Part shown: in pieces, positions 1 through 64,000 of the stretch
Numbering within the stretch: position 1 is the first letter of the stretch
Layout: every line of letters starts with the position of its first letter
Assembly: GCA_943789485.1 (NCBI GenBank)
Contig: CALSUH010000002.1
Coordinates: forward strand, 1-64,000
Origin: an uncultured Pseudomonadales bacterium
GTDB lineage: Bacteria; Pseudomonadota; Gammaproteobacteria; Pseudomonadales; Pseudohongiellaceae
Direction of reading: 5' to 3'
Length of the DNA: 64,000 bases
Made by a program: the position numbers and the translations under genes
Notes under the pieces: model-generated
Databases searched by the model: none
Seen by the model: only the letters and a program-made list of their open reading frames with translations
What the model was told of the DNA's origin: nothing

Positions 1-2106
1 AATCCAAACCGGCTGCGTGAATGCACCATTGCGGGCAATATCCCACACCTCAAGCCGTGCCCATTTTTTGCCTCGCAGGTCGGCACTGATCCGAATCTCC
101 AGCTCATCGAATTCGGTGGTGGCGGAAAGGTCGTAGTAGGTTCTGTAAATATCCGCTCCATCCCCGCTAACAATTGATAGGTGAGAAAGAGGGTAGGTCC
201 ATTCCAATGACATTTGGATCGTTAACTCACTCAGGTTTGTGCCAAGAGGAATGCTTTCGCCACTTGTGAAGCCTTGCACAGAAAATTCAGGGATAAGCAC
301 TTCGCCCGTGGTGACAAAAAAATCACCGGCCTCAAGTGTATCCAGCACAGGCTGCCAGCCATCCTCATAGCGGGGAATCTCATTCATCCTCATGTAATTG
401 ATATTCATCGTACCGAACAGTTCATAATCTTCATAGATCCTGAAGATATCCACTTCTCCGATGATGTATTTGCGATTACCCCAGTTGGCCATATCATTTT
501 CGAGATCGAGCACTCTCCAGCCTAGCGTGTCACGGGAGTAGTCGGCTGGCATGGCTTTCCAGGCACCACCGAGGAAACGGTCGCTGGTGAAAAAAGGCTC
601 AGACTTATAGCTGTCAGGAAAACCAGTTGAGCCTTTGACCCGCGGGTGTGCAGTCCAGGCCAGACCATCTTCTAACTCCAGTAACTTTAGGACATCGTCG
701 GCACTTCCAACGTGATAAACCTTGCCAATGCCAGGCACATCCTGCTCAAAAGGTTGATCGTTGTTGCGGTTAAGTACCCAATTAACGGGTTTGGGAAACA
801 GGCTAAGCCAATGGCTGCCAAAATGTACATTTGGCTCTTCGCCTGGAATCAATAGAAAAGTGTCATCAGACAGGCGAGAGAACTCATCATGCATTACTTT
901 TAATTGGGCGAGTCGTTCTTCTGTGTCCAGTCGCGGTGTGCGGCCGAAATGAAACTCAGCCATGTGCACCATGTCCACGCCCATGCGCTTAAAGAATTCA
1001 ACGAAGTCGGGATTTTCCAGTTCTTGAGGTATGCCTGTGATTCCTTGCTCTGCACGTTGGTTAATTACATCCATAGAATGTTCATGATGATAATGGCTAG
1101 ATAAAGTTTTATAGCCGGGCAAAGGTTTGAAAGTGTCACCACGGGTATAGTTTTTTACCACTTCGAGATTAGTTAGACCTGATTCTTTTGATGGGAAAAG
1201 AAACACTCCCAGTTTCTGCTCGCTCCCCGGTTCCGCATTTACCCAAGGCACGAAACGTTTATCACCCATGGGTGGCTGGCGCACACCCCAGGCGAAGCCT
1301 TCTACCATGTCTAGGTATTCCTCTCCGGCCCAGTTGTAGCCATAATTATCTGCGAAATCGAGCGGATACAAATATTGGTGAGGAAAAGGGGAGATTACTA
1401 AAGAACCGGATTTTGATGACAGCGCCATGCTGCGAAATCGAGTTTGATAAACACTGGCGGTGCTCGAATCTACAGGCTGAGTTTGGGCCTGGCTCAAAGA
1501 ATCGATGTACTGAATTTCAAAACCTTCAGTGTCTGGTTTTGACAAGGCGACGTGATAAAGGAAGGCGGTAGCGGGTCGCTCGGTACTTACTCTAGCTTCC
1601 ATGTGGACGAACGGGCTGCCATGGTAAAGAGTGAAGGCTAATGAGCCGGAAAAGTTCGGGCTTTGTAGTCCATCAAATTCAATTGTGGCGCGTCCTCCAT
1701 TGCTGGACACAGTTATATTCTCGGGGGTCAATACACCCTTCTCTGCAGAGTAGGGGCGACGATGCACACGATCGAAGAAGATCATCCAACCTTCGTCCAT
1801 TTCACGTAAATCGAGATCGCGCTCCCCCACGTAAAAAAGGTAATGCGGATCTACTCCGCTTATAGAGGCTTGTCCATCTACACCTAGCTCTTTAATCAGT
1901 GGTCCGGCTGCATTATTGCCCTGCTGCGGAATTATCTGAAACTCGATATAGGACTGTCCTTCTGGCGAGTTCCAGCTAATAGACAATCCGTCATCCGTTG
2001 TTCTCAGATTAAAATCATCAGCAGGATTGAAGCCTTGGGTATTGATCTCTGCCGCGCTGGACAGAGATGCCAGAACCAGTAGAGCGCATAAACTGAAAAC
2101 TCGCAT
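1..2106 (-). CDS. Large secreted protein, partial (runs off left edge); possibly CehA/McbA-like metallohydrolase
   Basis: Open minus-strand frame from ATG at 2106 with signal peptide MRVFSLCALLVLASLSSAAE, continuing without stop to position 1 (e.g. ...GWMIFFDRVHRRPYSAEKGV..., ...HMAEFHFGRTPRLDTEERLAQLKVMHDEFSRLSDDTFLLIPGEEPNVHFGSHW...). Missing from the ORF track because it has no stop in the window. Family guess rests only on the His/GEE-rich segment. Confidence 0.85.
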   Translation of the reverse strand, partial: MRVFSLCALLVLASLSSAAEINTQGFNPADDFNLRTTDDGLSISWNSPEGQSYIEFQIIPQQGNNAAGPLIKELGVDGQASISGVDPHYLFYVGERDLDLREMDEGWMIFFDRVHRRPYSAEKGVLTPENITVSSNGGRATIEFDGLQSPNFSGSLAFTLYHGSPFVHMEARVSTERPATAFLYHVALSKPDTEGFEIQYIDSLSQAQTQPVDSSTASVYQTRFRSMALSSKSGSLVISPFPHQYLYPLDFADNYGYNWAGEEYLDMVEGFAWGVRQPPMGDKRFVPWVNAEPGSEQKLGVFLFPSKESGLTNLEVVKNYTRGDTFKPLPGYKTLSSHYHHEHSMDVINQRAEQGITGIPQELENPDFVEFFKRMGVDMVHMAEFHFGRTPRLDTEERLAQLKVMHDEFSRLSDDTFLLIPGEEPNVHFGSHWLSLFPKPVNWVLNRNNDQPFEQDVPGIGKVYHVGSADDVLKLLELEDGLAWTAHPRVKGSTGFPDSYKSEPFFTSDRFLGGAWKAMPADYSRDTLGWRVLDLENDMANWGNRKYIIGEVDIFRIYEDYELFGTMNINYMRMNEIPRYEDGWQPVLDTLEAGDFFVTTGEVLIPEFSVQGFTSGESIPLGTNLSELTIQMSLEWTYPLSHLSIVSGDGADIYRTYYDLSATTEFDELEIRISADLRGKKWARLEVWDIARNGAFTQPVWI

Positions 2107-2194
2107 GCTGTACCTCTTCGTTTTTTAGGTCGTGGTTTTAACTCGCCTTTTTTTTGACTGTCGTTTGCTCTTTTCCAACCTCTTAGCCTTGGTT

Positions 2195-3931
2195 CTACTC
2201 TGGCAAGGCAAATACCCACACTACGCCACCCTGTGGAACAAAGGTGCGCGTGCCTTTCTGTCTATCAATTCGGCCGGTCATACCAGCGGCGTCCACACCC
2301 CAGCCGGATTGCACGGCGACATATTGTTTGCCGTTGACGGAGAAGGTGGAAGGCACGCCGATAATTCCGGAATTGGTGCGAAAGCGCCATAACTCTTCAC
2401 CGGTGCTGGCATTATGGGCGCGAAAGAAACGGTCGGTAGTGCCACCGCTAAATAGTAAATTACCACGAGTGGTGAGAATGCCGCCCCAGTTATGTGAATC
2501 GAATTCTCTCGTCCAGACTTCTTCACCGGTGTCCATGTCCCAGGCCTGAATTTCGCCGATATGATCCGTGCCCTCGACTAAAGTAAAATCAGATCGAGCT
2601 CCAGTGAATGAGCTGCCTGGCTCGTACTCTACTTCGCGACCTTCGATGTTGCCACAGGTGTTTTCGTTGGCAGGAATATAAATCAAACCAGTCTCAGGAT
2701 TATACGCTGCCGGTGGCCAGTCCTTTCCTCCCCAAAGCGAGGGGCAGAAAGATCTGACAGAACCAGTCACCGGCTTGTGAGCAGGATCGTAACTAGGTCT
2801 GCCACTTATCGGGTCGATGCTGGCGAAGGCGTTCTGAAATACATAGGGCTGGGCATCGACGAAGTTGATGGCGTCGGAACCTCTTTCTAACAACCATAAA
2901 TAGCCGTTACGAGCCGGGTGTACCAAGGCATTAATCTGGCGGCCGTTTCTTTCCACCGGCATTAACATCGGCGTGGACACCTCGTCCCAGTCCCAGGAGC
3001 CGTTCCAATGATATTGATGGTGGGCTTTCATTTCTCCTGAGTTCACATCCAGTGCTATTACTGAGTTGCTATATAAGTTATCACCAGGGCGTTGATCTCC
3101 TATCCAAGGGCCAGGATTACCAGTGCCCCAATAAGAAAGGCCGAGTTCCGGATCATAATGGCCAGGCACCCATACCGCGGCGCCACCAGTACGCCAGGTG
3201 TCGCCTGGCCAGGTTTCATTGCCAGGTTCGCCAGGCCCCGGCACGGTGTAAGTTCGCCACAACTGTTCACCAGTATCTGCATCCAAAGCAACCACAAAGC
3301 CGCGAATCCCGCGTTCGCCACCTGAGCTACCCACCATGATCTTGCCGTCCACCGCCAAAGGCGCCATGGTGATGTAATAACCATGGCTATTATCCTGCAC
3401 CGATGTGTCCCAAACTTTCTCACCAGTGCTCGCGTCCAGTGCTACTACTCGGGCATCCAGAGTCGCGGTGAAAACTTTGTCGCCGAATAGTGCCACTCCT
3501 CTGTTAGTTCGGTGAGGAGCGATCAAGTCATCAGGAAGGTCATGCTGATAGCGCCACAAAAGGTCCCCGCTTGCGGCATCGATAGCATAGACCAGATTCT
3601 CCGGAGTGGTGACGTACATGACGCCATCATTCACAATTGGTGGCGACTCATGACCTCCGTTTACCCCGGTGGAAAATGTCCACACCGGCTGCAATTGCGC
3701 CACGTTGTCTGAGTCGATCTGGTCGAGTTTGCTGTAGCCCCAACCATCCAGAGTTCCCCGGTAGGAGAGCCAGTTACTGTCCTCAGGGTTTTGTAGTCGT
3801 GCATCCGTTACTGTGCTGTAGGCTGTTATCGGTGGCTGCGCCCAGCCTGCAGAAGACAAAAGGTAGAGTAATGCTGCAAAGGAGGCTGTGCGAAGAGTGG
3901 CTAGCGTGCTCAGGAGTCGGGCTGCGTGCAT
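2195..3931 (-). CDS. PQQ-dependent (quinoprotein) alcohol dehydrogenase, exported
   Basis: 578 aa, signal peptide, repeated DA(S/N)TGE(E/K)(L/V)W beta-propeller motifs, GTGNPGPW, C-terminal GGVVWVFALPE. Confidence 0.92.
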   Translation of the reverse strand: MHAARLLSTLATLRTASFAALLYLLSSAGWAQPPITAYSTVTDARLQNPEDSNWLSYRGTLDGWGYSKLDQIDSDNVAQLQPVWTFSTGVNGGHESPPIVNDGVMYVTTPENLVYAIDAASGDLLWRYQHDLPDDLIAPHRTNRGVALFGDKVFTATLDARVVALDASTGEKVWDTSVQDNSHGYYITMAPLAVDGKIMVGSSGGERGIRGFVVALDADTGEQLWRTYTVPGPGEPGNETWPGDTWRTGGAAVWVPGHYDPELGLSYWGTGNPGPWIGDQRPGDNLYSNSVIALDVNSGEMKAHHQYHWNGSWDWDEVSTPMLMPVERNGRQINALVHPARNGYLWLLERGSDAINFVDAQPYVFQNAFASIDPISGRPSYDPAHKPVTGSVRSFCPSLWGGKDWPPAAYNPETGLIYIPANENTCGNIEGREVEYEPGSSFTGARSDFTLVEGTDHIGEIQAWDMDTGEEVWTREFDSHNWGGILTTRGNLLFSGGTTDRFFRAHNASTGEELWRFRTNSGIIGVPSTFSVNGKQYVAVQSGWGVDAAGMTGRIDRQKGTRTFVPQGGVVWVFALPE

Positions 3932-4040
3932 CGTGTTTTCCTTTGTTATTATTGTTAGTATCAGGGTTATAGTAATACAGATAAAGGATTAAAGGGGCAG
4001 TCCCTGAGATACCTCGGAAAAAAATGGCTGGACATTTTAA

Positions 4041-4330
4041 ATCGCCTCAGCGTCCACAGTGACGGATTTAGTGTCGGCGTTACAATGCCCGCAGCAAGCG
4101 GAGTAAATTAAGGTGTGGTGCGCCTGCATTGAAGGGTAAGGCCAAGTGCTACTATCACGGTGGAAATCAACAGGGCCTCGAACAGAACAAGGCAAACCAA
4201 ACAGTGCCAAAGCAAATTTAAAGCATGGCGAGTATGCGAAACAAGGACAAACAAAACGAAGCGAGGCACAAGTGTGTAAAGCCAAGGAAGCTAAGGGGTG
4301 TAAATATAAGGAAACTAACGACTATAATAT
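4041..4330 (+). pseudogene. Frameshifted HGGxSTG-domain-like protein
   Basis: One frame reads RRYNARSKRSKLRCGAPALKGKAKCYYHGGNQ, then the homologous reading continues in another frame as KSTGPRTEQGKPNSAKANLKHGEYAKQGQTKRSEAQ, matching the C.ARSKR..C....C.MHGG.STGP.T..G...A..N..HG family pattern. Confidence 0.6.
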
Positions 4331-4506
4331 TTCAGCTAGATATCTCTAGCCAATATTTTTTATGGGAAAGAATTTTCTTCAATAGTCGTGGAGTAAGCAA
4401 TATAGCTAAGGGTAGCCATTATGCTATTTGTGAGTCTGGTTCATTTTATGTTTACTGTCGAGATGCTGTTTACAGTAGTATGGCGACTGTAATATGGAAG
4501 GTTTGA

Positions 4507-6042
4507 ATGTATAAGAGCTTTATACCACGAATTCCTAAATTGAAATATTCGCTTGATAATATTGATTGGCAATTATTTGCGGCGAGTAGCATCGTTCTTT
4601 TCTCAATAGTTTTTGTAATTGTAATTTTTCCACAGTGGAGCGCGGAGAAAATTGACCTGCTTTATATTTCGGCTACTAAGAAATATGGAATTTTATATAT
4701 TATTATCGCAATAGCGTTGCTGTTTTTTTTGTTATATGTAGCAATTAGTAAGTATGGGAATATAGTTCTTGGCGATTCGGGCTCTGCCTATTCAACTTTT
4801 AGTTGGGCATCAATGTTATTTTGTGCGGGCATTGGTGCTTCGCTTATTTATTGGGGAGCCACAGAGTGGGCTTTATACTATAAAGCTCCACCTTTTGGGC
4901 TAGAGCCTGGTTCGGATGAAGCCATTTTGTGGGCTGCAAGCTACGGGATGTTTCATTGGGGGCCAATAGGATGGTCATTTTACTGTCTGCCAGCATTAGC
5001 ATTGGCTTGTTCTTATCATGTAAAAAAGGTCTCTTCCCTACGATTGAGTTCGGCTTGTGAGCCAGTACTGAAATCCTACACAACAAAATATCCTGGCCGC
5101 TTAGTCGATCTTTTTTTTCTTCTGGGCGTTATTGCGACTGCTGCCACTGGTTTAGGGTTTGGCACATCTCTTGTGTCTTCTGTCATCACTGAGCTTACTG
5201 GGGTAAAAGACGGTTTAGCATTGCAAATTATTATCATCCTGTTGGCGACTTCCTTGATTTCATTTAGTGTCTATCGTGGTTTGGATAAAGGTATAAAAGT
5301 CTTAAGCTCTGCGAATGCAGGTTTGGCCCTAATTTTTGTAACTTTTGTACTTATTTTGGGTCCGACCAAATTTATTTTGGAAATGGGCGTGGTATCGATT
5401 GGTCATGCTATTCAGAACTTTGGCACTATGCTGTCCTGGACAGATCCATTGCAGCATTCAGATTTTGTAGAAAATTGGACGGTTTTTTATTGGGCTTGGT
5501 GGTTAGCTATGGGGCCATTTGTCGGTATGTTTGTTTGTAAAATATCTCAGGGTCGCACTATACGGCAACTAATTTTTGGGATGTTGGGATGGGGTAGCTT
5601 GGGTTGTGCTTTGTTTTTTGTTGTTCTTGGAAACTATGCTTTGTTTATGGAATTGGAAGGTAATTATCCGGTTGTTGAGCGAGTTGTGACACACTCACCT
5701 GCTTCAGCGATTGCAGGTTTAGTAGCTTTGTTGCCATTAGGAGGGTTTTGGCTGTTCTTTCTCGCCGTGATTGGATTGATTTTTATGGCCACAACTTATG
5801 ATTCTGCTTCATACACATTGGCTGCGGGAGCGACTAAATCCCTGGCCAGAAATGAGCACCCTGCGATCTGGCATCAGGTGTTTTGGGCGCTAGTATTGGG
5901 TCTGTTGCCGATTGGCTTATTATTTGTCGGCGGGTTGCGGGAGTTGCAAACGGCGTCACTCATTGCTTCTTTTCCACTGCTTGGAATTTATATAATGCTC
6001 TTAGTATCTACAATGCGAATGCTTAAGGAAATTAAGCCTTGA
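4507..6042 (+). CDS. BCCT family (betaine/carnitine/choline) transporter
   Basis: 511 aa, multiple TM segments, GIGASLIYWGATEWALYY and FYWAWWLAMGPFVGMFVCKISQGRTIRQ motifs typical of BCCT. Confidence 0.95.
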   Translation: MYKSFIPRIPKLKYSLDNIDWQLFAASSIVLFSIVFVIVIFPQWSAEKIDLLYISATKKYGILYIIIAIALLFFLLYVAISKYGNIVLGDSGSAYSTFSWASMLFCAGIGASLIYWGATEWALYYKAPPFGLEPGSDEAILWAASYGMFHWGPIGWSFYCLPALALACSYHVKKVSSLRLSSACEPVLKSYTTKYPGRLVDLFFLLGVIATAATGLGFGTSLVSSVITELTGVKDGLALQIIIILLATSLISFSVYRGLDKGIKVLSSANAGLALIFVTFVLILGPTKFILEMGVVSIGHAIQNFGTMLSWTDPLQHSDFVENWTVFYWAWWLAMGPFVGMFVCKISQGRTIRQLIFGMLGWGSLGCALFFVVLGNYALFMELEGNYPVVERVVTHSPASAIAGLVALLPLGGFWLFFLAVIGLIFMATTYDSASYTLAAGATKSLARNEHPAIWHQVFWALVLGLLPIGLLFVGGLRELQTASLIASFPLLGIYIMLLVSTMRMLKEIKP

Positions 6043-6121
6043 TTTTAATTAAATGATTGTGGTCAGGGCATCGAGCACAGCATTGGGTTGCCCAGTATTT
6101 TACCAAGTATTAGCTTAGTAT

Positions 6122-6447
6122 TTTTTATTGCTGCTAAAAGCATTGGCAGACCTAGGCTCGGTAAAGGTAGTCTCAATGCGAAATCGCCTTAAGGTGTGGG
6201 CCAGTAAATTATGAGTGCTTCCCTCTATGCCTCGGGAGGCAACGATATGATCTCCTGTACTCACCAATGATGCGATTACGAGGTTGATGGCGGCTTGTGC
6301 TGATGCGCTCGCTATTGATCCTATCTCATATGTAGAGTCGCTATACGCTCTTGAAGTACCGCATTTGTTGGTTTTGATAGTCGAGAATAAACCTGACCAG
6401 CACGCTCCATGTTGAAGAGTCCAGCCGCATAATCTTTATCTTCGAAC
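6122..6447 (-). pseudogene. O-acetylhomoserine sulfhydrylase / Cys-Met PLP enzyme remnant
   Basis: Minus-strand reading YAAGLFNMERAGQVYSRLSKPTNAVLQERIATL, frame change, then GSIASASAQAAINLVIASLVSTGDHIVASRGIEGSTHNLLAHTLRRFRIETTFTEPR; characteristic MetY N-terminal region, no intact ORF. Confidence 0.7.
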
Positions 6448-6742
6448 ACAAAGCTCACTGATTGCTAAATTGGTTTAGTTCGGGCAGCAGTACCTGAATC
6501 AGGTTATTGGCCTACATGAAGGATTAGCGTCCCAAATTTGAGAGTAGATGATTTTTTAATAGGACTTACCGATAAATAGAGCTATGGTCTTAGTCTGGAT
6601 ATTATTTACAACCGCACAGAAGCTAATTGTTAGTCGACCTCATGAAGTTAATTGGCGGGCTCTTTATAATCAATTAAATAGCTTTTTCTCGTTTGCAAAG
6701 CAGGCAGAATCTTTAGTATAAAATATTTCTGGAATGTAACTG

Positions 6743-7639
6743 ATGAACATAAATACAGTGACACTACTCGATTCGGGAATGGGAAAAACGCTAGGAATGA
6801 AAGGTGTTGAAATTCCTGAAACTATTTGGTCTGCCAATGCGTTGTTAGTTGCACCGGATGTCGTAAAAGAAATCCATCGCGAAAATATCGAAGCAGGCGC
6901 GCAGGTTATCACTACTAACAGCTATGGAGTAATTCTTGCTGATCTAGCGAAAATTGGTAGAGAAAACCAATATGACTCCTTGAATGAATTAGCTGGCAAG
7001 CTGGCTGTCGAGGCTGTTCGCGAGTCCGGGAGACAAATTGAGATTGCGGCAAGTCTACCTCCTCAAAATGGTAGCTTTCGCCCAGATTTGGTATTAGATC
7101 AGAGGATAATCGAGCCATTATATCGAAGGCAAGCTGAATTGTTACAACCCTATGTAGACCTCTTCCTTTGCGAGACTATGTCCTCTATTGCAGAAGCAGT
7201 GGCTGCGGCAGCTGGCGTAACTGGTTTAGGTAAACCGGTTTATATAGGTCTTACTCTTCATGATGAAAAGCCAGCGACTCTTCGGAGCGGGGAACCACTT
7301 AAAAGCGCGCTTGAGGCTCTGGCTTCTTTTGATGTTACTGGTGTATTAGCTAATTGCTCTCTGCCTGAGCGTATAAGCGATGCGATACCAGTATTGGCTG
7401 CAGCTGATATTGACTTTATTGGGGGTTATGCAAATGCGTTTACGAGAGTGCCTCAAGATTGGTTGTTGGGGGGAGAGAAGGAATCGGATGGATTGCTGGT
7501 CTTGCGGGATGATTTATCTCCAAAATTTTATAGTGAATTTGCTATTGACTGGATTGCCAAGGGAGCAAATATTGTTGGTGGTTGTTGCGGGACTACTGCC
7601 GAGCACATCCTAGCAATTTCGCAGAAGCTTCGAGCTTAG
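6743..7639 (+). CDS. Homocysteine S-methyltransferase family protein
   Basis: 298 aa, LLDSGMGKTL start, TTNSYGV, C-terminal GGCCGTTAEHI zinc-binding motif. Confidence 0.9.
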   Translation: MNINTVTLLDSGMGKTLGMKGVEIPETIWSANALLVAPDVVKEIHRENIEAGAQVITTNSYGVILADLAKIGRENQYDSLNELAGKLAVEAVRESGRQIEIAASLPPQNGSFRPDLVLDQRIIEPLYRRQAELLQPYVDLFLCETMSSIAEAVAAAAGVTGLGKPVYIGLTLHDEKPATLRSGEPLKSALEALASFDVTGVLANCSLPERISDAIPVLAAADIDFIGGYANAFTRVPQDWLLGGEKESDGLLVLRDDLSPKFYSEFAIDWIAKGANIVGGCCGTTAEHILAISQKLRA

Positions 7640-8177
7640 ACGCATCACATGCCGCTTCAGCTCAAACCTTCCTACTTTTAGAATTCTGCATTTAACCGAT
7701 GGTATCTATTTTTGACTTTCTAAAAGCATCCCTCCAATAGTTTTTCACCTCACTTTATTAGTAGATATAAATCCCATCTTCTTTTACCACCCACCTTGCA
7801 GCCAGCACACTTCACCCCATACAACCTCAAAATGGTCCTTAGCTAAATCGCTAGTCTAATAACTATTTGTGTCTCCCTTGAATAGATCAATTATATAGCA
7901 TTACAGAAATGATATGACTTACTCTTGTACAATTACAGTCGTTGAAGCTATGTTGACGTATTTAATAAAAGTCTATTATTACTATGATCAGTATAAAGCT
8001 ATCTATAACTAATAAGCAGAAGACTTATCGCTCTACTTTTAATAATTGGCGTAACGCAAGTCTGAGCTCAAAGTATGCCGGAAGGCAATCTCAATAAAGT
8101 ATTACAATGCTCCCTCAATTCGAGCTTTACTTTTGAGTAAGTCCTTGAAGTTGGGCGCGCTATAGAGAGAGGCCCAG

Positions 8178-8376
8178 ATGGAGTAAGTCTGGTTTTTTAT
8201 AGACAAGCTATCATAGTCTCACCTGACAGAGTGGGCACCATAAATGTTGTGCGCTACTGGGATAACTTCGAGCATATGAACAAAGGACTAGAAGCAACAC
8301 AAAACACTGCTTTGCCCGCCTCGCACTGGTCTCTATTAATGGGCGGGACAGATACCTCACAAACTATCATTAAATA
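8178..8376 (+). pseudogene. Gene remnant
   Basis: Frame reads LVFYRQAIIVSPDRVGTINVVRYWDNFEHMNKGLEATQNTALPASHWSLLMGGTDTSQTIIK-stop with no start; protein-like composition only. Confidence 0.3.
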
Positions 8377-8629
8377 GTGCAGCCGAAATCGATTCTATTT
8401 ATGCCCCTATGGGGAAGAGGTTCAAAATTTTTTCTGAAGGAACTAAAAGGGACAGCAACTTAACAATTGATGTCCCTCCATTTGCCAGTATTATTCTGTG
8501 AGAATTAGCTTCTCGTTTGCAGATTAGTCTATATGCGGCGACAAATTGAGAAAGAATTCGAGGTTTGCGGGTCTAAGAGATTTACATTGGACAGCGTAGG
8601 GCCTTAAGTTGTAGCTGTCCTTTATATTT

Positions 8630-9583
8630 CTATTCAGATTCTGCGGCTCGTTGTTCTGCAATACGTTCTCCCCGCAGGATATTAGTCATGGCATAGTTTC
8701 CTTCATGACAGGCATATTCAAAAAGTGTGTAGTCATCCAGTCTGGGCATAGGGCGCACTGCCGTCCAGGACCTAGTGTATACAGTAGGGTCTTCAATAGT
8801 GAACTGATAGTCAATCATCTCATCTGCAATCCGCGTAAAACGCTCGATTGCTATCATGTCTCGTGATGAAGGAAACCTGTGCGTAGTTTTATCACTAAAA
8901 TTAGCTGTTTCAACAACTAGAGTATTGCCTTCCCAGTGACCCCTGGAATCTCCGTTCCACTGCCTAATATTGTCATTTAATTTAGGCTTCTCTGTTATTG
9001 GAATGATGCGCACATCGTGAATCATTTCCACAACAATGGCGACAAAATTTTCATTTTGCACAATTTGATAGCTGTTATTATACCCTGTCGAAATTGGTGG
9101 TACTCCGTGATAGCTAATGCATCGATCCCAATTGGTTCGGTCCAGCCAGGAATCAGCAGGGTGTTCCCGAGCGTACACAGCGTCTGCCTCTTGTTTGGCT
9201 ATGCTTTCTGGCCGCAATGGAAGTCGGCCATCCGCGGGATCGACAATTAAGCTTGTGCGGAGATCAGAAGAAACTTCACCACGATCGAACCATCCAAAAT
9301 TGTAGGTGCCTACATCGCCTGGACGATCAATTGATTCAGTTTGGGTTCGGGCATAAATTTCAGCAGCTTCTTCTTCAGTATAAAACTCCTTATTTTCCAG
9401 ATTTCTCGGTCTTTGTAGTGGCGTCAAGCTGGCGTAGGACCATTTCCCCATAATGTCTGGGTCGCCCCAAGGTGTTCGCTTGTTGTATTCGGTAGAATCA
9501 ACCTGAGCAATTACAGCAGAGCTTGAAATAGCAGCTGTTACAGCAATTGCGATAGCGTATACGGCGAAAAGCATTTTTCCCAT
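8630..9583 (-). CDS. Exported hypothetical protein, paralogue of the 19830-20861 product
   Basis: 317 aa, signal peptide; shares (Y/W)G(Q/D)PD.(Q/M)G.W, VEMIHD.RIIP, GDSRG..EG(D/N)TLVVET, YACHEGNY.M.N.LRG(K/E)R with the second copy. Confidence 0.85.
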   Translation of the reverse strand: MGKMLFAVYAIAIAVTAAISSSAVIAQVDSTEYNKRTPWGDPDIMGKWSYASLTPLQRPRNLENKEFYTEEEAAEIYARTQTESIDRPGDVGTYNFGWFDRGEVSSDLRTSLIVDPADGRLPLRPESIAKQEADAVYAREHPADSWLDRTNWDRCISYHGVPPISTGYNNSYQIVQNENFVAIVVEMIHDVRIIPITEKPKLNDNIRQWNGDSRGHWEGNTLVVETANFSDKTTHRFPSSRDMIAIERFTRIADEMIDYQFTIEDPTVYTRSWTAVRPMPRLDDYTLFEYACHEGNYAMTNILRGERIAEQRAAESE

Positions 9584-10752
9584 TTTCTTTCTCCATCATC
9601 ATAAATGGCACTAGCGCTACCAGGCAGTCCGCCTTGTTTAGGCATTTAGGGGCTCGTGCTTATTAGGTTTAAATTTAGATAACTCAACTACTATTTAGAT
9701 AACTCAACTACTATATGCTTTAGAAGAGTTCTAAGCTAATTTATTGCCTTGAAATCTAGTTCGACAAGGGAGGAGCTGAAGAGCGATTCCAGAATGTTCA
9801 CATCGGGCAGCGTGGGCCCTCAAGTTATTAAGTTGTCGCTGTCCGTTGTATTCCCCACGGCAATCTTGACTATGCTGAAAATGATGCAGGATACCTGTCG
9901 AGGCTCGCTGAACTGTGATCCATAATCTGTAATAGGTTCGTAGTACTTTGGTAACGCCTTATATGAAAAAATAAACTTAGCGTTAAAGGCTTATTTCCTC
10001 TTATACGAGGTCAGGTTTTTCGCTCTGCTGTGGATAGCGGTTCCAAAATGCTACTCACCTTATTTTCAATGGGCACTGTCGATTATGCTCTGAGAAAATA
10101 AACGGGACAGTTACAACTTAACAACTTAGTGTTACCTTCATTTCTTTGTATATCCCTGTTAGATAGAGCTTCTCATTTGCAGATAGGTGAAGAAGTAGCG
10201 ACAAAGTCGAGGAAAAAGGATTCGAGATTTGTCAGTTCATAAAGTTCGTATCCGGCGGCGTAGGACTCCAATTTTTAGCTGCCCCGGCATTTTTTCCATT
10301 GCTTATCTTGGTAATTTCTTTGATTAGGGGTAACGCAGATATTACTTAAGGTTAATTTATAAACTGGAATGCTTGAGGAGCTATTAGAGAGATTATTAGA
10401 GCGGCGCTGGTTATTGCTACTCTTTATTATTTATCTTTACAGATTAAAAGCAATACAATCCAGATAAGTAAATCCACTGACGTCCGGCGAGCCTAGTCCA
10501 GCCATAGTACAAATGCTTTGTATACACTGGCATGTCAACCTCCTGCAGGATTGAGAGTTGGCCACTATATACATTAAGGGCATAATGAATGCAGTGCTTG
10601 ATGAAGTCAGAAAATTAAGATTCTGTGTGTATATTAAAACATCTTTAGCTCTGCTAGAGACGGCATATGCTCAAGTTAAAGTCGCTAGAAGTTTTGGCGG
10701 GCTTGATGAGGTAGTAAAATTTTTGAATTATTGTATCTGCGTGGTGTAAATA

Positions 10753-12468
10753 ATGAATAGGATGAGAAAAATTATTTCGGCTCTGGCTTTAACCGCATCG
10801 TTGGTTGCTTGTGGTAAAAATGTAGATGATATAGCTGAATATATTTATATAAATGGGAATATTATTACAATTAACGATCTTCAGCCTAGCGCTGAAGCAT
10901 TGGCCATTAAGGACGGCATTATTCTGGCTGTAGGCGACAATGAAGAGGTGCTGGCAAGCCAAGGTTCTACTACTGAAATAATCGACCTAGAAGGTGTCAC
11001 GGTAGTGCCCGGCTTTATCGATGCGCACAGTCATTTTGCTGGTGTTGGTACCCAGGCGATTGTGGCTAATTTATTGCCAGCGCCAGATGGCCCTGTTAAT
11101 TCTATTGCTCAGTTACAGGCGGTGATGCGCGACTATATCGCGAATTCAGATATCGTAGATGAATATGATGTTGCACTAGGGTTCAATTATGATGATTCTC
11201 AACTAGTTGAGGCGCGTCATCCAACCAGACATGAACTAGATGCTATTACGACAGAAATACCACTCATGATAATGCATCAGTCAGGCCACCTAGGGGTGTA
11301 TAACTCGAGAGCACTCGAGATGATGGGTATTACCGCTGCAACACCAGATCCTTCAGGTGGATTAATTGTAAGGGAGTTGGATGGGGTAACGCCGAACGGA
11401 GTTATGGAGGAAAATGCACACTTTATGATTTTCTATAGAATGATTCCTGCGTTTACAGAAAGTGATTTATTGAGTTTATACAAGGCAGGTGAGTACAGTT
11501 TTATCTCTAATGGGTTTACTACTGTCCAAGAGGGCAAGACAGATCTAGCTACCCTCCAGACTCTGCCGAGGATTGCTGTTACTAATGGGTTTGACGTTGA
11601 TATTATTTCTTATCCGGATATAGCAGCTATAGGTGCGGAAGCGATTCTCAATAGCGGACTTGTGTCTAGCGAATACACTTCAGGCTTTCGAATTGGCGGT
11701 GTAAAACTAACTTTTGATGGTTCACCGCAGGGTAAAACAGCCTGGTTTACGCAGCCATATCTTGAAGCGCCCGATGGGCAGTCTAAAGACTATTCGGGGT
11801 ATCCCGCTTTTACTGATGAGCAAGCACTCGATTGGATGCAATTGGCATTTGAAAATCAGTGGCAATTGCTTGTTCATACGAATGGTGATGCAGCAATTGA
11901 TCAGTTGATTAGGCTTCTTGAAAAGCTCAACCCAATGATTGTTGGGAGAGATCATCGAACAGTTATGATACATGGCCAATTCACGCGGCATGATCAAATT
12001 GAAAGGTTACAAGACTTAGGTGTATTTCCTGCATTGTATCCCATGCACACGTTCTATTGGGGAGACTGGCATCATGATTCTGTGGTGGGATCTGAACGGG
12101 CCCAGAACATTTCACCTACTGGTTGGTTTGTTAATGAAGGGATAAAATTTACAGTTCACTCGGATGCACCTGTAACTTTCCCTAATTCGATGAGAATCCT
12201 CGATAGTGCAGTGAACAGAACCACCAGATCCGGAATGGTGTTAGGGGAAGAGCATAGATTGAAACCGCTTGACGGGCTAAAGGCTATGACTATCTGGGCG
12301 GCATATCAACACTTTGAGGAAGCGACTAAGGGTTCTCTGGAGGTTGGCAAGCAAGCTGATATGGTGCTGCTCGACGCTGACCCTTTGCGGGTAGAGCCTC
12401 AGTTTATAAAGGACATAAAGGTTCTCGAAACAATCAACAATGGGAAGTCAATTTATTCTTATCAATAA
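10753..12468 (+). CDS. Amidohydrolase (YtcJ-like), lipoprotein
   Basis: 571 aa, lipobox LVAC, VVPGFIDAHSH, LVHTNGDAAIDQ, FTVHSDAPV, GKQADMVLLDADP. Confidence 0.92.
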   Translation: MNRMRKIISALALTASLVACGKNVDDIAEYIYINGNIITINDLQPSAEALAIKDGIILAVGDNEEVLASQGSTTEIIDLEGVTVVPGFIDAHSHFAGVGTQAIVANLLPAPDGPVNSIAQLQAVMRDYIANSDIVDEYDVALGFNYDDSQLVEARHPTRHELDAITTEIPLMIMHQSGHLGVYNSRALEMMGITAATPDPSGGLIVRELDGVTPNGVMEENAHFMIFYRMIPAFTESDLLSLYKAGEYSFISNGFTTVQEGKTDLATLQTLPRIAVTNGFDVDIISYPDIAAIGAEAILNSGLVSSEYTSGFRIGGVKLTFDGSPQGKTAWFTQPYLEAPDGQSKDYSGYPAFTDEQALDWMQLAFENQWQLLVHTNGDAAIDQLIRLLEKLNPMIVGRDHRTVMIHGQFTRHDQIERLQDLGVFPALYPMHTFYWGDWHHDSVVGSERAQNISPTGWFVNEGIKFTVHSDAPVTFPNSMRILDSAVNRTTRSGMVLGEEHRLKPLDGLKAMTIWAAYQHFEEATKGSLEVGKQADMVLLDADPLRVEPQFIKDIKVLETINNGKSIYSYQ

Positions 12469-12635
12469 CTAATTCTTGATATAGGGACTTTTCATTTCTT
12501 CTAAGCACTCCATTTTTAAGGAGTGAGGAGGCACTGACAACTTATCAACTTTGAAGCGTAGTCAGATGCAGAGACGTTTCTAGTGCTGTATTGTTACTGA
12601 ACGCTCATTTATTATTTATCGAAAGGATTTTTGCG

Positions 12636-13883
12636 ATGATTAAATCACCCTTGCCGAGTTTTTTTGCATTCATAATCAGTGCATTGTTATCTAGCGACGT
12701 GAGCCCCGCCGACGACATCGTCATCGTGGGTGGCAATGGGGTGGATTGCATTGAAGACCCGGGTTGTGTCAATCGTTTGCATCCAGACATTCCCATGGCA
12801 GCACGAGCCAAACCGGGGCAAACCATTTTGTTTAGGGCCAGAGACGCCCGTGACGTGCTCGGTGCTGCCGCGGCTCAGACCTCAGAGCCGGATACCCTCG
12901 CGAATGAATTTGGCCGAGTTCATCCCATTACTGGGCCAGTCTATATCGAGGGTGCAGTAGCCGGTGATGTATTAAAGGTCACGTTGAATAATATCGATCC
13001 GGGTTCCTATGCCTATACCTCTGGTGGGTCTTCTGGGTTTATTCCCGATCTCGTCGGTGGTCAAAGTTTAGTGATCTGGCGGTTGAATCGCGATTATGCC
13101 GAAAGCGATGATCTGCCAGGCATTCGCATTCCCAATGGGAGCTTTCCGGGAGTGGTCACCACCATGCCGGGGCCCAATCAGTTGCGGGTGATGTTGGATA
13201 GAGAGCAGGAGTTGGCGGATGCCGGTGGGCGGGTTTCACTGCCCTCAGCGGACTTTGCAGACCCCGCCGCGCTGTGTGGGCTAGGTGGCAGTGCAAGCCG
13301 TGAATGCCTGCGTACAATTCCGCCGCGCGAACATGGCGGCAACATGGACATCCGCTATCTCAAAGCCGGAGTATCCATCTATCTGCCTTGCTTTATCGAT
13401 GGCTGTGGTTTGGCAATCGGTGATTTGCATTATGCCCAAGGGGACGGCGAAGTGTCCGGAACGGCGATTGAGATGTCCGCTGATGTGTGGGCAACTACTG
13501 AGGTCTTAAAGGATGGCCCTGACTTGTCCCGTGGGCCTCACTACGAAGGTTCAGCCCAGTTGCTGGACATTCCTTCTCGCCGCTTCTATGCCGTAACGGG
13601 CATTCCAGTAAAGGCCGCTGGAGACGTGCCGCCGGATATGCGCTATCTCAATTCCGATGTGGTTGCCGGGCTGGAAAACTTGCCAAACGATATTAATTTG
13701 GCCGCTCGCAACGCTGTGGAAGGAATAGTTGACTATATCGTCAGCACCTATGGTTACAACCGGCAACAGGCCTATGTTATTGCTAGTGTTGCTGTGGATA
13801 TTCGTATCAGCCAGTTAGTGGATGCGCCCAATGTTGGGGTCACGGCTTTGTTGCCGCTGGATATTTTTATCGGCGAAAATTAA
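12636..13883 (+). CDS. Acetamidase/formamidase family protein, exported
   Basis: Signal peptide from internal ATG 12636; GPVYIEGAVAGDVLKV, HGGNMDIRYLKAG, GDLHYAQGDGEVSGTAIE. Confidence 0.9.
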   Translation: MIKSPLPSFFAFIISALLSSDVSPADDIVIVGGNGVDCIEDPGCVNRLHPDIPMAARAKPGQTILFRARDARDVLGAAAAQTSEPDTLANEFGRVHPITGPVYIEGAVAGDVLKVTLNNIDPGSYAYTSGGSSGFIPDLVGGQSLVIWRLNRDYAESDDLPGIRIPNGSFPGVVTTMPGPNQLRVMLDREQELADAGGRVSLPSADFADPAALCGLGGSASRECLRTIPPREHGGNMDIRYLKAGVSIYLPCFIDGCGLAIGDLHYAQGDGEVSGTAIEMSADVWATTEVLKDGPDLSRGPHYEGSAQLLDIPSRRFYAVTGIPVKAAGDVPPDMRYLNSDVVAGLENLPNDINLAARNAVEGIVDYIVSTYGYNRQQAYVIASVAVDIRISQLVDAPNVGVTALLPLDIFIGEN

Positions 13884-13950
13884 GAAATCAGGTCAGCGTA
13901 AATATCCAGTAGTTTCATTGCTATGAAATTGGGTTGCAAATAGTCATACA

Positions 13951-13984
13951 CAAAAAGCCCAACGCTTTTGCGCTGGGCTTTTTA
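13951..13984. terminator. Rho-independent terminator-like hairpin
   Basis: aaaaagcccaacgcttttgcgctgggcttttta: GC-rich inverted repeat with flanking A/T runs. Confidence 0.7.
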
Positions 13985-14204
13985 TTTTGGTGGGGCGGGG
14001 GGCTGACCTTTTCCCCAAACCTCGAGTCAATCTGACTAGATTCCAGGGTGTGTTCGCCCCTAACAGCAAACATCGGGCTTTGATCACTCCCGCAGGCAGG
14101 GGCAAGGGGAGTAAGCAGGCTAGTAAGGATGAGGATGATCGCAGCTTCAGCGAGCGCCACGCAGCGATGACCTGGGCCCAGCTTGAAACGTGTATTACGC
14201 TTCT

Positions 14205-14572
14205 TCTGCAGGAATACATCAACTACTTCACCGTCTTGAGCAACCGCTCTCCATAGATAATATTGCTTACTCTGGATCTTCACAAAGCCTTCATCGATGA
14301 AGATCGTATCACCGTAGCCTTGATGCTTTCGCCTTAACCTGGGAGCAAATTGAGGTCCGAACTTGCTGTACCATAGGCGAATTGCTTCATAGCTCACCTC
14401 AATTCCGCGCTCGGCCATCAAATCTTCAATATCTCGATGACTAAGATTGAATCGGTGGTAGAGCCAAACGGCGTATCGGATGATTTCAGATGGGAGTCGG
14501 TGGCGCTTATATATCGATTTTGATGAGTTAATGGCACAATTATCGCTCAAGGCGAGTTAATTTTTCAGTACC
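14205..14572 (-). pseudogene. Truncated IS6-family-like transposase
   Basis: N-terminal part (RHRLPSEIIRYAVWLYHRFNLSHRDIEDLMAERGIEVSYEAIRLWYSKFGPQFAPRLRRKHQGYGDT) closely matches the intact copy at 46516-47211; similarity is lost after VDVFLQKK. Outer end ggtactgaaaaattaactcgcc (revcomp, ending 14572) resembles the intact copy's terminal repeat. Confidence 0.85.
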
Positions 14573-14717
14573 TCACCGCCTCCACCATCCACGACACTGA
14601 CCAGCCGCCTCAATGCTGGTAATTGGTTGCCGTATTTCGGGTTCATAAGGTAAGGTGGATAAGAAAAGGGCGTTTGTTCGTCTTATACTCCCTAATTGAA
14701 GGTGATTCTAGATACAG

Positions 14718-15509
14718 ATGACCCACAGTAAATCCTTGAAAGTATCCGGCCGTCCGTGGCATAGCAAAATAGCCATCTTTGCCCTGCTTGGATTAGCCTT
14801 GCTGGCAAATTGGAGCCAGGCCCAAAGCACGGACTCTGCAGCAAGCGAGACTCTTTCCCTGGACACGGTTCTGTTAAATCAGGAACTCATGGTGGCGGAA
14901 TCCAAGAGCGAGATGGGCGTCTATGATCCTCGCCGGCTGAATCTATTGATCGAGTTGGCCGCCACACAGCAGGAGATAGAGGACTATGTGGGCGCCAACG
15001 TGACACTGCAAGAAGCGCTGCAGGTGACGCGCATCAACGATGGCCTCTATGCCCCTAATCAGCTTGCCATCTTGGACAGCATAATTGCTAACGAATCCTC
15101 ACTGGAAAACTGGCCGGCAGTCGATAATCACTATGCATTCATGCTGCACCTGTTACTCAGGACCTACAGCCTTGAAGATACAGAACTGGAAATTGGGCTG
15201 GCGAAAGTGTCTGCCTGGCATGTGAGTGCCTTCAACAATGATTTAACCAACAGAAGCCTCGAGCATTTGCGTCAAGGAAATAAGGTATTCCATTATCGCC
15301 TGCAGATTGCAGAGCAAACACTGGAAGAGGATGATCCGAAGTTCAGTTTTCTTAGGCGGAATATAGCTGCCGTCGAGGAGCATCTTGATCAGGTCAGTAG
15401 AGAAGCCGCCGCTAAATCGCATACATCGACGCGAAGCGGTGGAGGGGCAGGGGAAATCCTGACGGCTGCTGAAGACATATACTGGACACACACATTTCTA
15501 CGATTTTGA
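14718..15509 (+). CDS. Exported hypothetical protein, possibly TPR-like
   Basis: 263 aa with signal peptide (ALLGLALLANWSQAQS) and helical composition. Confidence 0.6.
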   Translation: MTHSKSLKVSGRPWHSKIAIFALLGLALLANWSQAQSTDSAASETLSLDTVLLNQELMVAESKSEMGVYDPRRLNLLIELAATQQEIEDYVGANVTLQEALQVTRINDGLYAPNQLAILDSIIANESSLENWPAVDNHYAFMLHLLLRTYSLEDTELEIGLAKVSAWHVSAFNNDLTNRSLEHLRQGNKVFHYRLQIAEQTLEEDDPKFSFLRRNIAAVEEHLDQVSREAAAKSHTSTRSGGGAGEILTAAEDIYWTHTFLRF

Positions 15510-15629
15510 ACTAATACAGAAATTTAGTTGAATTAGATGAGTGTGTTGCGTTGACCGGTTGAACTCACAGCCGAAACCGGACCCTCGCAAAGTTGAGTTG
15601 CAGCGATAACTGAATGACCGCTTTCGATT

Positions 15630-15917
15630 TAACTTCTAGTAAGCCTAAGCACTTACCGTCACAGCCTCGCAAGACGCAAAAGCCACCCCCGTCTGTAAAG
15701 CGACCCAACCCTTTGCTTTTCTAAATCAGCTTCTAGTAAATCTGCGCGGCTACCGTAACAATACAGCTATCCACGAAAGCCACCCTCGGCCTCTAAATTG
15801 ACCCGCCCTTCCTTTTCTAAAGCGACTCTTCGCAAGCCTGTGCGGCAACCTGACTCAAGCGCGGAAAGTAGTATGCCCCCGTCCCTTGGTTGGCTCGGCT
15901 CTCTAATGGGCGGTGCG
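15630..15917. repeat. Three degenerate tandem units of about 96 bp
   Basis: Units starting 15630 (taacttctagtaag...), 15726 (tcagcttctagtaaa...) and 15822 (gcgactcttcgcaag...); units 1 and 2 align along their length (both end ttttctaaa). Confidence 0.6.
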
Positions 15918-15978
15918 GTGAAAAGAAGAGAGGAATGTAGTCTCTGTGTAGTCTTTAGAGGGGAATTACTTGTGTCAA

Positions 15979-16004
15979 AGAGGTGCAGTTTCTGCAACCT
16001 CTTG
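15979..16004. terminator. Hairpin adjacent to tRNA-like remnant
   Basis: aagaggtgcagtttctgcaacctctt inverted repeat. Confidence 0.45.
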
Positions 16005-16011
16005 ATTTAAT

Positions 16012-16056
16012 TGGTGGGCCCATAGGGACTCGAACCCCGGACAAACGGATTATGAG
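16012..16056 (-). pseudogene. tRNA 3'-half remnant (anticodon-loop-like CTCATAA)
   Basis: Minus strand CTCATAATCCGTTTGTCCGGGGTTCGAGTCCCTATGGGCCCACCA: T-loop TTCGAGT, acceptor 3' side and CCA present; the 5' half does not pair (no GGGCCCA acceptor 5' side found). Confidence 0.5.
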
Positions 16057-16482
16057 GCAGTGCAACTGAGGACTTTCCGAGTAAGTAACTTGAAGAATTC
16101 TAAGAGTTTCTCTGTGGCCGAACTTCCGAGCCCGACCGATACCGATCATCCAGACCGAAATTGCGAGGGAAGGGTGAGGAACTGAAAAGCTGAAATTCTG
16201 GAAAGTGCCCGCTTTCGGCGGACGTTCAACATCATTGTAATGCTCTGAGTAATAGGAAGTGCTATTAGCGGGTTAATTCTTTGAGAAGGCTGCGTGAAGA
16301 TCGCAGTTAAACACTGAACGAGAAACGGCAATATATATTGTATTTCTATTCCCCACCTTGTAGCTGTCCCCTGTATTTCTGAAGTAGAGGTGTTGACTGG
16401 ACGTCGAATAAGGTCAGCCAGAAGAAAACGCAAAAGCGCGTAAACTACTGGATATTTACTCTGACCCTAATTCTTCCAATTC

Positions 16483-17838
16483 TTAATCGACGATTGCACC
16501 ATACACCAGCGCCGCCAGCTGACCCCGTATGGCACCGGTTCCAGGCACAGCCATGTGTTGCGTCATGCCGACCACCACAAGGTCCTCTTCAGGGTCGATC
16601 CAGAAAGTGGTCGCAGCGGCCCCGCCCCAGTAGAACGTGTCTTCACTGAAGGGAAAGCCAAGCTGTCCCTTATCGTTGACCACGGCAAAACCCAATCCGA
16701 ATCCGGTTGCTGAGCTGAAGATCTGTTCTTCAGTGAGGTGATTCGACGCCATGAAATCAACAGTGCGCGAGCCGAGAATCCGCTCACCGTTGAGCATGCC
16801 CCCATCCAGCATTGCCTGGGTGAACTTCCAGTAATCTTCGGCGGTGGATAGCAATCCATAGCTGCCGCGATTGAAACCATGGTCAACGGTATAACTGTTC
16901 ACGGACCAGGGCTGCACTAGCACTCCACCGGCAGGATGGTTATATTCATTGTCGATAGGCACCAGCTCGCCATTGCGCATCCAGTGCACCGGACCCAGGC
17001 GTGACGCGTTGTCCGAATCCACCCAATAGCCGGTGTCTGTCATTGCTAGGGGCTCGAATAGTTTGCTGGCCAGATATTCATCGGCGCGCATGCCGGACAG
17101 GACTTCCACCAGGCGCAGCGCCACATCCGGGCCTACGCTGTAGCGGTACTGGGAGCCAGGCTGATTCATCAGCGGTAGGTCAGACAGCAGCGCTATCATC
17201 TCCTCGAGGGAGGTGTCGGTGTCGAAAACGCCCGAGCCCACGAAACGCTCATCGTATTCGCTGGTACCAAGACCGTGGGAGAGACCGGCGGTGTGACGCA
17301 GCAGATCCTGTACCGTGGGTTCGCGTTCCATGGCCACGGTTTCGTCGAGGGGCCCATCGGGAGTGCGTAACACCCGTAGCTTCGCGAATTCCGGAATATA
17401 CCGTGAGACTGGATCCCGCAATTGAAACCTGCCTTCCTCATAAAGCTGCATCAACGCGGTTGTGGCAATGGCCTTGGTCATAGAGTAGATGCGAAAGATA
17501 GAGTCGGTGCGCATGGGTATCTCGCGCTGCACATCCAGGTAGCCCACGGCGCTGTGATGCACGATCTTGCCGTGACGCGCCACCAGGGTGACGATGCCGG
17601 CGAGTTCACCGTCATCTACCTTCTGTTGGAAAAAGGTGTCGATGCGCTTGAGGCGGTCAGCATCGAAGCCAACTTCTGCCGGTGCAACCACAGGCAGGTG
17701 GTCGTCGGCATAGAGCGGATAGCAAACTACCGCGATTAACACTAGTGAACTGCTTAGAAACCGTTTTAACAACATGGCTATAACCCTCATTATTTTTATT
17801 GGCGCTACTGTTATTGCTGATACAGCCGGAAGGTACAA
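16483..17838 (-). CDS. Serine hydrolase (beta-lactamase / class C PBP family), exported
   Basis: 451 aa; IFRIYSMTKAIATTALMQLYEEG (SxxK) and YRYSVGPDVALRLVE (YxN-like region). Confidence 0.92.
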   Translation of the reverse strand: MYLPAVSAITVAPIKIMRVIAMLLKRFLSSSLVLIAVVCYPLYADDHLPVVAPAEVGFDADRLKRIDTFFQQKVDDGELAGIVTLVARHGKIVHHSAVGYLDVQREIPMRTDSIFRIYSMTKAIATTALMQLYEEGRFQLRDPVSRYIPEFAKLRVLRTPDGPLDETVAMEREPTVQDLLRHTAGLSHGLGTSEYDERFVGSGVFDTDTSLEEMIALLSDLPLMNQPGSQYRYSVGPDVALRLVEVLSGMRADEYLASKLFEPLAMTDTGYWVDSDNASRLGPVHWMRNGELVPIDNEYNHPAGGVLVQPWSVNSYTVDHGFNRGSYGLLSTAEDYWKFTQAMLDGGMLNGERILGSRTVDFMASNHLTEEQIFSSATGFGLGFAVVNDKGQLGFPFSEDTFYWGGAAATTFWIDPEEDLVVVGMTQHMAVPGTGAIRGQLAALVYGAIVD

Positions 17839-17978
17839 ATTTCTTCTCTGCGTACCTGCTACGTCCCGTCTATTCGTCTAGCCATCCGCCTAGTTTTTCA
17901 ATGTATTTCGCGTGTTGCGGGGGCTGGCTATTCTGTCACCGCTCCGTAATCCTACTGGATAATGGCATTTTTCAATAG

Positions 17979-18072
17979 AATAAAAAGGAATAAAAAGGAA
18001 TAAAAAGGGGTCAGGGCACGAATACAGTACTGTATTTTTACTCTGGCCCCAATTAGTAACCCCAATTAGTAA
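17979..18072. repeat. GGGGTCAG...CTGGCCCC palindromic element with stepped edges
   Basis: gaataaaaag repeated three times ending in aaaaaggggtcagggcacgaatacagtactgtatttttactctggccccaattagtaa, then a second ccccaattagtaa. Confidence 0.7.
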
Positions 18073-18194
18073 TCGGATGCTAATCAATTAGTGATCGGTT
18101 AGATGATTTAGATTATCTTGTCAGGTAACGAAGCCATATTGCTGATCTTCTGCACATTCTAAAATATATTTTCTTAGCTTGGATCGAAAATGTT

Positions 18195-19631
18195 ATGAAC
18201 ACTACACCAAAATTTTGCAAAAATTACGAATCACTTCTTGATAACCATTTCGAAAGTATCTTAAAAAATGATCAACTTTCTATTCCCGGGTTTGTCGTAT
18301 TAGCCAAACGGGGTGAGGAGGTTTACCACAAGGCTTTTGGTGTTAGTGACTTGAAGTCAGGAAAAGCCATGCAGACTGATTCAATGTTTAGAATGTATAG
18401 TATGACTAAAGTACTAACGAGTTTTGTCGCGTTAAGGCTTTACGAAGAGGAGCTTTTTAATTTCGACGACCCAGTAAGTAAATTTATTCCGTCCTTTGAT
18501 CGCTCTTGGGAGATAGTGGTGGATAGTGCTGATGGAGCAGAAACTATTGATTACAAAAGTATCCTTACCGGCGAAAATTTAAATTTGGGTTTTAATAGAA
18601 AGAAATCAGAAAAACCAATGCTGATCAAACATTTAATGAGCGAATCGGCTGGCATTGAGTATGATTTATTTTCTGAATATGACTCTCTTTTTGGTGGCGG
18701 AGTGTGTGATAGAAATGCAGGATTGGTCGCGAATGCCTTGAGGCAAAAATTACATCCGGAAGTGTATCGCAGCTCATCGATTTTAGGCGCCAATTTATCC
18801 CTTCGAGATTTTGTAGATATTATTGGCAATGCTGGGGTTTTAACATGCGAACCGGGTGAGTTTTCGTATGGTCATGGCGCGACTGTCCTCGGGCGAATAA
18901 TAGAAATACTTTATGAAAGAAGCCGAGGAGAGTTCAAGAAGTTTTCCGAAATTATGTCCGAGCTTTTATTTGAGCCTCTAGATATGAATGATGCGGCATT
19001 TTTCCTTGCGGACGATGATCGGAGAATAGATCGGATACCAACTCTTTATGGTGCGCTCTTAGACGAGAGCGGGTTATCTACTAAAATAGCAGAAGAGCAG
19101 GAATGCTACCCTGAAGGAACGAAATATGTGACGAACCAAACAGCACATTTTTCTGGACCTAGACTCTATGAGAGTGGAGATACGGGCACAATCATGACCG
19201 CCCATGATTATTCCAAATTCTACGACATGCTTCTTCATGGCGGATTATCCAAAAAAGGAGAGCGCCTGTTGAGCGAACAAGGTATTGCGACCTTGTGTAA
19301 GGGGCGATTCGAAAACCTTCAATTGAATACCTCTCTAGCTAAATCATTTGGGGTAGCGGGTGATGATAGCCCGTTCCCGAAATCATTCAATTTCGGTTGG
19401 GCAACCGCGCATGGAGATGGCCGTACTTTACAAGAGTATAAAACGAGCGACCATAGTGATATGAGTCACTGGGGAGGCTACGCGCTGACCCAAGGTTTTT
19501 TCTATCCAACAGAGCGATCCTACATGCTGGTCTGTCCACAAATGATGTCAACAACCCCAGGTGCTTTTGCTTTTGGCCAAACCTTAATTCGTGACATGTC
19601 AATGTCAGTGTTCCACAGCGTTTGGAATTGA
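18195..19631 (+). CDS. Serine hydrolase (beta-lactamase family)
   Basis: 478 aa; MFRMYSMTKVLTSFVALRLYEE SxxK motif, FSYGHGATVLGRIIE. Confidence 0.9.
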   Translation: MNTTPKFCKNYESLLDNHFESILKNDQLSIPGFVVLAKRGEEVYHKAFGVSDLKSGKAMQTDSMFRMYSMTKVLTSFVALRLYEEELFNFDDPVSKFIPSFDRSWEIVVDSADGAETIDYKSILTGENLNLGFNRKKSEKPMLIKHLMSESAGIEYDLFSEYDSLFGGGVCDRNAGLVANALRQKLHPEVYRSSSILGANLSLRDFVDIIGNAGVLTCEPGEFSYGHGATVLGRIIEILYERSRGEFKKFSEIMSELLFEPLDMNDAAFFLADDDRRIDRIPTLYGALLDESGLSTKIAEEQECYPEGTKYVTNQTAHFSGPRLYESGDTGTIMTAHDYSKFYDMLLHGGLSKKGERLLSEQGIATLCKGRFENLQLNTSLAKSFGVAGDDSPFPKSFNFGWATAHGDGRTLQEYKTSDHSDMSHWGGYALTQGFFYPTERSYMLVCPQMMSTTPGAFAFGQTLIRDMSMSVFHSVWN

Positions 19632-19744
19632 TATAAGTAGGGACACTAACAACTTAACAATTTAAGTCCAACTCATAGCATTTGATTACTGTAATCAAGA
19701 AACCGCCTCGATCTGTTAAGTTGTTATCTTGTTAGTGTCCCCTT
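19632..19744. repeat. GGGACAC palindromic element (family A), single copy
   Basis: taagtagggacactaacaacttaacaatttaag...gattactgtaatc...ctgttaagttgttatcttgttagtgtcccc; long terminal inverted repeats. Confidence 0.85.
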
Positions 19745-19829
19745 GTCCGAGTGTGCGTCCTTAATTACTTGATTCTGGAAACTTTAAGCACTATCGTGAT
19801 CTCTCCATTCGGCATTATCGGAGCATGCT

Positions 19830-20861
19830 ATGAGAACCCAACTTTTCTTGATGCTTTCATTAGTTACCGCTTTCAATGGCTTGGCTATGGCGCAGTCGAC
19901 TGACGACTACGAAGTAGCTCGCACTGAATACGGACAACCAGACCTGCAAGGCGTATGGAATTTTGCCACCAGCATTCCCATGGAGCGGCCCTCGCGCTTC
20001 GGTAATCAGGAATTTCTCACGGTAAAACAAATAGAAGAAGAGAAAGAGCGACAAATCACTGCTGCCGCAGCTGCGGATGCAGCGGCTGCGGAACTAATAG
20101 TAGACCCGGATGTGCCCGATGTCGGAACAGACCCCGGTGGTTATAACGACTTCTGGTTTGAGAGTGCGGGCATTGGAGACACAGTCAGAACATCGCTTAT
20201 TGTCTACCCCGAGAATGGTCGCTTACCAGCAACGGTTGAAGGCGTTCCACGGCAATTCGACACTCTGGGTGAGGACACGCCGAGTACTCGCCCGGTGCGA
20301 ACTCTGGTAGGTGGCATTGCTAAAGATGGGCCTGAAGATCGGGGTCTATCAGAACGCTGCATAGTAGGCTTCAACTCAGGGCCTCCGTTCACGCCTAGCC
20401 TTTACAATAACAATGTGCAAATCATCCAAAGCAAGAACACTGCCGTTATCCTGACAGAAATGATCCACGATGCCCGCATCATCCCATTGGGGGAGAAGCC
20501 AGATTTGTCAGACGATATTCGATTGTGGTCTGGGGATTCCAGAGGCTGGTACGAAGGCGACACATTAGTTGTGGAAACCAAAAATTTCAATGGCCTGCGC
20601 CAATCGCTTAACTACAGCTTCGTGGGAACGAACTCGCAAACAGTGCTAACTGAAAAATTCACGCGCAACAGCTTCGATTCAGTCGACTATGAATTTACCA
20701 TCGATGATCCTGGCACTTTCACGGATAAAGTTACCGCGATTATTCCCCTGACCAAGGTAGCAGGGCAGCTTTATGAGTATGCCTGTCACGAGGGTAATTA
20801 TGGTATGAAAAATTTGCTACGCGGCAAGCGCTTTGAAGATTCACAATCTTCAGATGAATAA
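19830..20861 (+). CDS. Exported hypothetical protein, paralogue of the 8630-9583 product
   Basis: 343 aa, signal peptide; shared motifs as listed for 8630-9583. Confidence 0.87.
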   Translation: MRTQLFLMLSLVTAFNGLAMAQSTDDYEVARTEYGQPDLQGVWNFATSIPMERPSRFGNQEFLTVKQIEEEKERQITAAAAADAAAAELIVDPDVPDVGTDPGGYNDFWFESAGIGDTVRTSLIVYPENGRLPATVEGVPRQFDTLGEDTPSTRPVRTLVGGIAKDGPEDRGLSERCIVGFNSGPPFTPSLYNNNVQIIQSKNTAVILTEMIHDARIIPLGEKPDLSDDIRLWSGDSRGWYEGDTLVVETKNFNGLRQSLNYSFVGTNSQTVLTEKFTRNSFDSVDYEFTIDDPGTFTDKVTAIIPLTKVAGQLYEYACHEGNYGMKNLLRGKRFEDSQSSDE

Positions 20862-20974
20862 AGTTCGACTCCCGACTGTTCGCTCGCATTGCAGTCGTCG
20901 ACTAACTACCCAAGGATAATAGTGTTCCTTATTCACTAAATTTTCATAATGGACAGTACCAACTGGGGAATAGA

Positions 20975-22792
20975 ATGAAGCAACTAACACTGAAGCTTCT
21001 CGCTGGATCCATCGTGCTGACATTGTCTTGCGCGACAAGCTTTGCCCATCAGGATGAAGAGACCGAGCCAGTAGAAAATTCTGGTGGAATTCTGCAACGC
21101 TATGGCAGTAATGCAGCGAGTTCATTAGAGTCCGCTACGGCTGACGCTAATTCTATTCCCTTGCTGCGTGACTATTCTTCTGTCACCGATGCAGTCCTAC
21201 AGAATCCCCCTGATTCCGATTGGGTAACCTGGCGCCGCACTTACGATAATCTCGGTTTTTCTAATCTCGACCAAATCAACCAACAAACAGTAGCTGATCT
21301 GGAGCTAGCCTGGCACCAGGAAATAACGGCAGGTAACAACATGCCGACACCTTTGGTCCATGACGGCATCATGTTTCTCTACAGTGCGGGCGATGTCGTA
21401 TTGGCATTGGACGCTACCAATGGCGAGCTGCTTTGGCGTTACACCCATGACGGAGACGCATCTACCAGCCATAAGTTTGGCATTGCGCTCTATGAAGACA
21501 AAGTTCTAGTGCCAACATCAGATTTGCATATGGTGGCACTTAACGCTCGAACCGGCGAAGTCATTTGGGATCATGCGGTAGAGACAGGAGAGGCCACCGG
21601 TTACGCGCTAAGAAGTGCGCCAACTATCGCAGGTGGGCAGGTCATTCAAGGAATGACAGCTTCTTTTGTTCCCGGTGGAGGCTTTATCTTTGCCATCGAT
21701 TTGGAAACAGGAACTGAAACCTGGCGCTTTAATACGCTGGCCAGACAAGGCGAGCCCGGTGGTAACACCTGGAATAATATTCCTCTTGAGGAGCGGCAGG
21801 GTGGGTCAGTCTGGAATACCGGCGCCTACGATGCCGAACTTGATCTTGTTTTTTATGGCGTGTCGCCTACTTACAATACCGGCCCTCTGCTTTATTCACT
21901 AAGCGTGGGTGATGTAAACAATGATGCGCTCTATACGAACACAACTTTGGCGCTACGCCCTGCTACCGGTGAGCTCGTTTGGCATTACCAGCATGTAGCC
22001 AACGATCAGTTCGACCTGGACTGGATTTTTGAGCGCTCCATAGTCGAGTTGGAAGTCGATGGCGAAATGAGAAAGGTAATAGTCACCGCAGGCAAGCCCG
22101 CACTGTTCGATGCCTTAGATGCGGCAACCGGCGAGTATCTGTTTTCAGTCGATCCCGGCATCCAAAATCTCTTTAGCGCGATAAACCCTGTCACTGGAGA
22201 AAAAATCCCCAACCCCAATGTCTTCCCCGATCCGGAAGAAGTTCGAACGGTCTGCCCTTACTACCAAGGTGGGCGCAATTGGCACGCTTCTTCTATTAAC
22301 AACGATACTGGTTTCCTGTTCGTGCCTATCTTCGAAGTCTGTATGGACACGCTGCTTGACGATACGGGTACCCTACTCTCAACTGGGCTACGTGCAGATA
22401 CCCGGCCGGTCCCCGACACCGATGGCAACTACGGTCGCTTGCAGGCAATCAATCTTAAGACCAGGGAATTAGCATGGCAGTACCGACAGGAAGTCGTACC
22501 CGCATCTGCGAGTTTAGCCACCGCTGGGGGGCTAGTGTTTCTTGGCTATCTCGATAATACCTTTAAGGCATTTGATCAACGCTCTGGCGAAATTTTATGG
22601 GAGACAACGCTTGGTTCTATTCCGGCTGCATTTCCCATTACTTACAGTGTGGATGGGAAACAATATATAGCGATTGTTGCGGGGCAGCTGAATATTCACA
22701 CGGGTGTTTGGTTAGGATTACAGAACCGGTTTACTGGATTTGTGCCAGCAAGTCAGGACCCGGCGGCGCTCTGGGTGTTTGCTCTGGAGTAG
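20975..22792 (+). CDS. PQQ-dependent dehydrogenase, exported
   Basis: 605 aa, signal peptide, propeller motifs (LDATNGELLWRY, LNARTGEVIWDH, FDQRSGEILWE), paralogue of 2195-3931. Confidence 0.92.
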   Translation: MKQLTLKLLAGSIVLTLSCATSFAHQDEETEPVENSGGILQRYGSNAASSLESATADANSIPLLRDYSSVTDAVLQNPPDSDWVTWRRTYDNLGFSNLDQINQQTVADLELAWHQEITAGNNMPTPLVHDGIMFLYSAGDVVLALDATNGELLWRYTHDGDASTSHKFGIALYEDKVLVPTSDLHMVALNARTGEVIWDHAVETGEATGYALRSAPTIAGGQVIQGMTASFVPGGGFIFAIDLETGTETWRFNTLARQGEPGGNTWNNIPLEERQGGSVWNTGAYDAELDLVFYGVSPTYNTGPLLYSLSVGDVNNDALYTNTTLALRPATGELVWHYQHVANDQFDLDWIFERSIVELEVDGEMRKVIVTAGKPALFDALDAATGEYLFSVDPGIQNLFSAINPVTGEKIPNPNVFPDPEEVRTVCPYYQGGRNWHASSINNDTGFLFVPIFEVCMDTLLDDTGTLLSTGLRADTRPVPDTDGNYGRLQAINLKTRELAWQYRQEVVPASASLATAGGLVFLGYLDNTFKAFDQRSGEILWETTLGSIPAAFPITYSVDGKQYIAIVAGQLNIHTGVWLGLQNRFTGFVPASQDPAALWVFALE

Positions 22793-22800
22793 GGAATAGG

Positions 22801-22998
22801 AGTGAGTAAGTAGGGACACTAAAGTGAGTAAGTAGGGACACTAACAATTTAACAATTTAACAACTTAAATCTAACCCATAGCATTTGAGTAAGTAGGGAC
22901 ACTAACAATTTAACAACTTAAATCTAACCCCTAGCATTCGATTACTGTAATCAAGAAGCCACCTCGATCTGTTAAGTTGTTATCTTTTTAGTGTCCCC
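22801..22998. repeat. Family A element preceded by two 5'-anchored partial copies (staircase)
   Basis: agtgagtaagtagggacactaa (22801-22822), then agtgagtaagtagggacactaac...catagcattt (22823-22886), then full copy gagtaagtaggg...gtgtcccc (22887-22998). Confidence 0.85.
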
Positions 22999-23010
22999 TA
23001 GTCCGCCCTC

Positions 23011-24303
23011 TCAGTGCTGTAAATGCCGATCGGCAAAATCCATAAATCGCTCCCAATCATATGTCGTCACGTTATGCCCGCCGCGGCGAACGTGATAACC
23101 GATGGTGCTGAGGATGGGCTGCGATATGCCAGGCATTTGTTGCGTGGCTATGCCGTCCGTGCCGAGTAGGCGATAGACGGGATCAGCGTGACGGGCAGAA
23201 AGGAATTCACCGCGCGGATCGGCCCATCGATCTTCTATGGCGCTAGCGACATAGACTGGGCGCGGGGCTATCAGGGCCAGCAGCATATGCTGATCTACAG
23301 GTAGGGTATTCTCCTTGTCGTTATACTGTTTAAAGTTGCCTGCAAACCAGTGTGGAAAACCGGTATTGATTCTCTCGACTGTTTCGCCAAAGCGTCGCCG
23401 CGAGAGTGCCGCACCACCGCTGCCTGAGTTGTTAGAGATCACTAATGCGAAGCGCTCGTCCTGCGCCCCTGCCCAGAGAGCCGCTTTGCCGTGGCGCGAA
23501 TGTCCCATAACTGCAATGCGTTCGGCATCAATGTCGGCATCAGTCTCGAAATAGTCCATCGCGCGGCTCATGCCCCAGGCCCATGCACCGAGGGAGGCCC
23601 ATTCGTGCGCCGCTGGAGCGGTCTGGCCTTGGTCATAGAACAGAGGATGGACGCCGTTTTGAAAGCCATCGTCGAAGTCGGGGTCGATATCACCATAGTA
23701 GACGGTTGCTAGGCCATAGCCGCGCTCGAGGATGTGTTCAACAGGCCAGCGTGAAGCGCGCACTCCCCGCGCAGCTTCCGTAGCTCGATTGTCAATTACG
23801 CCGAACTCTTCTCGGGGGCGCATCCAGCTCGAGGAAAGCGTAATATTGGGATCGGGGTGAATCGAATGATTGCCGTAGTAATTGAGTGCAAGGAACGTGG
23901 CGACTGGTTCGACTCGGTCGCTGGGTAAATAAACGAGAAGGTCCATGCTGGGACCGTTGTCGTCTTCAGTAAAGTAGACGGTAATTTCCTTGCGCGTGGC
24001 GATGCCGTTGAATGCACCCGTATGAACCGATTTGGTCTCGAATCGCAGCGTCACCGCCTGATCTGGTGTTTTACCGTAGACCTGTTGTTCGAAGAGACGA
24101 AGGATTTCAAGCCGGCGATGATCTCGCCAAATAGAGGCGTCGGTGACGGGTGAACCATCTGTTAGCAACAAAGGGTCAGGAAGCGTATAAGCCGGTACTT
24201 TTGCCTCGTCGTAGTTGACTTCCTGAGCCTGAATTCCGCTTGATCCTAGAGCCAGTGCGGCCAGCAGAAACTGCAGTACGAAAATGTATTTTGCCTCTTC
24301 CAT
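23011..24303 (-). CDS. Alpha/beta hydrolase, glucuronoyl esterase (CE15)-like, exported
   Basis: 430 aa; nucleophile motif [38 protein letters not shown] and [12 protein letters not shown] typical of CE15-like esterases. Confidence 0.8.
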
Positions 24304-24437
24304 AGTTACCGGCTTTTCTCATTATTAAGTACGAAACTATATCTTTTTCCTTAAGCGCGAACAATCCATTCATAGGCACCAAAATTTGGGATTGGGTGGT
24401 ACAAAACGAACAGGGACAAATTTGTATGTCGGTATTT

Positions 24438-25016
24438 CTAAGGAATAGTAAATCCAGAAGCCTCAATCTCAGCTCGCGTCATTTCGATCACATTCACATC
24501 CAATTCAATGCTCACTAATGGCTCATCTGAGTCGTCGGTTTCCACGGCAACAATCTTGTCGACCACGTCCATACCGTCGAACACATGACCATAAATCGTG
24601 TAGTTGTCGTCCAACCTGGGAATCCCTTCTGCGTTATGCACCACATAGAACTGACAACCCGCAGATAGCTTGCCGGAATTGTTATCTCTGCCGGCGGCGA
24701 AAGTGCCGTAGACATGTCTTAAGTGTGGCTGAAATTCTGGCTCTAATAAGTGAATTGAGTAGGCAAACCCTTCGGGCGTGTCTGGGCAACCACCCTGAGC
24801 GACAAAACCTTCGATGACGCGATTAAAGGTGTAATCATCCCAGTAACTTGCATCCGCCAGATCAATAAAATTTTGTCGGTGCACAGGTACCTCCTGATAA
24901 AGCCAAATATAGAGATCCCCCAGACGCGTACTTATATGCCCGATCTTGTATCTTTCATCCTGAGGTGTGCAGGCGCTTAGCAGGAAAATTAAAACTGGAA
25001 ATAGAATTTTACGCAT
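24438..25016 (-). CDS. Cyclophilin-type peptidyl-prolyl isomerase, lipoprotein
   Basis: 192 aa; lipobox LSAC; FNRVIEGFVAQGGCPD, GRDNNSGKLSAGCQFYVVHN, YGHVFDGMDVVDKI. Confidence 0.9.
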   Translation of the reverse strand: MRKILFPVLIFLLSACTPQDERYKIGHISTRLGDLYIWLYQEVPVHRQNFIDLADASYWDDYTFNRVIEGFVAQGGCPDTPEGFAYSIHLLEPEFQPHLRHVYGTFAAGRDNNSGKLSAGCQFYVVHNAEGIPRLDDNYTIYGHVFDGMDVVDKIVAVETDDSDEPLVSIELDVNVIEMTRAEIEASGFTIP

Positions 25017-25668
25017 AATCGAGTGTCGTCTGGCTTTGTGTTTGTTCGCCCATAATAAGGAACAAACGGGACACCCACAACTTAATCGTTAGAATACCAG
25101 AGGCGAAATGCCTCTCACTAAAACGATCGGTTTTACTGGGGGAACCGCAGAGTACTTTGATTTGTTAATCACTAACCTCAATTCGTATTCAATAAAAACC
25201 CGACCACCATCAAAGTGATCGAGTTTCAATTTGGTGGTATAGAAGGAGTTGAGCCTGCAGAGTAAGTGATTGAATTTGGTAGAAGAGAGCGAACATCTGA
25301 CTAACCAATGTGACTTAGAGTGTTACAAAAAAGTAATGGTTGTTGCCTTACAATTATAGTCTGGCAGAGGGAGTTGGTTTGGGAATATAACTAGCTGACA
25401 TTATGAATACGTTGGGTTCAGATATTGCCGGTGTTACAAAGGATGTTACTAAGATTTCCTACTTAAAAAATACCTGAAACCTCGACCAATTTTGAACATT
25501 TAGAAAGCTAATTTTTCAGAATAGAAAGAATCTTGCAAAGAGCGGGAAGTTCACAAACCCATTTGCCGTGCCGTACTCATTAATATAGAGTTGTCCACGA
25601 TAAGTATGGGATAGCCAGATAGTCAGGCGCACTGCCGAGCGATCCATGAATCCGCAGGGAGAACGAAG

Positions 25669-26307
25669 ATGATGAAGCCGTTGAAGATTGGCTTACTGGT
25701 AGTCGGCGTCCTCATGGTGGGGACACTTTTGACGCTGCGCGTGACCGGGCTGGCGCCAGGACATCCCAGTGCCGAGGAATACCTCAATGCCAGCCGGTCG
25801 GCCAGGCCAGGATTGTGGTTGGCGGGGGAGGTTGTTCATGAGGCGGTGACGAATTGGGACTGGGTCGACCAGTACAGCGACGCCTTCAGCCAGAACGCCA
25901 CCGAGCTTGAGACTCGTACCTGGTACGGCATCCCCCACTCCGTCACGGTCCTACTGGTTCCGCGTGGAGACAAACTCTACCTGCAGTCGAGTGCGCAAAC
26001 ATTCAGATTGAACAAAGAGTTCCCATACGGCAAGGCGTGGTGGAGGAACGTCGAGCGAGATCCACGTGTGCGCCTGAAGATTGGCGGAAAGATCTACGAA
26101 ATGACTGTGGCATTGATCCAAGACCGGGCCGAGGTTGCTCGATTGCGAGGGGGGAGAGACGCTCTTGTGAAAGAGATGGCTGACGGTGGGAACGAATACA
26201 TCACTGAGGAGTGGCACTATTGGCGCGTTTACCAGAGAAACGTGCCGGAATATGGCACAGGGGCTGCGGTTGCGGCATCCGACTCAGAAACTCCCCGCGC
26301 CCAATAG
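25669..26307 (+). CDS. Membrane-anchored hypothetical protein, possibly flavin/F420 split-barrel fold
   Basis: 212 aa, N-terminal TM segment; TVLLVPRGDKLYLQSS...WWRNVERDPRVRLKIGGKIYE pattern. Confidence 0.6.
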   Translation: MMKPLKIGLLVVGVLMVGTLLTLRVTGLAPGHPSAEEYLNASRSARPGLWLAGEVVHEAVTNWDWVDQYSDAFSQNATELETRTWYGIPHSVTVLLVPRGDKLYLQSSAQTFRLNKEFPYGKAWWRNVERDPRVRLKIGGKIYEMTVALIQDRAEVARLRGGRDALVKEMADGGNEYITEEWHYWRVYQRNVPEYGTGAAVAASDSETPRAQ

Positions 26308-26324
26308 GCGGGGGGAGTTGGTCT

Positions 26325-26676
26325 AGATATAAGTAGGGACACTAACAATTTAACAACTTAAGTCGAACCCATAGCATCGGATTACTGTAATCAAGAAGTC
26401 ACCCCGATCTGTTAAGTTGTTAAATTGTTAGAGATATAAGTAGGGACACTAACAATTTAACAACTTAAGTCGAACCCATAGCATCGGATTACTGTAATCA
26501 AGAAGTCACCCCGATCTGTTAAGTTGTTAAATTGTTAGTGTCCCCTTGAGCGCCCTAGCGCCAGAAGTCACCCCGATCTGTTAAGTTGTTAAATTGTTAG
26601 TGTCCCCTTGAGCGGAGGTATTCAAGTTGTTAAATTGTTAGTGTCCCCTTGAGGTAATTGTTAGTGTCCCCTTGAG
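26325..26676. repeat. Family A array: near-full copy, full copy and three 3'-anchored truncations
   Basis: Copies at 26325-26431, 26432-26550, 26563-26612, 26624-26653 and 26656-26676; the last four all end ...attgttagtgtccccttgag. Confidence 0.9.
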
Positions 26677-26683
26677 GTATTCG

Positions 26684-28258
26684 CTAGCTCAAGGGCGTAT
26701 CGTCATAGATCACAACGCCGTTAAGTTCTACCCTTGCTGCATCGCTGGGATTTAACAATCTGACGTCAACCCTGTGCTGTCCTACCGGCAGTTGGTATTT
26801 CCAGAACAAATAGAATCGCCTCTTGGTGAATTGGGTCGGCAAAATAGCAGTTTCAACTAATTCTCCGTCAACATAGAGTTCTGCGTCGAATACATACTCG
26901 GCCTCACCTTCGGCCAAAGCGGTGCCTAACAAGGCAAAGCCATTACCCTCGAAGTCGAAACTATAATCGTCTTGCAAGTCAATGGGCTGGCCTCCCACTA
27001 TCAGTGATCGTCTCTCCTTCGCGTAGTGCCCCTCGAAAGCCACTTCCAATGCCACCGTTCGAGGTTCTTGTATGGAAATTGTTATGCTCTCATCACTTAC
27101 CGTGCCACCGCCTCGTTGGATTAACTCCAAGGCGTGTCTATAGGACATATCATAGGCATCGTTTAGAGAAATAGTCGTATAGGCGAAGTCCAAGGCTTCA
27201 ATATCCGCTAGACCCTGTTTCCAGAATACCGGAATAGCGTCGTAGCCGTAAATCGTTCCCAATATGCCAGCTGCAGAAGCCGGATTGCAGTCTGCATCAT
27301 CTCCGGCTCGCGTAGCAATTTCCATGGTTCGGGAGAAATCACCATCGCCATACAGCAGGCCTAGAACAACCCATGCGGCATTGATTTTGGCGTCAATATT
27401 GAATGATGCAAGCATGCCCAGCGGCCCAAGATCAGTATTAGCCCATCGTTCGTTGATAGCCTGCCAGGCAAACTTCCAATCCTCTGAGTTCTCTTCATGC
27501 AGAGCAATCATGTCCGCGATAATCTTGTAGAAGTCACTCTCTTCAGGAATTACAGTAAGGGCTTCATTAATGATCGCCTCTATATCATCGTTAATGAACG
27601 CCAAAGAGTACATGGAGGCGATAAACACTCCGCCGTACCAGCCATCACCGTAGTTCATGATATGACCGACTCTGTCACTGATATCCACTGCGGTGTTAAC
27701 CATGCCCGGGGCCATGATACCGGCGAAATCAGCCTCGATCTGAAAATCGATATCGTCAGCAGCCGGATTGTTTGTCCAGTGGCCTGATTGCGGCGGGCTA
27801 ATGCCATTTAGCACGTTGTAGCGGGCTATCTGGTTGGCGAACCAGAGGCTGTAATCAGCGTTCGCGAATGAGTCGGCGAGAGATTGCGTAGAGGCATCTA
27901 AGCCCTCATCTTCAAACACTTGGACGAAGGAGAGGTCCATATATATGTCGTCATAGACACCCGGTGTCTCTTCGAAGGTTTTCTGCAGATAACCATCGTA
28001 CCAGGGCAGGTCATAATCATCGGGAACTCTTTCACTGTTGAATTTGAACTCCACCGGGAAACCGTAGGTTACGCCGATGGTCTGTGCGGCCCATGCACCT
28101 TTGATTTTGTCTTTAAGAGCCTCAGGTGAAATAGTTACTATGCTCTCTGCGGAAAGCGCTGGCATGGAAAGCAGGAATAAGCCTAGAGAGGTAAATAGCG
28201 CGGTAAATAGAGCAGTAAGTTGTATACCAATTGTCTTTGTTCTTTTCTTGGTAGTCAC
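26684..28258 (-). CDS. ADP-ribosylglycohydrolase family protein, exported
   Basis: 524 aa, signal peptide; IKGAWAAQTIGVTYG, YDDIYMDLSFV, ATRAGDDADCNPASAAGILGTIYGYDAIP. Confidence 0.85.
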   Translation of the reverse strand: MTTKKRTKTIGIQLTALFTALFTSLGLFLLSMPALSAESIVTISPEALKDKIKGAWAAQTIGVTYGFPVEFKFNSERVPDDYDLPWYDGYLQKTFEETPGVYDDIYMDLSFVQVFEDEGLDASTQSLADSFANADYSLWFANQIARYNVLNGISPPQSGHWTNNPAADDIDFQIEADFAGIMAPGMVNTAVDISDRVGHIMNYGDGWYGGVFIASMYSLAFINDDIEAIINEALTVIPEESDFYKIIADMIALHEENSEDWKFAWQAINERWANTDLGPLGMLASFNIDAKINAAWVVLGLLYGDGDFSRTMEIATRAGDDADCNPASAAGILGTIYGYDAIPVFWKQGLADIEALDFAYTTISLNDAYDMSYRHALELIQRGGGTVSDESITISIQEPRTVALEVAFEGHYAKERRSLIVGGQPIDLQDDYSFDFEGNGFALLGTALAEGEAEYVFDAELYVDGELVETAILPTQFTKRRFYLFWKYQLPVGQHRVDVRLLNPSDAARVELNGVVIYDDTPLS

Positions 28259-28443
28259 CGTTCTCTCCTCAAATATACTAACGAACTTAGCGACACTAGG
28301 CGCGTTAGCAGCCTAGAAGAGTCCTACCCTAATTCGCTATTTGCAGCTTCCAAATGCTAATGTAGGAACATAATCTAACCACTGCAGTTGGCTTCAGGGG
28401 AACCAAATCCCGACATGATAAGAATGGGAAGAGGGTAACATTC

Positions 28444-29358
28444 ATGATTGGAAGTACTCAATCTGTTATTACCGTTATCGGTAGTATCAACACCGACATG
28501 GTAGTAAAAACCGCGCAGCTTCCCGCGGCTGGGGAAACGGTAACCGGTGGTGCCTTTTTTATGTCTGCTGGGGGCAAGGGGGGGAACCAAGCAGTAGCGG
28601 CTGTTCGTCTGGGGGCACAGGTGTCGATGGTCGCCAATCTCGGCACGGATATGTTCGGTGATGCCGCTATTACTAGATTGCAGGCTGAGGGTGTCGACTG
28701 CAATTATGTTAGTCGGGACGAACAGCATGCCTCAGGGGTAGCGCTAATTAGTGTTGATGACAGGGGAGAGAATCACATCGCTGTCGCACCGGGCGCGAAT
28801 GCCACGCTGCGTAAGCAATATGTCGAAGACGCATTCGAACAGGTGCAAGCTTCATCGTTAGTGTTAATGCAGTTGGAAATCCCGATGGACATAGTAGTCA
28901 CAGTTGCTGAGCTTTGCACAGAGAAGGGCTGTAGACTTATCTTGGATCCCGCTCCCGCCCAAGACTTACCCGAGGCGGTTATTGCCGGCGTCTACTTGCT
29001 TACTCCCAATGAGACTGAAGCCGAATCACTGACCGGGATTCAGGTGGTGGATGAGGATACCGCGCGGGAAGCGGCAACAAAGCTATTGGCCGCCGGTGCT
29101 CAAAATGTTGCAATTACCCTTGGCAAGCAAGGGGTTTTTCTGGCAAACGAAGAGGTTTCGCATCTCATCCCGAGCTCGGTGGTTGATGCCGTTGACACGA
29201 CTGCGGCGGGCGACTGCTTCAATGGGGCCATGGCGGCAGCGCTTGCCGGTGGAGGCAGCTTATCCGAGAGCATAGACTTTGCCTGCAAGGCCGCTGCGAT
29301 TTCAGTGACCCGACTTGGGGCGCAGGACTCCATGCCTTATGTTCGTGAGCTGGGCTAG
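28444..29358 (+). CDS. rbsK: Ribokinase
   Basis: 304 aa PfkB: IGSINTDMVVKTAQLPAAGETVTG, GGKGGNQAVAAVRLG, TTAAGDCFNGAMAAAL. Confidence 0.92.
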   Translation: MIGSTQSVITVIGSINTDMVVKTAQLPAAGETVTGGAFFMSAGGKGGNQAVAAVRLGAQVSMVANLGTDMFGDAAITRLQAEGVDCNYVSRDEQHASGVALISVDDRGENHIAVAPGANATLRKQYVEDAFEQVQASSLVLMQLEIPMDIVVTVAELCTEKGCRLILDPAPAQDLPEAVIAGVYLLTPNETEAESLTGIQVVDEDTAREAATKLLAAGAQNVAITLGKQGVFLANEEVSHLIPSSVVDAVDTTAAGDCFNGAMAAALAGGGSLSESIDFACKAAAISVTRLGAQDSMPYVRELG

Positions 29359-29480
29359 TAGAGATTGGCTAATAGGGATCTGCGCGAGAGACTATGGGAT
29401 TAACTTAGCGAGCAGAGCAAGATTAACTTAGGTTTGCTCTAAAACACATAGACACGCAGTTCGAAAAATAGGAATAAGTA

Positions 29481-30434
29481 ATGAAAATAATTAGCATTAC
29501 ATTGGTTTCAGTAATACTACTAACTGCCTGCGGTGCAGATGATTCAAGCGACTCGTCCACCCTAGGCGATGCCGCTGCTAAGCCGATGATTGCCTTGGTG
29601 ATGAAATCCCTCGCCAACGAATTTTTCGTCAATATGGCCAACGGCGCAGAAGCCCATCAGGCCGAACATGGCGAACAATATGAGCTCCTGGTGAACGGCA
29701 TCAGAAATGAAAGTGACTTAGCTCAACAAGTAAACCTAGTCGACCAGATGATTAGCTCGGGAGTGCAGGCCATCGTTATCGCCCCTGCAGATTCCAGGGC
29801 GCTGGTGCCGGCGTTGGCACGTGCTGTCGCTGCAGGAATCGTAGTTATCAATATTGATAATCGCTTAGAGCCAGAAATCCTGGAGGAATATAATTTACAA
29901 ATTCCCTTTATTGGTCCAAGTAACCGCGAAGGGGCAAAGTTGGTAGGCGACTATGTGTTGCAGGGGTTGGATGATGATAGTGAAGTAGCAATTCTTGAAG
30001 GGATTTCCTCTGCATTTAATTCTATTCAACGGCGAACTGGCTTTGAAGAAGCTGTGGCTCAAGCGAATATGCAAGTGGTGACCTTACAGAGTGGTGATTG
30101 GGATCAAACCAAGGCCGCGCAGTTAACCTCGGCAATTCTATCTCAGTATCCCGGGCTGGATGTCATTCTAGCGGCTAACGACAATATGGCGCTGGGTGCT
30201 GCCTCTGCAGTCGCGTTGGCGAATCTCGATCACAAGGTAACGATTGCGGGGTTTGATAATATCAGCGCAATACATCCGTTGCTTGAGGCGGGAGCGGTAG
30301 CGGCTACCGTAGACCAATTCGGTGAGCAGTTAGCGGTATTTGGTATAGAGTACGCGCTTGAAGCCGTGGCGAGCGGTACTGTGCTTGAAGACCGGGAAAC
30401 CCCTCTTGAGTTAATTACCGCAGCCTCGCTTTAG
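29481..30434 (+). CDS. rbsB: Ribose-type ABC transporter substrate-binding lipoprotein
   Basis: 317 aa, lipobox LTAC; periplasmic binding protein: QVNLVDQMISSGVQAIVIAPADSRALVPA, NDNMALGA. Confidence 0.88.
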   Translation: MKIISITLVSVILLTACGADDSSDSSTLGDAAAKPMIALVMKSLANEFFVNMANGAEAHQAEHGEQYELLVNGIRNESDLAQQVNLVDQMISSGVQAIVIAPADSRALVPALARAVAAGIVVINIDNRLEPEILEEYNLQIPFIGPSNREGAKLVGDYVLQGLDDDSEVAILEGISSAFNSIQRRTGFEEAVAQANMQVVTLQSGDWDQTKAAQLTSAILSQYPGLDVILAANDNMALGAASAVALANLDHKVTIAGFDNISAIHPLLEAGAVAATVDQFGEQLAVFGIEYALEAVASGTVLEDRETPLELITAASL

Positions 30435-30462
30435 AGAAATTCAGCCGATGAGAACATAAATC

Positions 30463-31989
30463 GTGACTGCCCGCTTCGCTATCGAAGGACTTAATAAGAG
30501 CTTTGCCGCTCCGGTTCTAAAACAGGTTTCTCTGCAGATACGCCCGGGCAGCATCCATGGGCTGGTGGGAGAAAACGGCGCCGGAAAATCCACTCTGATT
30601 AACATCATCTGTGGTCTATTGGCTGCCGATTCTGCGGAGCTCACACTGGACGGTAAACCCTACTACCCAATGTCTCGAGCAGCTGCTCTTGCCGAAGGTT
30701 TAGCGCTTGCTTCCCAGGAATTGAGCCTGATTGAAACTCTAACAGTTGAAGAAAACATTTTGCTTTCATCACTCCCGGAAAGTGCATTCCGGATTGATCG
30801 GCGTAAAGTGAGGCTACAGGCTCAGGAATTAATGAACCTCGTGGGTTTGAAGCATATACCTCCTCAGACACCACTCGCGCGCTTGCGCCTAGCAGAGAAG
30901 CAATTGGTGGAGCTGGCTAAAGCGCTGTCTATGCCGACGGACAGAATCAAGCTCCTAATTTTAGACGAGCCCACCTCCGCATTGACGTCTGCTCAGGCTG
31001 ATCAGATACACCGAATCATCAAGCAGCGCGCAGACTCGGGCTTGAGTGTGATCTATGTTTCTCATCGCCTGGATGACGTTCTTTCTGTATGCGATACGGT
31101 TTCCGTGCTGCGCGATGGTGTTATCCAACATACTGCGCCCGGTAGTTCTTTGACCAGCGATGACCTAATCAGAGAAATGTCCGGCGAGGAATTGTCGCAG
31201 CACAACGACGATGAGGTCAGGAAAATAGGTGACGTGCGACTGCGAGTGGAAAGACTGTCGAATGCAGACTTTCCTGAACCCATCTCGCTGCAATGCCACC
31301 GGCGTGAAATAGTCGGCATAGCAGGGTTGGCTGGGGCAGGTAGATCTGAATTATTACATGCTATCTATGGCCTAGGAGCCGGCCACCAAGGCAAGGTCGT
31401 ATTAGTCGAGCCAGCTGGCGATGTGCTTATTGACTCTGCGAGTACAGCGGCCAAAAATGGTATCGCGCTGATCGCGGAAGACAGGAAATCTCAGGGAATT
31501 TTCTCTGGAAAATCGGTCTCCTTAAACAGCACAGTGGCAGGCTTGAGTAAACTCAGTGGAAACTTAGGTGCCATCATTTCCAAGCGAGAGCAACGCGCGT
31601 GCAAAGAACTGATTTCAAGATTGAACATAAAGAGCGAGGGGCCGCGACAAACTATCGACAGGCTGAGTGGCGGTAATCAACAGAAGGTTCTTATTGCCCG
31701 CTGGTTGCAGGCCGATTCTGATGTTTGGTTGCTTGACGAGCCAACTCGTGGCGTGGACGTTGGCTCGAAGCTGGCTATCCACAATCGGCTGCGAGAACTA
31801 AGAGATCAAGGCGCAACCATGCTTATCGTTTCCAGCGAACTGGAAGAGCTGACAGCATTGTGTGACCGTATACTGGTGTTGTCGAACAAGAAGGCAGTGG
31901 CAAGCTATGAGCGCGGCCAATGGAGCAAGGAAAAACTACTAGCTGCAGCCTTTAGCGAACATAAAGGCGAGCGCGCATTGGCTGGGTAA
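30463..31989 (+). CDS. rbsA: Sugar ABC transporter ATP-binding protein (double ATPase)
   Basis: 508 aa; two ABC domains: GENGAGKST, LDEPTSALT; RLSGGNQQKVLIARWL, LDEPTRGVDVG. Confidence 0.95.
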   Translation: MTARFAIEGLNKSFAAPVLKQVSLQIRPGSIHGLVGENGAGKSTLINIICGLLAADSAELTLDGKPYYPMSRAAALAEGLALASQELSLIETLTVEENILLSSLPESAFRIDRRKVRLQAQELMNLVGLKHIPPQTPLARLRLAEKQLVELAKALSMPTDRIKLLILDEPTSALTSAQADQIHRIIKQRADSGLSVIYVSHRLDDVLSVCDTVSVLRDGVIQHTAPGSSLTSDDLIREMSGEELSQHNDDEVRKIGDVRLRVERLSNADFPEPISLQCHRREIVGIAGLAGAGRSELLHAIYGLGAGHQGKVVLVEPAGDVLIDSASTAAKNGIALIAEDRKSQGIFSGKSVSLNSTVAGLSKLSGNLGAIISKREQRACKELISRLNIKSEGPRQTIDRLSGGNQQKVLIARWLQADSDVWLLDEPTRGVDVGSKLAIHNRLRELRDQGATMLIVSSELEELTALCDRILVLSNKKAVASYERGQWSKEKLLAAAFSEHKGERALAG

Positions 31990-32044
31990 TCTATCTATCC
32001 ATCTGCCTGACTAGCTGCCTACAGATAACCGGAGAGACACGATT

Positions 32045-32986
32045 TTGTTAAGCAAATTAAGCTTATTGTTTGAAGAGATCTTTATTGTAATTGCTCTGCT
32101 GTTGTTAATCTTGTTCTTTGGCCTAATGACCGAAAACTTTTTCACAACTGGCACTCTAAGGGCGATCCTGACTCAGCTGCCTGCACTAACGGTAGTGACA
32201 ATTGGCATGACCCTAGTGCTGATAAGTGGCGGCATCGATCTGTCGGTAGGCTCGGTTGTAGCATTGAGTGCAGGTGTTATCGGTGTCGCATTTACTGTGT
32301 TCGGATTGCCGTTGCCGGTGGCTGGGCTTCTTGGAATTCTGGCTGGGGGATGCGCCGGTCTAGTTAATGGGGTGCTGGGAAGCTATTTCCGTTTGCCAGT
32401 TTTCATTGTCACGCTGGGAATGCTGGAAGCTGCCCGTGGCATGGCATACCTAGTTACCGATTCGCAGACTGTGTATATAGGCGCCAGTATTCAAGCTTTG
32501 TCGTTGCCCATTTCCGGCATCGGCGTATCCGCCTCTTTTCTTATTTCCCTGGGGCTGGTAGTGCTGGCTCAATATGTATTAACACGGACTGTATATGGCC
32601 GTTACCTAATAGCTATTGGTACCAACGAGCAGGCGGCTAAAATTTCGGGGATTCGAACTGAGCCCTACTTGATGTGGGTGTTGGTAGTGTCTGGCCTGTT
32701 AGCCGGTCTGGGAGGTCTAATGAATGCGGCTTATCTCGCCGCCTCAGATCCCAATGCCGCAACCGGCCTGGAACTGTCTGCAATCGCCGCTGCAGTGATC
32801 GGCGGTACTAGCTTGATGGGTGGGCGTGGATCTATAGTGGGTGCCTTTATTGGCGTGTTGATTATATCGGTGTTGCAAAATGGCCTGGCGCAGATGGGCG
32901 TATCGGAACCGGTTAAGCGCTTGATCACTGGACTGGTAATTATTCTTGCGGTGCTAATCGATCGTTGGCGAAGTCGCTATGCTTAG
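32045..32986 (+). CDS. rbsC: Sugar ABC transporter permease
   Basis: 313 aa; GMTLVLISGGIDLSVGSVVALS; AAAVIGGTSLMGGRGSIVGAFIG. Confidence 0.95.
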   Translation: MLSKLSLLFEEIFIVIALLLLILFFGLMTENFFTTGTLRAILTQLPALTVVTIGMTLVLISGGIDLSVGSVVALSAGVIGVAFTVFGLPLPVAGLLGILAGGCAGLVNGVLGSYFRLPVFIVTLGMLEAARGMAYLVTDSQTVYIGASIQALSLPISGIGVSASFLISLGLVVLAQYVLTRTVYGRYLIAIGTNEQAAKISGIRTEPYLMWVLVVSGLLAGLGGLMNAAYLAASDPNAATGLELSAIAAAVIGGTSLMGGRGSIVGAFIGVLIISVLQNGLAQMGVSEPVKRLITGLVIILAVLIDRWRSRYA

Positions 32987-33026
32987 TACTTAATCTCCTT
33001 TTACTTATAGAAAATATGGTGAACAC

Positions 33027-34361
33027 ATGCAAATCCTGAAGTCTCTGGGGCTCCCGATGTTGGTCTTGTTCGCCGCTGCAGGCTGCAGCGCGCCGAACGA
33101 GTCTGGCGAAATCACTATCGATAGAGAGCAGTATCTGGATCGGATGGAGGGATTCTGGCTAGGTCAGAGTCTGGCCAACTGGACGGGATTGGTCACGGAG
33201 GCTGACAAGATTGGCGGCGAAGGACCCGCTGGCGTGTTCTACACAAGGGATGATTGGGGCGGACCCGATCAGCCGCGCTATGGCGGTTCTCAACCTTCTA
33301 GAGTCTCACCGATCATCACCTGGATAGTGCGCGAGGAGGGTGAGATTTGGGGTTCGGATGATGACACCGATATCGAGTACATCTACCAACATTTACTGCA
33401 GCAGCATGAGAGATCCATTTTAAGTGCGGAGCAGATTCGTGACGGCTGGCTCTCGCATATCTATTCCGATGACAATTCACCGCACAGAGTTAGAGGTCAG
33501 CCAGAAAACTTTCTCTGGGTGTCGAACCAAAGAGCATTTGATCTCATGTATGAACAGGGATTGCTGCCACCTGCTACCAGTGACCCGGAGAACAACGAAC
33601 ACTATGACATGATCGATGCGCAACTAACCACGGAAGTTTTCGGACTCTACGCGCCAGGCCGGCCCGATATGGCTCTAAAAATGGCCTACCTGCCAGTGCG
33701 CGTTACTGCCCATGACGAAGCCGCATTAGCTGCCGAGTTCTATATCATTATGCATTCCCTCGCCGCTGTAGCCGATCCGGCTCAGTCTCGCAAAGAGCAG
33801 ATTCATGATATGGCAGCGCAGGCCCGTGCACTAACTCGAGATGATTCCTATATAGCCAAAATGCATGACTTCGTGTTGTCCAGATATCAGGCGGGCGTTT
33901 CCTGGGAACAGGCGCGCGATGATGTCTATCAACGTTATCAGGTAGAAGAGCAAGATGGATACAATCTTAGTGATAGTGGCCGTACGCTTTCCTGCAATGG
34001 CTGTTTCGCGGCGGGAATTAATTTTGCTGCCAGTATGGTGAGCCTCTATTTTGGTGAAGGGGAATACCAGGAAACAGTCAAGATCGCCGTTCTGGCTGGC
34101 TGGGATTCCGATAACCCTGCTGCCACCTGGGGAGGGCTCATAGGTTTTATGAGCGGTGGTAAACAACTGGAAGCCGAGTTCGGTATAGCCATGTCAGAGC
34201 GCTTCAATATCAATGCAACCAGATATGGCTTCCCGCTAGAGGATGGCATTGATACCTTTCCTGCTATGGCAGTCACTGGCCGAGGCATTGTCGATAGGGT
34301 CGTGGTAGAGGAGCTGGAAGGAAGTATAGACGGCAACATGTGGCGAATCCCGGCCCAATAA
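33027..34361 (+). CDS. ADP-ribosylglycohydrolase family lipoprotein
   Basis: 444 aa, lipobox AAGC; MEGFWLGQSLANWTG, SDDDTDIEYIY, AVLAGWDSDNPAATWGGLIGFM. Confidence 0.85.
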   Translation: MQILKSLGLPMLVLFAAAGCSAPNESGEITIDREQYLDRMEGFWLGQSLANWTGLVTEADKIGGEGPAGVFYTRDDWGGPDQPRYGGSQPSRVSPIITWIVREEGEIWGSDDDTDIEYIYQHLLQQHERSILSAEQIRDGWLSHIYSDDNSPHRVRGQPENFLWVSNQRAFDLMYEQGLLPPATSDPENNEHYDMIDAQLTTEVFGLYAPGRPDMALKMAYLPVRVTAHDEAALAAEFYIIMHSLAAVADPAQSRKEQIHDMAAQARALTRDDSYIAKMHDFVLSRYQAGVSWEQARDDVYQRYQVEEQDGYNLSDSGRTLSCNGCFAAGINFAASMVSLYFGEGEYQETVKIAVLAGWDSDNPAATWGGLIGFMSGGKQLEAEFGIAMSERFNINATRYGFPLEDGIDTFPAMAVTGRGIVDRVVVEELEGSIDGNMWRIPAQ

Positions 34362-34645
34362 ATGGAGCAGAACTAAAGGGGACATTCGCAACTTCACCGC
34401 TTAAAGTTATCAGACGCATAGGCGAGATATGCGCTTCGGAAAAACGAGCGTCAAGCTCCATCTTCTTCAGTGTAGGGAGAAAGATGCTGAGACCCAATAG
34501 ACCATTTATTGTCGGTTCTATTGCAAGCTATTCCCACTTTAGATTTACTCAGTGCTCATATCACATCAAGGATTGTTTTGGACAAAGAGTCACCTAGGCA
34601 CTCACTACTTGCTCGGCGCCACTGATAAACGCCTTTTCTCATTTC

Positions 34646-35040
34646 TCAGAATTTTCTGGCAGTGGTGATTGATAACTGAGCAAATTTTTCATCATCAATA
34701 GGATTATCATGCTCCATAATAAAAAATCGGGTCCCAGCTCTTTTGAGAGACAAGTAAAACTGGGGCCAATCGAGTGTTCCATATCCAATATCAGCCCATT
34801 CAGTACTTTCTACGCAGGCAGGCTTCTTTGCGATATCCTTTATATGTGTGGCTGTAATTCGATCACCGTAGAGCGATATCCAATGCATAGGGTCAACTCC
34901 AGCCACTACTGCCCACGCCAGATCAAACTCCAGCGATAAACTGTCATCTGCAGCAAGAATCAGATCCATTGGCCGATCTGTAGCGCCGATATCTACAAAT
35001 TCATACTCGTGATTGTGCCACCCAAAAATGAGCCCATTCG
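34646..35040 (-). pseudogene. Sugar phosphate isomerase/epimerase (TIM barrel) remnant
   Basis: Minus strand GLIFGWHNHEYEFVDIGATDRPMDLILAADDS...LEFDLAWAVVAGVDP...THIKDIA...IEHDNP; N-terminal region missing or frame-disrupted. Confidence 0.75.
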
Positions 35041-35228
35041 AAAGACTAAACCCAAACTACCAGAAGGTTCTTCGTAATCGATATTCAAGTTAGAGACATA
35101 CTGCAAAGCGCTTAGAATTTGAAACAGATTGCTTAGAAATGGAATATATGTGAATCTAGAACATTAGCGGTGCCGAATAAAGCTGTATCTGCACCTTTCC
35201 TAGTCTTCACAAAATGGAGGATTGAGAA

Positions 35229-36014
35229 ATGGACAGACGCTCTTTTATAAGTAATCTCAGTGCGGCAACGGTAGCCTCAATTGCTGGCGGTGCTACTCTC
35301 TCCGACAAAGCCGATGCGCTCGAAGATGCGATGAGCATAGAGTTGGACAAGCGCATCGCAACTCCTTGGTTCTGTAGTATCGAACCGACACCGGAGCCGG
35401 TAGCAGGCGACACGCGTCCTTGGTACCAGCACGATGATCCGCGACTTCCTGAAATGCCTGCCGCGCCCACACTAATAGATTTTTTCAAACTCAGATTTGC
35501 ACCAGCAAACCATGTGCTGCAGAGTGCACGACTCGCCAAGATAAACGGTTTGGACGAGAAGATTGTACTGGCCTGTCTACTGCATGATATCTGTGTTGGA
35601 AATTTCATCCGTACCGACCATGGTTATTGGTGCGCGCAGATGATCAAGCCATATGTTGATGAGGAGATTAGCTGGGCCATAGAGAAACATCAGGCGTTGC
35701 GCTTCTTTCCGGATGAATCCGTTGGCTACGAATATCCAAAGGCGTACATCGACTTCTTCGGCGCAGACTACAAACCAGAGCCCTACTTGGTCCAGGCTTG
35801 GGAAGAAGCGAAAAAACATCGCTGGTATATGACGGCTAGGCTGATAACGATGAACGATCTATATTCGTTCGAAGACGGAGTAGTTGTTGACGTTGATGAC
35901 TTTACGGATATTATCGCTCGTCATTTCCGGCAGCCCAAAGAGGGATTGGGCTTCGATGGAAGCCCTGTTGCCCATATGTGGCGTAGCATGATCTGGCCGA
36001 ACAATTTCTTGTAA
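35229..36014 (+). CDS. HD-domain protein with Tat-like signal
   Basis: 261 aa; MDRRSFISNLSAATVAS; NHVLQSARLAKINGLDEKIVLACLLHDICV with HD-type spacing. Confidence 0.75.
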   Translation: MDRRSFISNLSAATVASIAGGATLSDKADALEDAMSIELDKRIATPWFCSIEPTPEPVAGDTRPWYQHDDPRLPEMPAAPTLIDFFKLRFAPANHVLQSARLAKINGLDEKIVLACLLHDICVGNFIRTDHGYWCAQMIKPYVDEEISWAIEKHQALRFFPDESVGYEYPKAYIDFFGADYKPEPYLVQAWEEAKKHRWYMTARLITMNDLYSFEDGVVVDVDDFTDIIARHFRQPKEGLGFDGSPVAHMWRSMIWPNNFL

Positions 36015-36020
36015 GACTAC

Positions 36021-36107
36021 GCGGTAAGTAGGCGGTAAGTAGGGACACTAACAATTTAACAACTTAAGTCTAACCCACAGCATTCGGTTACTGTAATCAA
36101 GAATTCA
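36021..36107. repeat. Family A element, 3'-truncated, with an 11 bp 5' step
   Basis: gcggtaagtag repeated twice, the second continuing as gcggtaagtagggacactaacaatttaacaacttaagtc...gttactgtaatcaagaattcaccc. Confidence 0.8.
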
Positions 36108-36283
36108 CCCTGGACTTCCCAGCCTTTACTAGACCCTGGGCTTCCCACGATTCATAGACAACTTCAAGCCTCTTGGAGCAAGAATTCCTTGTTTGCTCTT
36201 TTAGGGGCAATAAATCACTTGAAAGCACTATTAACTACTACCATAATAGTAATATATCAAATTTTGTAGATATAAATAATACA

Positions 36284-36592
36284 ATGATATTACTTACTAC
36301 GACATCAGAAGCGCAAGAGGCTATCGCTCATAACTTGCAGGAGCAGCGCATTAATATGGGGCTTACTCAGACAGGCCTTGCGAAACGGTCTGGTGTGAGT
36401 GTGGCGACATTGCGCAAGTTTGAACAAAAAGGCCAGATATCCATGAAGTCCTATCTGAAGCTTTTAATTGCGCTCGGGGATTTAGATAAATTCTTAAAAG
36501 CGACAAAGCCTGAACAAAAGAGCTTTAATTCTATTGATGATGTTCTCGCCGACAAAGAACAAATAAAACGTAAGCGAGGCTGGCGCACATGA
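36284..36592 (+). CDS. hipB: HipB-like antitoxin (HTH)
   Basis: LQEQRINMGLTQTGLAKRSGVSVATLRKFEQKGQI HTH; overlaps hipA by 4 nt; ATG 36284 preferred. Confidence 0.85.
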   Translation: MILLTTTSEAQEAIAHNLQEQRINMGLTQTGLAKRSGVSVATLRKFEQKGQISMKSYLKLLIALGDLDKFLKATKPEQKSFNSIDDVLADKEQIKRKRGWRT

Positions 36593-37839
36593 AATTCAAG
36601 CCAGTAGAACAAATAGCAGTTGGCTTAGATTTTGGTCTGGGTTCTGGGAAAAAGGTTATACCGGTTGGTCGTTTGGCAATGCGAGATGGTGTTATTTACT
36701 TTGAATATGACGGCGCTTTTTTAAAGCAAGGGCTTGATTTGTCACCTAGTATCCTTCCCCTGGATCCAGGTGTTAAGTCTTTTGATCGACATCTGTTTAA
36801 AGGGCTACCAGGGGCTTTTAATGATAGTTTGCCTGACGGATGGGGGCGCCTACTTTTTGATCGCGTGCTTAAATCAAATGAGTTGTTGCCAAATGATGCA
36901 TCACCTTTAGATCGACTTGCCTACGTTGGTCATACTGGCATTGGCGCGCTTGTTTATGATCCTGACCAGAGAGATTCTCAGCCGGATACAGAAGTCAGCC
37001 TGGATATGTTAGCCCAAAAAGCAGCAGATGTACTTGAGGGCGATGTAGGAGAAGTTATAGCAGAGTTATTAGCATTAAATGGCTCGTCTGCTGGCGCAAG
37101 ACCAAAGGCAATGATTGCTGTTGACGCTAATCACAAAAATATTATTCATGGAGTTTCCAATGTTCCGTCAACACATCAGCATTGGCTTGTTAAATTCTCT
37201 AATACCGACGACGGTATAGATGCCGGTGCCGTGGAGTATGTGTACTCTATTATGGCAAAAGAAGCAGGCATTGAAATGATGGGTACCCACCTCTTCGAGG
37301 CAGAAAAGGGTGCAGGCTATTTTGCTTGCAAGCGCTTTGACAGGAATACACCTGAAGGCGAAGGGCGTGCGCATGCCCATACTGCATGTGGCATTTTACA
37401 TTCAGACTTTAGAACACCAACTTTAGATTACAAAGATTTGATTTCACTCACGCAAGGACTTACCAAGGATATACGGGAAGCTGAAAAGATGTACCGCCTC
37501 GCAGTATTTAACGTCCTTGCCCATAATCAGGACGACCACTCTAAGAACTTTACTTATCTTATGAATAGTCGTGGCGAGTGGAAGCTATCTCCAGCTTATG
37601 ACCTCACCTTCTCATCAGGGCCTGGCGGTGAACAAAGCGCTACAGTTTGCGGTAGGGGTAAAAATATAAACCTTACTGATTTACAAGAGCTGGCCCAAAA
37701 AACTGGACTGGATAAAGAGTTTGCTACTCAAGTAATTGAAAGAGTCCAAGACGCATTATCAAGTTGGTCTACACTTGCAAAAGAATATAGCATTCATAAC
37801 GATACTGCCGCACTCATACAGAAAAGGCTTGGTGTCTAA
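36589..37839 (+). CDS. hipA: HipA-like serine/threonine kinase toxin
   Basis: 416 aa; GSSAGARPKAMI, catalytic HNQDDHSKNF, SPAYDLTFS. Confidence 0.93.
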   Translation: MKFKPVEQIAVGLDFGLGSGKKVIPVGRLAMRDGVIYFEYDGAFLKQGLDLSPSILPLDPGVKSFDRHLFKGLPGAFNDSLPDGWGRLLFDRVLKSNELLPNDASPLDRLAYVGHTGIGALVYDPDQRDSQPDTEVSLDMLAQKAADVLEGDVGEVIAELLALNGSSAGARPKAMIAVDANHKNIIHGVSNVPSTHQHWLVKFSNTDDGIDAGAVEYVYSIMAKEAGIEMMGTHLFEAEKGAGYFACKRFDRNTPEGEGRAHAHTACGILHSDFRTPTLDYKDLISLTQGLTKDIREAEKMYRLAVFNVLAHNQDDHSKNFTYLMNSRGEWKLSPAYDLTFSSGPGGEQSATVCGRGKNINLTDLQELAQKTGLDKEFATQVIERVQDALSSWSTLAKEYSIHNDTAALIQKRLGV

Positions 37840-38090
37840 ATAAATTAAACGGTACCTGCATTGCCGCTTTCCTGACATTTTTTTAATATGCTCAAAGTTG
37901 CTACTGACCAAACATTTTTCTGAGAGTGAAAGTCTGTTGCCTACTTAATTTTTTGTGGTGTTTCCTATCCTGCAATAACACATAATAATAGTGATACCCT
38001 TGTTAAATTGCATACAAAATTTGCTCATTTACCGCGCAAATTTGTCATGAATTTTGACCCATGTTTCAATATTCTGTATGGATACTATAG

Positions 38091-38176
38091 GGAAAAAATG
38101 GGACAGACCACGGTTCTTTTGAGAAGTCTAAGCCCCGGCAAACCCAATCGTTTAAACGTGGCCTGTCCCCGGTTTT
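38091..38176. repeat. Family B palindromic repeat, copy 1
   Basis: ggaaaaaatgggacagaccacggttcttttgagaagtctaagccccggcaaacccaatcgtttaaacgtggcctgtccccggttttc; near-identical to 44879-44964. Confidence 0.85.
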
Positions 38177-38317
38177 CGTATATTATTCGACCAGGCAGAC
38201 CTTCGCGAGATGATATAGAAAACCCAATATGGCGGGCGCAGCAGAGTCTGCAACTGAGTAATACAAACAGTGAGGAACTATTGGAAGCTGTAGGGGAGTT
38301 GTAGTCTAGTGGTATGG

Positions 38318-38365
38318 AGATATTTATGTTGCAATAGTCCTGCCAAATGGAGATTTCATAACATT
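38318..38365. repeat. 48 bp duplicate of an internal coding segment (42335-42382)
   Basis: agatatttatgttgcaatagtcctgccaaatggagatttcataacatt occurs here and inside the CDS 38415-42608. Confidence 0.9.
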
Positions 38366-38414
38366 AAATTGATTTATAGAATAATTACAAAGTTATTTAT
38401 AAGGAATTAGCAGT

Positions 38415-41400
38415 ATGTCTTTTGCCAAGAGTGGTTTCTATTTCTCAAGTCCATTAATAAAAATTTCCATAAAGTCACTGAAATTTTATGCGTCAGCCCT
38501 GTTATCAGTCCTAGCGCAATCGGCTCTTTGCGTAACTATTGAGGTCAGTGTCGATGAAAACGTTTTAGCTAACGCGACGATCACAGATTATGCTGATACG
38601 AGTCTTAGCTTTGTAACCAATCAAGAGGGAAGAATTCAATATATAGGAGGGGGGAGTTGTGCGAGCCTGAGTTATGTCAGTGAAGACAATGTTATCTATC
38701 GTGCCTTGAGAATTTGTGGACTGAAAGATTCGAATGTGCCGGTATTTAAGATAAACCTTACAAAACTTGTAACGTTGAGTGGAACAGTAGAGGTCCCGCA
38801 GAGTTGCAATTGCGATTTATATTTTGTGAATTTGGATGAGGATACTTCTCTTGGGAGAGGAACCCGCCTGCTCAACTCCACAAAGTTTGAGTTTAATGAG
38901 ACTCTCCCAGCAGGAAGATATCGAATTAAGATTTTGGCGGGCGGCGGGAGTGTCGCTCCAGAAAAATATTATATTGCCTCAGTTGGAGTGGACGCTAGAT
39001 TGCAATCAGTTTCTAATATCAAAATAGCGTCAGTACCTCTGGGCGAAGCCAGTCGATTTGGCGCAAGCCCGCCAAGGGCTGACTTAATCTCGGTCCGTCA
39101 TTCTGATGGCTCTCATCTATCGTTTGTCGAAGGCGCGCCCGGTGCGGCAGAGCCTTTAGTGTCGATCGGCATAGTCAACCTGCAAACTGGCCAGACAGAA
39201 TCTGGCGTATCAGAGGCTGATGGAAGTTTCTCAATAAAATTCTTCGCGCCTTCCGGCTCAGCAATTCAAATAGGTCAGGATCGTCATGCCGACGCTTACA
39301 GTGACTTCACCAGCAATGCGCCATCTACGCTGATTTATGTCCCTCAAATTGACTCTGACTTAGCAATAGCAACGGGACAACGATTGAATGGAAGCAGTCA
39401 GAATGCAATGCGTGGATTGAGATTGAAGGGAGGCAAAGACCCTGGTGTCGCGTGGCTGACTGGTACTTTGGATACTAACGAGTGGCAGCCAGGTCGAGCT
39501 GGCGAGTTATCTGGCACTGTTGATATTTATTCAAGGAATCTTGACTATGGAGTTGTGCCTCAATTAGAAAATGGTGACGCGTATTTGGAGCTGCTTTTTA
39601 ATGAGGATGGTGAGCAGAAAACCTCAGGCCCTGAAAACAGTTCAAGCGACCTCACGATTACTGAATTACCGATTGAAAGGTCTGAGCCTGCATATAAGGA
39701 GAGTATTCGGCTCGGTTACCTTTATTTCTCTGATTACACCTTCGTTGGCGATGGCCATGCACGGGCTTCATGGACTCTAAACTATGAAGTGCCTTCAGAT
39801 ACACCCAATGGTGTCTACCAGCTTGTGCTTAGCGGCAATCTCTGGTCGATGAACCCATGGTTTTCTGGGTTAACTTCTGATCGACTATTTTATGAAGATG
39901 TTTACGGGGAGCCTTCTTTTCATCTCACAAACATTCATGGAGCTGCTCGAATTAACATCGGTCAGACAGAACCGCTTCGGCTTTACGCTGCTATTTTAAT
40001 GAATGAGGTTACGAATGGCTCTCGGGGAACGGTGGCAAAATCTGATAGTAGCAAATTCGGTATAGCAAGCCGTTGGGTCTACAACGCAGAGAAATTAATA
40101 TTGCCCCCTTCAACGAGAGCGGATGGATCGGTCCATAAATACAATATCGAGCCGTTCGTACCACTAACTGCTTATAGTAATAAGGAGTGGCTTAATCCAC
40201 CAAAAATTCCGTTAAGTTTCCCTACGGGACAGCTGATTGCAAACGTACAATCACCAAGCGGTTCTGTAGTCAAAATCGGACCGCACACTATTAAGGGAGG
40301 TTTTGCGCAAAAAGCTACTACGTCAATTGGAGAGGACCTCGCAAGAAACAGCAATGTTCCCGATAGCCACTATGCAGTCACCACCTATTCAGATGAATTT
40401 AATTTGGTTTTAGATGAGTATGGCGAATACAAAATTGAACTCGTCGGGAATGTTAAAGACATTTACGGTGAGGTCTATGAAATTAGCGGCAACTATTCTG
40501 TATATGTGGCAGAGCTATTGGATATTGAGACGGGGGTATTTCCGGGAACACCTTTCGAAGTGGGTGACAGCTTTTCCGCATCATTGATTACTCAGCCTGG
40601 ATTACCGGCCGAAGTATCTATCTCTTTGTCACACTTTCCTAACTCTTCAGTTTCTGAACGGGTTACTGAGACATACTCTGGGGATGCGAATCGATTTGGC
40701 TATTTTGCTTCAAGCGTTACACCATTTAAATTTACGGCTGCAGGAGAGTATCTCGTAAACTATGATGTTAGTTACACCTCTCCAGACGGCGTACTCTGGA
40801 TGGCATCAAGAAAATGGGCATCGATTGTTGAGACGCCTAATTCTAGCATCGTAACACACGGCCACAGAGGTGATGAGGCAGGATTCGAAACAAGGCAGTG
40901 GTATCTTCTCGAAGACTCATCATCTGGCCAAAATGGTCATTTTTTTTCGCCTTATCAAATAGGCGACGTTATGTGGACTAAAAATTTCACCTCTTGGAAT
41001 GCTGCAATGCAAAATATCGTAACGCTGGAGGATGGGGATGGAACACTAACGGCGCTTGTGGGGGTGGGGGACAGAGATTTAGAGGGCCTTGGAATAGGTT
41101 CCATGTACCTTAGATCAACGACTAGTAAGACTTACCGGGGTATCCCTCCTTTTGTAGACCCAACACAACTTGATATTCATTGGGGCTACTATTATTCGAG
41201 CATTGGAAGACCGGGAGTAAGTGTCAGAGAGTTTGTTGGTACAGGAAGCAGTACCAATGGTTACTGGAGATTTAACACCCCTTACGGATATCAGCTTGGT
41301 AATGGCTTCGAAGGGGATCTGCCCAATGATTTTAAATTCATTTTTGGTGGCGCAGTGTACCGGGTTCCCGGCGATAACTTTAGTCATTATGGTGCGTATG

Positions 41401-42608
41401 GTTCACTGTGGGCGATGTTGCCTGAAACAGACACAGACGGGGGACGGGTTATGCCGCCTTTTCAGGGGGCGTCGGGCGGCCCCTCTGGGGGGCCATTATT
41501 TACATTAAACGGAGAAGAAATTGATATATTTCTGCATCCTCAGGGTGTGAGACCTGGCACTATTCTTGAGGAAGGCGATGTGTTCAGTTTTTCAGGTCAA
41601 GTCGGCCCAACCTTGCCTTCCAAAGTCGAGGTACAGATAACGTCACCAGGCGGAGTCGTCCGCACTTTCGATGGGACAGCCAACAAAGTTGGTTATTTCT
41701 ATAATCCAAATAATGATTATGTCGTTACTGAGGCAGGTGTTCATTCGGTTGAGGTCTCAGTAATACATGATGGAGAAACTTCCGCAGGTAGAGTTGAGTC
41801 ACCATATCCCTCGGGCTCAGTACTGGGCGCTTCCAATGGAAAGTTCAATTTCTATGTTGCGACCAAAGGTGCGCAACAAGCCGAAATCGCTAGTGAGCTT
41901 CCGAGTAAATTAAGCGCTAGTGCGAGCTTAGAACTATCATTACAGTCAAGCGATAAATCATCGCCAACCAGTATTCAGCGCACTGTCACGATGCCCGGTT
42001 TTATTCTGTCGCAAAGTGGGTCGAGCGATTCTGCATTTAAGTATGACGCTTATGCGTTAAACGAATCGTTTCCCAATTTAGATTTGCCAGGAGGTGAACT
42101 GCAGCGGCGGAATGGTGCTGATACCGTCACACTTAGTTTTCTTGCACAAAGCGTGGGAGATGATGGGGCCACAATCTTTGAGGGGCGCCAAGTACTTTTG
42201 CAAGGTGAAAAAATATTTGCGCCTTCGCATCAAAAAAAGATAAAAGGCACCTTTGCGGTTAGACTTGAAGACAGTGATCTCCGGCCTGGAAAACGGCTTA
42301 AAGCAACTGTCGATTTAGAGGCTAAAGGTGATGCAGATATTTATGTTGCAATAGTCCTGCCAAATGGAGATTTCATAACATTTAACAAGGATTTGGTGAT
42401 CAGTGGTATTAATCAAATTATTCCCTTTGCCGAATTTTTAGCCTTAGAGGAGCTAGAATCTTTGTCAATCATTGATGTTCCATTAGACGATAGTGTTGCC
42501 TCCGGTGATTATCGCATGGTGGTCATAACTACAGCTGTGGGTAAAAGTATTTACGATCAATCCTATTGGTTGGGATTCGATGAAATTACTTTTAGCTTTG
42601 CTAATTAA
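38415..42608 (+). CDS. Giant secreted protein of unknown function
   Basis: 1397 aa, signal-peptide-like N-terminus, beta-rich; repeated EVGDSFSASLITQPGLPAEVSI / EEGDVFSFSGQVGPTLPSKVEVQI segments. Confidence 0.85.
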   Translation: MSFAKSGFYFSSPLIKISIKSLKFYASALLSVLAQSALCVTIEVSVDENVLANATITDYADTSLSFVTNQEGRIQYIGGGSCASLSYVSEDNVIYRALRICGLKDSNVPVFKINLTKLVTLSGTVEVPQSCNCDLYFVNLDEDTSLGRGTRLLNSTKFEFNETLPAGRYRIKILAGGGSVAPEKYYIASVGVDARLQSVSNIKIASVPLGEASRFGASPPRADLISVRHSDGSHLSFVEGAPGAAEPLVSIGIVNLQTGQTESGVSEADGSFSIKFFAPSGSAIQIGQDRHADAYSDFTSNAPSTLIYVPQIDSDLAIATGQRLNGSSQNAMRGLRLKGGKDPGVAWLTGTLDTNEWQPGRAGELSGTVDIYSRNLDYGVVPQLENGDAYLELLFNEDGEQKTSGPENSSSDLTITELPIERSEPAYKESIRLGYLYFSDYTFVGDGHARASWTLNYEVPSDTPNGVYQLVLSGNLWSMNPWFSGLTSDRLFYEDVYGEPSFHLTNIHGAARINIGQTEPLRLYAAILMNEVTNGSRGTVAKSDSSKFGIASRWVYNAEKLILPPSTRADGSVHKYNIEPFVPLTAYSNKEWLNPPKIPLSFPTGQLIANVQSPSGSVVKIGPHTIKGGFAQKATTSIGEDLARNSNVPDSHYAVTTYSDEFNLVLDEYGEYKIELVGNVKDIYGEVYEISGNYSVYVAELLDIETGVFPGTPFEVGDSFSASLITQPGLPAEVSISLSHFPNSSVSERVTETYSGDANRFGYFASSVTPFKFTAAGEYLVNYDVSYTSPDGVLWMASRKWASIVETPNSSIVTHGHRGDEAGFETRQWYLLEDSSSGQNGHFFSPYQIGDVMWTKNFTSWNAAMQNIVTLEDGDGTLTALVGVGDRDLEGLGIGSMYLRSTTSKTYRGIPPFVDPTQLDIHWGYYYSSIGRPGVSVREFVGTGSSTNGYWRFNTPYGYQLGNGFEGDLPNDFKFIFGGAVYRVPGDNFSHYGAYGSLWAMLPETDTDGGRVMPPFQGASGGPSGGPLFTLNGEEIDIFLHPQGVRPGTILEEGDVFSFSGQVGPTLPSKVEVQITSPGGVVRTFDGTANKVGYFYNPNNDYVVTEAGVHSVEVSVIHDGETSAGRVESPYPSGSVLGASNGKFNFYVATKGAQQAEIASELPSKLSASASLELSLQSSDKSSPTSIQRTVTMPGFILSQSGSSDSAFKYDAYALNESFPNLDLPGGELQRRNGADTVTLSFLAQSVGDDGATIFEGRQVLLQGEKIFAPSHQKKIKGTFAVRLEDSDLRPGKRLKATVDLEAKGDADIYVAIVLPNGDFITFNKDLVISGINQIIPFAEFLALEELESLSIIDVPLDDSVASGDYRMVVITTAVGKSIYDQSYWLGFDEITFSFAN

Positions 42609-42620
42609 TTACTAATCGGA

Positions 42621-44801
42621 ATGTTAGTAAAGATATTTCAGTTAGCTGCTTACTTCGTTTTGACGAATACTGTGCTGGCAGCCGACCGCACATCCTCCAT
42701 TCTTTTGCTTGATGATTCGACTATAGTCGTCGCAAATTCACATTCGCATACCATCTCTTTTGTAGATTTGAACGACCAAGGCAGTGGGAAAATTGAAATC
42801 GATGTTGGGAAGTCACCTCAAACCTTGGCCTACGACAGTGCACTTGATAGGTTATGGGTAGCAAATCAAGCGGAAAATACGCTGACGATAATTTCGGTTT
42901 CAGATAAATCTGTTGAGGGTCAAATCGAAACTGCTCAAAGTCCATTTGGAGTGGTTTTTGATGATTCGGTCGCTTATATAACAAATCAAAAAAGTAATTT
43001 GGTTCAAGTTTTTGATCTAAATAATTTTACTCTAATTGCTTCTATACCAGTGAGTAGTGCACCAAGAGGTATGTCGCTGTCGAAGAACAAGAATACTTTG
43101 TTCGTGACCCATTTTTCTTCAGGGGAAATCTCGGTCATAGACACTGCTCAACTTAGTGTAATAAAAATAATATCTCTTGGTTCAAGAGCAGGCCTGACGC
43201 AGGCTTTTGTTATCGATGAAGGCGAGGCAGTCGCTTATGTGCCAAATACGATGCGAAACTCGGATAATAAGAATCTGATTTTCGATAATACGGTATTTCC
43301 CTTTGTTTCAATCATAGATTTAAATAAATTAAGCCATTTAAGAGAGGAGCGAATAGCGCTCGACATTATCGATAAGCCAGTTGGTCTGCCATTAGAAGCT
43401 GCTCTTCAAAACTCTATCTTGTATGTGGCAAACGCGGCGAGCAATGATTTGACCATCATTGACCTAAAATCAAAAAAATCCTTAGCACATGTGGAGGTTG
43501 GCAGCTTTCCGAGCGGAATTGATATTAGTGAAAGTGGCAGAGAGATATATATTCATAATTCTTTAGATGGAACTATCTCTGTTGTCGATACTGAAGCCTT
43601 TATAGTCAGCTCGGTAATTGAATCCACGGTGATTTCCGCCAGTAGTGCGGTTCTAAATGGGCAAAAACTATTTCATAGTTCTGATGACACGAGAATGTCT
43701 AAGGACCAATGGATAGCCTGCGCAACCTGTCACTTTGGAGGCGAGGCAGATAATGTAAACTGGTTCTTTCCAGGCGGTCTGAGAAATACGCCCTCGCTAA
43801 TCGGCGCCACTGATACAGGTCCTTTTCATTGGTCTGGTAATTTGGATGAAATTCAGGATGTAGAAGATACAATCAGAAAGCTTCAAGGTGGAACTGGTTT
43901 AGTCTTTGGGTCGTCAAATTGTTTGCCCTCATGCGACACTGCAGAAAAAAATGCCGGTAGGTCCTCTGATTTAGACGATATCACCGCCTACCTAGGTTCT
44001 TTAAAGTTTTCAACCGATTATCAAAAAAGCAACGATAAAAAAGAAATCGAATCTATTTCTCGTGGTAGAGAACTTTTTTTCGATAAAAACGTGGGCTGCT
44101 CAGATTGTCATAAGCCGCCATTTTATATGGACAATAAAAATCATATGATGCCTCAGGTTAATTCATCGTCTAAATCGCTGAATACCCCCAGTCTCATGAG
44201 GCTTTCAATATCATCCCCTTACTTACATGATGGTAGCGCTAGAACATTGCCCGAGGTTTTAACCTCAGCACCTTTGAATTCTGTCCATGGTGTGCAGGAA
44301 TCCCTCACTTCACAACAACTTACGGATTTGATTGCATTTACTGAAGCAATTGAACCACCTACCCAGATGGTGGTGGAGCGAGAATATAGCGAGCTGACAG
44401 TTCCCCAAAAGTTTGATTCGTTAGCTGCCAGAGCAAAAGTCGATTTTGAAATAAATCTTGAATACGATGATAACGACATAATTCTTAAAATTGGCTATCG
44501 TCATGGTGCTAATGTTGAGACTGATACTTATCTCGTGGTGGAAGATAATCTATCTGGTAAGTACTGGTTATTGGATGAGTTCTTAAATCTAAATGACATT
44601 AATACATCGAATTATACTCCCACAAGTTCTAATGGCGGGCCTTCCTATTATCAATTATATAGTTTTCCTGAAGTGCGAGTAGCAAATCTGGATGTTGCGG
44701 GACAGATATTTACTTTTCATACTATCACTTTAGAGAAGGGGGCTTCGCCTTATGCTATTGAGAGTTGGTTGTCATACGAAATTGATGAATTGAAGTTTTA
44801 G
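42621..44801 (+). CDS. YncE-like beta-propeller fused to diheme cytochrome c peroxidase/MauG-like domain
   Basis: 726 aa; N-terminal YVTN-type repeats (VDVGKSPQTLAYDS, VEVGSFPSGIDISESG), C-terminal heme motifs CATCH and CSDCH. Confidence 0.88.
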   Translation: MLVKIFQLAAYFVLTNTVLAADRTSSILLLDDSTIVVANSHSHTISFVDLNDQGSGKIEIDVGKSPQTLAYDSALDRLWVANQAENTLTIISVSDKSVEGQIETAQSPFGVVFDDSVAYITNQKSNLVQVFDLNNFTLIASIPVSSAPRGMSLSKNKNTLFVTHFSSGEISVIDTAQLSVIKIISLGSRAGLTQAFVIDEGEAVAYVPNTMRNSDNKNLIFDNTVFPFVSIIDLNKLSHLREERIALDIIDKPVGLPLEAALQNSILYVANAASNDLTIIDLKSKKSLAHVEVGSFPSGIDISESGREIYIHNSLDGTISVVDTEAFIVSSVIESTVISASSAVLNGQKLFHSSDDTRMSKDQWIACATCHFGGEADNVNWFFPGGLRNTPSLIGATDTGPFHWSGNLDEIQDVEDTIRKLQGGTGLVFGSSNCLPSCDTAEKNAGRSSDLDDITAYLGSLKFSTDYQKSNDKKEIESISRGRELFFDKNVGCSDCHKPPFYMDNKNHMMPQVNSSSKSLNTPSLMRLSISSPYLHDGSARTLPEVLTSAPLNSVHGVQESLTSQQLTDLIAFTEAIEPPTQMVVEREYSELTVPQKFDSLAARAKVDFEINLEYDDNDIILKIGYRHGANVETDTYLVVEDNLSGKYWLLDEFLNLNDINTSNYTPTSSNGGPSYYQLYSFPEVRVANLDVAGQIFTFHTITLEKGASPYAIESWLSYEIDELKF

Positions 44802-44878
44802 CGGATTTAATTAAAATACAAAACTCTGATAACAAGGGGTAAATATTTTTGGCCTATTACCGAGATTAACATACCGCG

Positions 44879-44964
44879 GAAAAACAGGGACAGACCACGG
44901 TTCTTTTGAGAAGTCTAAGCCCGGGGAAACCCAATCGTTTAAACGTGGTCTGTCCCCGGTTTTC
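44879..44964. repeat. Family B palindromic repeat, copy 2
   Basis: ggaaaaacagggacagaccacggttcttttgagaagtctaagcccggggaaacccaatcgtttaaacgtggtctgtccccggttttc. Confidence 0.85.
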
Positions 44965-45045
44965 ACGCAAGGGTTTAGATAGTATGTATAGGGGCGCAAT
45001 GGAACCATTCTGACTTATCGGTGTGTGCCCCTAGGGTGGGGTCTG

Positions 45046-46326
45046 CTAGTTAGCAGTTAACTCCTGATAACTACTTAGCTTAAGAATTAAATTAGTGGGA
45101 TTAATTAAGCTCCATGTGGTATCAAGAACACTGTCACCTGCCACGATAATGTCGGTATAAATGCCTGTCGTCGTTTCAAATATACCGCTGCAATCAGGGG
45201 TTTGTGCGTTTTCGTTAAGAGCGCCGATGGCATTGAACTCTCTAAACTTCGTGATCTGGACCGTAGCCTCTGAGAGAGACACTACCCTTAATCCTATATC
45301 AAACTCGCTAATGCCGCCTACTGACCCTGGCAGACCGTCTGTAAAAACCCGGAGGCAGGTATAAATAATCCCATCTCGCTCGCTAAAACTTCCAATATTA
45401 TTTATACCTAGTCGCAAGCTAACTGGCGGAATAATTCCATTATATACCGAGGGCCAACCAGATTTAGTTTTAGCAAAAAGCCAATCCATAATCTCAAGAG
45501 TATTAGAGGATGATACGGGCCTGCCAAGACCATGACCTCCACCCATAATACTCCATATTTCTGACGATCCATCCTGCAAGCAACCTGTATTATATTTGAC
45601 CACCTCTGTCTCAAGACCTGCTATTGTTGGAAATAAATCTTTGTAGCTCGTCTCCTTAGCAATCTCAGAACATTGGTTGTATTTAACCCACTTTCTAGTT
45701 GAAGCTTCTAATCCAGGATATGTAAAGCCCCCTATCATCCCTCCAGAATAAAGAATTGAAGTATCATTTGTTCCTTGGACTTGCAGGGCATGAACCCCTG
45801 ATTTGAGGGGCATCCGATCCTTAAAATCAGAAGCACCCGCACTACTAACAACTGCTGTAATAAGATGAGGGAATCGATAAGCAAGCTCTAATGCCATAAA
45901 ACCACCATTAGAGTCTCCCACCAAATATATGCGGTTCGCATCAACGTTATAATTACTTTTAATTGATTCAATTAAGTTAAATAAGAATGATACGTCATCG
46001 ACGGTGGAACCATAAAAATTACAACAAGCTACTGTTGCGTTCCAAAATAGACTGTTAGTCGGATCCGCAGTTCCGTTAGGAGTTGTATAGATAAAATCAT
46101 ATTGATCTAATATTTCCTTAAAACCCCAAATCGAATCAGCAACTTCTCCATCGAATCCATATCCATGAAGGAGCAACAATAGGGGGTATGATTTTGACTC
46201 AACATAGTCAGTGGGAATGTATACAGGGGCCTTATCTCGGGTCGATAAAATTTCCTGTGAATAGGCAGTGTCAACCAACATAAACAGAGTGAGAACTAAA
46301 GTGGCCTTACAGGAAAAATTAAGCAT
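45046..46326 (-). CDS. PHB depolymerase-family esterase (LpqC-like), exported
   Basis: 426 aa; YPLLLLLHGYG, FWNATVACCNF, VGDSNGGFMALELAYRFP. Confidence 0.85.
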   Translation of the reverse strand: MLNFSCKATLVLTLFMLVDTAYSQEILSTRDKAPVYIPTDYVESKSYPLLLLLHGYGFDGEVADSIWGFKEILDQYDFIYTTPNGTADPTNSLFWNATVACCNFYGSTVDDVSFLFNLIESIKSNYNVDANRIYLVGDSNGGFMALELAYRFPHLITAVVSSAGASDFKDRMPLKSGVHALQVQGTNDTSILYSGGMIGGFTYPGLEASTRKWVKYNQCSEIAKETSYKDLFPTIAGLETEVVKYNTGCLQDGSSEIWSIMGGGHGLGRPVSSSNTLEIMDWLFAKTKSGWPSVYNGIIPPVSLRLGINNIGSFSERDGIIYTCLRVFTDGLPGSVGGISEFDIGLRVVSLSEATVQITKFREFNAIGALNENAQTPDCSGIFETTTGIYTDIIVAGDSVLDTTWSLINPTNLILKLSSYQELTAN

Positions 46327-46350
46327 ATATTTTATGATTATTGCAATTCA

Positions 46351-46474
46351 CTAATACTCCACCATGAAAGCTTCGTAACCTGGATATTCTCTCGCCAATG
46401 CAATAGCAGTTACAAAATACATGTTATTAAACGGGTTATCTGGGCTTCCGAGCTGACAATCCTGCCAATTAGAC
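46351..46474 (-). pseudogene. C-terminal gene fragment cut by the IS6-like element
   Basis: Minus-strand ...SVPSNWQDCQLGSPDNPFNNMYFVTAIALAREYPGYEAFMVEY-stop abuts the IS terminal repeat at 46475. Confidence 0.6.
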
Positions 46475-47263
46475 GGTACTGACAAGTTAAGCGCCAATCT
46501 GTCAGGATCTATCTCATGACTCAACCAAAAATGTACCAACGACACAGATTCCCACCTGAAATCATACAATATGCCGTGTGGCTGTACCATCGATTCAATC
46601 TAAGTCATCGTGACATCGAAGATTTGATGGCCGAGCGGGGCGTCACCGTCAGCTATGAAGCGATTCGACTTTGGTGCAATAAGTTCGGCCCTCAATTTGC
46701 GCGTAGGTTACGACGAAAGCACCAAGGCTACGGCGACACCTTCTTCATCGATGAAGTCTTTGTGAAGATCCAAGGTAAGCAGCATTATCTGTGGAGAGCA
46801 GTGGACCAGGACGGAGAAGTGGTTGATGTATTCCTACAGAAACGACGTGATGGAAAGGCCGCGAAACGCTTCTTTAAGCGACTATTGAAGAATCACAAGG
46901 GAGAGCCGAGGAAGATTGTCACTGACAAATTGAGAAGCTATAACGTGGCGCACAGGGAACTGATTCCTGAAACGATTCACGATACAACCCAGTATGCCAA
47001 TAATCGAGCTGAGCTATCGCACGAATCGACGAGAGTCAGAGAGCGGGGCATGCGTAAGTTTAAATCAATGCGGCAAGCACAGCGGTTTTTGAGTGCGCAT
47101 GCAGCGGTGTACAATTTGTTCAATCTTGGGCGGCATTTAGTGTCAGCTGAGAACTATCGTTTCTTTAGACGGCGAGCCTTCGCGTCTTGGGAAAAGGCAG
47201 CGGGAATATAGAAGCTGCTACGTACTAGATTTTCAGAGCGGGAATAGTTAATTTGTCAGTACC
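46475..47263 (+). mobile_element. IS6-family-like insertion sequence
   Basis: Terminal inverted repeats ggtactgacaagttaa (46475-46490) and ttaatttgtcagtacc (47248-47263) bracket the transposase; flanking 8-mers (aattagac / cacccccg) do not match. Confidence 0.88.
46516..47211 (+). CDS. IS6-family-like DDE transposase
   Basis: 231 aa; RHRFPPEIIQYAVWLYHRFNLSHRDIEDLMAERGV; FIDEVFVKI, VTDKLRSY DDE segments. Confidence 0.93.
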   Translation: MTQPKMYQRHRFPPEIIQYAVWLYHRFNLSHRDIEDLMAERGVTVSYEAIRLWCNKFGPQFARRLRRKHQGYGDTFFIDEVFVKIQGKQHYLWRAVDQDGEVVDVFLQKRRDGKAAKRFFKRLLKNHKGEPRKIVTDKLRSYNVAHRELIPETIHDTTQYANNRAELSHESTRVRERGMRKFKSMRQAQRFLSAHAAVYNLFNLGRHLVSAENYRFFRRRAFASWEKAAGI

Positions 47264-47360
47264 CACCCCCGGGGGCACACCCACTTGCACAGAAAGGTTC
47301 CCTATTTTGCTAGTACATACTATTCTATGCAATCAATAGATGAATTCTGCGATTACATCT

Positions 47361-47438
47361 ATGAAAACACTGGCCTCCACATTCTTCACCACGCTAGTGA
47401 CCGTATTTTCTAACGTTAGTTATGCGCTTCGTAGTTGA
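47361..47438 (+). pseudogene. Orphan signal peptide
   Basis: MKTLASTFFTTLVTVFSNVSYALRS-stop: signal peptide with AxA-like end and no mature domain. Confidence 0.4.
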
Positions 47439-47485
47439 ATCCGCATTTCAATTTTATATCGAAAAATCGACAAAAGAGAGTGAAC

Positions 47486-49645
47486 ATGCTGCGATCGAAG
47501 TTTTCATTTTTTCCGTTAATCGTTCTGATAATGTATATGCACAATATGTCGGCGGTCGAACCTGATGACATTCAATTTGATGGAAATATTCTTACTTTTC
47601 CCTACGTAGAAGTCGCTGACGAAGCCTTCGAAGTAAGATTTTCTTTAGTGTCACCTTCTCTGCTGAAACCCACCGATTGCCCGATTTTATGCGTAAAGCT
47701 ACTGTCAGCTACTAAAAGTAATTTGTCTTCAGCTCGAAATCCTGCAAAATTTGAGGGGTCTGCTCTAAGTGCTCCACGAATTGTTTTCAATGATCAGGTT
47801 ATTACCGGTACGTTTAATTATCTAAGTAATTATTCTGATGAAATTTACTTTTCAGTTGATAACGCATCTACAGCTCCTATATTTAGCGAGGAAGATCGCC
47901 AATTATGGGCTTATGAGGAAATGGAGGGAAGATTCAGTTACTGCCAAGATAATTCATTGCGTTGGACTTCGCCGATTCCATTTGCTGATTTCAATAATGA
48001 TGGTTACATCGATATCTTTTTCCCCATAGGTTGCTGGCAAGACGATTTGCCAAGTAACGGCGGATCGAATGATGCCGCTATTAAGTCGGGAATGCTTTTT
48101 TACTGTAGCAATGACCTTGGCGTATATAGGGATTGTTCTTCAGAAGTTTTCGGTGAGGAATTCATAGATACATCTAAAGAAGGCGGGAAAGGTGGAATGA
48201 TCTATCATCACAATACTGAAGAGCCTAAAGATCTTAATGGCGACGGTTTTGTTGATTTTGTACTTTCTTTAAATCGCGACGTACACGATGGTCGAAGATT
48301 CTATAACACAGATGATTTAGGAGACTATGAAAAATTAATTTCTGACTGCTTCGATGGTGATGAAGAGAAAGCACTGCAGTATTCAATACATCATCTCGGG
48401 CACTGCAATGCTTGGTCTGAGCAGTATATATTTTTGAGTAGTGAAGACGGTACTTATAAAAATTCTCGAATTCCATGGAAGTCCCATTGGGCGCACTCTG
48501 TTCGTTCAATACCTAATGAAGTTGGTGGTTTTGACTTAATTTCAATAGGTTATGGGGACGTGGAAGTTGCAAGAATTACTGGAAATGAAATAACCGACAA
48601 AAAACTTGATTATAAAATGTATCAAAATTTCGATGCGGCTACACAGGTATCGCCATACGTTGGTGGGTATTTTGAATTAGATGGCATTGGATACTGGGTA
48701 GTAGATGGTATTCAGCGTGAGTATATTGCGAATTTTGAAGATTATTCGGAATTTAACCTTGAAACCGGATTTTATGGAACGATAAGCGGTATTGCCGTTT
48801 GGAAATGGAACCCGGGAATTGGCTTTGAATTTAGCGATTATCACTTGCCCCCCCTTTCTGATTTCTTCCTTTATGAAGGTCGAGATGGAAAGAAAAAAAC
48901 TGGCTTGTATAAGCGAGGTGTACCACAGTTAGACGGTGGACATCATTATGGTTTTATGAAGAAGGCTCTCCTTGATCCAGCGGAGGGGGAAATACTTATT
49001 GTGCAAGGAGAGCAGCAGGGATTTATTCAAAATACTAAGCGCACTGTGCCAATAAATTATGTTGCACAGCGTGGTAGTGAAAGTAATTACGATGAAAATG
49101 GACTGTATTCAGTTAACGCGGTCGAGGGGTTTCAAATAAAAGATGGAAAAATAATACCTCGTGAGAAATCAATCATTGAAGGTGACGTTTTTTTTAAAAG
49201 CGATGGAATGCACTTTAGAGATATAAATGCTGATGGCTTTGATGATCTTCTCATTATTAATCATCACGGTGGAATTTATCTCAACAATGGACTCGGTGTA
49301 CTCGAACGCATTGATGCTGAAACAATTAAGCCTGATATTAACTTGGTTTGGTACTTTGATCCGGACATCACTACGTCTTACAAACCATTCGTTGCTCATA
49401 CCGTTTTCTGGCCTTTACGAAATAATGGCACGGTGGATTTGATATTTCAGGAAGAGGGTACGAACCAAAATAATACTCCTCATAGGAAATTAGCAAATGG
49501 CAGATATTCTGCCGGAAACGCCGGTGTTGTTCGCGGTAACTATTTAGTTGAAACGTTGCCTAAAATATCAGTACAGTCGGTTATGAATAGATGGTTAGAA
49601 TGCGTAAACAGCGGAGAAATGTATCCTAGCTCCTGTCCTTTATAG
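47486..49645 (+). CDS. Exported FG-GAP/VCBS-repeat-like protein
   Basis: Signal peptide from ATG 47486; FADFNNDGYIDIFFP, PKDLNGDGFVDFVLS, FRDINADGFDDLLIINHHGGIYLNNG. Confidence 0.85.
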   Translation: MLRSKFSFFPLIVLIMYMHNMSAVEPDDIQFDGNILTFPYVEVADEAFEVRFSLVSPSLLKPTDCPILCVKLLSATKSNLSSARNPAKFEGSALSAPRIVFNDQVITGTFNYLSNYSDEIYFSVDNASTAPIFSEEDRQLWAYEEMEGRFSYCQDNSLRWTSPIPFADFNNDGYIDIFFPIGCWQDDLPSNGGSNDAAIKSGMLFYCSNDLGVYRDCSSEVFGEEFIDTSKEGGKGGMIYHHNTEEPKDLNGDGFVDFVLSLNRDVHDGRRFYNTDDLGDYEKLISDCFDGDEEKALQYSIHHLGHCNAWSEQYIFLSSEDGTYKNSRIPWKSHWAHSVRSIPNEVGGFDLISIGYGDVEVARITGNEITDKKLDYKMYQNFDAATQVSPYVGGYFELDGIGYWVVDGIQREYIANFEDYSEFNLETGFYGTISGIAVWKWNPGIGFEFSDYHLPPLSDFFLYEGRDGKKKTGLYKRGVPQLDGGHHYGFMKKALLDPAEGEILIVQGEQQGFIQNTKRTVPINYVAQRGSESNYDENGLYSVNAVEGFQIKDGKIIPREKSIIEGDVFFKSDGMHFRDINADGFDDLLIINHHGGIYLNNGLGVLERIDAETIKPDINLVWYFDPDITTSYKPFVAHTVFWPLRNNGTVDLIFQEEGTNQNNTPHRKLANGRYSAGNAGVVRGNYLVETLPKISVQSVMNRWLECVNSGEMYPSSCPL

Positions 49646-49682
49646 CGATTCATTAATGATGACCGAAATGAGATAGCTGCCT

Positions 49683-49809
49683 GCTTTTGAAAGCTGAATA
49701 GAGCGTCGATAGCGCAGTATAGATTGAGCTTTGAGGGCGTTGTTATGGAACTCGGTAATGAAGATGTAATGTTGCTAGTAGGAGGCCGGATTCGGTGTCG
49801 TCGTTGCAG
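49683..49809. repeat. About 127 bp repeat, copy 1 (second copy 50036-50161)
   Basis: cttttgaaagctgaatagagcg...ggccggattcggtgtcgtcgttgcag; near-identical to 50036-50161. Confidence 0.85.
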
Positions 49810-49844
49810 TGCCCGTAGTAAGCGCATAGGTTGACTTGTCCTCA

Positions 49845-50024
49845 TCACTTTGCAGTCTTCCTCCCTACCATACCCCCGCTAATCAGCCCAAGCTCTCTAC
49901 CCAGCATCTCAAGTTCATAAAGCTCCGCCAACTTAGCGCTGCGCTCTTCGCGTATAGCTCGCGTTTCATCGCCGTGCTTGGTGTTAGCTGCTATCTGACG
50001 GGCTTTGCTTTGGGTTTTCGGTCA
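49845..50024 (-). pseudogene. HGGxSTG-domain-like protein C-terminal remnant
   Basis: Minus strand RQIAANTKHGDETRAIREERSAKLAELYELEMLGRELGLISGGMVGRKTAK-stop, no start. Confidence 0.55.
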
Positions 50025-50035
50025 ACGCTTTAATA

Positions 50036-50161
50036 CTTTTGGAAGCTGAATAGGGCACCGATAGCGTAATATATATTGAGCTTTGAGGGCGTTGTTATGG
50101 AACTCGGTAATGAAGATGTAATGTTGCTAGCAGGAGGCCGGATTCGGTGTCGTCGTTGCAG
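50036..50161. repeat. About 127 bp repeat, copy 2, abutting a family A element
   Basis: cttttggaagctgaatagggc...gattcggtgtcgtcgttgcag followed directly by cggagtaagtaggg. Confidence 0.85.
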
Positions 50162-50400
50162 CGGAGTAAGTAGGGACACTAACAATTTAACAACTTAAGT
50201 CTAACTCATAGCATTCGGTTACTGTAATCAAGAAGCCACCTCGATCTGTTAAGTAGTTATCTTGTTAGTATTCCCTTGAGGTATTGCAGCTCGAAATCCT
50301 CAGAAACAGTCATAAAAAACCCAGCACAAGTGCTGGGTTTTTTATTTGGTGGAGGCGGGGAGGATTTGCGACCCACATCCCTGTGGGTCGTCCTGCGGAC
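50162..50400. repeat. 239 bp direct repeat, left copy (family A element + terminator + tmRNA 3'-end-like segment)
   Basis: cggagtaagtaggg...tgtgggtcgtcctgcggac; appears identical to 51966-52204 on line-by-line reading (offset 1804). Confidence 0.95.
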
Positions 50401-50471
50401 TGGACTTCCCAATGTTTACTGGACAACAATCAGCACTGAACAGACTTATTCTAGCGACAACGTATCAACAC

Positions 50472-51491
50472 TTAATACCCGTCAGATTTGTCCAGCCATT
50501 CATGGATAAGTTGGCGTAACTCGGCGGAGATTTGGGTCTTCCAAGTTTCAACTGTTTTAAGTGGTGTAACGCCATAGTCGTCTTCTATTCGTACATTTGC
50601 ACCGTGATCTAGCAAGAAAACACTCATTGTGTAATGGCCCTCCCATACCGCAAGTAATAGCGGGGTTCGTCCTCGATAATCAGTGTACTCAATGTTTGCC
50701 CCGCCATTGATTAAAGCTACCACTAGCTCCAGGTTCCCACCGTTTGCTGCCTTTAATAACGCCTGGTCATGCTCCTCATTAGAGTGAAAGGTAGCAGCCA
50801 TCAAGTATTTGACGACTTCAGCATGTCCCTCTCTGCCGGCGAGATCGATTGGAAGTTGGCTTGTACGGTCCGGCTTTCGAGCAGATGCGCCGTGCCCGAT
50901 CAGTAGTGCGACAAATTCAGCTTGCCCAAAATAGGCGGCTAAATGGAGCGCCGTCCAACCCATCGCATCTGGCTCGTCAATACTCTCAGTGGCGGGGTCA
51001 TAATTATCAATCGCCTTCCGCTCACCTTGCCGGACAGATTCATGCAACTCGGTTTCAGCAATTGGATACACACTGTCAAACCCACGAGAATCGAGCGTGT
51101 GCTTGTGCCACCTCATATAATGTTCGTTACTGCAGAATTCAACTTGGAGATTAGGCTTTTTCAAATTGATTATCAGTCCTCTACTAGCACTATCACCGCA
51201 GATTTCGCATTGATTGATCCCTTGCCTGGGCTTCGGAGCAAGCCTTCCAAGCCAGGGTATACGGACATATCCTCCTGAATATAGGCCTCTTGTGCTGATC
51301 GGGACATGGATGTCAGGCTCAGCGCGCGTAATGTTAGCGCAATAGGTCCACGCTCGGTCCCAGATCGGGATCTTATGGACTGAGCAAAAAGGTAATCGCG
51401 TGGAGGGTAACGCTGTTTTCACATTCGTCGATGTTTGATTTGCCCGGTTGTGCCGACAATTCATACAATTATCAGTGCCGCCATTTGGCAT
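50472..51491 (-). CDS. Ankyrin-repeat protein with N-terminal Cys/His-rich region
   Basis: 339 aa; ankyrin repeats GWTALHLAAYFGQAEFVALLIGHGASA, GRTPLLLAVWEGHYTMSVFLLDHGANV; N-terminal CMNCRHN, CSVHK, CEICGDSA. Confidence 0.9.
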   Translation of the reverse strand: MPNGGTDNCMNCRHNRANQTSTNVKTALPSTRLPFCSVHKIPIWDRAWTYCANITRAEPDIHVPISTRGLYSGGYVRIPWLGRLAPKPRQGINQCEICGDSASRGLIINLKKPNLQVEFCSNEHYMRWHKHTLDSRGFDSVYPIAETELHESVRQGERKAIDNYDPATESIDEPDAMGWTALHLAAYFGQAEFVALLIGHGASARKPDRTSQLPIDLAGREGHAEVVKYLMAATFHSNEEHDQALLKAANGGNLELVVALINGGANIEYTDYRGRTPLLLAVWEGHYTMSVFLLDHGANVRIEDDYGVTPLKTVETWKTQISAELRQLIHEWLDKSDGY

Positions 51492-51568
51492 ATTTCTGCC
51501 CTCTCATTTGTAAGAAGTGTTTAAAAAGCGCTGAGAAGCCTAGGTTATGGAAGTCAATTAAATTAGGT

Positions 51569-51823
51569 TCATTTTGATATTATTCTTTGATGCCAAGCTG
51601 ACTCTACAGCACGACAAAGTTTGCAATACACTACTTTGCGTGTTTTCGGAAAATCTTCACTATATCTACTACCACCGGGCAACTGATGGCATGAATTAGG
51701 AAACAATGTTGTCAGAGCCTCTATGTATTCAGAAGATCTGGATGGCAGCCAAATTCCATACATGATTTCTGCTTCACCTGAGTAGAGCTGGCAACGATGG
51801 ATTATGCAGTATCTTTCGTTCAA
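51569..51823 (-). CDS. Small Cys/His-rich hypothetical protein
   Basis: 84 aa; YCIIHRCQLYSG and CKLCRAV motifs; same strand as the ankyrin gene. Confidence 0.5.
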   Translation of the reverse strand: MNERYCIIHRCQLYSGEAEIMYGIWLPSRSSEYIEALTTLFPNSCHQLPGGSRYSEDFPKTRKVVYCKLCRAVESAWHQRIISK

Positions 51824-51965
51824 GCTTTATCTCTTTTAGTCACGGGATCATAGGGACACTAACAATTTAACAACTTAGTGCTGTTCAAGCATAGTGCCCC
51901 TTTATGCGCCATGGGCTCATTGTCATTTACGTTGCCGAAGAACCGTACACGGGATCATAGGGACA

Positions 51966-52204
51966 CGGAGTAAGTAGGGACACTAACAATTTAACAACTT
52001 AAGTCTAACTCATAGCATTCGGTTACTGTAATCAAGAAGCCACCTCGATCTGTTAAGTAGTTATCTTGTTAGTATTCCCTTGAGGTATTGCAGCTCGAAA
52101 TCCTCAGAAACAGTCATAAAAAACCCAGCACAAGTGCTGGGTTTTTTATTTGGTGGAGGCGGGGAGGATTTGCGACCCACATCCCTGTGGGTCGTCCTGC
52201 GGAC
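51966..52204. repeat. 239 bp direct repeat, right copy
   Basis: See 50162-50400. Confidence 0.95.
52118..52147. terminator. Rho-independent terminator-like hairpin (also at 50314-50343)
   Basis: aaaaaacccagcacaagtgctgggtttttt. Confidence 0.85.
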
Positions 52205-52284
52205 CGCCTTGCAGGCGTCCAAAATTGCTCCAGGCAATTTTGTGAACCCGACAGTAACAGTTCACTTCCCTATCTTCGCTAGAT

Positions 52285-52326
52285 AAAAGAAAGGCCCACT
52301 ACCTTGCGGTAGTAGGCCTTTCTTTT
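52285..52326 (-). terminator. tmRNA terminator
   Basis: aaaagaaaggcccactaccttgcggtagtaggcctttctttt immediately downstream of the ssrA 3' end. Confidence 0.85.
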
Positions 52327-52329
52327 ATT

Positions 52330-52689
52330 TGGTGGAGGCGGGGGGATTTGAACCCCCGTCCGTCAGCTCTCTTCCTTCGGGTCTACATGCATAGCGTCGT
52401 CTATTGAGTTAACCCGCATCCGCCCGACGGGCAGGGTGATTTGGGCGAGCTTGATACTATTTAGCCGCTTCACGTCAAGCGCGTTCCACTGGCGATTCCG
52501 TTCTAGATGACGATTGCGATCACAAGTTTACGGACATCCCTGTGGCAATCGCTAGCAAGCTCTTAGGCTGCTAGGGCGTAGCTTTCGTCGTTGGCAACTA
52601 TAAAGTTGCAGCGATTGATTTACGAGAGTCACTACCCTCTCGGCATGCACCTTGGGCTTCAATACCGGCGTCGAATCCTAATCGCCCCC
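52330..52689 (-). ncRNA. ssrA: tmRNA (SsrA)
   Basis: Minus strand 5' GGGGGCGATTAGGATTCGACG ... tag frame GCCAACGACGAAAGCTACGCCCTAGCAGCCTAA (ANDESYALAA) ... GGTTCAAATCCCCCCGCCTCCACCA 3'; acceptor ends pair. Confidence 0.97.
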
Positions 52690-52793
52690 AATGTGATCTT
52701 ACATAATAGCATAGGATGGGCAGTACAGCCTCTAATCAAGGCTCTGGAGCGCAAATTCGGCTGGATGGGATAGGCGTGGGGGTCTTCTATTTC

Positions 52794-53288
52794 TTAGCGG
52801 TGCGCGTGGCGCACGATGCGTTGTTTATCCACTGCCCATTCTTTGTCTTTCTGTGCTGCCCGCTTGTCATGGTCTTGCTTACCCTTTGCCAGAGCGATCT
52901 GTATTTTTACCAAGTGGCCCTTCCAATACAGCTTGGTGGCGACACAGGTATGGCCCTTCTGCTGAACGGCGGCAAATAGCTTGGCCAACTCTCTGGCGTT
53001 CAATAGCAATTTCTTGGTTCTGTCTGGGTCGGCGATGACATGGGTGTTGGCGGTATTAAGCGGTGTGACATGGCAGCCTAACAGGAATGCTTCGCCGTCT
53101 TTTAGCAGCACATAGCTGTCCACCAGCTGCACTTTCTTCATGCGCAGGGATTTAACTTCCCAGCCCTGCAGCATAACGCCAGCTTCGTAGGTGTCCTCGA
53201 TATAGTAATCGTGGCGCGCCCTTTTATTGGCAACGATAGTGGTGTCGGTAGTCTTGTTTTTGACTCTTGTTGTCTTGGATTTTGCCAT
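52794..53288 (-). CDS. smpB: SsrA-binding protein SmpB
   Basis: 164 aa; [43 protein letters not shown]-terminal tail. Confidence 0.97.
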
Positions 53289-53460
53289 GGGGCGCGATTA
53301 TAACGTGTTACTTGGGTCTAGGCTCGAATACTTACGAATGGCCCCAAATGGCGTGCGTTGTGCTGCTTTGGCGGCGCTGTTAGAATCCCTTACTTAGTCC
53401 TTTGGATCGCCTCTGGGCGACCGATAATAATACGCTAATAGTCTGAGCTAAAAGGGGTTT

Positions 53461-54867
53461 TTGATGTCACAAGATAGAGGGCAGTTTAGCTCCAGGTTGG
53501 GTTTTATTCTCGCCGCTGCCGGCTCGGCAGTGGGTCTTGGCAACCTCGTGGCGTTCCCGGTTATGGCATCTAAGAACGGCGGTGCCGCCTTCCTGATCAT
53601 CTATCTCTTCTTTATTGCCTTTATCTGTTACCCGGTGATGCTGGCGGAAATTTCCATGGGGCGTAAAACTCAGCGCAATCCAGTGGGCGCATTTTCAGCC
53701 TTATCTGGCGGCGATAAGAAGTGGCGCCTGGTTGGCATGCTCGGGATATTGACCCCTTTTATGATCGCCGTGTTCTACACGGTGATAACTGTCTGGTTGG
53801 TGGTGTATCTGAAAGAGATCGCGGCGGGTGGTCTTGAGACGCTCGCGGATGAGGCGACATTCGGCACCTTGGTTGCCAAGCCTTCTCTGTTTGGCTATCT
53901 TATTCTATTGTTGGGAATCGTTTTTACGATCTTGCTAGGCGGTGTGAAGGGAGGTATCGAGCGGCTCGCTCAGGTGTTGATGCCGACGTTGGCGGTGATG
54001 TTGATCCTGCTAACACTCTTCGTTCTAACTTTGGATGGCGCGATAGAGGGCATCAAATATTATCTAGTGCCAGATTTCAGCAAGGTTAGCCTAACAGTTG
54101 TTAATGGCGCCCTCAGTCAGGCCTTCTTTTCGCTATCTCTAGGCATGGGTATCTTGATTACCTACGGATCCTATTTTGGGCGCGAGGACAATATTCCGCA
54201 GTCGACGCGCATGGTTGCCATTGCCGATACTAGCATCGCCTTCTTCGCCGGCTTGTTGATCTTGCCAGCCATTTTCGCCTTTGATCCGAATACAAATACC
54301 GACGATCTCTCCACCAGTAGCGTGGGTCTGATCTTCAGTTTCTTGCCTAAGATATTCTTGTCCATGCAGATGGCGGTGGGGTATATCGGTGCGAGTATTG
54401 TCGCGCTAATATTTTTCATGCTGGTGTTCTTTGCTGCGCTGACGTCCTTGGTTTCGATAGTTGAGATTCCTATCTCCTGCTGGATCGATGAGCTGAAGAT
54501 GAGTCGTAAAAAAGCGGTGTTGTTACAGGCAGGCTTGCTGGCGGCTTTCGCGATTCCTGCAACTATGTCCTTGGGCATGTCAGATTTCTTCACCAATTTT
54601 ACGAGCTATGGCGGGCTTACCAAGTCTTTCTTCGATCTGGTGTCTGATGTGTTCTACGAGACGATCTTGCCGCTGGTAGGTTTTACAGTTTGTATCTTCG
54701 CCTCCTATAGATGGAAGACGAGTGGTTTGTCTGAGGAGCTGTCTAAGGGCGACCCGGCATACGAAGGCTCCTTGCTGCAGAAGTACATCAACTTTTCCTT
54801 GGGCACTATAATTCCTGTTGTATTGCTGGTGGTTTTCTTAAGCACCGTTTACCAGATCTACCTGTAA
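53461..54867 (+). CDS. Sodium-dependent (NSS/SNF family) transporter
   Basis: 468 aa; FSSRLGFILAAAGSAVGLGNLVAFPVMASKNGGAAFLIIYL. Confidence 0.95.
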   Translation: MMSQDRGQFSSRLGFILAAAGSAVGLGNLVAFPVMASKNGGAAFLIIYLFFIAFICYPVMLAEISMGRKTQRNPVGAFSALSGGDKKWRLVGMLGILTPFMIAVFYTVITVWLVVYLKEIAAGGLETLADEATFGTLVAKPSLFGYLILLLGIVFTILLGGVKGGIERLAQVLMPTLAVMLILLTLFVLTLDGAIEGIKYYLVPDFSKVSLTVVNGALSQAFFSLSLGMGILITYGSYFGREDNIPQSTRMVAIADTSIAFFAGLLILPAIFAFDPNTNTDDLSTSSVGLIFSFLPKIFLSMQMAVGYIGASIVALIFFMLVFFAALTSLVSIVEIPISCWIDELKMSRKKAVLLQAGLLAAFAIPATMSLGMSDFFTNFTSYGGLTKSFFDLVSDVFYETILPLVGFTVCIFASYRWKTSGLSEELSKGDPAYEGSLLQKYINFSLGTIIPVVLLVVFLSTVYQIYL

Positions 54868-54889
54868 CTCCGTTTATGATTTTTAACCC

Positions 54890-55327
54890 ATGACCTCAAT
54901 TAACCGAAGCGCCCTGGTCGAATATTCTGACCAGCAGATGTTTGATCTGGTGAACGACATCGCACACTATCCCAAGTTCATGCAGGGCTGCACATCTGCC
55001 AAGGTATTGAGTCAGTCCGACACCGAACTTGTCGGTGAGCTGCGCCTTTCCAAGGCGGGCATCAGTCAGCAATTTACGACTAAAAATACTTTGCACAGAC
55101 CCGAACGAATCGATATGGCTTTGGTTGAGGGAAACTTCACTCAATTTACATCGCAGTGGTCATTCGATGCCTTAACTACCAAGGCTTGTAAGCTATCCCT
55201 GTCCATGGAGTTCGAGTTTAAGTCTGGGTTGATGGGATTTGCAGCAGAGAAGCTGTTTAGTAATTCGGCGAACAACTTAGTTGATGCAATCGTGCAACGT
55301 GCGCATGAGGTCTATGGCAGTGAGTGA
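54890..55327 (+). CDS. ratA: RatA-like START/COQ10-domain protein
   Basis: 145 aa; SALVEYSDQQMFDLVNDIAHYPKFMQGC; position next to smpB and rnfH. Confidence 0.92.
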   Translation: MTSINRSALVEYSDQQMFDLVNDIAHYPKFMQGCTSAKVLSQSDTELVGELRLSKAGISQQFTTKNTLHRPERIDMALVEGNFTQFTSQWSFDALTTKACKLSLSMEFEFKSGLMGFAAEKLFSNSANNLVDAIVQRAHEVYGSE

Positions 55328-55688
55328 CAGTTATTCTACAAACCATTCCAGCGGTGATGACCAACTGGAACCTTTGATTTCAGTTGAGGTTGCCTATGCT
55401 ACGCTAGAGCGTCAGCTAATTGTGTCTGTTAAAGTCCCTGCAGGTACAACGGCCCTAGAGGCAGTGAGGCTATCTAATATAGCCGCTGAGTTTTCACAGA
55501 TCGATATCGATAAAGATCCGATGGGCATTTTCTCCAAGCCGTTGGATGGGAAAGGTAGGCCGAAACCCGATGAGTATGTGATGTGCTTTGGCGACCGTGT
55601 CGAGATATACCGGCCGCTGTTGATCGACCCGAAGGCGGCACGATTGGACCGGGCCAAGACTGCTCAGCCGGCGAAGAAAAAGAAGTAG
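55314..55688 (+). CDS. rnfH: RnfH family ubiquitin-fold protein
   Basis: ISVEVAYATLERQLIVSVKVPAGTTALEA; GIFSKPLDGKGRPKPDEYVMCFGDRVEIYRPLLIDPKAAR; start ATG 55314 overlapping ratA. Confidence 0.92.
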   Translation: MAVSDSYSTNHSSGDDQLEPLISVEVAYATLERQLIVSVKVPAGTTALEAVRLSNIAAEFSQIDIDKDPMGIFSKPLDGKGRPKPDEYVMCFGDRVEIYRPLLIDPKAARLDRAKTAQPAKKKK

Positions 55689-55828
55689 AAATAGTCTATT
55701 CTACGCGTTGGGTTTGCTAAGCACTTCCAAGCAAGTGAAAAACGCTTAGCAGTAGAAATTTTTAAACTAGGTTCTGTCTTACCGTATAATAGAATTCTAT
55801 CCACCATCCATTTATTTCGGCGCTGCCA

Positions 55829-56104
55829 ATGTCTGAGGAAGAACAGAAAGAAAGCCTGCTCAAACGCATCGAGAAAGGCCTGCATGAATACTACGTCACC
55901 GGTTACCGACGTTCCTTCGCCCGTGCACAGCGTGACGAAGAAGATCTATTCATGCTGTTGGTGTTCGCAGAGAGCTTAGGCATACCCAACCCGGCTGCCT
56001 TTTACACTATGGAATTACTCCCCATCGTCTATGACCGTTTTCATGACTGGCATGTTCGCATGGGCATGGAGCGCTCACCCTTGGATCACGTCTCTTGTTG
56101 TTAG
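55829..56104 (+). CDS. Small protein ending in CC-stop (cory-CC-star-like)
   Basis: 91 aa; GLHEYYVTGYRRSFARAQRDEEDLFMLLVFAESLGIPNP ... SPLDHVSCC-stop; overlaps the next CDS. Family name from memory. Confidence 0.75.
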   Translation: MSEEEQKESLLKRIEKGLHEYYVTGYRRSFARAQRDEEDLFMLLVFAESLGIPNPAAFYTMELLPIVYDRFHDWHVRMGMERSPLDHVSCC

Positions 56105-57084
56105 AACTGGCTCGCTCCAAAAAAATACTCTTCTTCGGTGGTAAGGGAGGCGTCGGCAAAACGACTATCTCTGCGGCGGCCGCCTTGGCCCGCGCGAACG
56201 AGGGTGCAAAGGTATTGCTGGTCTCTACAGACCCGGCCCATAACCTCGGCCATCTGTTTAACAGAAAGATCGGGTCGAAACCGGTTCGCCTCGCCGCTGG
56301 CCTGGATGGTCTGGAGCTGGATCCAGCCGAGACCGTTAAGCTACACATGGAAGAGATCACCAACTCCTTACATCGGCTGATGCCGATTCAGCTGCGTAGC
56401 GAAGTGGACAAGCACATGGCCTTGTCCAAAGATGCGCCGGGCATGCAAGAGGCAGCGATCCTGGAGCGTATCGCCGAAGTAGTTGAGCAGGGCACTAAGG
56501 ACTATGACCTTATTGTTTTCGATACCGCGCCATCCGGCCACACCGCACGTCTGATGGTGCTGCCGGAAATGATGTCGGCCTGGACTGAAGGCTTGATTCA
56601 GCGCCGCGAGAAGGCCGATAAATTTGCCGAGATTGTGCGCGGCATGGGCAGGGATTCCAGTGTTGAAGACAAAGTTTTTGGCAACGACGCTGAAGACGAA
56701 GACAAGTCGCGCGAGTCAGGTATTCGTAGTCTTCTCAATAGACGCAGGCTTCGTTTTACTACTTTGCGCGACAAGATTTCTGATAAGAACCAGACTTCCT
56801 TTGTGATAGTGCTGGCCGCGGAACGCCTGCCGGTGTTGGAAACTATCGAGTTACAACAGCAGTTGAAGAAGGCGAAGATAAGCGTCGATTGCTTGGTGGT
56901 AAACAAGCGCTCACCGAAGGGCGAGGGCGGTTTTCTTGAAGAGCGTCGTGCTCAAGAAGAAGCACACATGGCTACTTTGACAAAGGCTCTGCCGAAAATT
57001 TCACGGCAAAATATTTTTCTTTTGGCGCAAGATATTGTTGGTGTTGATGCCTTGCAGGCAATGGCCGAACGCATTGCACAGTAG
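56095..57084 (+). CDS. ArsA/GET3-like ATPase
   Basis: 329 aa; ILFFGGKGGVGKTTISAAAALA P-loop, STDPAHNLGHLF, FDTAPSGHTARLM; TTG start. Confidence 0.92.
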   Translation: MLLELARSKKILFFGGKGGVGKTTISAAAALARANEGAKVLLVSTDPAHNLGHLFNRKIGSKPVRLAAGLDGLELDPAETVKLHMEEITNSLHRLMPIQLRSEVDKHMALSKDAPGMQEAAILERIAEVVEQGTKDYDLIVFDTAPSGHTARLMVLPEMMSAWTEGLIQRREKADKFAEIVRGMGRDSSVEDKVFGNDAEDEDKSRESGIRSLLNRRRLRFTTLRDKISDKNQTSFVIVLAAERLPVLETIELQQQLKKAKISVDCLVVNKRSPKGEGGFLEERRAQEEAHMATLTKALPKISRQNIFLLAQDIVGVDALQAMAERIAQ

Positions 57085-57242
57085 CTGAATTTCACGTAGT
57101 TGATCCAAATAAATTGCAAAACTTGCGAGCCATTTCAAAAATTCATCTCACATGGATGGCAAGTAATTGTTGACTCTAATGGTTGAATTCTCAATAATCG
57201 AGTAGTATTCATGGAAATTGCAAAGCTAGAACACTCAATATA

Positions 57243-57554
57243 ATGACTAGTTCGAACTACAGACTGAACAAGAAATTGGCGAAACGAAAGGTCCTCGTGC
57301 CCATCGTTGGCGCGCTGGCGCTCTTGTTACTGTTTTTGCAAAGCACCGAATTAACGCACACTCACAATGATGTAGTGCAGCAAATTCAATGTGAGATATG
57401 TGTAAAAATCGGCGCGAGCGACGATATTGTTGCCGTAAATTCCATCAGTATGTCATTTGGTGTGGTACGACAAAGCTACCTTGCCTCTACTCTAGAATCC
57501 GTTCCCTATCTGGCACCTGCGCCAGCTAAATCCCGCGCTCCGCCGCAAGCCTAA
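57243..57554 (+). CDS. Small membrane/secreted His-Cys protein
   Basis: 103 aa; TM then LTHTHNDVVQQIQCEICVKIG; same layout as 60025-60282. Confidence 0.7.
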   Translation: MTSSNYRLNKKLAKRKVLVPIVGALALLLLFLQSTELTHTHNDVVQQIQCEICVKIGASDDIVAVNSISMSFGVVRQSYLASTLESVPYLAPAPAKSRAPPQA

Positions 57555-57667
57555 ACTACTACTAAAATCAATATCGCTATTCGTTGAGCCGTTTCCGCTT
57601 TTTGTGGAGTGCGCTCGAGTTAGTTAGCGAAACATTTTCAAAATTTAGTTGTTATTTAGGGGTTGTC

Positions 57668-59878
57668 ATGAAAATCAGAAACCTGAAGTTTACTCTCTTT
57701 CTTGGAACTCCAATGCTAGGAATTTCTGGGGGTGCAGTTTTTGCTGAGGAAGAAGTCCACGCTGAAGATAGGCTTGAACAAATTGTAGTTACTGCGCCAT
57801 TCGAGCAGTCAGAAGCAGAAACAGCATTGCCAATCGGCATATTGTCTGGTGAGGCCCTACAAGAAAAAATTGGGAATAGCCTCGGCGATACATTAAAAAA
57901 CGAGATTGGAGTAAACAGCGCCTCCTTTGGTACAGGAGTAGGCCAGCCGATTATTCGTGGACAAACAGGTAATCGAGTAACGATTCTACAGAATGGTGTA
58001 GGTGTTACAGATGCTTCCAATTTGAGTCCAGACCACGCCAATAGTGTAGAAGCAAATCTTGCAGAAAGACTTGAAGTGGTGCGCGGCCCTTCGACTCTTC
58101 TATATGGGAGCGGTGCAATCGGTGGAGTAGTGAATGTTATCGACAACCGAGTTCCAGAAACGCTGGTAGACAGCCCTGAGTTTGTAATTCAGCAGTCTCG
58201 TAACTCGGTTAACAATGAGGATAAGGCGGTAATTAAACTTGATGCCTCTGCAGGTAATTTTGCTTTCCATCTGGATGCATTCCGACGTGACAGTGAGAAT
58301 GTTGATATTAGCGGCTTCGCCATTGATGAATTTGCAGTGGAGGAGTTGGAAGAATTGGCCGAAGCGCTTCACGAAGAAGAAGGTCATGATGAGGAAGAGC
58401 ACGACGAGGATGAGTTTGAAAATACGAGAGGCTTCATCGGAAATTCTGACTCGGAATCTGATGGTGCCACACTCGGCTTTTCCTGGGTTGGTAGCAATGG
58501 CTTTATCGGTTTTTCTGCTAACGAATTAAACAACAATTACGGTTTGCCTCCAGGTACCCACGGACATCATGAGGAGGAAGAGCATGATGAAGAAGAGGGT
58601 CACGATGAAGGTGAAGATGAACATGAAGAAGAAGCGCATGAAGACGTAGAGTTCGTCCGAATCGGCATGGAGAGCCGACGCTATGATATTCGCGGCGGCT
58701 TCGAATTTTCGGATAGCTGGATTGATTCTGTTAGAGGTTCGTTAGGCTTCACTGACTATGAGCATGGCGAAATAGAGTTCTTCGAAGCCGGAGGATCAGA
58801 GGTCGGTACTCTATTTTCCAACGAAGGGACAGAGGGGCGATTTACATTGTCTCACGTGCCTATTGGAGACTGGACTGGAGTTTGGGGATTCCAATTTTCA
58901 GACACAGAATTTAGTGCTATCGGCGAGGAAGCGTTTATTCCGCGATCAGATATTAGCTCGCGCGCTTTGTTTGGTGTGGAGCGTTACACGCAGGGCAATC
59001 TCACGGCGGAACTAGGTTTTCGTTTCGAGGACAGCGATGTGGATCCAAACGGTAGTTGCGGTTTCGATGGTAACGCGACAAGTTTGAGTGGCAGCGTTCT
59101 GTATGACGTTAGCTCAAACTCGAATGTACTTGTCGGTATGTCACGTTCTGAGCGTGCGCCCTCTGTTGAAGAACTTTTCTCAAATACCTCATCTGTAGCT
59201 TGCACACGTTTCGCAGACGATGAGGACCTTGTCTTGCACGCTGCAACCGGTCTCTTGGAAGTTGGTAACCCTAATTTGAGTGAGGAAACTTCTAATAATA
59301 TTGAGTTTGGTTACCGCCTGCACAGCGGCGCCATTACAGGAGAGTTTAGCGCCTACTACAATAAGATTGACGACTATATCTTTCTTAATCTTTCCGGTGA
59401 GGAACACGAAGAGCAGCCAATCGCTAGCTATCTCGCTAAAGACGCTACTTTCCGTGGAATAGAAGGGGAAGTTTCGTTCAGTTTGATGGAACGTGATAGC
59501 GGCTCTTTAGCGCTTAGCTTATTCGGAGACTTAGTAGATGCCGAGTTTGATTCTGGCGGCAACGTGCCGCGTATTCCCGCCGCTAAGGTCGGGGCTGAGT
59601 TGCGCTATTTCGGTTCCAACTGGAGTATGCATTTGCATGTCACTGATGTGCAGCGGCAGGATGAAGCCGGCGACCGCGAGCTAGGTACTGATGGTTACAC
59701 GCTTGTTTCAGTTTACGCCGATTATCACTGGTCTTATAACAATGACAGTGAGTTGAAGCTTTTCGTCCGTGGAGACAATCTGTTAGATGAAGAAGTTCGA
59801 AATCACGCTTCACTTCTTAAGAACTTTTCTCCTGAGCCTGGACGCGGTGTGACTATGGGTCTAAGGTTTGAGTATTAG
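57668..59878 (+). CDS. TonB-dependent receptor with His/Asp/Glu-rich loops (probable divalent metal receptor)
   Basis: Plug QIVVTAPFEQSEAETALPIGILSGEALQ, barrel end GVTMGLRFEY; loops HEEEGHDEEEHDEDEFE and HGHHEEEEHDEEEGHDEGEDEHEEEAHED. ATG 57668. Confidence 0.92.
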   Translation: MKIRNLKFTLFLGTPMLGISGGAVFAEEEVHAEDRLEQIVVTAPFEQSEAETALPIGILSGEALQEKIGNSLGDTLKNEIGVNSASFGTGVGQPIIRGQTGNRVTILQNGVGVTDASNLSPDHANSVEANLAERLEVVRGPSTLLYGSGAIGGVVNVIDNRVPETLVDSPEFVIQQSRNSVNNEDKAVIKLDASAGNFAFHLDAFRRDSENVDISGFAIDEFAVEELEELAEALHEEEGHDEEEHDEDEFENTRGFIGNSDSESDGATLGFSWVGSNGFIGFSANELNNNYGLPPGTHGHHEEEEHDEEEGHDEGEDEHEEEAHEDVEFVRIGMESRRYDIRGGFEFSDSWIDSVRGSLGFTDYEHGEIEFFEAGGSEVGTLFSNEGTEGRFTLSHVPIGDWTGVWGFQFSDTEFSAIGEEAFIPRSDISSRALFGVERYTQGNLTAELGFRFEDSDVDPNGSCGFDGNATSLSGSVLYDVSSNSNVLVGMSRSERAPSVEELFSNTSSVACTRFADDEDLVLHAATGLLEVGNPNLSEETSNNIEFGYRLHSGAITGEFSAYYNKIDDYIFLNLSGEEHEEQPIASYLAKDATFRGIEGEVSFSLMERDSGSLALSLFGDLVDAEFDSGGNVPRIPAAKVGAELRYFGSNWSMHLHVTDVQRQDEAGDRELGTDGYTLVSVYADYHWSYNNDSELKLFVRGDNLLDEEVRNHASLLKNFSPEPGRGVTMGLRFEY

Positions 59879-60024
59879 CCAGCTGACATTGTGAGCATTG
59901 ACCCTGTTGCCTGAAGGCTTCAGGGTCAGTGTATTCGTGTTCTATTGAGCTACGTAAAAATCATGACTACTAATTACAACAATTTTTAAGCAGGTGTTTT
60001 AGGGTAAAGAATTTCAGATATTCT

Positions 60025-60282
60025 TTGGCGCTATTCCTAACACTCGCATTAATTAGTGCGCAGACTCTTGTGCTGCAGCATGATCATGATGGCGATCTTT
60101 CTCATCATGTTGATTGTTCTATTTGTGTCAAGCAGGGCGGCGAGACAGACGCGCTAACTGTTGTTGTGGGCGTGCCTAATGTGCTTAGGCGCGCTGTATT
60201 GCTCGCGCCAGAACCAATACTGCTCCTCTCTGTAACTCCTCTTGTTATCCGTTCTCGCGGACCACCTCTCGTTATTTCCTAA
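60025..60282 (+). CDS. Small secreted His-Cys protein, related in layout to 57243-57554
   Basis: 85 aa; LVLQHDHDGDLSHHVDCSICVKQGGETDA; non-ATG start likely. Confidence 0.6.
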   Translation: MALFLTLALISAQTLVLQHDHDGDLSHHVDCSICVKQGGETDALTVVVGVPNVLRRAVLLAPEPILLLSVTPLVIRSRGPPLVIS

Positions 60283-60525
60283 TACCCTTATTTATCTTTG
60301 AACTGCTTGTGTCAGGCATCCTATTTGCCCGATATCTGTGCTGTCAAATATGTGTTTTCGTTTATTTCCTGACGGTGTAAACGAACCCGAATGGATTTTT
60401 TTAGCGAGAGAAATTATGAAGCGTAGTTTATCAAACGTACCTTTTTTGTGACGAAAAAGCTGTTGCCCACGAGAAATTTTTCAGGCAGTAAAAATTAAGG
60501 CAATCAAGTGAGAGGAGAGCTTTAG

Positions 60526-62767
60526 TTGCGATCGAACGATCTCAGAATATTGTATCTAGCCCTGGTAGTGCCAAGTTGAGTAATCGCCTTGCTCTTACTG
60601 TGTTCATGAGTATGCAGGCGCTAATCTACCCCATGGCCAATGCTCAGGAAGCAGCAGTTGGAGAGGAGATCGAATCAATTTTTGTATCCGGTAAGCGCCG
60701 AGCTTATCAAGGTAAATTTCAGTGAGCTTGAGAACCCAACAGCCGTCCAGTTGATTTGATGGTGAGCTCCTTCGTGATGTCGGTGCGTTGAAATCTCAAT
60801 GATGCATTGGATTTATCAGCCTCTGTTTCCCGTCAGAATAATTTTGGTGGGACTGTGGAATAGTTTTTTCCATTCGAGGGTTCTCTGGCGACATAAATCT
60901 GCCTAGTGGCTTTCTGGTAAATGGATTCAACGCAGGGCGAGGTTTCGGTGGCCCTCGGGATATTGTTGGCATTGAATCAGTCGAAATTCTCAAAGGACCC
61001 ACGCTCGGCATTGTTTGGTCGAGGGCGAGCCAGGCGGAAACAATTAATCTTACTACTAAGCGCCCACAGTTTCGAAGAGGAGGTGAATTTCGTGCGACTG
61101 CCGGTCGCTGGGATCAACTTCGCCTCGAAGGCGATGTACAAACCACTGTCGGCTCGAACGATCAAGTAGGTGTTCGCTTGGTTGGTTTTCTTTGAAGACT
61201 CCGAGAGCTTTCGCAAAACGGTAGAAACAGAGCATTTTGGGTTTTTATCCATCAGTCACCTGGGATGTTTCTTCCGATACGAGCATTACCTACGAGTTGG
61301 AAGTCACTCAACAAGAAATTCCCTTTGATCGAGGTGTTGCCTACTCTGAGGATTTTGGCTTTACTCCCCGGGAGACTTTTGTCGGTGAGCCCGGAGATGG
61401 GACCTATAGAGACGAATGTTCTTGGACATCAGCTTGAACTACAACATAATTTTTCAGAAAATTGGAGCTTGTTAGCTGGCCTAGGCTATCGAGATACTAC
61501 CTTTGAAGGCAATGCATCGGAGCCAAACTTCGGGGGGCGTCAGTCTTATTTTACCGATGGACAAACGCTGTCGCGCTTCTTCCGTTATAGAGATTTTGAA
61601 TCAGACTATCTGGTTCTGCGTGCTGAAGTCGCTGGTGAATTCGAAACGGGTTCAGTTCGCCACAGATTAATGTTTGGAGCGGATCACGATAATTTCGATA
61701 ATAGTCTCTTTATCCAACGCTTTCGCCCCGGCTTTTTTGGTGCGGGCGGAGACATTAGCCAGCTAGACCCAGCTGCATACCTATTCCTTGACGTATTTAA
61801 TCCTGTCTATGGTCAATTCCCACAACCGATACCGGGACCCAATACTGACCGTGTAGAAGAGTTAAGTGGAACGGGTGTTTACATTCAGGACCAAATTGAC
61901 ATCACGGACCGATTGCAAGTTCGTCTGGGTTTGCGCTGGGATGACTTCGAGCAAGATCTGACTAATCAGCGCGCTAATCCTGTGACTACAGTCACGACTT
62001 CGGACACACGTGTCTCCCCGCAATTTGGAGCAGTCTATTTGATCAATGAGGGATTTAGTTTATACGCCTCTTACGGTGAAGGCTTTCGTCAGCAAACCGG
62101 TTCAGACTTTAGAGGAAACCAATTTGATCCAAACCTCACAGAGTCTGCTGAATTCGGGTTTAAGTGGGATCTGCTGAACTCTCTTAATGGATTATCTGGC
62201 ACGGTTACTTTGGCGGCGTTTCAAGTTGACCAGAGCAATATCTTGGTTAACGACGACCGACCCGAAGCTGTGGCTGCCGGTTTTTTCTCCCAGTCCGCAG
62301 GAGAAGCTCAAAGCCGCGGCATTGAGTTTGATGTCAATATCGAAACTGCACGCGGCATAAGTCTCTGGTTCTCGTATGCCTATACCAATGCGGAATTCAC
62401 CACTAGCAATCCAGATGCCGATTTTGGTTCCCAAATTGATAAGGGTGACCCCCTGATAAATTCGCCGGATAACCAAGTGAATTTTCAGGCTAGCAAGGCT
62501 TTGGAATTGGGAGGCTTGCCGGTTCAATTGGGCGGAGGAGTGCTCTATACCGATGAGCGTCTTGGCTGGACAGCATTCGATTTTACTTTGCCTAGCTATA
62601 CGACAGTGCGGTTGTTTGGTCAGGTCGATCTCTCGAACGGCTTATCTCTGCGGGTTGATGTAGACAATGTATTCGATGAAGAATTCTACACTAACTCTTT
62701 TGCCGATGTCTGGGTAGAGCCTGGCGCACCGACTAGATGGCGACTTACCGCGTCGTACGATTTCTAA
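60526..62767 (+). pseudogene. TonB-dependent receptor with multiple frame disruptions
   Basis: Frames switch: ALTVFMSMQALIYPMANAQEAAVGEEIESIFVSGKRRAYQG; GFNAGRGFGGPRDIVGIESVEILKGP; intact C-terminal barrel frame 61265-62767 ending PTRWRLTASYDF. Confidence 0.8.
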
Positions 62768-62799
62768 AACTATTTGTAGTGATTGGGGAAAATCAACTA

Positions 62800-63522
62800 A
62801 TGACAAACTATGCACTCAAAGCTAGCGATCTCGAAGTTGTTCGGGGTGGTAAAACGGTGTTGTCTGGCATGTCCTTTGAAGTCAAGCAGGGCGAAGTCTT
62901 CGCCTTACTTGGTGGCAATGGTGCTGGTAAATCGACTACGTTACTTACCTTTATGGGTTTACTGCAACCTAAGGGAGGTGTTGCGCAAGTGTTAGGTAAG
63001 TCAGTTGCCGAACAGCCAGACGCAGTCCGAAATCAGATCGCCTACCTGCCTGAGAGTGCAGCGCTTTATGATCATTTAACAGCTTGGGAAAATTTAACGT
63101 ATTTTCTTTCTTTGAGCCAAGTTCAGCCTGCTTCAGAATCTTTGAGAGCTGCACTTGATGCGGTTAGCCTGCCCATTGAAAGCAGGGGGCGCCCTTTGAA
63201 ATCCTATTCGAAAGGGATGCGTCAGAAGGTGGCGATTGCACTGGCACTTCTTCGCGAAACTCCGGTGCTGCTTCTGGATGAGCCTACTTCGGGTCTCGAC
63301 CCCTCTGCGGTTGAGGATTTTCACGACATTATTGAACGACTTGCAAATAATGGTGTGACGGTTCTAATGGTCACGCACGATCTATATGGAGCATGTCAGG
63401 CGGCTCATCGCGTTGGAATACTACGTGCAGGCCAGTTGGTTGAAGTGTTTGAAGCAGACGCGGATGGAAATATCGAGATCAGTACAGTCCGCGATTTATT
63501 TTTACAGCAACGGGTGGCGTGA
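62800..63522 (+). CDS. ABC transporter ATP-binding protein
   Basis: 240 aa from ATG 62800; LLGGNGAGKSTT, YSKGMRQKVAIALAL, LLLDEPTSGLDP. Confidence 0.93.
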   Translation: MTNYALKASDLEVVRGGKTVLSGMSFEVKQGEVFALLGGNGAGKSTTLLTFMGLLQPKGGVAQVLGKSVAEQPDAVRNQIAYLPESAALYDHLTAWENLTYFLSLSQVQPASESLRAALDAVSLPIESRGRPLKSYSKGMRQKVAIALALLRETPVLLLDEPTSGLDPSAVEDFHDIIERLANNGVTVLMVTHDLYGACQAAHRVGILRAGQLVEVFEADADGNIEISTVRDLFLQQRVA

Positions 63523-64000
63523 TGGGTGCGATTATACTAATAGCAACTGATGAGCTGCGCTTTTGGCGAAGATCGAAAATCGCATGGACGGTCTTGGTGA
63601 CACTCCTGCTAGTCTCGACGTGTGCAGCGCTGGTGTCGAATGTAGAAGTCTCGCGCAGAGCCGAGGAAAGGTTGGCGCAGCAAGCAGAGGCCGATGCTAT
63701 ATTCCAGGCCCAGCCAGATCGCCACCCGCATCGCATGGTTCACTATGGCCACTATGTATACCGCGCGGCATCACCGTTGGCAGTGATCGATTCTGGGATT
63801 GATTCCATGGTTGGCACATCAATTTTCCTCGAAGGTCATCGGCAAAACAGTGCAACCTTTGCTGCGGCAAGAGAAACGGGCTTGCTGGCTCGGTTTGGCA
63901 GTTTCTCACCAGCCTTCGTCTTACAAGCATTGGCACCACTACTGCTCATAATTTGCGGGTTTGCTAGTGTGACGCGTGAGAAGGAAAACAAGACTCTCTA
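63522..64000 (+). CDS. ABC-2 type permease, partial (runs off right edge)
   Basis: ATG at 63522 overlaps previous TGA; MGAIILIATDELRFWRRSKIAWTVLVTLLLVSTCAALVS...; no stop before 64000. Not in ORF track. Confidence 0.8.
   Translation, partial: MGAIILIATDELRFWRRSKIAWTVLVTLLLVSTCAALVSNVEVSRRAEERLAQQAEADAIFQAQPDRHPHRMVHYGHYVYRAASPLAVIDSGIDSMVGTSIFLEGHRQNSATFAAARETGLLARFGSFSPAFVLQALAPLLLIICGFASVTREKENKTL

Follow-up and report, generated by a model that had tools for sequence, protein, structure and literature searches.

Tandem duplications straddling the edges of a TIR-MITE in an uncultured Pseudohongiellaceae bacterium

How does a short palindromic element come to stand between two genes in five versions, a full copy preceded by a near-full one and followed by three right-end pieces (50, 30 and 21 bp), that agree wherever they overlap? 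Such an array occupies positions 26325-26676 of the stretch of DNA analysed here (the window), 64,000 nucleotides from contig C2 of an uncultured Pseudomonadales bacterium. Re-examination of the sequence bears out all the array coordinates given in a preliminary description. Genome-wide statements in this study are based on searches and sampled stretches of a 3.67-Mb, 84%-complete assembly in 32 contigs. The array and its flanking genes are laid out as follows.

25669-26307, plus strand: upstream gene with a weak F420H2_quin_red match, its stop 18 bp before the array start
26325-26431, plus strand: left-edge tandem duplication, a 107-bp unit made of 11 nt outside the GGG foot and 96 nt of element; exact copy of 26432-26538
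26432-26550, plus strand: full TIR-MITE copy
26443-26468, plus strand: hairpin left arm GGGACACTAACAATTTAACAACTTAA
26519-26544, plus strand: hairpin right arm TTAAGTTGTTAAATTGTTAGTGTCCC
26551-26562, plus strand: 12-bp spacer cgccctagcgcc, of which the present flank holds no direct copy
26563-26612, plus strand: right-edge piece of 50 bp, 44 nt inside the CCC foot
26613-26623, plus strand: 11-bp spacer cggaggtattc, whose gtattc repeats the flank following the array
26624-26653, plus strand: right-edge piece of 30 bp, 24 nt inside the foot
26654-26655, plus strand: 2-bp spacer gt, a copy of the flank's first two bases
26656-26676, plus strand: right-edge piece of 21 bp (15 nt of it inside the foot), which together with flank makes up one unit of a 23-bp exact tandem repeat
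26684-28258, minus strand: downstream convergent gene, ADP-ribosylglycohydrolase, its end 8 bp past the array

Over their shared length the pieces show no differences from the full copy at 26432-26550, and the shortest is one copy in an exact 23-bp tandem duplication (AATTGTTAGTGTCCCCTTGAGGT twice). The spacers had been called non-matching; this holds for cgccctagcgcc and fails for gt and for the gtattc of cggaggtattc, which are copies of the following flank, gtattcgctagc. The position right after the upstream gene's stop (26307) appears to be an insertion hot spot, where three relatives carry other TIR-like repeats of GGGTCAG types (L103, L105, L109).

The repeated unit is a dispersed terminal-inverted-repeat (TIR) MITE of 118 bp that forms a hairpin. 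The full copy of the array folds into one hairpin (26443-26544) with 26-nt arms that are 100% complementary, at a DNA folding energy of -27.9 kcal/mol compared with -7.35 +/- 2.14 in shuffles (z -9.6). Across 13 full copies, the conserved region reaches beyond the feet, by 6 nt ahead of GGG (TAAGTA) and by 7 nt past CCC (CTTGTCC). Matches to the terminal 13-mer TTGTTAGTGTCCC number 20 in the window at up to two mismatches, where 1.35 are expected, and 68 in the genome at up to one mismatch, against 3 for the reversed pattern. Further elements in the window include copies of this MITE and one member of another TIR family.

17978-18072, unstranded: MITE of another TIR family, GGGGTCAG...CTGGCCCC, with duplications at both edges (GAATAAAAAG three times, CCCCAATTAGTAA twice)
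19630-19748, plus strand: full copy of the array's MITE, without edge duplication
22801-23003, plus strand: full copy with left-edge pieces
36021-36110, plus strand: copy without right end, with a left-edge 11-bp duplication GCGGTAAGTAG
50163-50280, plus strand: full copy
51847-52084, plus strand: full copy with left-edge pieces

Orientation is uniform within a cluster, all elements being plus in the window and minus at 254-262 kb of contig C11. An integron attC site was considered on that account, and the link between the TIRs and a transposase, set out below, proved the better explanation. An Rfam search of the element gave no match near gathering score to a known structured RNA, and a PDB sequence search returned nothing useful. 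Two larger repeats also occur in the window: a 239-bp stretch comprising an element and a terminator-like hairpin is duplicated at 100% identity (50162-50400 and 51966-52204), and a 311-nt inverted repeat pair is 82% complementary (14204-14514 and 46531-46841).

Are the short pieces separate arrivals or local copies? The array pieces match the neighbouring full copy at 106/106, 50/50, 30/30 and 21/21 positions, while their best scores against 12 other full copies are 87, 40, 26 and 17. A piece at 257 kb of C11 also fits its neighbour best (39 vs 35). Repeated aborted insertion of new copies beside an old one, as the preliminary description suggested, draws some support from C11 261.9 kb, where two outer left pieces score slightly higher against other C11 copies than against the adjacent full copy (44 vs 41; 45 vs 42). 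This difference arises because the adjacent copy has lost one base, so the locus does not discriminate. Locus-specific flank is, moreover, repeated together with the end piece: GGGCGGGATAGGGGACACTAAC twice on C10, CGGTAATTGGG twice on C12, GGAAGGACAAGGGGGCAC... twice on C11, and, at one C5 element duplicated at both ends, ATCTAGAAGGGGACACT twice and CCCCTGCCTCAT twice. Because the pieces best match their neighbour and carry repeated local flank, we conclude that the staircase does not reflect separate aborted insertions, an origin that we regard as very improbable.

The extra copies are instead direct tandem copies, made locally, of ~7-11 nt outside the TIR foot together with a variable length of element. 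Such duplications occur at either end and recur in several TIR families and species. A systematic scan of this genome and its relatives yielded 46 junctions, and 51 with more loci and a looser foot, a few of the latter being spurious, among them a coding repeat in L225 and one locus, C11 261.9 kb, that was counted twice. With one mismatch allowed, the outer extent of units of at least 20 bp has a median of 9 nt outside the foot (IQR 8-11), and the spread of outer extents is about 5 to 14 nt. Outer breakpoints fall at, or a few nucleotides beyond, the conserved terminus (-6 / +7), with no clear base consensus, as opposed to the C|T cut of TnpAREP. The inner extent, again for units of at least 20 bp, has a median of 20.5 nt and a range of 2-96 nt, and inner breakpoints cluster at ~10 nt and at 23-29 nt, the latter being the end of the arm. 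Random placement of breakpoints along the unit is rejected (KS p 3e-4 for units of at least 20 bp; 5e-6 for at least 30 bp). Junctions are mostly exact or carry 1-5 nt of filler, with little microhomology.

Edge anchoring, the property that first set the array apart, recurs across the genome, and truncated copies with random ends are for that reason not the outcome we observed. Its one clear exception is a copy split by an IS3-family insertion (C11 259.6/260.9 kb). Internal truncation as a rule was rejected, since the halves at C11 259.6 and 260.9 kb arise from this insertion; the IS3-type insertion sequence itself occupies L031 6698-7925 (C11 259.7-260.9 kb). Nor is nesting a peculiarity of the right end, as it had seemed from the array: left-end series stand at 22801-22890 of the window, near 261.9 kb of C11 and in a relative (G008).

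Why, then, do the pieces shrink outwards? It had been argued that ordinary tandem duplication cannot give edge-anchored nested copies, which is wrong, as a unit crossing the edge yields exactly such copies. A duplication from the outermost copy cannot exceed that copy without repeating the spacer, so successive events on the outside form a falling series; the pieces become ever shorter because each unit is copied from the preceding, already short, piece. No special nesting process is needed for the staircase. Where events fall at an inner edge, this order can be broken; the C11 261.9 kb series, for one, runs about 36, 39, 2 and 10 nt, then full. We reconstruct the history of the array as four events, one on the left with 96 nt of inner extent and three on the right with 44, 24 and 15 nt.

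Comparisons beyond this locus show how widely the pattern extends. Of the family's 137 genomes, 7 contain the pattern GGGACACTA-N4-34-GGGACACTA, with 34 matches in all against one for the reversed control; 18 of the 34 lie in G128, whose TIR is related, and one in G024, a single-contig 6.6-Mb genome. Edge duplication was also found in two or three other TIR families, in two of which TIRs flank the family's own Y1 gene, and edge duplications occur at GGGACAGACC and GGGACAGCTA feet (L215). The window carries two GGGACAGACC...GGTCTGTCCC TIR elements (38091-38177 and 44878-44964), and a Y1 gene with the same TIRs is located on contig C10 (L045). Among short tandem duplications in 1.26 Mb of the genome, 10 of 48 touch a TIR foot (1.8 expected, p = 1e-5), or 5 of 41 when the window is removed (1.3 expected, p = 0.009); neither sample was blind, the window being given and contigs C5 and C7 being known to hold copies. 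The corresponding count in 400 kb of further stretches is 0 of 22, and the excess therefore stems from element-holding regions. An assembly artefact might be suspected in a 32-contig, 84%-complete assembly. Equal structures in several genomes, including the single contig of G024, spacers and flanks that are specific to each locus, and the shortness of most duplicated units (8-42 bp) make this hardly credible.

Close relatives differ in their edge pieces. In G008, which is 95-99% identical in the compared stretches, the orthologue of the C12 25.2 kb copy bears an extra left piece, GTAAGTAGGGACACTAACAATTG, that is absent from this genome (G000); the set of edge pieces thus shifts even among closely related genomes. 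A search of relatives for a clean empty site orthologous to the window locus found none. Orthologues of the upstream gene (81-94% identical) and of the downstream gene (about 67-73%) have different neighbours, so the junction at the window locus is a synteny break. Two stretches conserved in G008 end exactly at element edges of this genome, with ~630 bp of other G008 DNA at one of them; insertion replacing target DNA was considered here and gave nothing firm.

Which enzyme might act on these ends? A Y1 transposase gene on contig C5 (L036) is flanked by the MITE's own TIRs, and the dispersed non-coding copies carry these same terminal repeats (68 end copies). Its ORF (L036 661-1683) matches the Y1_Tnp (HUH) domain PF01797 at 41.4 bits (cut-off 23) and contains SNHYHLLV, VFQNRY and YIHLNP, corresponding to the NH[YF]H, FQ and Y[IV]HLNP (Y-motif) signatures in Table 1 of PMC6006769. 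A C-terminal HTH is recognized by HTH_23 at 28.7 bits, over its cut-off, with HTH_28 and Bac_DnaA_C below theirs. TIRs of TIRYT / TnpAY1 subclass 2.1 fit GGGGWSAS (PMC3733652, PMC6006769), as does the right end of this gene, GGGGACAC, and its left end, AGGGACAC, is one base off. By these sequence features the transposase fits TIRYT / TnpAY1 subclass 2.1 and, given the shared ends, is the putative mobilizer of the MITE. It does not reach the NCBIfam NF047646 equivalog cut-off for RAYT sensu stricto (69.3 vs 80 bits). A second MAG, which bears the label SAR86 cluster bacterium NORP90, encodes an 88%-identical transposase with the same TIRs. The left end of the C5 gene has a diverged partial duplication of ~94 bp reaching into the ORF start (L036 506-600), whose outer piece seems to resemble the adjacent ORF less than it does the NORP90 gene (L171). 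Among the genome's other Y1 genes, two are bracketed by GGGGTCAG or GGGGACAGACC repeats and a further two have such a motif on one side.

TIR-MITEs and TIR families with Y1 transposases are already known. TIRtrons and TIRYT with dispersed TIR families were described by Di Nocera et al. 2013 (PMC3733652), and TnpAY1 subclass 2.1 by Quentin et al. 2018 (PMC6006769), who found its genes to have no REP-like sequences beside them. The system here shares with them a Y1 transposase with a C-terminal HTH and flanking TIRs of the GGGGWSAS type, and the moderate abundance of TIR families, often in dimers or clusters. It differs in its terminus-anchored partial copies, which are absent from the descriptions in both papers. 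REP and REPIN elements with RAYT (TnpAREP) are also short palindromes, dispersed by an enzyme of the Y1 class, and tandem reiteration of REP clusters along with segments of the flanking DNA has been reported (PMC3733652). The present element, however, has long TIR arms, as against the 20-40 bp of a REP, and its transposase lies below the NCBIfam RAYT cut-off. Its feet lack a conserved unpaired GTAG (or GTGG) tag on both sides: the left foot is often AAGTAGGG, the right foot is CAAGGGG, and the feet of related families are CAAGGGG or GCAGGGG. A limited literature search found no account in which partial duplication anchored at the terminus is treated as a general, quantified signature, and no biochemistry or mapped cut site for subclass 2.1 enzymes.

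Two features suggest a cut made by an enzyme: the outer breakpoint hardly varies and lies at the terminus or just beyond it, and microhomology is scarce. Cleavage by HUH enzymes yields a 5'-phosphotyrosine and a 3'-OH. For TnpAREP, a 5'P-Tyr link resolved by the 3'-OH of an added oligonucleotide has been described (PMC8266576). We propose that the TIR-MITE, likely mobilized by TIRYT, is duplicated across its edges when a transposase cut at the terminus is joined to a nearby 3' end, an account to which we give about an even chance. In this account the transposase would cut a single strand close to the end of the element, about 8-10 nt on the 5' side of the hairpin foot, so that the resulting 5'-phosphotyrosine would lie at an almost constant position. 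This 5' end would then be joined to a 3'-OH that had advanced a variable distance into the same element, belonging either to a nascent strand halted in the hairpin or to a polymerase-extended nicked flank, and the stretch from cut to halt would be duplicated. The outer, fixed breakpoint would mark the cut and the inner, variable breakpoint the halt, and repeated events at the outermost copy would produce progressively shorter pieces. Cutting beside a hairpin and joining a 5'-phosphotyrosine to a 3'-OH would resemble HUH strand transfer by TnpAREP (PMC8266576) and IS200/IS605, a likeness that belongs to our proposal and contrasts with the absence of a C|T consensus at the breakpoints here. The classical excision and insertion cycle alone would not yield partial tandem copies. 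In favor of the proposal, a Y1 transposase and matching TIRs coexist in this genome and in a relative, and edge duplications also mark families with other TIRs, including the two that bracket a Y1 gene of their own. Against it, the ~5-14 nt spread of outer extents is wider than a strict cut site, the 12-bp spacer in the array does not suit a simple copy of the flank, and G128, rich in edge duplications at a related TIR, has no match to this transposase at E<=1e-30.

Slippage or template switching could produce edge duplications with no transposase, if the hairpin stalls the fork and the nascent end, expelled from the arm, restarts just before the foot. The great stability of the hairpin and the placing of inner breakpoints at ~10 nt and at the arm end accord with this, as does the expansion in some copies of an 8-bp unit of the arm, AACAACTT, a sign of slippage. 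There is little microhomology, however, between the restart point and the halted end, and the restart point would lie ~9 nt beyond the foot, rather than at the foot itself, in flanks that are otherwise unrelated. We hold slippage or template switching, the latter already named in the preliminary description, to be a possible but less probable origin. One copy carries the arm unit at ~11 copies, apparently via slippage (L031 1067-1160, C11 254.1 kb).

Alternatively, a break at the element terminus could be repaired by limited copying from the sister followed by end joining. The product would be identical and the 1-5 nt fillers are in keeping with it, but the process requires both a double-strand break and end joining, and we judge it improbable. 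It is a form of the incomplete gap repair after excision that was originally suggested, of which this much survives: limited copying from a terminal break would fit, whereas clean excision followed by gap repair would leave the flank unrepeated.

Returning to the transposase cut, we raise as a speculative and rather doubtful extension that edge-straddling duplication is a by-product of the way TIRYT elements multiply. The enzyme would join the 3' ends of stalled forks to its own 5'-linked terminus in a fork-coupled, replicative mode, and the duplications would map its cut site.

Our data bear on the spread of REP-like and TIR-like elements together with Y1 transposases. Edge duplication accounts for end-truncated copies that resemble failed insertions, and its recurrence with a nearly fixed outer breakpoint predicts both the cut position of the enzyme and its joining partner. 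If true, the fork-coupled reading would mean that a class of domesticated HUH transposases acts in a replicative manner.

Follow-up and report, generated by a model that had tools for sequence, protein, structure and literature searches.

Perfect 239-bp direct repeats around an ankyrin-repeat gene beside ssrA: a probable segmental duplication in the tmRNA flank

The locus downstream of ssrA

The window analysed here is the whole 64-kb stretch of DNA. In it the tmRNA gene ssrA and smpB, which is the next gene in the plus-strand direction, are both encoded on the minus strand. According to its SmpB matches, the organism falls among Pseudohongiella/OM182-like Gammaproteobacteria. Downstream of ssrA, two copies of a direct repeat enclose an ankyrin-repeat gene and a small Cys/His gene. 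The locus has the following features:

49684-49809, plus strand: 126-bp repeat family, left copy; direct repeat of 50036-50161
50036-50161, plus strand: 126-bp repeat family, right copy (94%); abuts copy A, which cuts it
50162-50400, plus strand: direct repeat copy A (239 bp), matching copy B at every position; made up of palindromic repeat, spacer, terminator, tmRNA-3'-like segment and a piece of the native palindromic array
50167-50278, plus strand: family A palindromic repeat in copy A, REPIN/MITE-like, ~112 bp with 26-bp TIR (nhmmer E 8.6e-36)
50312-50345, minus strand: terminator hairpin T2 in copy A, intrinsic, in tmRNA-strand sense (fold -14.9 kcal/mol, z -5.8)
50345-50368, minus strand: tmRNA-3'-end-like (att-like) segment CAAATCCTCCCCGCCTCCACCAAA in copy A
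50401-50430, plus strand: solo IS3-like terminal inverted repeat TGGACTTCCCAATGTTTACTGGACA, resembling both ends of complete IS copies
50472-51491, minus strand: ankyrin-repeat protein, 339 aa, Cys-rich N-terminal part (Pfam Ank_2 E 1.5e-23)
51569-51823, minus strand: small Cys/His ORF, 84 aa, TTG start (ORF list)
51851-51877, plus strand: family A fragment (one TIR), 27 nt
51966-52204, plus strand: direct repeat copy B, 239 bp; its right side runs into the native ssrA flank
51971-52082, plus strand: family A palindromic repeat in copy B, with three private variants in common with copy A
52116-52149, minus strand: terminator hairpin T2 in copy B, identical to that of copy A
52149-52172, minus strand: tmRNA-3'-end-like (att-like) segment in copy B, where the native palindromic array ends
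52173-52256, no strand: palindromic array of the native ssrA flank; homologous arrays follow ssrA in G031, G012, G064 and G074
52283-52323, minus strand: native ssrA terminator T1 (sequence; inverted repeat I2)
52330-52689, minus strand: ssrA (tmRNA), tag ANDESYALAA (ARAGORN; Rfam RF00023 E 6.9e-79)
52794-53288, minus strand: smpB (SmpB E 4e-54)

This inventory bears out the first-pass annotation, which had described perfect repeats beside the tmRNA gene, each with a family A element, a terminator and a tmRNA-3'-like segment, around an ankyrin gene and a small Cys/His gene; as it had also stated, the ORF list holds no integrase within the 1.8-kb unit. The piece of native array in the repeat, the IS3-like end at 50401 and the family A fragment at 51851-51877 are additions to that annotation.

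The 1.57-kb interior with the ankyrin and Cys/His genes is accessory DNA. As in genomic islands at ssrA, its content is absent from relatives at the site: among 58 relatives, the interior has no DNA match beyond repeat and terminator fragments, and the ankyrin protein finds generic ankyrin matches only, with no close homologue. No close relative of this protein is encoded in GTDB species genomes or in viral contigs. Named ankyrin proteins match the ORF weakly, through the ankyrin repeats only and far under the cut-offs. The small Cys/His ORF has no match in Pfam, NCBIfam or PADLOC.

Identity and edges of the direct repeat

Copies A and B are 100% identical over 239 bp with a start-to-start spacing of 1804, and the identity stops dead at both ends, without a further matching base on either flank. 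A repeat of this length and perfection is far beyond chance. Going away from ssrA, each copy consists of part of the palindromic array, the tmRNA-3'-end-like segment, a strong terminator, a short spacer and family A. Copy B continues into the ssrA flank, which is homologous to the native flank of the relatives G031 and G012; copy A holds just 32 bp of the array and is then followed by position 50401.

Both edges of the identity coincide with the edge of another element. At the outer end, the identity stops where family A also ends in its other genomic copies. On the ankyrin side, copy A directly abuts the IS3-like terminal inverted repeat at 50401, which reads TGGACTTCCCA; complete IS copies with similar ends are found at G000:C11:259696-260928 and on G000:C4. 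An IS-based composite or a mobile insertion cassette does not describe the unit, around which there is one IS3-like end only (50401). Another solo IS3-like inverted repeat, at 36111, adjoins a truncated family A copy (36036-36115), similar to the situation at 50401, and a HipB/HipA-like gene pair at 36173-37839, judged from the ORF sequences only, also adjoins a truncated family A copy. Outside copy A, the two 126-bp repeats (49684-50161) are separated by a 226-bp segment. The contig G019:C50 has a single-copy counterpart of this repeat, and the alignment reaches 50161.

Could the perfect repeat have arisen in the computer, by fusion of strain variants into one contig? The genome is in 32 contigs and 84% complete, and the ends of its contigs C12 and C7 overlap at 99.9% with differing middles, as such an artefact would have it. 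However, the ankyrin-side junction (50400/50401) lies outside any repeat, and the four flanks of the two copies are all mutually different, so that the DNA must contain two or more kinds of junction. An assembly artefact is thus extremely unlikely.

Family A and its transposase

Family A (fold z -2.4) is present genome-wide in many full or partial copies. Its 26-bp TIRs (GGGACACTAACAAYTTAACAACTTAA) bracket a 340-aa Y1_Tnp (PF01797) protein at G000:C5:307099-308196, with one TIR at C5:307099 and the other at 308171-308196. Because its TIRs flank a Y1_Tnp protein, family A is read as the putative non-autonomous repeat of a RAYT-like transposase. It has what characterizes RAYT/TIRYT repeats, namely a Y1 gene between the same inverted ends and multiple hairpin-capable non-autonomous copies, and its long TIRs fit the TIRtrons as named in PMC3733652. 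In the described TIRtrons/TIRYT and RAYT-REP/REPIN systems (PMC3733652, PMC2817692, PMC3116915), the Y1 (PF01797) gene likewise lies between inverted repeat copies, and non-autonomous palindromic copies likewise occur, frequently close to the 3' ends of genes. Family A differs from the 20-40-bp REPs of the RAYT-REP/REPIN systems by its 26-bp TIRs and ~112-bp copies, and from both TIRtrons and RAYT-REPs in that the copy at this locus is part of a bigger duplicated segment.

An integron gene cassette or array was rejected, on the sequence of the repeats, as their identity. The attC core GTTRRRY is absent from the repeat end, the family A ends being GTTAGTG or GTTAGTA, and the family A TIRs belong to the Y1 transposase element. 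Some family A copies on contig C11 (L087:6101-6180) hold tandem AACTTAAC expansions of the TIR.

ssrA as an integration site

On the sequence evidence, ssrA is a live integration hotspot in this genus. P4-type tyrosine integrases, found as relatives of two integrases, are encoded directly downstream of ssrA in about ten relatives, and distal copies of the ssrA 3' end lie 8-14 kb away in G012, G024 and G006. The view that tmRNA genes are integration sites of islands therefore holds for the genus. The Dehalococcoides vcr island (PMC3146451) and the islands of Islander (PMC4383910) likewise lie downstream of ssrA and hold strain-specific genes between copies of its 3' end. In contrast to these islands, the ankyrin unit has no integration module, and its repeat is far longer than their ~20-bp ssrA direct repeat and includes native flank.

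A third copy of the tmRNA-3'-end-like segment (TTTTATTTGGTGGAGGCGGGG) is located at the true tmRNA end (52323-52343), and hairpin T2 resembles the ssrA terminators of G012 and G064. The palindromic array at 52173-52256 (fold z -4.7), of which only the first 32 bp recur in copy A, provides the reference for the native flank. In G031, G012 (distal copy) and G064, an ssrA-type terminator is followed by ~50 bp of TCGGGTTCA or similar, by the palindromic array and by the tail CCCCGC, past which the sequences diverge. In the window, the array runs straight into CTCCACCAAATAAAAAACCC and a terminator, and its tail thus equals a completed ssrA 3' end with a terminator like those of G012 and G064. This comparison of tails across a few relatives makes the tmRNA-3'-like segment look like an old attachment-site scar at a secondary site. 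The array itself sits between TCGGGTTCA and CAAATCCTCCCCGC, a layout shared by G031, G012, G064 and G074, and looks like an insertion in the T-loop of a second, degenerate tmRNA T-arm.

With a tmRNA-3'-like segment in both copies, and many relatives that encode P4-type integrases at ssrA, the unit might be regarded as a non-autonomous integrative element that a tyrosine integrase specific for ssrA mobilizes in trans and that is delimited by these segments as attL and attR. The first-pass annotation had offered, beside excision by homologous recombination, a cassette that duplicated its attachment region. The cassette proposal is not supported. Although both unit ends hold the segment, it lies within an identity of 239 bp, which far exceeds an att core and also takes in native array as well as a RAYT-linked repeat that carries private variants. 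Nor does the identity stop at att borders: it runs from the edge of a palindromic repeat to an IS end. Moreover, the two P4-type integrases, used as queries, have no relative anywhere in the 64-kb window, and the junction between T2 and the att-like segment is unmatched in viral contigs (IMG/VR). In the phage collection, nothing matched apart from the tmRNA gene and its 3' end. Mobilization in trans is therefore very unlikely, and site-specific mobility of the ankyrin unit is not supported, because neither an enzyme of its own nor att-bounded ends were found.

Origin of the repeat

The two family A copies of the unit have three variants that are missing from the 12 other full copies. These shared private variants, together with the native flank within the repeat, mean that copies A and B stem from one segmental duplication and not from two integrations. 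We favor, with a probability of roughly 0.6, that a composite scar downstream of ssrA, in the flank that serves the genus as an integration hotspot, underwent this segmental duplication and so gave rise to the 239-bp repeats.

Three steps would lead to the present structure. First, an earlier ssrA-type integration would have taken place at the tail of the native palindromic array, whose end ...TCCCCGC resembles the ssrA att core, leaving the hybrid CAAATCCTCCCCGC|CTCCACCA-AATAAAA-terminator. Second, family A, the RAYT-linked origin of which is documented by its transposase element, would have inserted beside this hybrid. Third, the composite scar and ~30 bp of native array would have been duplicated, with 1.57 kb of other DNA between the copies. 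One edge of the duplication being a palindromic-repeat edge and the other an IS3-like end, recombination associated with repeats or with IS elements is a probable mechanism for this last step. The ankyrin unit would then be accessory DNA trapped between the copies, without a recombination enzyme of its own.

Such edges fit the known behavior of REP sequences and IS elements in duplications. REP sequences have been found where tandem duplications join (Shyamala et al. 1990, as cited in PMC11708052 and PMC7661048), and IS elements target REP sequences (PMC11708052). As far as these citations and the IS/REP clusters of PMC11708052 describe them, REP-associated duplications likewise have a palindromic repeat and an IS end at their edges. 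Compared with them, the ankyrin duplication is small (1.8 kb), has other DNA between its copies, and is known from sequence alone.

Alternatively, incoming DNA from another strain, circular or linear and carrying one 239-bp copy with the ankyrin genes, could have recombined homologously into a resident single copy. This would yield precisely the order copy-insert-copy at perfect identity. It would also agree with an interior that is missing from relatives and with the variation of blocks at other palindromic-repeat sites of the genome among close relatives. However, the donor would have to carry that composite scar beside another neighbor, and no such donor was found in the genomes searched; we consider this route unlikely. 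Among the genomes searched, none had the same cassette, the pre-duplication state or an empty ssrA site. The closest comparator, G008, is 94-99% identical at other loci, and its ssrA region is not in the assembly.

Once the segmental duplication was in place, the unit could be lost, and in principle transferred, through RecA-dependent recombination between the 239-bp repeats. Homologous loss between perfect repeats of 239 bp is generally expected to be possible, and the 1804-bp unit may plausibly be lost in this RecA-dependent way.

For the most part, the structure reflects the usual wear of a genome at a known hotspot. It combines known kinds of elements and events, namely ssrA hotspot scars, RAYT-linked repeats, IS ends and repeat-associated duplication. 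What the locus documents is how scars of the tmRNA flank, RAYT-linked repeats and IS ends accumulate and become duplicated at an integration hotspot.

Repeat-bounded blocks elsewhere in the genome

At other sites of the genome too, several blocks that relatives share stop at repeats of this type. A 6.7-kb block of the window (38179-44875) shares 93% identity with G015:C2, and two D6 repeats lie within 2-3 bp of its ends. These are RAYT-linked direct repeats of 87 bp (GGGACAGACCACG...CGTGGTCTGTCCCC) at 38091 and 44878 (region 38091-44964). G015 is without the D6 repeats, and the left start of the block in the window falls mid-gene relative to G015. The 87-bp repeats constitute, with a Y1 protein (C10:72239-72565) that has the same ends in its flanks, a second pair of repeat and transposase in the genome. 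For family A, the blocks C11:257738-259600 and 260987-261743 and the site C12:24704-25207 differ from G008, between flanks that are 94-99% identical in that genome. The breaks lie 2-6 bp from family A edges. A breakpoint statistic on them is post hoc, as the spans were chosen around repeats and the clean presence or absence of a repeat yields the same ends, and it does not serve as a probability.

As a lead, blocks that end at RAYT-linked repeats suggest repeat-bounded gene exchange, probably homologous, which is a process of known kind. A more direct role of the transposase is conceivable, in which a RAYT-type enzyme moves the DNA between two direct repeat copies, and the ankyrin unit and the other blocks are composite elements. 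The close coincidence of block ends and repeats, both against G015 (38179-44875) and against G008 (C11, C12), and the presence of cognate transposases for both repeat families are in line with this idea. However, homologous recombination between repeats predicts identical boundaries and suits the block pattern at least as well as transposase action. Furthermore, C11:259696-260928 and C12:2780 proved to be IS3-type insertions, and the 239-bp identity at ssrA reaches well beyond the palindromic repeat. Transposition of such composites is thus highly doubtful.

A wider generalization for this Pseudohongiella/OM182-like lineage would be that the long RAYT/TIRYT palindromic repeats are exchange boundaries throughout the genome, between which segments are swapped between strains in a cassette-like manner, be it by the transposase or by host recombination, the ankyrin unit being a recent example with ends that are still identical. 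We regard this as quite unlikely at present. If true genome-wide, repeat-bounded block exchange would make REP-like repeats routes of gene turnover, and not merely passive repeats.

Two candidates for cassettes between repeats were rejected. The segment C11:259696-260928 is not an independent cassette but an IS3-family element that inserted into a single palindromic repeat. Cassette swapping was also dismissed for the difference between C12 and C7, which includes a truncated IS3-type element. These two contigs (L088:1-4087, L094:1-4074) have ends that are 99.9% alike around a differing middle of ~950 bp, which reflects either strain variation or an unresolved repeat. Within the window, an ORF for an IS6/IS240-type transposase (46516-47211, DDE_Tnp_IS240) has an 82% inverted match to 14204-14514.
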